Positions 1 through 34,345 of a stretch of DNA of 34,345 nucleotides are shown here, piece by piece. Each line of letters starts with the position of its first letter. The first letter of the stretch is position 1. The position numbers and the translations under genes were made by a program. Below the pieces are notes generated by a model. The model was not told the origin of the DNA and searched no databases. It saw only the letters and a list, made by a program, of their open reading frames with translations. The stretch is from Corallococcus sp. (GTDB lineage Bacteria > Bacillota > Clostridia > Christensenellales > CAG-314): the NCBI GenBank assembly GCA_023667435.1, contig JAMPAB010000011.1, positions 1 to 34,345 of the forward strand, in the 5' to 3' direction.

Positions 1-1
1 T

Positions 2-91
2 GTCTTTTACATAGTAACGCTGCCTGTTTGGTTGATCGTGTGGGGAGTTCGAGCTGTTAAGAGGAAAAACAACGAACAAGATACCGAGTGA
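2..91 (+). CDS. C-terminal end of a small membrane protein (5' end outside window)
   Basis: The frame opens at base 2 and reads 29 codons to a TGA at 89-91. It starts with a hydrophobic, aromatic stretch (VFYIVTLPVWLIVWGV) followed by a basic then acidic tail (RAVKRKNNEQDTE), the usual look of a single membrane-spanning helix with a cytoplasmic tail. No family can be named from so little. Its place just before the basic protein and the Zot-type ATPase suggests a small membrane component of the same element. It is partial, so the true start is unknown. Confidence 0.4.
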   Translation, partial: VFYIVTLPVWLIVWGVRAVKRKNNEQDTE

Positions 92-264
92 CAAAACCGA
101 CGACGTACTCGAAGATCAGAAAGACAAACATCACTCACGCAAGTGACGAAACGCTCACCGTTTCTGAGGAGCAGCGCAAAAAACGTCACTTTACGGCAGG
201 GCGCGCGCCGAGAGAAGTCGCGCCAAATATTCTACGGAGGCATTATGAAAACAAAAGAAACTAA
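88..264 (+). CDS. possible small basic protein, GTG start overlapping the previous stop
   Basis: A GTG at 88-90 overlaps the preceding TGA (GTGA) and opens a 58-codon frame that ends inside the next gene, overlapping its ATG by 20 bases. The product would be basic and polar, beginning VTKPTTYSKIRKTN. The overlaps at both ends look like translational coupling in a compact element. No good ribosome binding site precedes the GTG and the family is unrecognised, so this may be a chance frame. Confidence 0.28.
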   Translation: MTKPTTYSKIRKTNITHASDETLTVSEEQRKKRHFTAGRAPREVAPNILRRHYENKRN

Positions 265-787
265 AAAGCAAACAAAGCAATCCGCGAAAACATCTACCGC
301 AGTAAAATCCGCCGCTAAGAAACCCGCGCAAAAGGCAAAAAAGCAAAAACAACAAGGCAAAAAACAAGGAGAGGGCGCAAAGCCCTCTCACCCGAAAGGG
401 GAACCGCAAAAATCAAGCGTCGGCGAAATACATCGCGGTAACACAAAATACATAGATACTGAACCGAAACCGCAACGTAATTATGCGGTTGTGAAAGAAA
501 AAGACGGCAAAGTTACCGTTGCTAAAGTCAAAACAATAAAACAGTTCGACGAAAACGGTAAAAATGCCGACCCGCATTTACAGGAAATAAATCACGAAAA
601 ATACGGATTGAAAAATCGTTCAGGGGTAGACCACGAAACTTTTAGTAACAACCGAATTACTAATCAGCCGTTAAGTTTGGAAGATAAAGAAGTTTTTCCC
701 GAAGATAAACCGCGAGCAAAATTAAGTAGCCACGATACGCATAGGGTTATAAAGCACGTCAATGAAAAAGGCAGAAAAAAGAAGTGA
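245..787 (+). CDS. lysine-rich hypothetical protein of the Zot-linked module
   Basis: This encodes 180 residues. The ATG at 245 is chosen because ACGGAGG (234-240) lies just upstream; a longer frame from 143 has no such signal. Residues 1-60 are almost entirely Lys, Gln, Ala, Thr and Pro and are probably disordered and nucleic-acid binding. Residues 75-175 look folded, with a conserved-looking stretch around FDENGKNADPHLQEINHEKY and a basic tail ending RKKK. No signal peptide or membrane segment is visible. I do not recognise the family. The charge and the position upstream of a Zot-type motor would suit a DNA-binding or packaging-associated role, which is inference only. The stop codon lies in a weak hairpin (778-785 with 796-803). 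Confidence 0.75.
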   Translation: MKTKETKKQTKQSAKTSTAVKSAAKKPAQKAKKQKQQGKKQGEGAKPSHPKGEPQKSSVGEIHRGNTKYIDTEPKPQRNYAVVKEKDGKVTVAKVKTIKQFDENGKNADPHLQEINHEKYGLKNRSGVDHETFSNNRITNQPLSLEDKEVFPEDKPRAKLSSHDTHRVIKHVNEKGRKKK

Positions 788-1021
788 CAAACGCTACTTC
801 TTTGAAAATTTGCGAGGTCGGAGCATTCATTAGAACGCCGACACTAATCTGTAAGATTAGGTTCGCTTCCTTGAAAAGTAACGTCCGTGGCCGTACGCCC
901 TGTTGAGGACAACAGCCCTGCTTAATAAAAGCGACCCGTTACTTTTCATACATTATACACAATACAAAGAACGTTGTCAATTGGTTTTACGCGTTTTAAA
1001 AAGTTAAAAGGAGTGAATTAA
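788..1021 (+). other. hairpin-rich non-coding stretch, possible origin/packaging signal or structured RNA
   Basis: No convincing reading frame exists here. Inverted repeats are packed in order: a 5-bp stem 817-821/838-842; a perfect 6-bp stem 844-849/855-860 with a 5-base loop; a perfect 12-bp stem 872-883/937-948. The last encloses CTGTTG-AGGA-CAACAG (900-915) and GCTT/AAGC (920-923/929-932), which together would form a multi-branched fold. The rest (949-1005) is AT-rich. A weak promoter-like pair (TTGTCA at 975-980, then TAAAAA after 17 bases) precedes the ATPase, whose AAAAGGAG site is at 1006-1013. I cannot match the fold to a known RNA family. In filamentous-phage genomes, gene-free hairpin clusters serve as replication origin or packaging signal. 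Confidence 0.6.
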
Positions 1022-1807
1022 ATGATACGACTAATTTACGGAATACCGGGCGCGGGAAAGACCGCGTTAATGGTAGCTTTGGGTATCGAGAATATGTACG
1101 GCGAAAATGCGATTTCCGCATTGGATAAAGCCAACGCAGAGGTCCTTATGCTTAACGAGCAGGGGCACAGCGTAACGCCGCCCAAAAGCGACCATTTGGT
1201 GTACTGCGCGAAAGTTACTATCGACGTTACAAATCCGGATTTCGGTCACCGCCGCAGTCTGTATTTGGACGCCAACCGTTTGGGTATTGCCGCAGACGGT
1301 TTTGTACCTCAATACGTTTACAGGGGCAGCACGCTGTGTATCGACGAACTGCCCGAAGCGGCGGATTCTCGAAACTGGGGACAGTTTGCCGAAGGAATGT
1401 GCCGTTACTGGGCGAAACATCGCAAGCATAGCCTGACCGTCTACGCAACCTGTCAGGACGTCGAACAAGTAGAAAAACGCATACGTCTGCTTGCTTCGAT
1501 TACGCAGGTCCGCGAAATAGAATTTGTATACGACAAGTTCGACGAAGTAACTACTACCGTTTGGAGATTAAACAACTGGCATTGTTATGAAGACTGGTTG
1601 CGCGGAGCAGAGCCTACCGAAGAAACGTACGTTTACAAAGGGGACATACGCGAAGCTTACGACACGTTTGAAGGCGAAGAAGATTTCTACATAGGTTTGG
1701 AAAACGCGGATTTCTCCTGCGAATATTCGGGGTATTCCGACTTTACGCCGCAAGGTATAAAACGATATGCCGTCAACAATCCGATAGCTAAGAAAAACAA
1801 GGAGTAG
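1022..1807 (+). CDS. Zot-type (zonular occludens toxin-like) P-loop ATPase
   Basis: This encodes 261 residues with AAAAGGAG eight bases before the ATG. The Zot/pI family are AAA-like motors that assemble filamentous phages in the host inner membrane. Visible features are Walker A at residues 7-14 (GIPGAGKT), a hydrophobic Walker B ending in D108-E109 (TLCIDEL), and the downstream YATCQDVEQVEKRIR segment, where the family carries its sensor and arginine-rich stretch. Most Zot proteins have a membrane helix after the ATPase domain; none is visible here, and the protein ends in a polar 60-residue tail. The membrane anchor may therefore be a separate protein. The gene is followed after six bases by the next CDS, so the two are co-transcribed. 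Family assignment is good; involvement with a filamentous phage is inferred. Confidence 0.85.
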   Translation: MIRLIYGIPGAGKTALMVALGIENMYGENAISALDKANAEVLMLNEQGHSVTPPKSDHLVYCAKVTIDVTNPDFGHRRSLYLDANRLGIAADGFVPQYVYRGSTLCIDELPEAADSRNWGQFAEGMCRYWAKHRKHSLTVYATCQDVEQVEKRIRLLASITQVREIEFVYDKFDEVTTTVWRLNNWHCYEDWLRGAEPTEETYVYKGDIREAYDTFEGEEDFYIGLENADFSCEYSGYSDFTPQGIKRYAVNNPIAKKNKE

Positions 1808-1813
1808 AACATT

Positions 1814-2623
1814 ATGAACGATTACAAGGAAATGGACCAACTCGTCTTCGAGTTCGGCAAAGATACGCAGCACTTTGCGCAAAATTACGCAGGGACAATG
1901 CCTTCTGCAATCAAATCTCAGCTGCAAGACCTTATGTTTACCGGTTTTGCAAAAGAGATAGACGCTATAACGGAGCGCGAACAGTTGGAAATAAAGTACA
2001 AAAAGAAATTTTACGACAAGCTGTTGCGCGCCAAAATGAAATTATCCAAACTAGACAGGGCCGACGCCTGGTTCGATAAAGTCTTTCAAAAATATTTCAA
2101 TCGCGGAATACTGGAACATTTGCTCGTTTACGGAGTAAGGTTTTTGTACAAGAAAGACTTGTTTGTTCCGAAACGTTTGTTTGCGCAAATAAATAATGAC
2201 GAACTGCTGGCGCAATTTACTGCGGCAGCTTGTGAGTATTTAGGTTGGACAAACTCAAACGAACTCGTAGAACAAACGACAACCGACGAAACGGAACCTG
2301 CCGAAGAGCAATTTGAAAATGACGAAAATTCCGACCGGGACGCAGAAACGGCGCAATCTGAACCGACAACAGACGTTACCGTTTACGAGCCGAAAGAAGT
2401 GCAGTCGATTGAGCAGCAAGCGCAACCGATAGTAACATTAGAACGTACGGTAACTCGTGAAGTAATGACTGCAACGCAGGGAGGAACGATACCGACAACG
2501 GAAACCGATACGGAAAACGGAACGGTCTGCGCCGAAGAACCGACAACCCCTCTTCAAAGCTCAGAAGAATCTTCTCCGCACCGTTTTCATCGTCCGGGAG
2601 GAAAACGTGCGGGAAAAGTTTAA
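1814..2623 (+). CDS. hypothetical protein with helical N-terminus and acidic disordered C-terminus
   Basis: This encodes 269 residues. An AAGGAG site overlaps the preceding stop codon, so it is coupled to the Zot-type ATPase. Residues 1-150 look mainly helical, with a charged lysine-rich segment (about 50-85) and a hydrophobic helix (about 90-110) that is too polar for a clear membrane span. Residues 155-255 are rich in Glu, Thr, Asp and Gln and probably disordered. The last 15 are basic (HRPGGKRAGKV). I do not recognise the family. The context suggests a partner of the motor ATPase, perhaps supplying what its missing membrane segment would do, but nothing in the sequence proves it. Confidence 0.8.
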   Translation: MNDYKEMDQLVFEFGKDTQHFAQNYAGTMPSAIKSQLQDLMFTGFAKEIDAITEREQLEIKYKKKFYDKLLRAKMKLSKLDRADAWFDKVFQKYFNRGILEHLLVYGVRFLYKKDLFVPKRLFAQINNDELLAQFTAAACEYLGWTNSNELVEQTTTDETEPAEEQFENDENSDRDAETAQSEPTTDVTVYEPKEVQSIEQQAQPIVTLERTVTREVMTATQGGTIPTTETDTENGTVCAEEPTTPLQSSEESSPHRFHRPGGKRAGKV

Positions 2624-2700
2624 AAATTCAGAACAGGCGAACAGCAGAACAGTCCGCAATGCGTAGTCTGCGGACTGCTGCTGCGACTGCTGAATTTTTT
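2622..2700 (+). terminator. large nested hairpin terminator of the Zot operon
   Basis: The outer stem AAAAATTCAG (2622-2631) pairs with CTGAATTTTT (2690-2699). An inner stem of 6+9 bp pairs 2642-2647 and 2650-2658 with 2669-2683, leaving a two-base bulge. The structure overlaps the stop codon and ends in six T. It is much larger than a typical intrinsic terminator. Confidence 0.75.
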
Positions 2701-2917
2701 GCGCGCAGTACAAGTCGGAAAATGCCGACCATATAACGCCCCCTAAGACTAGGGGGCTACGGGGGTTCAAGCTGTGTTTACTTTTGTAAAACAAAGTAAA
2801 ATTGCAAAAATTTGCAAGTGTCAAAGCAAGTGTCAGCTGTCTTGCCATTTTAATAAATTTAGTGTTTAAAGCCTGTAAAATGCCCTATTTTCGACGTTTT
2901 GATTTCACCCTGTGGTC
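2701..2917. other. non-coding stretch with GC-rich hairpin
   Basis: No gene is seen. GTCGG/CCGAC (2714-2718/2725-2729) forms a small hairpin. A perfect 8-bp GC-rich hairpin, GCCCCCTA-AGAC-TAGGGGGC, occupies 2738-2757, and a further GGGGG at 2761-2765 could compete for the same C run. The remainder is AT-rich and featureless. A GC-rich hairpin beside a Zot operon recalls filamentous-phage packaging signals, but this is only an analogy. Confidence 0.45.
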
Positions 2918-2941
2918 GTTCAAGTCCAGTCACTCAGACCA
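2918..2941 (+). other. sequence resembling the 3' end of a tRNA, ending in CCA
   Basis: The stretch starts GTTCAAGTCC, as in a T-loop and T-stem 3' strand, continues with seven bases that could be an acceptor strand, and ends ACCA. The bases upstream do not form a matching T-stem or a tRNA body. It could be an attachment-site remnant left by an element that recombined into a tRNA 3' end, or a chance match. Confidence 0.28.
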
Positions 2942-2988
2942 GACAAGAATTACACGAACCACGAACAAAATGCGGTTCGTGTTTTCTT
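2941..2988 (+). repeat. dispersed terminator repeat, copy 1 (left edge of island)
   Basis: These 48 bases match 5393-5440 in the same orientation with 5 differences. The repeat contains the hairpin and T-run of a terminator. The two copies bracket the toxin-antitoxin and membrane-protein island. Confidence 0.8.
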
Positions 2989-2990
2989 TT
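2952..2990 (+). terminator. intrinsic terminator within repeat copy 1
   Basis: A perfect 9-bp stem ACACGAACC (2952-2960) / GGTTCGTGT (2974-2982) is followed by TTTTCTTTT. It has no obvious gene just upstream on this strand and may be a leftover from a lost gene. Confidence 0.7.
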
Positions 2991-3032
2991 GCCGAGAGTT
3001 TTGGGGCGTGTCATTTGACCTAAATATTGCAA

Positions 3033-3140
3033 ATGAGTAGAAAAAGCCTTCAAAATCGCCAAATTAAGGCTAAAATGTTCAAGCACATTCCGATGTACTC
3101 TTTGCCTCACATTTGGGAATCTGCGGACACGAATAACTGA
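3033..3140 (+). CDS. possible 35-residue ORF
   Basis: An ATG-started frame encodes a short basic peptide beginning MSRKSLQNRQIKAKMF with a Trp- and Pro-containing end (LPHIWESADTNN). It is plausible in composition but has no ribosome binding site and no recognised relatives. It could be the surviving 3' end of a longer lost gene. Confidence 0.2.
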   Translation: MSRKSLQNRQIKAKMFKHIPMYSLPHIWESADTNN

Positions 3141-3193
3141 ATTTTTCTTTTCCAATCAAAGAAAGGTAAACTAGTATATGCGTCAAAATCTCA

Positions 3194-3240
3194 ACGTAAA
3201 AACGTGCGCCAAATATATTTTTAGACGTATGTTTTTACGT
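3194..3240. other. imperfect inverted repeat, AT-rich
   Basis: ACGTAAAAAC at 3194-3203 pairs with GTTTTTACGT at 3231-3240, with partial pairing continuing inward (13 of 16 positions). No T-run follows on either side, so this is not a standard terminator. Its function is unknown. Confidence 0.35.
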
Positions 3241-3265
3241 AGAAAATTTAAGGTTTTCCAAACAT

Positions 3266-3304
3266 AAAAAACGGCGGAGTTTGCGCAAGGCACTCTGCCG
3301 TTTT
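3266..3304 (-). terminator. terminator of the toxin-antitoxin operon
   Basis: A 13-bp stem with one wobble pair joins 3268-3280 to 3292-3304 (AAAACGGC...GCCGTTTT). On the minus strand it is followed by six T. It lies directly behind the toxin stop codon. Confidence 0.85.
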
Positions 3305-3313
3305 GATTATTGT

Positions 3314-3625
3314 TTATATGCTGTTGTTTATGCCTAGAATTGAAATGAAATTTTGGTCTTTGCGGAATACGCGTATAACGTCTATTGCGTCGGTAACGTC
3401 GTAAATTACTATGTATACGTTATGTACGATTAAGTATCTCAACGCGGTTGTTCTTTCTACAAACTTTTGCAACGCCGCGCCCATATTGGGAAATTGCGCA
3501 AGTTTTTCTATTCCGTCATAGATGTACTCTACTTGGTTACGCGCTATTTGTTCCCCGTCCTTTTGGACGTAACGGTATATGCCGAGTATATCGCTGTGAG
3601 CTTCGGGAGTAAGCCGTATTTCCAT
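3314..3625 (-). CDS. RelE/ParE-family toxin
   Basis: This encodes 103 residues, the usual length for the family. The N-terminus MEIRLTPEAHSDILGIYRYV matches the helix-rich start of ParE/RelE toxins, and the end carries the strand pattern with the LRYLIVHNVYIVIYDV core and the IDVIRVFRKDQ motif typical of the plasmid-stabilisation family. Family members poison gyrase (ParE) or cut mRNA on the ribosome (RelE); which applies cannot be told here. It begins three bases after the antitoxin stop, behind a GGGG ribosome site within that gene's last codons. The antitoxin is expected to bind and neutralise it and to repress the shared promoter. Confidence 0.85.
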   Translation of the reverse strand: MEIRLTPEAHSDILGIYRYVQKDGEQIARNQVEYIYDGIEKLAQFPNMGAALQKFVERTTALRYLIVHNVYIVIYDVTDAIDVIRVFRKDQNFISILGINNSI

Positions 3626-3628
3626 AGT

Positions 3629-3904
3629 TTACCCCAGCACTGCCTTTTTGCTGTCTGCAAGGCTAATATACCCTTGCGTTTCGGCAGACTTTACGCCGCG
3701 TTCTATTTCGTTAAATAACTTTTGCTCCGCAAGCACTTTTTGCGGTACTTTTAGTTCGAAGGGCAAACCGCCTTGCAATTCCACTTGTTTATAAAACAAT
3801 TTAATTGCGTCGGCAGACGTAAGTCCCAATTGCGCGAATATGCTTTCTGCGCTGTTTTTTAGATCCGTCTCTATACGCGTATGCAACGTAGAAGTTTTTG
3901 CCAT
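3629..3904 (-). CDS. RelB/DinJ-type antitoxin
   Basis: This encodes 91 residues from the ATG at 3904, which is preceded by GGGAGG; upstream in-frame starts lie in the promoter region. The N-terminal half (MAKTSTLHTRIETDLKNSAE... and LGLTSADAIKLFYKQV) is the ribbon-helix-helix DNA-binding domain of RelB/DinJ proteins. The GGLPFEL segment after it is typical of DinJ relatives, and the C-terminal half is the charged toxin-binding tail. It is first in a two-gene operon with the toxin and presumably autoregulates it. Confidence 0.85.
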   Translation of the reverse strand: MAKTSTLHTRIETDLKNSAESIFAQLGLTSADAIKLFYKQVELQGGLPFELKVPQKVLAEQKLFNEIERGVKSAETQGYISLADSKKAVLG

Positions 3905-3933
3905 GATGCTGCCTCCCATTATATTATATGAAA

Positions 3934-3962
3934 ATTGTATCACAAATAAATAGTTAAGTCAA
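3934..3962 (-). promoter_or_regulatory. sigma-A promoter of the toxin-antitoxin operon
   Basis: On the minus strand, TTGACT (3957-3962), 17 bases, then TACAAT (3934-3939), about 30 bases ahead of the antitoxin ATG. Confidence 0.75.
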
Positions 3963-4034
3963 TATTATTAGGCGGTTTGTATCACACAACTATATTAGGT
4001 TGAATTGACGAAAATCAGACAATTATTATGCATA

Positions 4035-4063
4035 TTGACTTTTAGGTTCATCTTATGTATAAT
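4035..4063 (+). promoter_or_regulatory. sigma-A promoter of the 4110 membrane-protein gene
   Basis: TTGACT (4035-4040), 17 bases, TATAAT (4058-4063), about 47 bases ahead of the ATG. Confidence 0.75.
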
Positions 4064-4109
4064 GTTGGCGTTAGCCGTTTTAATAAATAGGTATGGGACA
4101 AAATAAGCC

Positions 4110-4631
4110 ATGAACGAGAACGATATCAAAATCTATACACTACCGCATTGGTCTATTGTTTTACTGACGATAATTTACGCTTTTTGCATTGTCGCCTGCG
4201 GAATAATTTGCGTTGTATTTTTCAGCGGATTTTGGTGGTTCATATTTTTAATAGTTCTTATGAGTATTATTGGAATAATAATAATAAAAAAGGGCTATTT
4301 TAAACCAATGTCAATCAACTCACAAAGAGTAAAACGAGAACAGTATGAATATTTGTGGGAAGAAATCAGAATAACAGTTTGCCAAGCAGGCACTAACGGT
4401 TTTAGAATTCTTATTGGCACGGAATATGCAACCGATAAAGAAATTATTCAAGCTACATACAAAAGGCATTTTTACACTTTTTTAAAGAAAGAAAGTCTTG
4501 ACGTTATTTTGAGATTTGCAAAGCACAAAATCAAAATTGTCACCGGCGGCGGCGAAGAAATACCTTCAATGGGATGGCAGCACAGAAAGCTCAAAAAAAT
4601 AATAGATGATTTTAACGCTGCTATCAATTAA
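4110..4631 (+). CDS. hypothetical membrane protein with C-terminal soluble domain
   Basis: This encodes 173 residues. Two hydrophobic helices at about 13-38 and 40-60 form a membrane hairpin, followed by a soluble domain (about 68-173) with mixed charge and a strand-like core (FRILIGTEY, HKIKIVTGGGEEIP). The family is not recognised. It has its own strong promoter but only a weak ribosome site; a six-codon frame starting at 4093 overlaps the ATG (ATGA) and may be chance. The AT-rich composition differs from the chromosomal genes after 5.6 kb, suggesting transfer. Its last 19 codons lie within a 122-bp repeat duplicated after the next gene. Such tail duplication is known from orphan immunity genes of polymorphic toxin loci, but that role is speculation here. 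Confidence 0.75.
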   Translation: MNENDIKIYTLPHWSIVLLTIIYAFCIVACGIICVVFFSGFWWFIFLIVLMSIIGIIIIKKGYFKPMSINSQRVKREQYEYLWEEIRITVCQAGTNGFRILIGTEYATDKEIIQATYKRHFYTFLKKESLDVILRFAKHKIKIVTGGGEEIPSMGWQHRKLKKIIDDFNAAIN

Positions 4632-4694
4632 ATTATTCACTTCAAAACGTCATTAATACAACGCAAGTTAAAAAGTTCAATTTACGTTGTCGTT
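4573..4694 (+). repeat. 122-bp direct repeat, copy 1 (3' end of the 4110 gene)
   Basis: It covers the last 19 codons of the 4110 gene, its stop and 63 bases after it. It is identical to 5263-5384 at 114 of 122 positions with no gaps; the copies are 690 bases apart. Confidence 0.95.
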
Positions 4695-4795
4695 TTACAA
4701 CCGCCATACTTGCAGGACTTGTTACCTTGATAGGACAGTATATTTCTGAGTTACCGGAATTGAAAGAAAAGATGAAAATAGGATTCGGGGGATAG
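4691..4795 (+). pseudogene. truncated 3' fragment of a membrane-protein gene
   Basis: Immediately after repeat copy 1 a frame reads RFTTAILAGLVTLIGQYISE and on through a charged segment (LPELKEKMK) to a TAG at 4793-4795. It looks like the end of a real protein (a hydrophobic helix plus a charged tail) but has no start codon or ribosome site of its own. The most likely reading is the remains of a gene whose front was lost when the repeat was inserted. It could also be chance. Confidence 0.35.
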
Positions 4796-4800
4796 AATAA

Positions 4801-5292
4801 ATGGAAATATTTATAGTGGGCTGCGCAACGATAATTATATTTGCTTTGGGCACTTTTGTAATGATGATACGTCCAATGGATATCTATTTGAATTACAGTA
4901 TGAAAAAGAAAATAAAAACTAAAAAGATACCATTGTATTTCCCAAGTGATAGAGCGAATGAATCATTATATGGACCATCGTTAGAAAATCCAAATGAAGG
5001 CACATATTTACCCGCGTTCATTTCCAGTCTTGTAACATATATATTGGCAATAGTTTTACTGGTATTACATATATCTTTATATTTCGCATTAAAAGATGAA
5101 CTTATTACAAATGTAATGACGACAATAATCTTTGTAGTAATGTTGTCAAATGCAGTAGTATGTCTAATATTACGAGAGCGTTATAAAAAGATATATTTTA
5201 AGCACAAGGACGAATATATCGATAAAATCATTGCAATAAAGTCACAACAAAACAATCAATGCGATGGCAGCACAGAAAGCTCAAAAAAATAA
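4801..5292 (+). CDS. hypothetical three-helix membrane protein with rearranged C-terminus
   Basis: This encodes 163 residues. GGGGGA precedes the ATG by about ten bases. Hydrophobic helices are visible at about 1-24, 72-95 and 103-122, with a loop of about 45 polar residues after the first. The family is not recognised. The last ten codons (CDGSTESSKK and stop) come from repeat copy 2, read in a different frame from the one used in the 4110 gene, so the present C-terminus is a recombination product and the ancestral protein probably ended differently. It is AT-rich like its neighbour, consistent with horizontal origin. Confidence 0.7.
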   Translation: MEIFIVGCATIIIFALGTFVMMIRPMDIYLNYSMKKKIKTKKIPLYFPSDRANESLYGPSLENPNEGTYLPAFISSLVTYILAIVLLVLHISLYFALKDELITNVMTTIIFVVMLSNAVVCLILRERYKKIYFKHKDEYIDKIIAIKSQQNNQCDGSTESSKK

Positions 5293-5384
5293 TAGATGAT
5301 TTTAACGCCGCTATCAATTAAATTATTCAATTCAAAACGTCGTTAATACAATGTAAATTAAAAAGTTCGATTTACGTTGCCGTT
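5263..5384 (+). repeat. 122-bp direct repeat, copy 2
   Basis: It matches 4573-4694 with 8 substitutions and no gaps. It supplies the end of the 4801 gene in a shifted frame. Confidence 0.95.
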
Positions 5385-5392
5385 AGCATATC

Positions 5393-5440
5393 AGACAAGA
5401 ACTACGCGAACCGCAAACAAAATGCGGCTCGTGTTTTCTT
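5393..5440 (+). repeat. dispersed terminator repeat, copy 2 (right edge of island)
   Basis: This is the second copy of the 2941-2988 repeat, 43 of 48 identical. Its hairpin is weaker than in copy 1 (CCGCA/TGCGG plus partial outer pairs) but keeps the TTTTCTT tail, so it could still end transcription from the 4801 gene. Confidence 0.8.
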
Positions 5441-5570
5441 ATATGATAATTTTTTTCGTCTGCTTTGCTACGCGGCAACAAGCGCTTCGATTATATGCCG
5501 CAACGGGGCTTCTTTAACGTTTGACAAAACAAACAAATTACCGACGTCACTACGTCAACAAAACGTCTGC
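5441..5570. other. intergenic DNA, nothing recognised
   Basis: No convincing frame, promoter or repeat. It separates the accessory island from the first chromosomal-looking gene. Confidence 0.5.
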
Positions 5571-5602
5571 AAAAACGTCGGCAGAACTAATCTGCCGACG
5601 TT
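5571..5602 (-). terminator. terminator of the SDR gene
   Basis: A perfect 12-bp stem AACGTCGGCAGA / TCTGCCGACGTT (5574-5585/5591-5602) with a 5-base loop; on the minus strand it runs into five T. Confidence 0.9.
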
Positions 5603-5618
5603 GTGCGGTTTGACAAAA

Positions 5619-6374
5619 TTATTTCGTCATATATCCGCAGTCTATAACAAGTTCCGTTCCCGTTACCGTTCGCGCTTCGTCGCTTGCCAAATACAAAACT
5701 CCGTTAGCGATATCCGACGGGTCGCTGGTATGCGGCGCAAGCGGAGACATTTCCGCCGCCCTGTCCCACAGCGCAGGCGTTGCGTTATAAACGGTTTTTA
5801 ACATTTCCGTCATAATTCCGCCGGGATGAATCGTGTTGCACCTGATGCCTTTGGGCGCCAACTGGAACGCTATGTGTTTAGTTAACGCTCTTGTCGCGCC
5901 TTTCGATGCGGAATAAGCTGCGTCTCCGCCGTCTGCATCGCCCGAAGTCAAGCCGCCTATCGAGTCGATATTGACTATCGAACCGCCGCCTGCCTTTTCC
6001 ATTTCCGCTGCGGCGTATTTGGCGCTTAACATAACGCTTAGGCAGTTTACTTTAAACACGTTTACAAACTGATCTGCGCCGACGTCCAAAACGTTCTTCA
6101 TACTCATAATTGCCGCATTGTTGACAATTATATTAAGCTTACCGAACTTTTTAACTGAGACGGCCACGACGTTTTTCCAGTCTTCTTCTTTCGAAACGTC
6201 CTGTCCTACGGGCATCACTTTGTCGCCGTACGCGGACATTGCTTTTTTCAACTTTTCTTCGTTGATATCCGTAGCTACAACGCGCGCGCCTTCTTCGACG
6301 AATCTTTTAACAACGGCTTCGCCCAGTCCCTGCGCCGCTCCCGTTACGATTGCAACTTTGTTTTCCAACCTCAT
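5619..6374 (-). CDS. short-chain dehydrogenase/reductase (SDR), FabG-like
   Basis: This encodes 251 residues from the ATG at 6374, chosen for the GGAGGG site just upstream; the longer frame runs back through the promoter. It is a classical SDR: the nucleotide-binding glycine motif is at 11-18 (TGAAQGLG), NNAA at 85-88, and the catalytic residues are N110, S138, Y154 and K158 (YSASK). Asp36 at the end of the second strand favours NAD(H) over NADP(H). Substrate cannot be told from sequence; relatives include 3-oxoacyl-ACP reductases and hydroxysteroid or sugar-alcohol dehydrogenases. It stands alone with its own promoter, a LacI-type operator-like palindrome in the leader and its own terminator, so it is a single regulated unit. 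Confidence 0.9.
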   Translation of the reverse strand: MRLENKVAIVTGAAQGLGEAVVKRFVEEGARVVATDINEEKLKKAMSAYGDKVMPVGQDVSKEEDWKNVVAVSVKKFGKLNIIVNNAAIMSMKNVLDVGADQFVNVFKVNCLSVMLSAKYAAAEMEKAGGGSIVNIDSIGGLTSGDADGGDAAYSASKGATRALTKHIAFQLAPKGIRCNTIHPGGIMTEMLKTVYNATPALWDRAAEMSPLAPHTSDPSDIANGVLYLASDEARTVTGTELVIDCGYMTK

Positions 6375-6398
6375 AATTATACCCTCCGATTTTATTAC

Positions 6399-6412
6399 GC
6401 AAAACGTTTGCA
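6399..6412. promoter_or_regulatory. LacI-family/cre-like palindrome in the SDR leader
   Basis: GCAAAACGTTTGCA is nearly symmetric about a central CG and agrees with the general cre pattern (TGnAAnCGnTnnCA) at all but the first two positions. It lies about 17-30 bases downstream of the predicted start of transcription, where a bound repressor would block elongation. Confidence 0.4.
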
Positions 6413-6435
6413 CAACTATACGCAGCGTTAAATTT

Positions 6436-6464
6436 ATAATATCAACGTTAAAATCCGTTGTCAA
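6436..6464 (-). promoter_or_regulatory. sigma-A promoter of the SDR gene
   Basis: On the minus strand, TTGACA (6459-6464), 17 bases, TATTAT (6436-6441). Confidence 0.8.
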
Positions 6465-6603
6465 TACGTTTGCCAAAATTTTACAAAGATTTCCAACTGT
6501 TTTTGCGGTTATTTATTCTCCTTTTTGAACTGCGCGTACGCGCCGCCGATAACGTTCCGTAAGTCGCTTGTCGAAATTTTTCCGCTTACTGTTCGCCTCC
6601 TAA

Positions 6604-6641
6604 AAAATACGCCCGAGTCGGTGTATACCGAAACTCGGGCG
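6604..6641 (-). terminator. terminator of the hybrid histidine kinase gene
   Basis: CGCCCGAGT (6610-6618) pairs with ACTCGGGCG (6633-6641), with CGGT/ACCG pairing inside the loop. On the minus strand it is followed by TATTTTTTA. Confidence 0.9.
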
Positions 6642-6658
6642 CGGACAGACCGTTAAAA

Positions 6659-8884
6659 TTATTTCATTCCGTTTTCCTTGCGCGAATGCATTATAGAAGC
6701 TATCGTTTGCAGCAGTACGGGAATATCGACGGGTTTTGTTAAGTGAGCGTCCATACCGTATTCCATCGAAAGCTTCTTGTCGCTTTCGAAAGCGTTTGCC
6801 GACAGCGCTATTATAGGTATCTGCGCAATCATTTTGTCGGGCAATTCTCTTATAAGTTTTGTTGCTGTACGACCGTCCATAGTGGGCATCTGCACGTCCA
6901 TAACAATTAACGCGTATTCCTCGTCGGAAGCCGCAGCCATCTTGTCTACCGCGAAATTGCCGTCCATAGCCGTGTCGGTAGCGAAACCGAGATCTTCCAA
7001 GATTTCCGTTTCGATTTCCAAATTGATTTCGTTGTCGTCCACGACGAGAATCTTCTTACCGCGAAGCATTTCCACAAGGTCGTCGGTTGTTTCCGTAAGA
7101 GAAACGGGAGAGCTTTGAACGCACAGATTGAGAGTGACGATAAATTTGCTTCCCTCGTCCAAAACGCTGCGCGCTACGATTTTTCCGTCCATTGCGTCTA
7201 CGTACTTTTTAGCAATGGTAAGTCCCAAACCCGTACCGAATTCGCCGCTGTCGGTAGTGTTGCGAATACGTTCGAACGGCTCGAAAATATGCGCCAAATT
7301 CTCCTCGTCCATTCCTATGCCGTTGTCCTCGACGCTTATTTCGTATACGGAATATCCGTTGGGCAGTTCCTGAATTTCGTTGGCGACTATTTCCACCTTT
7401 CCGCCGTTTTCGGTATATTTGACGGCATTGTTTACGATATGATTTACGACGTGTTCCACTTTTTCGGCGTCGCACATAACCTGCGTATGATTGAGTTTGC
7501 TAACGTCCAAAGACAAGTCTATTTCTTTTTCCTTAGCAAGCTTGTTCTGCTCGTTATATACGGAAGTCAAAATCGAACTCAGATCGCTTTCCGCTTCGTT
7601 TATTTCTATTTCGCTCGATTCGATACTTGACGCTTCGAGAACCTTTTCGATAAGACTGAGCAGTTGCTTTGCCGATACGTCTATCTTATCCAAATAGGAA
7701 GCGGCGTTTTCGTCGGCGGAATGTTTTGCAAGAGCGGTATATCCGAAAATTGCATTAAGAGGCGTTCTCATATCGTGCGACATATTGGATAAGAACGTGT
7801 TCTTTGCAATATTTGCCAGTCTTGCGTTAGACAGCGCTTCCTCCAACACTTGCGTTTGTTTCATATCGCGCTTGATTTCTTCTTCGATATTGCGCGCGCC
7901 CCAAACAACCTGCGAAATATGATTGTCGCTGCCTACGTTTACTATACGCAGCTGCATATGAACTATCGCGTCGTCCTCGATAATGCGATAGTTGATAAAG
8001 TACGTTTTGCTTTCGGAAAGCTTACGGCGCATAAAGCTGATGTCCGTTTCCTTTGCTACTACTTCGCGGTCTTCGGGATGAACCTGCGTACGTATAAATC
8101 TGCTGACGTAAGCGCGGTATTCGCGCGGTTGATACATCTTTTCGAATTCGCTTTCCGAGTGATCGCTTACGCGGTACGGCAATACCTTGTTCGCGTCGAG
8201 ATCGATATACAAAATCGTATCGTAGTTGACGCTGAGACCTTCTATAACTTCCAATCTGCGCAGATGTTCTTGGTTTACAAGTCTGCGTTCGCGGTTGTAC
8301 TTGTCGATAAGATTTTGAATCTTGCGTTCCTTTTCGCTGAGCATTTCGGCGGCTTCGTCCAAACGGCGGTTCTTTTCATCCGAGACGTCGCTTATAAACA
8401 CATAGTATACGTCGCCCACGTTGTCGCTGTGAATATAATGTCCGTAATCCTCTACCCAACGCACAACTCCGTCTTTGCGGCGAATACGGTATTCGACGTA
8501 ATCGGTATTGTCGAAGTTTTCCGCAATTTGTCTTTTTATGCTGAACTCGACGGAAGCTAAATCTTTGGGATGAACTACTCCCTTGAAAGAGTTGCCCGTA
8601 AGCTCGCGGAATTCCTTTAACGTTTTACAGCAGAAAATCTTTAGAAGCGCGGGATTGGCGTAAAGTATATCCTCGTTTCCGTCGGCGCGGTAAATAAGGA
8701 ATCCGCCGGGAATCTCGTCCATAAACTTTATGACTTCGAGAATCGTGCTGTTCTGCTTGTTGTCGGAAGTTTGATGTTCGAGCAGTTCGTTTCCGTCAAA
8801 GTTTGCTTCGCCCAAATAATTGAGCACGTTTTCAATAATATTCCCTTTTACCTTTCGTCCCGCCATAAATACGGAAACCCCCAT
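6659..8884 (-). CDS. soluble hybrid histidine kinase (PAS-PAS-HisKA-HATPase-REC)
   Basis: This encodes 741 residues. In order: a PAS domain at about 50-170 ending in a PAC-like strand (YVEYRIRRKDG), a coiled coil (about 170-212), a second PAS-like domain (about 215-335), HisKA with phospho-acceptor His370 (SHDMRTPLNAI), HATPase with N-box (around N485-N486), G1 (EDNGIGM, 519-525) and G2 (GTGLGL, 550-555), and a C-terminal receiver domain with Asp616/617, phospho-acceptor Asp663, Ser695 and Lys717. No membrane segment is present, so it senses a cytoplasmic signal. Phosphate should pass from His370 to Asp663 and on to an unlinked partner; no response-regulator gene is adjacent. The start could be the first ATG (8884) or the seventh codon; neither has a strong ribosome site. 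Confidence 0.92.
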   Translation of the reverse strand: MGVSVFMAGRKVKGNIIENVLNYLGEANFDGNELLEHQTSDNKQNSTILEVIKFMDEIPGGFLIYRADGNEDILYANPALLKIFCCKTLKEFRELTGNSFKGVVHPKDLASVEFSIKRQIAENFDNTDYVEYRIRRKDGVVRWVEDYGHYIHSDNVGDVYYVFISDVSDEKNRRLDEAAEMLSEKERKIQNLIDKYNRERRLVNQEHLRRLEVIEGLSVNYDTILYIDLDANKVLPYRVSDHSESEFEKMYQPREYRAYVSRFIRTQVHPEDREVVAKETDISFMRRKLSESKTYFINYRIIEDDAIVHMQLRIVNVGSDNHISQVVWGARNIEEEIKRDMKQTQVLEEALSNARLANIAKNTFLSNMSHDMRTPLNAIFGYTALAKHSADENAASYLDKIDVSAKQLLSLIEKVLEASSIESSEIEINEAESDLSSILTSVYNEQNKLAKEKEIDLSLDVSKLNHTQVMCDAEKVEHVVNHIVNNAVKYTENGGKVEIVANEIQELPNGYSVYEISVEDNGIGMDEENLAHIFEPFERIRNTTDSGEFGTGLGLTIAKKYVDAMDGKIVARSVLDEGSKFIVTLNLCVQSSPVSLTETTDDLVEMLRGKKILVVDDNEINLEIETEILEDLGFATDTAMDGNFAVDKMAAASDEEYALIVMDVQMPTMDGRTATKLIRELPDKMIAQIPIIALSANAFESDKKLSMEYGMDAHLTKPVDIPVLLQTIASIMHSRKENGMK

Positions 8885-8898
8885 TCTTTATTAGAAAA

Positions 8899-8928
8899 AT
8901 TGTAATATAAATATATCATTGTTGTCAA
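8899..8928 (-). promoter_or_regulatory. sigma-A promoter of the hybrid kinase gene
   Basis: On the minus strand, TTGACA (8923-8928), 18 bases, TACAAT (8899-8904). The start of transcription would fall only about 8 bases before the first ATG. Confidence 0.7.
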
Positions 8929-9052
8929 TACCTATTTGTCGAAAATTTGCAACGATTTTTTCGCATTTAAATTTCGACGCGATTTTGACCGAATTTGACG
9001 CAGTTGCATTGTAATAAGACAAATAGCGTAAACTAGTAGCGAGAGGTGTTAT

Positions 9053-9739
9053 ATGCGTAAACTGATAGAAAAAGTTGTGCTGATAGTTCAGATATGTATA
9101 ACTATGGTGTTCGCTATCACGACGATTCTCAATTTAACAGACGTTTTTCCCGACGGAACAGACGCTGCGGTAATACAAAGCAACCGCGTGCTGACGTCCC
9201 TTATTTATATGCTGTTTATTTTATACGTGGGTTTGTCGGCTTATATGATTTACGTCAACTTTTCCGAAAGAGAAATTCTGAAAAAAGTGCTGCTCTTCTG
9301 CGACAGCGAAAGCGCGACGCATACAAACGTTAAAGTTATAAACAAAATAGTCTTCGACTGCGCCCGAAAAAGCGAGGGCATTGCCGTGCGTAAAATAAAA
9401 ATCCGCGCCGACGACAAACAGGGTTTTGCAATTACTCTCAAAGTTAACGTAAACGCCGACAGTCTGTCGGAAACGATCGATACGTTCCGCTGTATGCTGT
9501 ACGACAGTTTCGTAAATATTTTGGGATTGAAATTCAACTCCATCAATTTCGAAGTGAACAAACTTAACACGCGATACGCGCCCGACGCCTACACGGCGGA
9601 AGAAAAAGCGAAGCAGTTGGGCAACCAACGCGAACTGACGACGGAAATATACAACGAACCGCTCGATAACGACATAGAATTAGACGAATTGTTAAAAGCG
9701 GACGAACCTCATAGCAATCAAAAAGACGAACGGGAATAA
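9053..9739 (+). CDS. AmaP-like membrane protein with Asp23-type domain
   Basis: This encodes 228 residues, with GAGAGGTG before the ATG. Two hydrophobic helices (about 6-28 and 47-70) are followed by a cytoplasmic domain of alternating strands and helices (about 88-172: VKVINKIVFDCARKSEGI, then KIKIRADDKQGF and ITLKVNVNAD). This pattern resembles the Asp23/DUF322 fold carried by AmaP, the membrane anchor of alkaline-shock protein Asp23 in Bacillota. The acidic tail (175-228) is probably disordered. No separate asp23 gene lies in this window. The assignment rests on layout and strand pattern, so it is moderate. It is divergent from the hybrid kinase gene; no clear promoter was found, only a loose TTGCAT-19-TAAACT pair. 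Confidence 0.6.
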   Translation: MRKLIEKVVLIVQICITMVFAITTILNLTDVFPDGTDAAVIQSNRVLTSLIYMLFILYVGLSAYMIYVNFSEREILKKVLLFCDSESATHTNVKVINKIVFDCARKSEGIAVRKIKIRADDKQGFAITLKVNVNADSLSETIDTFRCMLYDSFVNILGLKFNSINFEVNKLNTRYAPDAYTAEEKAKQLGNQRELTTEIYNEPLDNDIELDELLKADEPHSNQKDERE

Positions 9740-9751
9740 CGTTCGTCTTTT
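9721..9751. terminator. bidirectional terminator between the AmaP-like gene and tadA
   Basis: A perfect 11-bp stem AAAAGACGAAC / GTTCGTCTTTT (9721-9731/9741-9751) with a 9-base loop overlaps the stop codon of the plus-strand gene. T runs on both sides let it serve the convergent tadA transcript, whose 3' tail (9752-9890) holds no gene. Confidence 0.85.
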
Positions 9752-9890
9752 GATATTATTTCAATGGTAATAATTAAGTTTTATCTTGTCGCGCTGCGGA
9801 AATATTGCAGGTAGAGCCGTATGCGACAACGGACGTTTGCCGCAGCAACGCTCATATTAAAGCTTCGGAAACCGCGCTTGCAAACGGCGT

Positions 9891-10343
9891 TTACCCGTTG
9901 CCGCGCTTCGATTTGAAATATTCCGTCAAAAGCGCGGAACATTCTTTCTCCGACACTCCTCCGCATATGTTGACTTCGTGATTTAAAGTACGCCCTATCA
10001 TTTCGGAAAGATGAATACATCCGTTGCCGCTAAGATCGTACGCGCCGAAATACACGTTGGCAATACGCGCGTTGTAACACGCGCCCAAACACATTACGCA
10101 GGGCTCGAGCGTGACGTACAAATCGCATCCGTTAAGACGCCAGTCTCCCAGCTTTTTACAGGCGCGGCGTATAGCGACAAGCTCTGCATGCTCGACGGCG
10201 TTTTTGCTTTTGTTCCTTGTGTTGCGCGCCTTTGCAATTATTTCGCCGTTTTTTACCACTACCGCGCCGATAGGCACTTCGTCGAGTCGCGCCGACATTC
10301 GCGCCTGTTTGAGCGCTTCGAGCATAAACCGTTCGTCTGTCAT
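9891..10343 (-). CDS. tadA: tRNA-specific adenosine deaminase TadA
   Basis: This encodes 150 residues, the family length. TadA deaminates adenosine 34 of tRNA-Arg(ACG) to inosine so that one tRNA reads several Arg codons. The zinc-dependent deaminase motif is complete: His52 and Glu54 in AEHAE-like context (VEHAEL), and Cys82 and Cys85 (PCVMC). Helix FMLEALKQA and the VPIGAVVV strand are typical. The ATG overlaps the stop of the upstream glycosidase gene (ATGA), so it is translationally coupled to it and probably transcribed from that promoter, an unusual pairing for a housekeeping gene. Confidence 0.95.
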   Translation of the reverse strand: MTDERFMLEALKQARMSARLDEVPIGAVVVKNGEIIAKARNTRNKSKNAVEHAELVAIRRACKKLGDWRLNGCDLYVTLEPCVMCLGACYNARIANVYFGAYDLSGNGCIHLSEMIGRTLNHEVNICGGVSEKECSALLTEYFKSKRGNG

Positions 10344-12073
10344 AGCTTTACTCTTCTGTTTATTTCGCGCATCATTTTAGCGTCGACCTTCAACACCTTT
10401 CTGTCGTAAGTATACAATCCGTTTACTTCGTCTTCCACGTCCGATACTTGCGTATAAACGGTTGCGGAAAGACCTTTGTCTATCCATGCGATTACGTCCC
10501 GTTCGTAAAGTCGGTATAAACCGTCGTTAAAGTCCTTTGCGGTGTCGAACTTCTTATAACTGAACGTATGGTCGGGATTGAAGCTGTGTTGCGCGTCTTT
10601 GTAGCTGTATCCGCCGAACTCCGTTAAACATACCGCGCGGTTTTTATCCTTTTTTAAACGCACTTTTTTAAAGTATACGTGCATACTGTTGATATCTCCG
10701 CCGCCCTGATCGTGCCAACCGCTTGCGTGGTCTACGGTACGGGTAGGGTCAATGTCTTTTGTAAGCTGCGCTATTTTATTTGCGTCGAATTGTCCCCACG
10801 CTTCGTTGAAAGGCACCCACATAGCTATGCTTACGCAATTATAAAGCTGATCGAGCATTTCTGTGTATTCCGCAACGTACGTATCGCGGCTGACTTCGCT
10901 CTTGCGCGAAAACATTCCGTAATGACTGTCCTTGATTTTGTTCATTCCGATATTAGGCAAAATCAACGTGACGGATTTGTGCTGTTTCGTTCCTCCGCTG
11001 GGCATATCCTGCCAAACAAGCATTCCCAACCTGTCGCAATGATAGTACCAGCGCATAGGTTCCACTTTGATATGCTTACGCAGCATATTAAAGCCTAAGT
11101 CTTTCATCGCCTTTATGTCGAACTGCAACGCTTCGTCGCTGGGCGCGGTATAAAGTCCGTCGCTGTAATACCCCTGATCCAGCAGTCCGTTGTGAAAGTA
11201 CGGTTCGTTGTTTAGCATCAAGCGGTAATATTTGCCCGCTTTTTCGCAGGAAAACTTGCGCATGCCGAAGTAGCTTTCGACGGTGTCGCGTCGGGAAATA
11301 ATTTTAAGATTGTAAAGGAACGGGTCTTCGGGCGACCACAGTTTAAAAATATCATGCGGAAAATGCAGTTTTACCGCGCCTTTTCCGTCGCCTTTCATTA
11401 TCTCTTTGTTTCCGTCGTACACTATCACCGTTACGGGTTCGTCGAAATTCGTTTCCGACTCGACGGTTACCGTCGCGTTGTCGATATCGGGCGTAATACG
11501 GATAGACTGAATATACTGCGACGGAACGCTTTCCAACCATACCGTCTGCCATATTCCGCTTTGCGGCGTGTACCACATTCCTTTGCGGTGAGTGGACTGC
11601 TTGCCGTTGGCGTAATACGCCGTGTCGGTAAAATCTCTAACGCGTACGATCAATTCGTTGTTTTCGCCGAGCGCTTCGGTAACGTCTGCGGTAAAAGCGT
11701 TGTAACCGCCTTCGTGATGACAAACGTTGACGCCGTTGACGAACACGTCGCAAATGCAGTCTACCGCGCCGAAATTAAGCAAAACTATATCTTTAACGAA
11801 GTTCTTCGGCAAAGAAAACTCCGTGCGGTAAAACAAATATTCTTTCGGCTTTAGCTGACGGTTCACCCCCGACAGAACGGATTCGGGTGAAAACGGTACG
11901 AGTATTTTTCCGTCGTAAGCGGCGGGAATTTTGTCGGAATCGGTAATGGCGTAATCCCAGTAACCGTTGAGATTGACGTAACTTTTGCGTACGAACTGCG
12001 GACGGGGATATTCCTGCAAAGGTTTGTCTGTGATCTGTTCTCCCCAAACGGTAGTTAACTGTTGTAACGGCAT
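10340..12073 (-). CDS. glycoside hydrolase family 2 enzyme (beta-galactosidase/glucuronidase type)
   Basis: This encodes 577 residues from the ATG at 12073, which has AAGGAG upstream; the longer frame runs into the promoter. Family 2 enzymes hydrolyse beta-linked galactosides, glucuronides, mannosides and similar with retention. The layout is a jelly-roll sugar-binding domain (about 15-180, RTEFSLP, FVNGV), an Ig-like domain (about 185-275) and a TIM barrel (about 280-577). The acid/base is Glu424 in PFNEAWGQ and the nucleophile is probably Glu485 in LTEFGG. No signal peptide is seen, so it acts on imported oligosaccharides. Substrate cannot be assigned. It overlaps tadA by four bases. Confidence 0.9.
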   Translation of the reverse strand: MPLQQLTTVWGEQITDKPLQEYPRPQFVRKSYVNLNGYWDYAITDSDKIPAAYDGKILVPFSPESVLSGVNRQLKPKEYLFYRTEFSLPKNFVKDIVLLNFGAVDCICDVFVNGVNVCHHEGGYNAFTADVTEALGENNELIVRVRDFTDTAYYANGKQSTHRKGMWYTPQSGIWQTVWLESVPSQYIQSIRITPDIDNATVTVESETNFDEPVTVIVYDGNKEIMKGDGKGAVKLHFPHDIFKLWSPEDPFLYNLKIISRRDTVESYFGMRKFSCEKAGKYYRLMLNNEPYFHNGLLDQGYYSDGLYTAPSDEALQFDIKAMKDLGFNMLRKHIKVEPMRWYYHCDRLGMLVWQDMPSGGTKQHKSVTLILPNIGMNKIKDSHYGMFSRKSEVSRDTYVAEYTEMLDQLYNCVSIAMWVPFNEAWGQFDANKIAQLTKDIDPTRTVDHASGWHDQGGGDINSMHVYFKKVRLKKDKNRAVCLTEFGGYSYKDAQHSFNPDHTFSYKKFDTAKDFNDGLYRLYERDVIAWIDKGLSATVYTQVSDVEDEVNGLYTYDRKVLKVDAKMMREINRRVKL

Positions 12074-12100
12074 ATTGAATTTTTCTCCTTTTACCGTAAT

Positions 12101-12129
12101 ATTGTAGCACAAACCGAACTTAAAGTAAA
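12101..12129 (-). promoter_or_regulatory. sigma-A promoter of the GH2-tadA unit
   Basis: On the minus strand, TTTACT (12124-12129), 17 bases, TACAAT (12101-12106). Confidence 0.65.
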
Positions 12130-12270
12130 CAGGCAAACGCGCAATGCGTTTATTTTATTACTCTGTAAAATTGTACGTCAGATACGGATGCACATTGCGC
12201 CGACCGTTATTTCAATCGGTGATAATACTAGACTTATTTGAAGAAATTCCGAAAAATAACGTCGCGATCA

Positions 12271-12314
12271 AAAACATAGAAGCGCGCCGACGCTTATAAA
12301 AAGCGCGGCGCGCA
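12271..12314 (-). terminator. terminator of the carbohydrate operon
   Basis: GCGCGCCG (12283-12290) and CGCTT (12292-12296) pair with AAGCG (12302-12306) and CGGCGCGC (12307-12314), with one bulged base. On the minus strand the tail is TTCTATGTTTTT. Confidence 0.8.
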
Positions 12315-12338
12315 ACCTATGGAAAAATACGAAAAGCA

Positions 12339-13862
12339 TTATTTTTTAGCAGTTGTTTTCTTTGCGGGCGACTTGCCTTCTCCGCCTTCGTGCGTCAAAG
12401 AACCGATACCTATTCTCTCCTTAGTTTCCTTGTTGAAAAGAATAATTCCGTTGCCGACCGTTTCGAAAGTAACTTCCTGATTTATGGCGTAGTCTACTCC
12501 GCCGAAAACAACGGACGTAAGAATTTCTTCGCCGACGGAGAGTTTAACCGTCGTTTCCATACCTGCGGGCAGGTTGGCGTAAATGGTCGCCTTGATATCG
12601 CCTTGTTCCAAACGCAGGAATTCGGGACGAACGCCCACTACTACGTCGAGTTCGCCTTCGGCGTTCAATTCGTCGCATTCGAACAGGAATTTTTCGCCCA
12701 ATGCCTCTATCTTGGCTTTGTTGCCTTTTATTACCGCTTTGCCTTGAATGAAGTTCATCGTGGGGTTACCTACGAAGTCCGCAACAAACAGGTTGTTGGG
12801 CTTGTTGTACGTAACGAGCGGCGGATCGTACTGTTGCAGTAAACCCATACTCATCAGGCAAACTTTCGTAGCAAGCGTCATAGCTTCCAACTGGTCGTGA
12901 GTAACGTAAACGAAAGTGGAATCCGTTTCGGAATGCAGACGTTTAAGTTCCGTTCTCATTTCCATACGCAATTTTGCGTCGAGGTTGCTTAACGGTTCGT
13001 CCATGAACAATACTTTGGGACTTGTTGCCAACGTTCTCGCTATCGCTACGCGCTGCTGCTGTCCGCCCGACAGTTCGGCGGGATATCTGTGCATAAAGAT
13101 ACCGATTTTAAGTATACGCGCTACGCGTCTTACTTCGAGATCCATTTCTTCTTTCGACAGTTTGCGAACGCTCTTTACGACTTCGCCGTCCTTTACGTAT
13201 TCGAAACTGTCGTTCAGTTCCGCGCCGTCCTTTGCCGCAGCTTCCTTCGCCGCAGCTATGACTTTGTTCTGTTCCTCTATTGCGGCGGAAACAACGTCTT
13301 CGGGGTTAGTCGCCGCAGCAAGATTGTACGACATAAGTTTCTTGGCGGTATACTGCGAAATAGTATACTTGTCGATAAGCGCAAGTTGAAGCTTGTTCAT
13401 TTCCGACTTGCTCTTAGCCTCTACCGCTTCATCGCACTCGCGCGTAATATCGACGATTTCCTGCCAGTTGCCGAGAATATCGATTATGCGTTGCGCAACG
13501 CGAGCGTCAAGAGCGATTTTCGGTTTTTCTTCCTTCATATTTTCCAAACCGAAATGAATGTTCTGATAAACGGTCATATGCGGCCACAAAGCGTAGTTTT
13601 GGAACAGGAAACCGATATTGCGCTTACCGGGAGCGACGTTGATACCTTTTTCGCTGTCAAACATTACGGTGTCGCCTATCGTTATGCGTCCTTCGGTGGG
13701 CGTTTCGAGACCCGCGATCATACGCAAAGTCGTAGTTTTACCGCAACCGGAAGGTCCCAATAACGTTACGAAACCGCGATCTTCTATTACCATATTGAGG
13801 TCTTCGACCGCAACGAATTTATCGAATTTTTTTGTTACGTGTTCTAATACAATTTTAGGCAT
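12339..13862 (-). CDS. ABC transporter ATP-binding protein with ~120-residue insert
   Basis: This encodes 507 residues, against about 350-380 for the MalK/AfuC/PotA type it otherwise resembles. It drives import through the adjacent permease. Visible parts are Walker A at 36-43 (GPSGCGKT), the Q-loop at Gln88, signature LSGGQ at 264-268, Walker B ending at Glu289, the switch His322, and a C-terminal TOBE-like regulatory region (about 370-485). The helical subdomain between Q-loop and signature, normally about 60 residues, is extended by about 120 mainly helical residues (about 112-237, Ala-, Lys- and Glu-rich). The tail is basic (AKKTTAKK). AGGAGG precedes the ATG. It is last in the five-gene operon, starting 5 bases after the permease stop. 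Confidence 0.93.
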   Translation of the reverse strand: MPKIVLEHVTKKFDKFVAVEDLNMVIEDRGFVTLLGPSGCGKTTTLRMIAGLETPTEGRITIGDTVMFDSEKGINVAPGKRNIGFLFQNYALWPHMTVYQNIHFGLENMKEEKPKIALDARVAQRIIDILGNWQEIVDITRECDEAVEAKSKSEMNKLQLALIDKYTISQYTAKKLMSYNLAAATNPEDVVSAAIEEQNKVIAAAKEAAAKDGAELNDSFEYVKDGEVVKSVRKLSKEEMDLEVRRVARILKIGIFMHRYPAELSGGQQQRVAIARTLATSPKVLFMDEPLSNLDAKLRMEMRTELKRLHSETDSTFVYVTHDQLEAMTLATKVCLMSMGLLQQYDPPLVTYNKPNNLFVADFVGNPTMNFIQGKAVIKGNKAKIEALGEKFLFECDELNAEGELDVVVGVRPEFLRLEQGDIKATIYANLPAGMETTVKLSVGEEILTSVVFGGVDYAINQEVTFETVGNGIILFNKETKERIGIGSLTHEGGEGKSPAKKTTAKK

Positions 13863-13867
13863 TTCTA

Positions 13868-15706
13868 TTAACCTCCTATTCCTTTATCAAGCGATGCGCC
13901 CGTAAGTTTGTTGATGATGAACTGGAACAACAAGATTGTTACGATGATAATCAGGTTGATACCGTTTGCAACGGGCGTTGCGCCGTGCAAACCGTTGTTC
14001 GTCCAGTCTTGCAATACTACCGTAAGTAACGATCCCGCCGGAGCAAGCAATACGAACAGCGACATTTCTCTCATACAGGATATAAACGGAAGCAAATAAC
14101 CGCTCATAAAGCTTGATTTCTGAATGGGGAACAAAATACGCGTCATACGTTTTCCCCAGTTTGCATTCATCATAACCGCCGCTTCTTCGATTTCGCCCGA
14201 AACCTGCAACATCGCGTTCGTTCCCGTACGGGACGCAAACGGCAGGAATTTGACGCCGCCTACCAGCAGCAACAGTATAAAGCTGCCGCTGAGGAACGAC
14301 ACCGAGCTGGAAACGCTCAGATATATCGCGCCGAAACTCAACGCGGGGATAAGGTACGGGAAGAATGCCATATTGGATACCAACGTGGCAAGCTTGCTTC
14401 CGCGCTTGTGCGATACTGCGTAACCTACGAGTATACCGCACGTTCCCGCAATCATCGCCACGCACAGAGACAAACCGATGCTGTACCCGAACGATTTCCA
14501 AATCGTTCCGTTGTGAAGGATACCCACTTTGTCGCCGGTAACGCGTTCGGACAGCCTGTCCATCGTAGTCCAGTAGTACAACGTCCATTCGCCGTTAGGA
14601 CAGAAGCTTTCGAGAGCGAACGATACCAACGGCATAATAGCCGTAAACACTACGACGATTATAATAAGCACCGCAAACACCCAGCGCCATACCTTGCCGA
14701 GCTTAACAAGCGACGCCTGACCGGATTTTCCGCTGACGGTCGTAAAGGATTTGCGTTTGCCCGTAAACCAGTTGTTCAACGTCAGTATCGCCACCGAGAA
14801 CAGAAGAAGTATAATAGCTATAACGTAGCCTCTCCCTCGCGTACCGGGATCGCCTGCAACCGACCGCAGCTGCGTGGAAATCGTAGTAAATTTACCGTCT
14901 CTGTTCAAGAACGCGGGAACGGTATAACTGCTTATGCTGCTGGAGAATACCAACAATACGGTGGAAATGAGAGCTGGAGCCACGATAGGCAACGTGATTC
15001 TGCCCAAAATTTTTCCGCGACCCGCTTTGAGTACGGTCGCCGCTTCTTCGAGGTTGGCGTCCATATTGCGCAGAATACCGCCTATAAGTATGTACGCGAA
15101 GGGCGCGTAGTGAATACCCAAACACATTGCCGTAGGCAAAAAGCCGTACACCATCCACTGCGGAACGCATAGACCGTGCTCCGCGCCGCCCGTTATCATC
15201 TGCAGCATACCCACTTGTTTTGCGTCCGTCGTCAAGTTTGTGTTCTTGAAGAAATTTTCCCAGAACATTGCGATAGACCAACTGGGCATAACGTACGGAA
15301 ATACGAATACTGTGGAAATAAACTTTTTGAAAGGCAAATTAGAGCGCGTAATAAACCACGCCGTTACTCCGCCGCCCACAACGGCGACAAGACAGGCGAC
15401 GAGCGCCATTGCTATAGAGTTGCCTAACGGCTTCCAAAACGCATTTTTAGAATAATCGTGCGTTTTATTGAACAGTATGTTGCTCCAGTGCAATCCCGTA
15501 AATTTACCTAGCGGTAACTTATAGACCCTTGCTTCGTTTACCGTACTGATTCGAAACGAGTCGATCACGATTGTAAATAACGGAGCGACGACGGTGATTG
15601 TAAGAACAATCAGGAATACGATAGTAACGACGTTGGCAGGCTTACCGAAATAGGTCTTCAGATTGTTGCCTAACTTTTTTAATTTAAGATTTTTGTCGTT
15701 AATCAT
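13868..15706 (-). CDS. fused double ABC permease (AfuB/FbpB type)
   Basis: This encodes 612 residues with about twelve membrane helices in two homologous halves. Each half carries the ATPase-docking EAA loop: EEAATVLKAGRGKILGRITL at about 220 and a second starting EEAAVMMNANWGKR at about 508. One chain therefore supplies both membrane subunits, as in the AfuB/FbpB class first described for ferric iron but also known to move hexose phosphates and organophosphonates. AAGGAG lies just before the ATG. It is preceded by the binding-protein gene after an 80-base gap containing a stable hairpin, and followed closely by the ATPase gene. A substrate cannot be read from the permease alone. Confidence 0.93.
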   Translation of the reverse strand: MINDKNLKLKKLGNNLKTYFGKPANVVTIVFLIVLTITVVAPLFTIVIDSFRISTVNEARVYKLPLGKFTGLHWSNILFNKTHDYSKNAFWKPLGNSIAMALVACLVAVVGGGVTAWFITRSNLPFKKFISTVFVFPYVMPSWSIAMFWENFFKNTNLTTDAKQVGMLQMITGGAEHGLCVPQWMVYGFLPTAMCLGIHYAPFAYILIGGILRNMDANLEEAATVLKAGRGKILGRITLPIVAPALISTVLLVFSSSISSYTVPAFLNRDGKFTTISTQLRSVAGDPGTRGRGYVIAIILLLFSVAILTLNNWFTGKRKSFTTVSGKSGQASLVKLGKVWRWVFAVLIIIVVVFTAIMPLVSFALESFCPNGEWTLYYWTTMDRLSERVTGDKVGILHNGTIWKSFGYSIGLSLCVAMIAGTCGILVGYAVSHKRGSKLATLVSNMAFFPYLIPALSFGAIYLSVSSSVSFLSGSFILLLLVGGVKFLPFASRTGTNAMLQVSGEIEEAAVMMNANWGKRMTRILFPIQKSSFMSGYLLPFISCMREMSLFVLLAPAGSLLTVVLQDWTNNGLHGATPVANGINLIIIVTILLFQFIINKLTGASLDKGIGG

Positions 15707-15726
15707 AAAATCTCCTTATAACTACA

Positions 15727-15754
15727 TATAGGAGAGGCGTACACCTCCCCTATA
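15727..15754 (-). promoter_or_regulatory. intercistronic hairpin between binding protein and permease
   Basis: An 11-bp stem with one wobble pair (15727-15737/15744-15754) and a 6-base loop has no T-run after it on the minus strand. Such hairpins commonly protect the upstream mRNA or partly stop transcription, giving more binding protein than permease. Confidence 0.65.
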
Positions 15755-15786
15755 CGAGCTTACGATTTATTGTAGCTGTTAAAAAC

Positions 15787-17007
15787 TTATTTGCTTGCCA
15801 ACTTGGAAGCAACGAACGTTTTAACGTCATCGCCGTGTTCGGCAGTGTATTGACCGTTTTCTTGCAAAACTTTGTTTACGTCAAGTTCGTACGTAAAGTT
15901 AGCGCCGGAATCGGTGTTGGGAGCAACTTTAGCATTGGGAGAAGAATATCCAACGTCTTTCCAACCTGCTTTAAATCCGTCGGAAGTAAGGATATATCTT
16001 GCAAACAGGCAAGCGGTGTAAGGAAGTCTGGATGTTTTGGGAACGTTCAGATAAGTGTTGTACGTAAATCCGTTGTAGCCTTCAACGTCTCCGTCAACGC
16101 CCGAATAGAACAAATCTTCGTGCCAGTTCTCTCCGGAGTAACCCTTCGTTTTGTTAAGACCTACTACGAATACCGTTCCCGTCGTGTCTGTTTCGAGAGT
16201 TTCGCTGAGAACCTTAGAGTCGGAACCGTGTAAGGTCGTCAAAGCAGCGATATATTCCTGAATGAAGTAGTAACCGATATTTGCGCAACCTGTTTGAGCC
16301 GTGTAGTCGTTGCCCGTGTAGCTCTTGTAAGCAGCGGCAAGCTTCGTGCAAGCTTCGGGACTTGTCAACATAATCATGAACGCCATGTTGATGCCTTCGT
16401 TGTTGGGGTCTTGGATAGAAGAACCCTTAACCTTTTGAAGAGAAGCGCCTGTAACATTCGTCAACTGCCAAATGTTGGTAAGAGTAACGGTTGTGGCGGA
16501 CTTTTTGTATGCAAACAGTTTGTCTGCGTACAAACCTACGAGAGGTTGCGTAGCAGCCGCATTTAACTGAATTTGATCGTCGTTTTTGGGAACGTAGTTA
16601 TACAAATAACCTGTGTCTACCCACGTTTGAATGTTTTCGGCAATCTGAATCATCGTGAAGTCTGCATAGTAATTGTTGTTTGCAAGAGTCGAGTTGATAG
16701 CGTCGGATGCAACCTTGTCCTTAGAAGAGCTGAAATCGTTGTAATCGAACCAAGCATACTTTTCTTTGAACTTCGTCAGAACTTTGCCTACGCCGGACGT
16801 CGTAGCCTGCGCCGTAAACTTAAGACCTGCGGCTTTGAATTCCGCTTCCGCCGCAGCTTCCAATGCCGCCAAATCCATGTTGCTGGCAGCTTCAACGGCA
16901 GCTTTTACTTCTTCGGGGGTAGGATACTTCGTACAAGAAGCAAGCACTGCTACCACAGATACGATCATAACTACCGCAAGAACAACTGCAAATAATTTTC
17001 TTTTCAT
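15787..17007 (-). CDS. ABC transporter substrate-binding lipoprotein
   Basis: This encodes 406 residues from the ATG at 17007, chosen for AAGGAG just upstream. The lipoprotein signal peptide has a Lys-Arg start, a hydrophobic core and lipobox LASC with Cys25, so the mature protein is anchored outside the membrane. The remainder has the two-lobe type-II binding-protein pattern, including a late region rich in Tyr, Gly and Trp (GYSGENWHEDLFYSGVDGD) likely to line the pocket. The ligand is unknown. The partner permease is of the AfuB class and the upstream genes encode an aldolase and an isomerase-like barrel, so a sugar or sugar phosphate is a better guess than iron; no iron-ligand tyrosine pair could be confirmed. 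Confidence 0.9.
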   Translation of the reverse strand: MKRKLFAVVLAVVMIVSVVAVLASCTKYPTPEEVKAAVEAASNMDLAALEAAAEAEFKAAGLKFTAQATTSGVGKVLTKFKEKYAWFDYNDFSSSKDKVASDAINSTLANNNYYADFTMIQIAENIQTWVDTGYLYNYVPKNDDQIQLNAAATQPLVGLYADKLFAYKKSATTVTLTNIWQLTNVTGASLQKVKGSSIQDPNNEGINMAFMIMLTSPEACTKLAAAYKSYTGNDYTAQTGCANIGYYFIQEYIAALTTLHGSDSKVLSETLETDTTGTVFVVGLNKTKGYSGENWHEDLFYSGVDGDVEGYNGFTYNTYLNVPKTSRLPYTACLFARYILTSDGFKAGWKDVGYSSPNAKVAPNTDSGANFTYELDVNKVLQENGQYTAEHGDDVKTFVASKLASK

Positions 17008-17066
17008 ATTTTTTCTCCTTATAAATTTTATATTTGTACCGATTTTGTCGGTAGAAACCATATTGA

Positions 17067-17999
17067 TTACGCTTTATTTGCGCTTCCCATAACGTTTACG
17101 AGCCTGTCGTAAACAAGGTCGGCAACCGCTTGCCGCGCAGGAGCGAGAAATTCGCTCGCGTCCCACTTGTCGGGTTTGAGAGCAAACAGCTTGCGCAGTT
17201 CGCCGAAATAGCATATCCGCAAATCGCTTGCCACGTTTATTTTGCATACGGCTTTTTTCGCAGCTTTGCGCAGCATTTGTTCGGGGATTCCTATCGCTTC
17301 GGGCAGTTTGCCGCCGTATTCGTTGAAAATATCCAGTCTTTCCTTAGGAATGGACGACGCTCCGTGAAGAACCAACGGAAAATCGGGAAGCAGTTTTTCT
17401 ATCTCGTCTAATATATCGAAACGCAAAAACGGTTCCTGACCGGGTTGATACTTGTACGCTCCGTGACAGGTGCCTATGGAAATCGCCAAACTGTCTATTT
17501 GAGCGCGTGTTACAAATTCTGCTACGTCGGAAGGACGGGTAAACTGTCCGTACTTGCCTGCGACTTCGATATCTTCTTCCTTGCCGCTGACGACGCCCAG
17601 TTCGCTTTCCACCGCTACGCCGTACTTATGCGCGTAATCGGCTACTTCGCGGGATATTTTTACGTTGGTATCGAAATCGTACAGCGACGCGTCTATCATT
17701 ACGGAAGTAAAACCGTTATCTACGCAGCGCTTGCACAAATCGACGCTTTTGCCGTGATCGAGATGAAGAGCTACGGGAATATCGCTATACTTTTCGGAGG
17801 CGGCTTTAAGCGCTTCCGTCACGTACGGGACGTCGTTTATCATTCGTCCGCTTACCGCTATTATAACGGGCGATTTTGCCTTAGACGCGCCCGTTAATAC
17901 GCCTTCCATAATATCTACGCTGTCAACGTTAAACGCGCCTATCGCGTAACCTTCTTTGTACGCTTTGGCGAACATTTCTTTTGTCGATACAAGAGCCAT
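17067..17999 (-). CDS. fba: class II (zinc) fructose/tagatose-bisphosphate aldolase
   Basis: This encodes 310 residues. Class II aldolases split fructose- or tagatose-1,6-bisphosphate into two triose phosphates. Catalytic Asp81 and zinc ligand His82 lie in HLDHG, further zinc ligands are His179 (GTCHGAYK) and His212 (LHGASS), and Glu133 lies in ESELG. The phosphate-binding loop reads NVASDL (255-260), between the NIDTDL of many FbaA enzymes and the NVATEL of tagatose-type GatY/KbaY, so fructose versus tagatose specificity is open. The ribosome site is weak. It lies 20 bases after the isomerase-like gene and before the transporter genes, which ties it to catabolism of the imported sugar rather than to central glycolysis. 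Confidence 0.93.
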   Translation of the reverse strand: MALVSTKEMFAKAYKEGYAIGAFNVDSVDIMEGVLTGASKAKSPVIIAVSGRMINDVPYVTEALKAASEKYSDIPVALHLDHGKSVDLCKRCVDNGFTSVMIDASLYDFDTNVKISREVADYAHKYGVAVESELGVVSGKEEDIEVAGKYGQFTRPSDVAEFVTRAQIDSLAISIGTCHGAYKYQPGQEPFLRFDILDEIEKLLPDFPLVLHGASSIPKERLDIFNEYGGKLPEAIGIPEQMLRKAAKKAVCKINVASDLRICYFGELRKLFALKPDKWDASEFLAPARQAVADLVYDRLVNVMGSANKA

Positions 18000-18019
18000 T
18001 GTCGTATGTCCAACCTGAT

Positions 18020-18844
18020 TTATTCGATGCCGCTTCTTTCCATTTGCTTGGAAAGAGTAGCGTAGGAAAGTTCCATAAACTGCTCGGCGTTCAACTTGCC
18101 CAAATACTTGCTCGTTGCGTTGCAGTAACTTTCCAGATTTATCCGTTTTACGTCGAAATGTTTGAGTCTTGCAAACACTTTATCGAAATCGACTATTCCT
18201 TCGCCCATTAAGTGGTGCTGATCGGGTTCGTTGCCTACAGGTCCCATATTGTCGTGGATATGCGTCGTTACCAACATATCTCCGTACTTTTCGAGGGGCA
18301 GTTCGTTAGGCGTATAACAGTTGGCGTGTCCCGAATCGAAACAGAATCCGATATTTTCGTCGGGCGCGAAACGCTGTAAAATATAATCGTTGTACCGCAG
18401 AAAACGCGTGTTTTCTATTGCGATTACAACGTTGTGCCTCTTTGCCGAGTTAAGCATTTTATCGAAATTGACAATGCCTTTTTCGTTCGGTTCGGGCGTG
18501 ATGAGTTTACGCGTAAGATGCACAACCAAATTTTTTACTCCGCGTTCTCCGCACTCTCTGCAAGCTTCGTCGAATTGCTTTACGTATTGTTCGGCGCGCT
18601 CGTCATCGTACCAAAGAAATTCGGCATGAGTGGACGGGAAGTGACAGGTGTTTACCGCAAGTCCCAAAGACAACGCGGTATCGAACAAATCGAATCGTGT
18701 GCCGTCGGTAGCTTCATACTCGTCCCCCCACCAAAACATAGTCTCGTCAAAACCCGCTTTCTTAATTGCGGCAAGTCTTTCCTGCGGCGGAACGTCGTAA
18801 AAACCGAATCTGAAATTTTGACCTTTTTTCACAGTCGAAGTCAT
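18020..18844 (-). CDS. sugar phosphate isomerase/epimerase-type TIM barrel (AP-endonuclease 2 family)
   Basis: This encodes 274 residues, usual for the xylose-isomerase-like barrel family whose members interconvert or epimerise sugars and inositols using a divalent metal. Likely metal ligands are Glu144 (AIEN), Asp170 and His173 (FCFDSGHAN), the THIHDN motif (His195/His197) and Glu238 (LESY). GGGAAG precedes the ATG. It is the first gene of the carbohydrate operon, followed by the aldolase. The substrate is unknown. Close relatives also include DNA-repair endonuclease IV, but the operon context and motif spacing favour a sugar enzyme. Confidence 0.88.
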   Translation of the reverse strand: MTSTVKKGQNFRFGFYDVPPQERLAAIKKAGFDETMFWWGDEYEATDGTRFDLFDTALSLGLAVNTCHFPSTHAEFLWYDDERAEQYVKQFDEACRECGERGVKNLVVHLTRKLITPEPNEKGIVNFDKMLNSAKRHNVVIAIENTRFLRYNDYILQRFAPDENIGFCFDSGHANCYTPNELPLEKYGDMLVTTHIHDNMGPVGNEPDQHHLMGEGIVDFDKVFARLKHFDVKRINLESYCNATSKYLGKLNAEQFMELSYATLSKQMERSGIE

Positions 18845-18894
18845 TATTTCTTCCCTAGTACAACCCTAATTCAAAAATTATCCACTTTGCCATA

Positions 18895-18995
18895 AAGTAT
18901 ACCCCCCCCCGTATAGTTTTGTCAATACCGATAGGCAAAAATAAAAAATACGATTGCTTGTTCGCAAATGCTTTCGTTCGGGGAGGGGTATACTT
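18895..18995. repeat. 16-bp inverted repeat pair around the operon promoter
   Basis: The left arm 18895-18910, read on the minus strand, and the right arm 18980-18995, read on the plus strand, are GGGGGGGGGTATACTT and GGGGAGGGGTATACTT, 15 of 16 identical. They enclose 69 bases that carry the TTGACA box of the operon promoter. Each arm contains a TATACT -10 box. Confidence 0.8.
18896..18925 (-). promoter_or_regulatory. promoter of the carbohydrate operon with G9 tract in its spacer
   Basis: On the minus strand, TTGACA (18920-18925), an 18-base spacer whose last nine bases are all G (18902-18910), then TATACT (18896-18901), about 50 bases before the ATG. Slippage in the G tract would alter the spacer from 18 to 17 or 19 and so change promoter strength. 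Confidence 0.75.
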
Positions 18996-19170
18996 AGGAA
19001 CGGCGTACTCCGAAAAGAACGACTTTACGGCGAACGGACCGTTAAGCATCCTCTGATTGCTGCTCGGCAAAAACTTTTTTCTTGACGAATAAATACCGAC
19101 CTCGACGCAATACGTACCAACGGGTATGCCCGTTGAAAACGGGCGCTGACGTCTTTACGGCAAAATACGG
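18996..19170. other. intergenic DNA with competing small palindromes
   Basis: No gene is supported. AACGGG (19119-19124), CCCGTT (19129-19134) and a second AACGGG (19138-19143) can pair in two mutually exclusive ways, but they lie upstream of the dut promoter and have no T-run, so a role is unclear. Confidence 0.4.
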
Positions 19171-19199
19171 TTGAAAAAGAATAAATTGTATGATACAAT
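19171..19199 (+). promoter_or_regulatory. sigma-A promoter of dut
   Basis: TTGAAA (19171-19176), 17 bases, TACAAT (19194-19199), about 28 bases ahead of the ATG. Confidence 0.75.
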
Positions 19200-19227
19200 A
19201 AAAATACTTACGCGAGGAACGGAAAAA

Positions 19228-19707
19228 ATGAGAATAAAAGCAAAATTCGAAAAAGTGAGCTACGGCGTTTACGCGGCAAACGGAGACAGGGAAACTTACG
19301 ATAATATCAAATTACCCGTTCGCGCTACCAAATGCAGCGCGGGTTACGATTTCTTTGCTCCGAACGCGATAACTCTTCAACCGAACGAAACGGCTACGGT
19401 AGCGACCGGCATACGCGTTATTATGCCCGACGACGTTTGTCTGATGATTTTTCCGCGCAGCGGATTAGGATTTAAATACAGACTGAAGCTGAACAATACC
19501 GTAGGAATTATAGACGCCGATTACAGCAATTCGGACAACGAAGGGCACATATTCATACGAATGACCAACGAAAGCGACAAACCGCTTTTTATAGATAAAG
19601 GCGCCGCATTTGCGCAGGGCGTATTCGTAAATTATCTTATTACTTCAAACGACGCAACGGAAGAAGAAAGAAACGGAGGGTTAGGGTCTTCGGATAAAAA
19701 GCGGTAA
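19228..19707 (+). CDS. dut: dUTP diphosphatase (trimeric dUTPase)
   Basis: This encodes 159 residues from the ATG at 19228; the longer frame begins inside the promoter, and GAGGAACGG precedes this ATG. The enzyme hydrolyses dUTP to dUMP, keeping uracil out of DNA and feeding dTMP synthesis. All five family motifs are visible: AGYDFFA (38-44), PRSGLG (76-81), NTVGIIDADY (90-99), KGAAFAQGVF (124-133) and RNGGLGSS (148-155). Motif V has Leu where Phe usually stacks on the uracil ring, and an Asp follows where Thr-Gly is common. An insert around 100-106 (SNSDNEG) lengthens the loop after motif III. It is convergent with uvrC. Confidence 0.9.
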   Translation: MRIKAKFEKVSYGVYAANGDRETYDNIKLPVRATKCSAGYDFFAPNAITLQPNETATVATGIRVIMPDDVCLMIFPRSGLGFKYRLKLNNTVGIIDADYSNSDNEGHIFIRMTNESDKPLFIDKGAAFAQGVFVNYLITSNDATEEERNGGLGSSDKKR

Positions 19708-19825
19708 TATTTTGCGCTCGGGCGGCGAACGTAATTAAAACGAACTCGCTGCGATTTTACCGTTTACGGAATTTTCCGCCTGACGCTTCGGAAAAACCGC
19801 GCTCGCGGAAATTCAACGGAATATT

Positions 19826-19865
19826 AAAGGGACTGTCGCTACTTAATGCGGCAGTCCCTTTTTAT
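19826..19865. terminator. bidirectional terminator between dut and uvrC
   Basis: AAAGGGACTG (19826-19835) pairs with CAGTCCCTTT (19852-19861), and CGC/GCG pairing continues inward. T runs occur on both strands, so it serves both convergent genes. A second long imperfect inverted repeat lies at about 19769-19815. Confidence 0.85.
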
Positions 19866-19879
19866 ACGGAATACGACGT

Positions 19880-21694
19880 TTACGAGTGTAAAAATTCGTA
19901 CAGCTTTTCCGCTACGGGTTTGCTCATTCCCTTGACGGAAGCAATTTCCTCTACCGTAGCTTGCTTTAAGTTGTCCATAGATTTGAAATGACGGTGTAGC
20001 TCGATACGGCGTTTTTCGCCTATGCCGTCTACGTCCTGCAAAACGGACTTGATGCTGTTGCGGTTGTGCAGTTTGCGGAAATAAGTTATCGCAAACCTGT
20101 GCGACTCGTCGCGTATATTGATAAGCAGGTTGAGCGCGTAGCTGTTGCGCGGAAGGAAAACGGGCTCGCGCGAATTAAGCGTATAAACCAACTCCTCGCG
20201 TTTTGCCAAGGATACCAACTGAACGCTTACACCGCATTCTTCCATTGCCTGACGGGCGTAATCCAACTGTCCCAAACCGCCGTCGACTACGATTAAATCG
20301 GGCGTTTTGCCGAACACTCCGTCGTCCGCCTTCATACGCTCGAAACGGCGCGTCAACACTTCTTTCATACTGGCGAAGTCGTTGGCGCCCTCGACGGTTT
20401 TTATCCTGAATCGACGGTATTGCGAAGAATCCTTCTGTCCGTTGGTAAACACTACCATGCTTGCAACCTTGTCGACGCCCTGAACGTTGGATATATCGTA
20501 ACATTCGACGCGTTTTGGCAAAACGGAAAGATGAAGAAGCTCCTTTAACTGCAATACCGCTCCGTGAGTCGTATTGAATTTTTTGTCGATGGCGGTTTGA
20601 CTTTTGGTGAGATATTCCACCGCGTTGCGGTACGCCATATCGACAAGCTTTTTCTTGTCCTGCTTTTGCGGACAGAATATTTTCGTTTTCTCTCCCGTCT
20701 TGCGCGAAATAAGGTCGGACAGTTCCTCCCCGTCGGGCAGCGGCACGTTTGTGTACAGTTCGGAAGAAAGCTTAACAATATCGCAATATTCGGCAAGGAA
20801 GCTCGACAGCGTTTGCGCTTCGTCTATACCTGCGTCGGATACGGCGTTGTTTTCGGAAAACACAACCTTGCCTGCGCGTATCATCGTATGATTGACTACG
20901 CAGTTTTTTCCGTTGGACGCTACCGCAAACATATCGTAATCGACGAATTTATTAAGTACCGCAATGCGCTGCTGCGAAATCTTGTCGATAAGCTCTAAAT
21001 GCCGTTTGCAGGCAAGCGCCTGCTCGTACTGCATTTGCTCGGAAGCTTGCATCATTTTGTTTGTAAGCGCGCTCCGCACTTCGCCGTCCTCTCCCGAAAG
21101 GAAAGCTACCGCGCGGTTAATTATCTTGCGGTAATCTTCCTTGCTTATCTTTCCTACGCAAGGCGCGGGACACCTACCTATATGATAATTTAGACAGGGG
21201 CGGAAATTTTTCGGAAGTTTATTGAAATTGTAATTGCACGTGACCGTCGGAAACGCCGTTGACAAAATATCCAGATAAGATTTTACTCCGCCCTGCGTAA
21301 GCGGTCCGAAATACTTGTATCTGTCTTTTGCAAGCTTGCGCGTCGGTATGAATTTGGGAAAATCCGCCGTCAAATCTACCTTTATGTACGGATACTGCTT
21401 GCCGTCCTTTAAAAGAATGTTGTAAGGCGGAGTATGCTTTTTGATGAGAGTATTTTCCAAATTAAGCGCGTCCGCCTCGCTTGCGGTAATTATGTAGTCG
21501 AAATCCGCAACGTGCGAAAGCATTGCCAACACTTTTTCCGTTTTGTTCGACGACGCGTGAAAATACTGCCGAACGCGGTTTTTGAGAATTTTTGCTTTTC
21601 CGACGTACAAAATGTTTCCGTCGGAATCGTACATTATATATACTCCCGGTTCGGCAGGCAAATTTTTCAGTTTTGTTTGCAAGTCCGCTTTCAT
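19880..21694 (-). CDS. uvrC: UvrABC system protein C (excinuclease)
   Basis: This encodes 604 residues, full length. UvrC makes both incisions around bulky DNA lesions in nucleotide excision repair after UvrA/UvrB recognition. In order: the GIY-YIG nuclease for the 3' cut (about 15-95, GVYIMYDSDGNILYVGKAK), a Cys-containing stretch (CLNYHIGRCPAPCVGKI), the UvrB-binding UVR motif (about 205-240), the RNase H-like nuclease for the 5' cut (about 380-540, with DLIVVDGGLGQL) and paired helix-hairpin-helix motifs (about 555-600). It is a single gene with its own promoter some 220 bases upstream and is not linked to uvrA or uvrB here. Confidence 0.97.
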   Translation of the reverse strand: MKADLQTKLKNLPAEPGVYIMYDSDGNILYVGKAKILKNRVRQYFHASSNKTEKVLAMLSHVADFDYIITASEADALNLENTLIKKHTPPYNILLKDGKQYPYIKVDLTADFPKFIPTRKLAKDRYKYFGPLTQGGVKSYLDILSTAFPTVTCNYNFNKLPKNFRPCLNYHIGRCPAPCVGKISKEDYRKIINRAVAFLSGEDGEVRSALTNKMMQASEQMQYEQALACKRHLELIDKISQQRIAVLNKFVDYDMFAVASNGKNCVVNHTMIRAGKVVFSENNAVSDAGIDEAQTLSSFLAEYCDIVKLSSELYTNVPLPDGEELSDLISRKTGEKTKIFCPQKQDKKKLVDMAYRNAVEYLTKSQTAIDKKFNTTHGAVLQLKELLHLSVLPKRVECYDISNVQGVDKVASMVVFTNGQKDSSQYRRFRIKTVEGANDFASMKEVLTRRFERMKADDGVFGKTPDLIVVDGGLGQLDYARQAMEECGVSVQLVSLAKREELVYTLNSREPVFLPRNSYALNLLINIRDESHRFAITYFRKLHNRNSIKSVLQDVDGIGEKRRIELHRHFKSMDNLKQATVEEIASVKGMSKPVAEKLYEFLHS

Positions 21695-21911
21695 TGTCTT
21701 CGCTTCTTCGTGTCGCTTACGCTTTTTTGTTCCGTTAAAATTTCTCGGTCTGCGTTTGCAGAATATTTTTTATCGGTTGCCAAACGTCGTTAACTATTCC
21801 ATATATGTTATTATATCGAACACGAGCATTATCTATTTCAATACCTATTTTTCAACGTGATACGATGTAATAAAAAGTAGTTAGATGCCGTTAGACGTGG
21901 TCTGTTGTTTT
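21695..21911 (-). other. long untranslated leader of uvrC
   Basis: If the promoter at 21912-21940 is used, the uvrC mRNA has a leader of about 210 bases. It is AT-rich, contains no frame longer than about a dozen codons with a ribosome site, and shows no strong hairpin. I see no known riboswitch. Confidence 0.4.
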
Positions 21912-21940
21912 ATTATAACACAAAATCGCAACAACAACAA
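21912..21940 (-). promoter_or_regulatory. sigma-A promoter upstream of uvrC
   Basis: On the minus strand, TTGTTG (21935-21940), 17 bases, TATAAT (21912-21917), lying within a TTG repeat. Confidence 0.6.
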
Positions 21941-21950
21941 TTATATTTAC

Positions 21951-21986
21951 AAAACGGGCGGCGTCGGTTGCTTATGACGCCGCCCG
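21951..21986 (-). terminator. terminator of the 22.0-22.8 kb membrane-protein gene
   Basis: A perfect 11-bp GC-rich stem CGGGCGGCGTC / GACGCCGCCCG (21955-21965/21976-21986), then TTTTG on the minus strand. Confidence 0.85.
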
Positions 21987-22028
21987 AAAATTTTCTGTTT
22001 TGAATGTTGTCGGAACGCAAGCTTTAAA

Positions 22029-22757
22029 TTACTGCGCAGAACGGGCGTACGATTGCAGCAAGCCGTTGAGAGCGACGTTTAATTTGCGCTGCTGCTCTAC
22101 GCTGCGTCCGTCGTCCAATCCTTTACTGCGCAGAAGCTCCGAAGCGCGACCCAACACGGTATCGTCTACTTCGCGTTTGTCGAGTTTGCAAAGTTCGCGG
22201 AACGCGCCGTCCGCATCGGCGGAATCGACGGGTTTCTTTTCCGCCTGACGGTTTAGCTCCGATACAAAACGCGCGAAAATCTGTTTGGCGCGTTTTTCTT
22301 TGCGCTTAAACAGCAGTTTGTTAATAATCAAGACAAGCGCGAACGCCAACCAGAATATGCCCTGAAACATAATGTACCCTCCGCTTCGTATGCCGAATGC
22401 GAACGCGACTACGTACAGCGAACTTATTACTGCCGCAAGTATAAACGCGCGCGTTAAGCGAAGTTTGTTCTTGATCGGGGCGAATTCGAAAACGAGCGAC
22501 GGTTTTTCCGCGCCGCTGTTTACGTATGCGCGCCATTGACGTTTGTACTCCGAAGGAACGGCGTTGACGTACTGTTCTGTTTTGCGCGGAAACGCCGCCA
22601 CTTTACGCGTGCATGCGGTCAGTTTTTTGTTTTGTTTGCGATATACGTTTTTCGTAAAATTACTCACGGCGAACAAAATCAGGATAAGCGCCGCAAAAGC
22701 TAAAATTACGAAATCGTAACGCGCGATGAATTGAAAAAATATTTGAATGTATTGCAT
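22029..22757 (-). CDS. hypothetical membrane protein
   Basis: This encodes 242 residues from the ATG at 22757, chosen for GGAGG nine bases upstream; the longer frame lacks such a site. Membrane helices are visible at about 15-34, 103-122 and 127-150. A basic cytoplasmic region (about 38-100, many Lys and Arg) lies between the first and second, and a charged helical C-terminal domain (about 150-242) follows. The family is not recognised. It is transcribed alone, between the addA and uvrC terminators. The 220 bases upstream contain only an inverted repeat TTGAC/GTCAA, with no convincing promoter. Confidence 0.75.
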   Translation of the reverse strand: MQYIQIFFQFIARYDFVILAFAALILILFAVSNFTKNVYRKQNKKLTACTRKVAAFPRKTEQYVNAVPSEYKRQWRAYVNSGAEKPSLVFEFAPIKNKLRLTRAFILAAVISSLYVVAFAFGIRSGGYIMFQGIFWLAFALVLIINKLLFKRKEKRAKQIFARFVSELNRQAEKKPVDSADADGAFRELCKLDKREVDDTVLGRASELLRSKGLDDGRSVEQQRKLNVALNGLLQSYARSAQ

Positions 22758-22979
22758 TGTAACCTCCGTTTTATTTATGTACGTTGAAGCGATTGAATGT
22801 AGCAAGATTACGCAATATGCGCGTCGCGCGGAAGATACTTTCTGTTTCCCTGTCGTTACATATCGGTACCGACTAGATTGTTGACATAAACAACGTCAAG
22901 TAAACGGAAAGTCGGATTTTTTTAAATATTATCGCGTCGGAATTTCAACGGTTCTGCGTCTTATGACGTTTTAAACGGA

Positions 22980-23011
22980 ACGGCGCGGCGGAGTTTGCTC
23001 CGCCGCGCCGT
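22980..23011 (-). terminator. terminator of the addBA operon
   Basis: A perfect 14-bp stem with a 4-base loop (ACGGCGCGGCGGAG/CTCCGCCGCGCCGT). The minus-strand tail TTCCGTTTAAAA is not a clean T-run, but the stem is very stable. Confidence 0.75.
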
Positions 23012-23050
23012 CTGAACGATTACGCCGAAAAACATTTTATTACGTTGCGT

Positions 23051-26000
23051 TTACATTTTAATCAATTTGTTGTCCGCAATCGAAAGTATAAAACATCGAA
23101 CGTCCGATATTCCGCATATTTGCCGTACCGCCGTTTTGTAGCTGTTTAATTGCGCTTTATACCTACTTTCCGCTTTGTCGCTTCGGGCGGTATACTTAAA
23201 GTCGATAACCGTCGCTTTGTCGCCGTTTATTACAAGCAGATCTATTACGCCCTGCAACATAACCTCGTCGCTGTAAATACCGTCGGGAGCAAGTTCGTTA
23301 TAGGGAGCGTAAAGCATAAACGGCAACTCGTGATAGACCTTGCCTTCGGCAAGGATTTTACGTAATTCGGAGTTATTGAGAGTATTGAAAATCAAATCCG
23401 CGTCGAGCCGCTCGGCAAACCGTTGCTCGATTTGTCCGTCGTTGACAAGCGAAGATATCGTCTCCGCTATTTCCGATTTGTCTGCGTCGTAGCTTACGTA
23501 CTGATAAACCTTGTGATAGGCGGTGCCTACGTAATTGCGATCGTTATCCGCGACGATTACGTAATCCGCCTGCTCGCCCATGTCTATATACGATTTGTCG
23601 AGAGCGGAGCTTACTATTTTGGACGGCATAGACGTTTGATTTTTGTACGGATATTCGTAACCGATACGCTCCGCCACCTTGTCGTAGTCCGTTTCCTGCT
23701 CGCACATGTCGGATTGCGTCGATTCCGAAGTCTCCTCTTGCGGGATTTCGCGTATGACGTTTATTTCCGTCGAGTTGTCGCGGAAATCTTGCGCGGAGAC
23801 GATTTTATCCCTAAGCACGGCAAGCATCCAATCCATATGAGACGTAGCTTTCGTCGTGAGCTTAGGCAAAGCGGTTAATTGTTTTTCGCTTACCTGCCCC
23901 ACCAGATTCAGTACGAATTTTGCGCGAGTCATTGCAACGTACAGCAAACGCATTTCTTCTTCTTTTTCCTTGACGGAGTTAAACATATTGCATGCGACTG
24001 CGGCAAACGTAGGCGAGTAACGCATATTGTCGAAATTATAATAAGGCATTGCCAGTCCCAAATCGAGATTGCGCGATACTGCGTCTCTTCCCGAATGGAA
24101 ACGGCGCTCCAACTCGGCGATGATTACAACGGGAAATTCCAACCCCTTCGAAGCGTGCATCGTCATTATGCGTACGGCGTTTGTCTGTCCCGTTCCCTCG
24201 TCTACGCGATAGTCGTCTGCCTCGTCTACGTAAGACAAAAATCTGTCGATGCTCTGCGCGTACGGCGCGTCCTTTACGCTGTCGATGAAATTGTACATTT
24301 TACGGATACGCAATCCGCAGTTGGGCAGTCCCTGAACGTACAATCGGTATCCCGTAAGTTCCATCGCTTTGAGAATAACCTCGCACACGGAAGCGCTGCG
24401 CGAATAAAATCTCAATTCTTCCAAAAGAGAAAGGGTTTCGTTTATTTTGCGGGATATCTCGTTGTCGGCGTATTTTTCCGCATACTGTATCAACCGCTCG
24501 TAAAACGGAATCCGTCCCTCAGTATCCAAACGGATTTCGCCCAGTTCGCTTTCGGTAAACTGCCCGAAAGGAGACAGGCATACTCCTACGATGTAAACGT
24601 CGTTGTACGGATTGTCAAGCGCGCGCAAAAGGTTGATTAAATCTTTGATTTCCTTTGTGGAAAACCCGTCCGCTTTGAAGTTTGCGGCAACGGGGATATT
24701 CGCCGCAACGAGCGAATTATATATATCCGTAGCTTCCTCTTTGAGAGACCTCATAAGAATAACGATATCTCCGTACCCTATTCGGCGAGTTTTTCCATCC
24801 TTGTCTTCATAGACCGTTCCGACATATTCTTTTATACGCTTGACGATTAAATCGCCCTGCCGTACGCCGCCGCTCGGTTCCTCTTCGGCAGTAATATCGT
24901 AAACGTCCTCCGCTTCGCGTTTTTCCGCAGAATCGGTTACAAGCAGATCGATTCGGGCAGACGCCGTTTTTAATTTTGGCAATTCGCTTCCTCGCAGCTG
25001 CGCGTCGGCGGCGTAATCGACCTTGCCGAACGACGCCGTCATGATACGGCAAAACACGTCGTTGACAAAATTTAAAATTTCGACGTTACTGCGAAAATTG
25101 TCGTTTAATTCCTCGACTTGTCCCGTCCCGTCGGATTTGTACTGTCTGTATTTATTTACGAATATCGACGGTTCGCAACCGCGAAAACCGTAAATGGACT
25201 GTTTTACGTCTCCCACCATAAAAAGATTGCTTTCCGTCGACAGCGCGGAAACGATTGCCTCCTGCACGGGGTTGGTATCCTGATATTCGTCTATAAAAAT
25301 CAGTTTGTATCTTTCGCGAATGGATGCGCGCGCTTCTTCGTCCCTAAGCAAACGTAAAGTCAAATGTTCCAAATCGTTGAAATCTACTCCGCCGCGTTCT
25401 TTTTTTGCGGCATAATACGTCGCATCGAAACGCTCGACTATCTCTGCCAGTTTGTCAAGATACGGCACGGTATTTACCGTTTCCTGCCAGATTGTTTCCG
25501 CTTTCTCTCCTCGACAAACCGATGCGTATTTGTCTATAAATTTACCGCAGTCGTCTACAATACTTTTATAGTCCTCGCGTATACGGTTTTCGATTTCCTT
25601 ATCTACGCCGAAGTCTGTTTTCTGACTGCGGTTCGGAATCTTTTCGAACGACAGTTTGTAGACGTCGAATAGCGCGTTTTCGAAATTGTCGAAACGCGTA
25701 GCGCGCAGTTTTTCCGCATTTTGCTTAAAGACGTCTGCAAACGTCAATCCTTCGGCTATGCTTCGTTCGTATAAATTCTCCAAATTATCCGCGTAATAAC
25801 CGACGCTTTCCTTTATATCGTTTTTAAGCGTTACTATAAAAGGATTTTCCTCGCTGTAATTAAGCAGATTGTCGCGTTTGTTTAAATACCATTCGTGGAA
25901 ATTTTCTATACAACGGGAAAAATCGTACAAATCGAAAATAACTTTTTCGAAGTTTGCCTCTTGACGGGATTTTGCGAAAATACGGTAAACCTTTTTAAAA

Positions 26001-26443
26001 GTTTCGTCTTTCTCGGCAAAGTATTGCAGAAAAACCTCGTTAAGAGCATTCTTGCGCAAGGTCGCTACGACGTTGTTGTCTAATATAGTAAAAGACGGAT
26101 CTATATCGACGACGTAAAAATAGTTTCGCAAAAGTTCGCTGCAAAAAGAATGCAGCGTAGATATGCTTGCGCCGTCCAAACGCTCTAATTGCTCGAACAA
26201 CCGTTTGTCGTTTCGACGCTCGGCAAGTTTCGACGCCAAACGGTTCTTCATTTCGGCGGCGGCGAGGTTGGTAAACGTAACGACGACAATTTCCGAAACG
26301 TCGGCGCCTTCGGCAAGCAAAGAAACTATTCTTTCTATCATTACGGTGGTTTTCCCCGTGCCTGCCGAAGCGGAAACAAGCATATTTTTTCCGCGATCCC
26401 GTATTACGTTTTGCTGCGATTGCGTGTAGTTTTTCTCGCTCAT
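23051..26443 (-). CDS. addA: ATP-dependent helicase/nuclease subunit A (AddA)
   Basis: This encodes 1130 residues, full length. AddA is the 3'-5' helicase and one nuclease of the AddAB complex, which resects double-strand ends to a Chi-type site for RecA loading; it is the Bacillota counterpart of RecBCD. Superfamily 1 motifs include Walker A at 24-32 (SASAGTGKT), Walker B with FIDEYQDTN at about 385-395 and VAMTRAK-type motif VI (LLYVAMTRAK). The C-terminal PD-(D/E)XK nuclease is seen in GVIDLLVINGDKATVIDFKYT (about 1065-1085). The ATG overlaps the addB stop by four bases (ATGA), giving coupled, roughly equal synthesis of the two subunits. Confidence 0.97.
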   Translation of the reverse strand: MSEKNYTQSQQNVIRDRGKNMLVSASAGTGKTTVMIERIVSLLAEGADVSEIVVVTFTNLAAAEMKNRLASKLAERRNDKRLFEQLERLDGASISTLHSFCSELLRNYFYVVDIDPSFTILDNNVVATLRKNALNEVFLQYFAEKDETFKKVYRIFAKSRQEANFEKVIFDLYDFSRCIENFHEWYLNKRDNLLNYSEENPFIVTLKNDIKESVGYYADNLENLYERSIAEGLTFADVFKQNAEKLRATRFDNFENALFDVYKLSFEKIPNRSQKTDFGVDKEIENRIREDYKSIVDDCGKFIDKYASVCRGEKAETIWQETVNTVPYLDKLAEIVERFDATYYAAKKERGGVDFNDLEHLTLRLLRDEEARASIRERYKLIFIDEYQDTNPVQEAIVSALSTESNLFMVGDVKQSIYGFRGCEPSIFVNKYRQYKSDGTGQVEELNDNFRSNVEILNFVNDVFCRIMTASFGKVDYAADAQLRGSELPKLKTASARIDLLVTDSAEKREAEDVYDITAEEEPSGGVRQGDLIVKRIKEYVGTVYEDKDGKTRRIGYGDIVILMRSLKEEATDIYNSLVAANIPVAANFKADGFSTKEIKDLINLLRALDNPYNDVYIVGVCLSPFGQFTESELGEIRLDTEGRIPFYERLIQYAEKYADNEISRKINETLSLLEELRFYSRSASVCEVILKAMELTGYRLYVQGLPNCGLRIRKMYNFIDSVKDAPYAQSIDRFLSYVDEADDYRVDEGTGQTNAVRIMTMHASKGLEFPVVIIAELERRFHSGRDAVSRNLDLGLAMPYYNFDNMRYSPTFAAVACNMFNSVKEKEEEMRLLYVAMTRAKFVLNLVGQVSEKQLTALPKLTTKATSHMDWMLAVLRDKIVSAQDFRDNSTEINVIREIPQEETSESTQSDMCEQETDYDKVAERIGYEYPYKNQTSMPSKIVSSALDKSYIDMGEQADYVIVADNDRNYVGTAYHKVYQYVSYDADKSEIAETISSLVNDGQIEQRFAERLDADLIFNTLNNSELRKILAEGKVYHELPFMLYAPYNELAPDGIYSDEVMLQGVIDLLVINGDKATVIDFKYTARSDKAESRYKAQLNSYKTAVRQICGISDVRCFILSIADNKLIKM

Positions 26444-29400
26444 TTCTTCACCGTTTTGTCTATTGTAGTCCGAAGAATTTTATCCGTTACCTTGCGCGCG
26501 TTGTAAACGAATACGTCGCCGAAATGACAAATATCCTTGTAGTCGCAGTACGAACAAACGCCTTCGTAGGGATTGACGGCAGCATACCCCTTGCTCATAA
26601 GATTGCCTGCGTTTGCAATAAGCCTGAACGCGTATTCTATTTGATTGTCGAATTGCTCGTCCGTAAGCAGTTTGCCTGTCTGCCTGCTCAGATCTCCGCT
26701 TTTGTTGAGCTTAAGACCCAACTTCTCGCTTGCGCCGCTTGCCAGCTTAACGTCGATTGCTTTCGCCGTTTCGACGTCGTCGAGCGTACGCCCGTTGTAC
26801 GTGTAAATCTTTTCCTGATTTATCTCCGCAAAATTATTGTGCATATTAAAGTAGTAAAAACCGGCGGGTCTAAGCTTCGGTTTTAAATTAAGCACCGCTT
26901 TTACGTATACCGGCAGTTGCATTTTATGCCCGACGTACAAATCCCTTTCGGTATATTGAGAAGCGTGAGCGCCGCTCTTGTAATCGATTACGATGAATTT
27001 GTCTCCCAATACGTCGACGCGGTCGATCTTGCCCACCAACGAAAATTTTCCTTCGTCGAATTCGACCTCTACCGCAGGCGCGTCCCCTCCTATACCGAAC
27101 GCCAACTCCGTTACAAGATTCTTAAACTTAGAATTGTAAAGCTGTTCCTTTACCACGCAGCACATACGGATGCTTTCCGCCTTAAGCTGTTCTAAAGCGC
27201 CTTCCATTTTCGGATCGGAACGCATACCCTTGTAGAAATCGTCGGATAAAGCGTCGTCGAAACATTTCGTCGCTTTTGACCGAGTGTCTTCCGCCGTTTC
27301 CTCCGCCGTCATATCTCTTACGTAATTTTCCAAAACCGCATGCAGAATATTGCCTAAATCGGCGGTTTGCAATTCGGCAACGGAACGAGGCTTGACGTTT
27401 AAACCGTACTGTATATAGAAACGGTACGGGCATTTGAAAAAGTCGGTAAGCTGACTTACGCTTGTGGAAGAATTTTTCAGATACAGCTCTCGCCCTCTGA
27501 CAACGGCGATTCGTTTTCCGTCCTTCTTAAATTCATACCGTTGCGTTATATCCGCATACTTCTCCTTCAACAATGCGTACGACGGCATTTTGACGAACTG
27601 ATTGTCTTTAAGCTTGCGCGTATTGAAAACGACCTTCGCTATCGCTTGTTTCTCGGTGTACGCTTCTTCGTCTGCGGTTGCGGTGGGAGCAAGAGGTTTT
27701 CCGCAAACGGTAAACAATTTGCAAAGCTCTTCCACAAACGGGGAAGGAACGAGCGCGTTTGCTCCGTCCGTTTCCGTATAGGAAACGTACAGTTTTTCCG
27801 ACGGTTCCTGCAACAGTTGGAACAGACTGAAACGCTCGCGTTTATTTTCGGTGAAAATCTGCGGTTCGACGTTGATTCCCGCATTTGTCAGATCTTTAAT
27901 ATTCGAGTCGGTTAGCAGTTTACAGTCTTTTTTAATTATGGGCATTGCGCCGTAATTCGCTCCTAAAAGCGCAAGAAACTTTACGTCGTGTTTGCGAGCC
28001 TTAGCCATATTCGCAAAAATTACGCAATCGTTGGAAACGGGCAGAACGGAGATTTTAACCGCAGCTATGCCGACGGTCAGCGTTTTGATAAACTCGTCTA
28101 ATTTAACGTACCTGCCGCCCAAAACACGCTCCGCCTGCGTTAATACCTGCTCGAATTTTTCCTGCGACTGCGCGGTTGCCTTCGCTTCGAAAACAAGTCC
28201 GCGCTTTTCCTGCAATTCTGCGAATTTTTCGTTGCGTTCGTTTAGCTCCGACACTCGAATAAGCTTGCGCGCAAGCTCGACGTAATCCGAAACTTTACCT
28301 GACGGCGGAACCGCGACTGCCTTATAAAGCGCGTTGAATTTTTCTCTGAAAGAATTTACTCTGTCGAAATACGGCTCGTTTTTTCCCAACGTGAATCCGT
28401 CGTAACGGAACGAAACGTTGTATTTGAGACAGTAATTTTCAAATAAATACACGTCGTCGTTATCTCTGCCGTTTTCAAGATCTGCGCAGAACAAATAATT
28501 TTTAACAAAAGGCAAGACGCTGCTAAACTTACCGTTGTTGCGGCACAGCGTAAAGTAATCCGTCACGTATCTTGCATACGGGTGCGCCGAAAGCGCGTAT
28601 TGTCTGTCGCAAAAATAAGGGATATCGAATTCGTCGAACACGGTGCTTACGGAATTCGAATAACTGTTGACGTCGCTTGTGACTACGTATACGTCTTTAA
28701 ATCTTCCGCCGTTTCGGACGTAATTCTGAATACGGCACGCCAACGAGTAAACCTCCTGCACGCGAGTGGCGCCCTGATAAATTTCAATAAATCCGTCTCC
28801 TCTCGTCGGTTTGTATTCGCCGTATCTGTACAAATTGCGACCTATCTGCTTTACATAAGAATTAGTATGCTTTTCTTCTTCTATTATGTTCGGGGTTATT
28901 CCGTTTTTGGCGCAAACGGACATAATGCCGTTGTATATATCGTCCAAATACAAATACTTATCTTGCGGATTTTTTCCGACGCAACATGCTACGGTAACTC
29001 CGAGACTCTCCGTCGTCAGTTTTTCCACAATACTAAGTTCCTGCGCGGAAAGGTTGTCGAAATCGTACAAATAAAAATAACTGTTTTCAACAATCGGCGA
29101 TCCCTCGATACTGTCTATCAGCAAATCCATTTTATCTGCGGAATCCACGAAACGTCCGCAGGAATAATCCGAGTACGCCTGATACAGCAGACTTATATCG
29201 TGAACTTTGCCCTTGACGTTGCGGGGTAAATCTTCTCTGAAGAGCTGTCGGGGCGAAATTCTGCAATACTTCATCATACTGATCGTGTCGTACATATCTT
29301 CGACGAATCCCGACGTATCGACCCCCTTTGTATAACAGACAAGTCTGTCGCGGTTATCCTGAATTATGCTGCCCAACGCCATTATTCCCGCCTGTTTCGA

Positions 29401-29634
29401 AAGGTACTCGAACTCAGGCAAAATTTCCGCCGCAAGACGGCGGAAGGTTCGAACCTGCGCGTTAAAGCTTCCTCCGATTGCTTTAAGCAGTTGACGTTCC
29501 GCTTCGAGCGAGGCGCGATCGGGCACTATAATCGTGTGCATAACGGACAGATTACGTTTATCGACGCGCTTAATTGTATCCGTTACGAATTCCGACGCGG
29601 ATTTCATTGTATTTGTCTTATAAATTGTTATCAT
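26440..29634 (-). CDS. addB: ATP-dependent nuclease subunit B (AddB)
   Basis: This encodes 1064 residues, somewhat shorter than Bacillus AddB. It partners AddA in end resection and supplies the second nuclease and Chi recognition. The C-terminal nuclease reads GKIDRVDVLGDKFIVIDYKS (about 868-888). It is framed by the four cysteines of the AddB iron-sulfur cluster, one at about 735 (FKCPYRFYIQYGL) and three at about 1027-1036 (CSYCDYKDIC). The N-terminus begins MITIYKTNTMKSASEFV, where Bacillus AddB carries a GRSGSGKT P-loop, so no Walker A is present. The first ATG fits the family's first strand, yet lies only 6 bases after the -10 box, implying a leaderless mRNA. Confidence 0.93.
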   Translation of the reverse strand: MITIYKTNTMKSASEFVTDTIKRVDKRNLSVMHTIIVPDRASLEAERQLLKAIGGSFNAQVRTFRRLAAEILPEFEYLSKQAGIMALGSIIQDNRDRLVCYTKGVDTSGFVEDMYDTISMMKYCRISPRQLFREDLPRNVKGKVHDISLLYQAYSDYSCGRFVDSADKMDLLIDSIEGSPIVENSYFYLYDFDNLSAQELSIVEKLTTESLGVTVACCVGKNPQDKYLYLDDIYNGIMSVCAKNGITPNIIEEEKHTNSYVKQIGRNLYRYGEYKPTRGDGFIEIYQGATRVQEVYSLACRIQNYVRNGGRFKDVYVVTSDVNSYSNSVSTVFDEFDIPYFCDRQYALSAHPYARYVTDYFTLCRNNGKFSSVLPFVKNYLFCADLENGRDNDDVYLFENYCLKYNVSFRYDGFTLGKNEPYFDRVNSFREKFNALYKAVAVPPSGKVSDYVELARKLIRVSELNERNEKFAELQEKRGLVFEAKATAQSQEKFEQVLTQAERVLGGRYVKLDEFIKTLTVGIAAVKISVLPVSNDCVIFANMAKARKHDVKFLALLGANYGAMPIIKKDCKLLTDSNIKDLTNAGINVEPQIFTENKRERFSLFQLLQEPSEKLYVSYTETDGANALVPSPFVEELCKLFTVCGKPLAPTATADEEAYTEKQAIAKVVFNTRKLKDNQFVKMPSYALLKEKYADITQRYEFKKDGKRIAVVRGRELYLKNSSTSVSQLTDFFKCPYRFYIQYGLNVKPRSVAELQTADLGNILHAVLENYVRDMTAEETAEDTRSKATKCFDDALSDDFYKGMRSDPKMEGALEQLKAESIRMCCVVKEQLYNSKFKNLVTELAFGIGGDAPAVEVEFDEGKFSLVGKIDRVDVLGDKFIVIDYKSGAHASQYTERDLYVGHKMQLPVYVKAVLNLKPKLRPAGFYYFNMHNNFAEINQEKIYTYNGRTLDDVETAKAIDVKLASGASEKLGLKLNKSGDLSRQTGKLLTDEQFDNQIEYAFRLIANAGNLMSKGYAAVNPYEGVCSYCDYKDICHFGDVFVYNARKVTDKILRTTIDKTVKK

Positions 29635-29640
29635 AGGATA

Positions 29641-29669
29641 ATTATATCATTTTAGCTTGCTTACCGCAA
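29641..29669 (-). promoter_or_regulatory. promoter of addBA, adjoining the start codon
   Basis: On the minus strand, TTGCGG (29664-29669), 17 bases, TATAAT (29641-29646). The A of the addB ATG is the seventh base after the -10 box, the expected +1. Confidence 0.7.
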
Positions 29670-29684
29670 TAGTTGAAATATTAA

Positions 29685-29714
29685 AAATACGCTTACTTTA
29701 CAATAAAGTAAGCG
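29685..29714 (-). terminator. terminator of the 29.7-30.8 kb lipoprotein gene
   Basis: A perfect 11-bp stem CGCTTACTTTA / TAAAGTAAGCG (29690-29700/29704-29714) with a 3-base loop, then TATTTTTA on the minus strand. Confidence 0.9.
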
Positions 29715-29743
29715 CAGCGTTTAATTTCGTAAAGCCGTTATTT

Positions 29744-30844
29744 TTAAGCGGCGTTTTCCTTAGGCGCGGTCAACGCGTTAATGATTTCGGGGTCGTGCGA
29801 TACCAACTCGTAAGAGAAATTGCCGACTCTGAAGCGCAGCGTCGAATACTTTGACGTCCTTGAACCGATACTGATAGCATTGCCGTCGAGATCCAACGAT
29901 TTTTCCGCGAGACTGTCCGGAACGTTGTATTGCACCATATACGGATATCCGTTGACGACGACGTTTACCGCATTGAGCTTAACGTAACAATTTCCGCCGT
30001 TATTCAATATTATATTCGTTTCGCGGTTAAGCGTAAACGATGCCGTAACGGTATCCTGACGGTAAGGATTAAACACCGAAACCGTAGGCGTATTTTGAAA
30101 ATCGTCGGCGGTTTTTCCCAAACTTCTTACGTACAGCAATATTTGATTCGCGTCGATAACGTTTGAAGAAGACAGTTTGTAAACCGTCGGTTCTTCGTCG
30201 TCCATCTTAACCGTTACGGATTTACCGCTTAAATTGTACTCGGCGGAAACTTCGTAGTCGGTTATGCCCTGATGCAGTTTGCCGAGATAAAAACCATGTA
30301 CTTTTGTAGAAGATTTCGACGGCGCCTGCGTAGAGTCGTTGCCGAATACGACGCTCGTTTCCGTAACCGAGCACAGGGTAATCAAACCTTCGTGATTTAC
30401 AAACGGATTGTCTGCTGCGTCGGGCGCGACAATAAATTGCTTCAAGTCTTCATAGCAATACAGCGCAGTTATGTATTCTTCTCTGTACTGAACGTACAAG
30501 GTTTGTTTTGTATTCAGCTCGCATTCCGTTGTGGTGGGATGCGTAAGATTGTATACGTATTGACCGCTTGCTTTGACGGGACGCACTTCGTCGGTCGAAT
30601 AGAATATCACGCTCTCCAAAGAGGACACTAACGTGTCTTTGCAATAATCTTCCTTTTCGTGCGTTTCCGATTTAAACCCGATGTTTACGGTATCGTCGGT
30701 GAAATCGGCAAGTTCGATATTGAACGCGAGCGATTCGTCTCCCGACCAACGGGCGGTTACGGTTGTCGTCGGGTTGGAACAAGCGGACAGACAAAGCGCC
30801 GCTGCCATTATTACGCCCAAAATTAACGCAAATCTTTTTTTCAT
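29744..30844 (-). CDS. hypothetical lipoprotein
   Basis: This encodes 366 residues. The signal peptide MKKRFALILGVIMAAALC ends in lipobox LSAC with Cys22, so it is exported and lipid-anchored. The mature part alternates short hydrophobic strands with polar turns (for example TTTVTARWSGDESLAFNIELADF), suggesting beta-sandwich domains; no membrane span or catalytic motif is seen. The family is not recognised. GGAG lies nine bases before the ATG and overlaps the end of a possible 33-codon upstream frame. It stands alone with its own promoter and terminator, between addBA and ftsH, in the same direction as both. Confidence 0.85.
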   Translation of the reverse strand: MKKRFALILGVIMAAALCLSACSNPTTTVTARWSGDESLAFNIELADFTDDTVNIGFKSETHEKEDYCKDTLVSSLESVIFYSTDEVRPVKASGQYVYNLTHPTTTECELNTKQTLYVQYREEYITALYCYEDLKQFIVAPDAADNPFVNHEGLITLCSVTETSVVFGNDSTQAPSKSSTKVHGFYLGKLHQGITDYEVSAEYNLSGKSVTVKMDDEEPTVYKLSSSNVIDANQILLYVRSLGKTADDFQNTPTVSVFNPYRQDTVTASFTLNRETNIILNNGGNCYVKLNAVNVVVNGYPYMVQYNVPDSLAEKSLDLDGNAISIGSRTSKYSTLRFRVGNFSYELVSHDPEIINALTAPKENAA

Positions 30845-30845
30845 T

Positions 30846-30947
30846 TTATTCTCCGTTTAAACGGACGACGGTAACCGTCTGAATTCCGTTTTCTGCAAAG
30901 AGTAATTCCGCAGTAAAGTCGCCTGCAAAATCACGCTGTTTTTTCAA
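30846..30947 (-). CDS. possible 33-codon leader peptide with TTG start
   Basis: Between the promoter and the lipoprotein gene a TTG-started frame reads LKKQRDFAGDFTAELLFAEN and ends RLNGE, stopping one base before the lipoprotein ATG. Codon use resembles genuine genes of this genome, and its last codons contain the next gene's ribosome site, as in coupled translation. The TTG would lie only about 4 bases from the predicted +1, so it would have almost no leader and no ribosome site, which is the main objection. Confidence 0.3.
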   Translation of the reverse strand: MKKQRDFAGDFTAELLFAENGIQTVTVVRLNGE

Positions 30948-30957
30948 TGTCGATTAC

Positions 30958-30986
30958 AGTATACCATACTTTCGCGTTTATGCCAA
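30958..30986 (-). promoter_or_regulatory. sigma-A promoter of the lipoprotein gene
   Basis: On the minus strand, TTGGCA (30981-30986), 17 bases, TATACT (30958-30963). The +1 would be near 30951, about 107 bases before the lipoprotein ATG. Confidence 0.75.
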
Positions 30987-31299
30987 CAATTATTGCAATT
31001 TTGCCCCAAACTGAAAATACATTGAAGCGTTTCGACAATTTACGTCAAAAATTCGTTTGATTTGATCCGATATGAAATAACGGCATACTTTTCATTTTCT
31101 TTTCTATATTCGGTACGACGCATCGAACAACGTATATCTGCGTCGATAAACGCGCGCGACTTAGTACAATCGAAAATCGGCAATCGTTAGCCATACAGTA
31201 GTCGAGCAGCTTATTATATATTATTGTCTCCTTACGTTCGAGCGCTATTGATAAAATTACGTATTTCGATGATTTTGAAATATGCGTCGCCCGTTACAA
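30987..31299. other. intergenic DNA, nothing recognised
   Basis: About 310 bases between the lipoprotein promoter and the ftsH terminator. AT-rich, with no convincing frame, tRNA, hairpin with T-run or repeat on either strand. Confidence 0.5.
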
Positions 31300-31333
31300 A
31301 ACGTAAAACCGCCGCAATATTATGCGGCGGTTT
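31300..31333 (-). terminator. terminator of ftsH
   Basis: A perfect 11-bp stem AAACCGCCGCA / TGCGGCGGTTT (31306-31316/31323-31333), followed on the minus strand by TTACGTTTTG. Confidence 0.85.
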
Positions 31334-31355
31334 AGGATTAAACTGTTGTATACTG

Positions 31356-33344
31356 TTATTTCTTTGTTTCGTCTTTCGGTACTTCATTCGTTTCTTCCGC
31401 GTCCGACGTTTCCGTTTGCGCGTCGTCCGACGTAGGAGGATTCTGCGGAATTGCTGCGGGTTGTTCCGTTTTAACTTCATTTGCGGTCTGCTCGCGCGAA
31501 TCCATAAACGCCGCGACTTCTTCGACGGATTTACCCTTCATAAGCATATCCACTTCTTCGGTGTGAATCGTTTCTCTTTCGATAAGAATACGCGCCATAC
31601 TGTGGAGAACGTCTGTTTTTTCGGTGAGAAGTTTCGTTGCTCGTTTGTGACAATCCTCTATAATCGCGCGGACTTCTTCGTCTATAATGCCTGCGATTTC
31701 TTCGGAATAACCTTTTTCCTGCTGATAACTTCTTCCGACGAATATCTCCCCGTCGCTGCCGTAGAAAATAGGTCCGAGACGTTCGCTCATACCCCATTCG
31801 GTAACCATACGGCGGGCAAGTCTGGTAAGGGATTCTATATCGCCGCTTGCGCCCGTACAAACGTTTTTGATGACAAGCTCTTCCGCTACGCGTCCTCCCA
31901 AACTCATTGTTATACGGTCGAGCAACGCTTGTTTGGAAACGTGGTCGTTGTCGTTTTCGGGACGCGTCATCGTGTATCCTGCGGCGTTACCGCGAGGAAT
32001 AATCGTTACTTCGTGAACGGGGTCGCAGTATTTTAAACTGCAGGCAAGTATTGCGTGTCCCGCCTCATGATAAGCGGTTATGCGTTTGTCGGGTTCGGTA
32101 ACGAGACGCGACTTCTTTTGCGGGCCCATAATTACTTTGTTTATGCCCTCGTTGACGTCCGTCATTGTTATAAGTCTGCGATTTACCCTAACCGCCAAAA
32201 TCGCCGCTTCGTTAAGCAAATTTTCCAAGTCCGCGCCCGTAAATCCTGCCGTAATACGCGCAACCGTACGCAAATTAACGTCGGGGCCGATGGGTTTTTT
32301 GCGAGCGTGAACTTTCAAAATAGCTTCTCTTCCGCGAACGTCGGGGGGATTGACGTAAACTTGTCTGTCAAAACGTCCCGGACGCATAAGCGCGGGGTCG
32401 AGAATATCCGAGCGGTTAGTCGCCGCCATAACTATAATGTTAGTGCTTGTCTCGAAACCGTCCATTTCAACAAGCAGCTGATTCAACGTCTGCTCTCTTT
32501 CGTCGTGTCCGCCGCCCAAACCTGCGCCGCGCTGACGGCCGACCGCGTCTATTTCGTCAATGAAAATAATACACGGCATATTCTTTTTGGCCTGATCGAA
32601 CAAATCGCGTACGCGGCTTGCGCCTACGCCTACGAACATTTCCACAAAGTCGGAACCGCTCATCGAAAAGAACGGAACTCCCGCTTCTCCCGCAACGGCT
32701 TTTGCGAACAACGTTTTACCCGTTCCCGGAGGACCTATCAGAAGAACTCCCTTAGGAATACGCGCGCCCATATCGGTAAATTTTTTCGGATCCTTTAAGA
32801 ATTCGATAATTTCCGCAAGTTCTTCTTTTTCTTCATCGGCGCCGGCAACGTCGGAAAAACGCACCTTCATATTCTGTACCGCTCTTGCGCGCGAACGACC
32901 GAAATCGATATTTTGATTATTCTGCTTTGCAATTTGACGGAACATAATAACGCCGAGCAAAATGAGCAAACCTATCCACAAAACGGGAAGTATATAATCC
33001 GTCCAACTTCCTTCGTTAGGATCGGAAACGACGTAGTTCGTCGCTTTATTTGCAATCAATTCGGGATTTGCGCTTCCGTCACTGATCGCCGACTGCACGA
33101 ATTCGTCGAACGCGGCTCGGTCTACGATAACAAAAGTATAACGCGCGCCGCTTGCGTCTACGCACACAACCCTGTAAATATTAAGACTGATCCGCGTGTA
33201 ATTGCCTATATTCTCTTTAAAATACGGCTCGCTTATTGTCGTAGCGGAATTACCCAACGTTTGCCACAAAATCAAAAATAATACAACAAGACATAGTACC
33301 GCAATAATCGAGTATATTATTCCTCTGCGTTTCTGACTATTCAA
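31356..33344 (-). CDS. ftsH: ATP-dependent zinc metalloprotease FtsH
   Basis: This encodes 662 residues. It begins with TTG, supported by AAAGGAG eight bases upstream. FtsH is a membrane-anchored hexamer that unfolds and degrades membrane and regulatory proteins. Membrane helices at about 9-28 and 117-135 flank an extracytoplasmic domain. The AAA domain has Walker A at 204-211 (GPPGTGKT), Walker B FIDEID (about 261-266) and the second region of homology (RPGRFDRQV, 321-329). The zinc site is HEAGH at 426-430 with Asp502 as third ligand. The last 40 or so residues are acidic and proline-rich, probably disordered. It is a single-gene unit with its own promoter and terminator. Confidence 0.98.
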
Positions 33345-33363
33345 AATCTATTCTCCTTTGCCT

Positions 33364-33380
33364 ACGGTTTAAAAAACCGT
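33364..33380 (-). promoter_or_regulatory. small hairpin just before the ftsH ribosome site
   Basis: ACGGTTT (33364-33370) and AAACCGT (33374-33380) form a 7-bp stem with a 3-base loop in the mRNA leader, a few bases before AAAGGAG. It could tune mRNA stability or translation. Confidence 0.4.
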
Positions 33381-33427
33381 CTCGCTGTTACAATGCATTC
33401 TTTAGTAATACGTTAACCGTGTTTATT

Positions 33428-33456
33428 ATTGTATCACATCAAAGTCAAAGCGTCAA
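33428..33456 (-). promoter_or_regulatory. sigma-A promoter of ftsH
   Basis: On the minus strand, TTGACG (33451-33456), 17 bases, TACAAT (33428-33433), about 85 bases before the TTG start. Confidence 0.8.
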
Positions 33457-33649
33457 TTTTTTGTAAGCATTACGGTAACTATTATAGTATCCGTATTTGC
33501 CGCAACTTTATTACGCAATCGATATCCCGCGTTCCACGAAGACCGAGAAATGCGCAAAATTTCCCTTTCTATATACATTATTATATATACGTTCGCTTGA
33601 ATTTTGCTTAAAAATACGCGATTGATTCGGCGCGCGCCGTAATACGCGC
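33457..33649. other. intergenic DNA after yyaC
   Basis: No gene is seen. A palindrome CGGCGCGCGCCG lies at about 33628-33639 and, on the minus strand, is followed by CGCGTATTTTTA; it could be the yyaC terminator but lacks a proper loop. Confidence 0.35.
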
Positions 33650-34168
33650 TTAAACTGCTTGCCGCGTCGCTTCTATTATTGCGTTTGCGATAAATTGCGC
33701 CACTTCGCCGACAAGTCTGTCCTTAGACGAATTGAGCGTATAAAAATCCGCCATTCCGCGTTCGGCAACGATACCTACTATGCCTACGTCTCCCACCTTC
33801 GGCAAATTTTTGTTTGTAGCTGCGCCGGGAAGTATTCCGTCCTCGCACAGTTGAACCTTGCCCAGCTGCTCGCTCGCTCCGACGCCTGCATCTATCACGA
33901 CTATTTGCGAATGAGGGTGCATCGACTTTATAAAATCGTAACTGCGACACAGATTTTCCGCCGTAATATTGCAATCGCAAAGTCCGTAGACGAAAACGGG
34001 TCGCGTCATCGCTTCGTTTAATAAAGTGCCGACGCGCGGACCTAAACTATCGGCAAATACCTTTTCCGTCCCGATACACATATATACGGACGACGCCGAC
34101 AATTTTGTCTGCACTGCATCTAAAAACAGCTTTTTGTCTTCTTCTTTATAAATATTTACTTCCAACAT
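33650..34168 (-). CDS. yyaC: YyaC-family (DUF1256) sporulation-associated protein
   Basis: This encodes 172 residues from the ATG at 34168, which has AAGGAG nine bases upstream; the longer frame lacks this. It matches the YyaC family, related to the germination protease fold and made in the forespore of Bacillus. Visible signatures are CIGTEKVFADSLGPRVGTLL (about 31-50), the VYGLCDCNITAEN segment, VVIDAGVGASEQLGKV with its conserved Asp, and a hydrophobic GDVGIVGIV strand. The biochemical role is not settled in the literature I know. Its presence suggests a spore-forming ancestor at least; no other sporulation gene lies in the window. Confidence 0.85.
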   Translation of the reverse strand: MLEVNIYKEEDKKLFLDAVQTKLSASSVYMCIGTEKVFADSLGPRVGTLLNEAMTRPVFVYGLCDCNITAENLCRSYDFIKSMHPHSQIVVIDAGVGASEQLGKVQLCEDGILPGAATNKNLPKVGDVGIVGIVAERGMADFYTLNSSKDRLVGEVAQFIANAIIEATRQAV

Positions 34169-34345
34169 TTTAACCGACTCCTTGCGTTTTTTATAAGTTT
34201 TCACAAAGAGGACAGTTTTTATTTTATTTTTTATTTTATGCTAAGATAATTTATGTTTTATTTTGTCGAAAATTTTATTCCGCCGCGTTTTTTCGTCCGA
34301 CCCGCATTTTTCGCCGCCTATAGCCGAAAGGCGATAACATTTGCT
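34169..34345. other. upstream region of yyaC, to the window end
   Basis: Very AT-rich next to the gene (long A runs on the minus strand). No sigma-A promoter of quality is visible, which would fit a sporulation sigma factor, but no clear sigma-F or sigma-G box could be assigned. A short CGCC/GGCG hairpin lies near 34315-34335. Confidence 0.35.

Follow-up and report, generated by a model that had tools for sequence, protein, structure and literature searches.

The leftward sugar-uptake operon of the analyzed window (the whole stretch of 34 345 nt) is preceded by a promoter whose spacer contains an uninterrupted run of nine G. We consider it likely that this site is a sigma-A-type promoter with a slipping G9 spacer that tunes the operon, and that it is a member of a genus-wide set. 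This set consists of independently placed poly-G spacer promoters, which mostly drive surface lipoproteins. We observed the promoter geometry, its recurrence, a statistical excess of the motif, a functional bias of the genes behind it and, in related species, a G-rich spacer kept at the same operon.

Architecture of the leftward promoter and its operon

The promoter is strong, with the highest promoter score of the intergenic region, and is located 57 nt ahead of gene 1 of the leftward operon, in agreement with the sequence-only reading, which had proposed a leftward promoter (TTGACA, 18 bp, TATACT) into a carbohydrate operon. The G9 run lies directly upstream of the −10 box, so that a homopolymer is found between TTGACA and TATACT, as in slipped-strand phase-variable promoters, whose tracts have about 8 nt or more. 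The positions of the promoter elements and genes are listed in Table 1. The operon lipoprotein probably has a substrate-binding role, as it adjoins the permease. Orthologues of the operon aldolase are also found downstream of a poly-G promoter in several species. No Rfam match was obtained in the window, and an RNA element was rejected.

Table 1. Promoter elements and genes around the G9 tract, with positions in the window
Feature	Position	Strand	Details or basis
Promoter TTGACA-AAACTATAC-GGGGGGGGG-TATACT	18896–18925	−	−35 at 18925–18920, −10 at 18901–18896, spacer 18
G9 homopolymer, proposed slippage tract	18902–18910	−	Genus-wide class, bimodal G-run lengths, one-G differences
Right arm CGGGGAGGGGTATACTT	18979–18995	+	Orphan copy of the class motif, interrupted and lacking a −35
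Xylose-isomerase-like TIM barrel (PF01261), operon gene 1	18020–18844	−	Pfam
Class II fructose-bisphosphate aldolase (PF01116), operon paralogue	17067–17999	−	Pfam
Probable ABC substrate-binding lipoprotein; signal peptide and lipobox (VLASC)	15787–17061	−	Sequence; no Pfam match
ABC permease, two BPD_transp_1 stretches	13868–15706	−	Pfam
ABC ATPase with MalK-like OB domain	12339–13862	−	Pfam
Glycoside hydrolase family 2 (GH2)	10340–12136	−	Pfam
dut promoter TTGAAA-17-TACAAT, separate	19171–19199	+	Promoter scoring
dut (dUTPase, PF00692), divergent neighbour	19228–19707	+	Pfam

Regarding the neighbourhood of the operon, dut is divergent from it in the window (18845–19707) and at locus L073, and lies upstream in the same orientation at L072 and L075; this change of orientation within the L072–L075 set is a local rearrangement around the operon promoter. 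At the left end of the window a Zot-like ATPase and a RelE/RelB-like toxin–antitoxin pair were recognized by eye (1022–1807 and 3314–3943), and this region is probably a mobile element.

Poly-G spacer promoters in the genome, the genus and the order

A search for GGGGGGTATANT in the genome that contains the window (G000; 1.54 Mb in 77 contigs) resulted in eight sites and zero control matches. Seven of the eight consist of TTGAC[A/T], about 9 nt, G8–10 and TATA[C/G]T with a spacing of 17–19, while at the eighth site TTGACA is located 11 nt from that box and 19 nt from a second TATACT. Starting from the G runs instead, TTGAC was found at most 20 nt upstream in 12 of the 31 distinct G7+ runs examined in this genome, compared to one case downstream and none for the reversed word; the expectation by density is 2.4% and the excess upstream has a P of ∼3e-12. 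The tract is therefore over-represented relative to composition and non-randomly placed. From the recurrence of the motif and the TTGAC excess it follows that the sequence from the G tract to the −10 box, which forms the left arm of the inverted repeat discussed below, is a recurring promoter motif.

Promoters with a G8+ spacer were observed in 19 of the 25 genus genomes, with 2 matches to the reverse-pattern control in total. Counting only tracts that abut the −10 box, we obtained 72 distinct promoters, with G9 as the most frequent tract length and a spacer that has its mode at 18 and ranges from 15 to 20. Across the order the pattern is patchy, being present in 52 of 297 genomes (0 control matches) and represented in 22 of 125 genera. 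Candidatus Fimimonas (L074) is placed under Myxococcota at NCBI, which is likely a misplacement, since the relatives compared here carry the label Clostridia.

Identical poly-G promoters occur on several contigs of one assembly (G021, C10/C30/C33/C38; G025, C24/C40/C49; G017, C37/C51; G024, C11/C18). They are often near contig ends and form repeated families, which seem to break the assemblies.

Runs of G could also be sequencing or assembly artefacts of two-colour Illumina chemistry, since every genome that was read is a metagenome bin or has an unknown origin, and some copies lie close to contig ends. However, the runs lie within contigs, in exact register with the promoters and on one strand relative to the gene, and they are found at orthologous genes in independently assembled genomes with reverse-pattern controls near zero. 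We regard an artefact as scarcely credible, and the conservation across species has already largely refuted it.

Genes behind the poly-G promoters

We compared the products of the genes behind poly-G promoters with a background gene set. Lipobox proteins made up 20 of 56 such genes versus 27 of 289 in the background (odds ratio 5.4, p 2.5e-6), where the background was drawn from this genome alone and the promoters from several genomes, and the choice of ORFs differs slightly between the two sets. Domains found among the targets include Listeria–Bacteroides InlB-type repeats (Flg_new), BspA LRR and Big_2. The targets are thus biased towards surface products, and the window operon, a transporter that contains a lipoprotein, fits this bias.

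Signs of a mutable tract

For an estimate of how G runs are distributed we counted them in 408 kb of the genome. There were 613 runs of G4, 78 of G5, 5 of G6 and none of G7, followed by 5, 5, 5, 2 and 1 runs of G8 to G12 (18 together). The lengths are therefore bimodal, with a depleted shoulder, a gap at 6–7 and a separate population of long runs, which is the mark of maintained repeats. Against a mutable tract, the lengths within the class are tight, mostly 9–10. Promoters with the same flanks but one G apart were observed in this genome (G10 on C11 versus G9 on C25) and between two copies in G073, and one-G differences also occur in the same-flank pairs G012/G019 and G301/G244 from different species. 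Loss of mismatch repair was considered as a cause of the poly-G runs and rejected, as MutS_I was found in 23 of the 25 genus genomes. With MutS present, slippage need not be fast and its rates cannot be guessed.

In the proposed mechanism, one G would be gained or lost in the G9 tract through slipped-strand mispairing when the DNA is replicated. Each such change would shift the −35/−10 spacing by 1 bp (17 bp for G8, 18 bp for G9 and 19 bp for G10) and would also alter the helical phase between the boxes. The changed spacing would then alter the transcription level of the leftward sugar-uptake operon, and the result would be a reversible cell-to-cell variation in its expression. We infer that promoter strength depends on tract length because the ordinary promoters of this genome show a sharp spacing peak at 17 bp; the poly-G promoters, with their mode at 18, are one slip away from this optimum. 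Judged from the sequences, it is probable that the tract slips within a population and that this slippage affects transcription.

Long G runs are also located near the starts of some coding genes, and the gene start is the usual site of translational phase variation. An in-frame G12 follows the ATG of an Acyl_transf_3 protein by eight codons (L032, G000:C44 ∼53041), and a G9 lies within an MBOAT protein (L031, G000:C40 ∼10790); both tracts are candidates for translational phase variation of cell-surface acylation. In two related neighbouring genes (L024 and L025, G000:C22 56126 and 58068) a G11 is found just upstream of the likely starts. These genes carry a metallo-beta-lactamase-like HAHxDH motif and one of them encodes a lipoprotein.

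The operon promoter in related species

We next consider the operon promoter in other species, where it was located upstream of the TIM gene or, if this gene is missing, upstream of the operon-type aldolase. It was recognizable in nine species including this one, and in the eight others it points into the operon. A pure G9 is present in six of the nine: it abuts the −10 box in the window and in G013, G012, G023 and G016, and in G011 it lies 3 nt off the −10 box at a spacing of 16. The remaining three carry interrupted tracts at a spacing of 18, namely G020 (G8TGG), G007 (GGGGAGGGG) and G002 (GCCGAGGGGCG). Those upstream regions of the housekeeping aldolase paralogue that we read contain no such tract.

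The total spacing of 18 is accordingly kept in eight of the nine species, including those with interrupted tracts, and this is the best evidence for an alternative in which the G-rich spacer is functional as such, either as a fixed operator (e.g. for a regulator with affinity for G tracts, such as the CsoR/FrmR-type repressors) or as a stiff structural spacer tuned to 18 bp. Also in line with it, ‘AC’ often precedes the tract and the combination of G9 with a 9-base non-G part dominates the class. Locked contingency loci would give the same 18-bp interrupted pattern. A CsoR/FrmR-type operator has two symmetric half-sites around a short G tract; the window reads ACTATAC-G9-TATACT, but other members of the class do not conserve the left half, and the non-G half of the spacer is likewise not conserved and lacks a second half-site. 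Moreover, tract position (touching −35, central or touching −10) and total spacing vary widely over the class, and a tract that changes its place in the spacer is easier to reconcile with a length device than with a fixed operator. Interrupted versions, which an operator would tolerate, are rare genus-wide, and the bimodal runs include tracts near coding starts, where an operator makes no sense. We therefore think a fixed operator or structural spacer unlikely and favour the slipping G9 spacer.

An inverted repeat, very probably without an invertible switch

The sequence-only reading had proposed the site as a candidate two-way inversion switch. The inverted repeats on which it was built are real: a repeat search returned arms of 17 nt at 18895–18911 and 18979–18995 with 16 of 17 bases (94%) complementary and 67 nt between them. 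By base composition the chance of such a match within a few hundred bases is ∼1e-6, so the pairing of the arms is not accidental. The left arm consists of the G9 tract and the −10 box of the leftward promoter, and both arms terminate exactly where the promoter motif (G tract, −10 box and T) does, which fits two instances of one recurring motif. For the right arm no −35 box was found, the best candidate matching 3 of 6 bases at 14–21 bp. Its sequence GGGGAGGGGTATNNT occurs once elsewhere in the 25 genus genomes, in the operon promoter of G007. We take the right arm to be an orphan and possibly a decayed divergent copy of the class motif.

If a recombinase flipped 18911–18979, the −35 box would face the operon and dut by turns. 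Apart from the arms themselves, six matches from a search of the genome for tyrosine recombinases speak for such an inversion; all of them are on other contigs, and by this search no invertase gene adjoins the site. Against it, no second arm was seen upstream of the orthologous operon genes in the eight other species; the arm symmetry is thus not conserved in relatives, which was one half of the refuting condition set by the sequence-only reading. The arm motif recurs across the genome. Among 62 distinct poly-G promoters this locus is the only one with an inverted copy within 500 bp. Gut Bacteroidales invertons, which switch promoters of surface functions stochastically, have inverted repeats around the promoter and need a recombinase and conserved arms, whereas here the repeats flank the promoter at this locus in this genome only. 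The assembly shows one orientation of 18911–18979. The suggested rightward drive towards dut is not borne out, as the right arm lacks a −35 box and dut has a promoter of its own. Likewise, the equal distances of 9 and 18 bases expected after inversion carry no weight, because this symmetry arises automatically for anything between inverted arms. The G run remains a plausible switching device from the evidence of the poly-G class, but its combination with inversion found no support. Given the missing arm in relatives, the single case among the 62 class members and the separate dut promoter, we rejected the invertible switch as the main reading and consider it very improbable. Caution is thus called for with an inverted repeat that flanks a promoter, since its arms can be copies of one recurring promoter motif and not the ends of an invertible switch.

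Two further candidates at this site were discarded. A rightward promoter over the left arm (TTGCCA-19-TATAGT, 18887–18917, score 9.0) is not kept in the sequences of relatives. The stretch 18949–18972 shares 23 of 24 bases with a tyrosine integrase gene of contig C65 (L003 1501–1524; E 6.5e-4). The match falls within the coding sequence, a short way upstream of the HxLRHT motif, and is probably a coincidence and not an attachment site.

DISCUSSION

Phase variation through a homopolymer in the promoter spacer is known from textbooks as a device of some few pathogens. The best reading of our data is a parallel to the slipped-strand contingency promoters of the Neisseria porA or Treponema tp0126 kind, here at the scale of a Clostridia genus.

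In Treponema pallidum tp0126 a poly-G lies between the −35 and −10 boxes and transcription is optimal at a total of 17 bp (PMC7864442). The promoters described here resemble tp0126 (and tpr) in the poly-G spacer, the 17-bp optimum and the surface protein targets. However, tp0126 and tpr belong to a spirochaete pathogen in which length variation was demonstrated by fragment analysis and reporters, whereas the variation proposed here is deduced from sequence comparison, and the targets here include a sugar-uptake operon. For Neisseria meningitidis porA (poly-G) and opc (poly-C), van der Ende 1995 and Sarkari 1994 are cited in PMC5084427 for promoter homopolymers that alter −10/−35 spacing and expression, and a comparison with tprL is made in PMC7864442. 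The likeness is a promoter homopolymer between the boxes, which here would act on spacing and expression in the same manner; the difference is that porA and opc are single outer-membrane genes of a Proteobacterium, while a standardized G9/18-bp arrangement is found at about a dozen loci per genome in a Clostridia genus. Bifidobacterium breve, a Gram-positive gut commensal, also has a G-tract switch, in which replication slippage controls pili as surface structures (PMC9187656), but its tract is inside the coding sequence and not in a promoter spacer. In a literature search of incomplete coverage we found no work combining Christensenellales with phase variation and none on poly-G promoter switching in Clostridia or Firmicutes.

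Taken together, the site is a probable phase-variable promoter with a poly-G spacer, remarkable for the genus-wide scale on which such promoters occur. Copying slips in the G runs probably raise or lower, in a random manner, the expression of many surface lipoproteins and of the sugar-uptake operon. It is an evenly balanced question whether this amounts to a combinatorial phasome in a whole uncultured Clostridia genus, in which about a dozen independent G9-spacer promoters per cell and some coding G tracts would randomize at least one sugar-uptake operon as well as surface lipoproteins, while the order as a whole shows the architecture in patches. That one standardized promoter architecture is repeated across the genus, in front of adhesin-like lipoprotein genes and of a nutrient operon, suggests large-scale use of this device by commensals.
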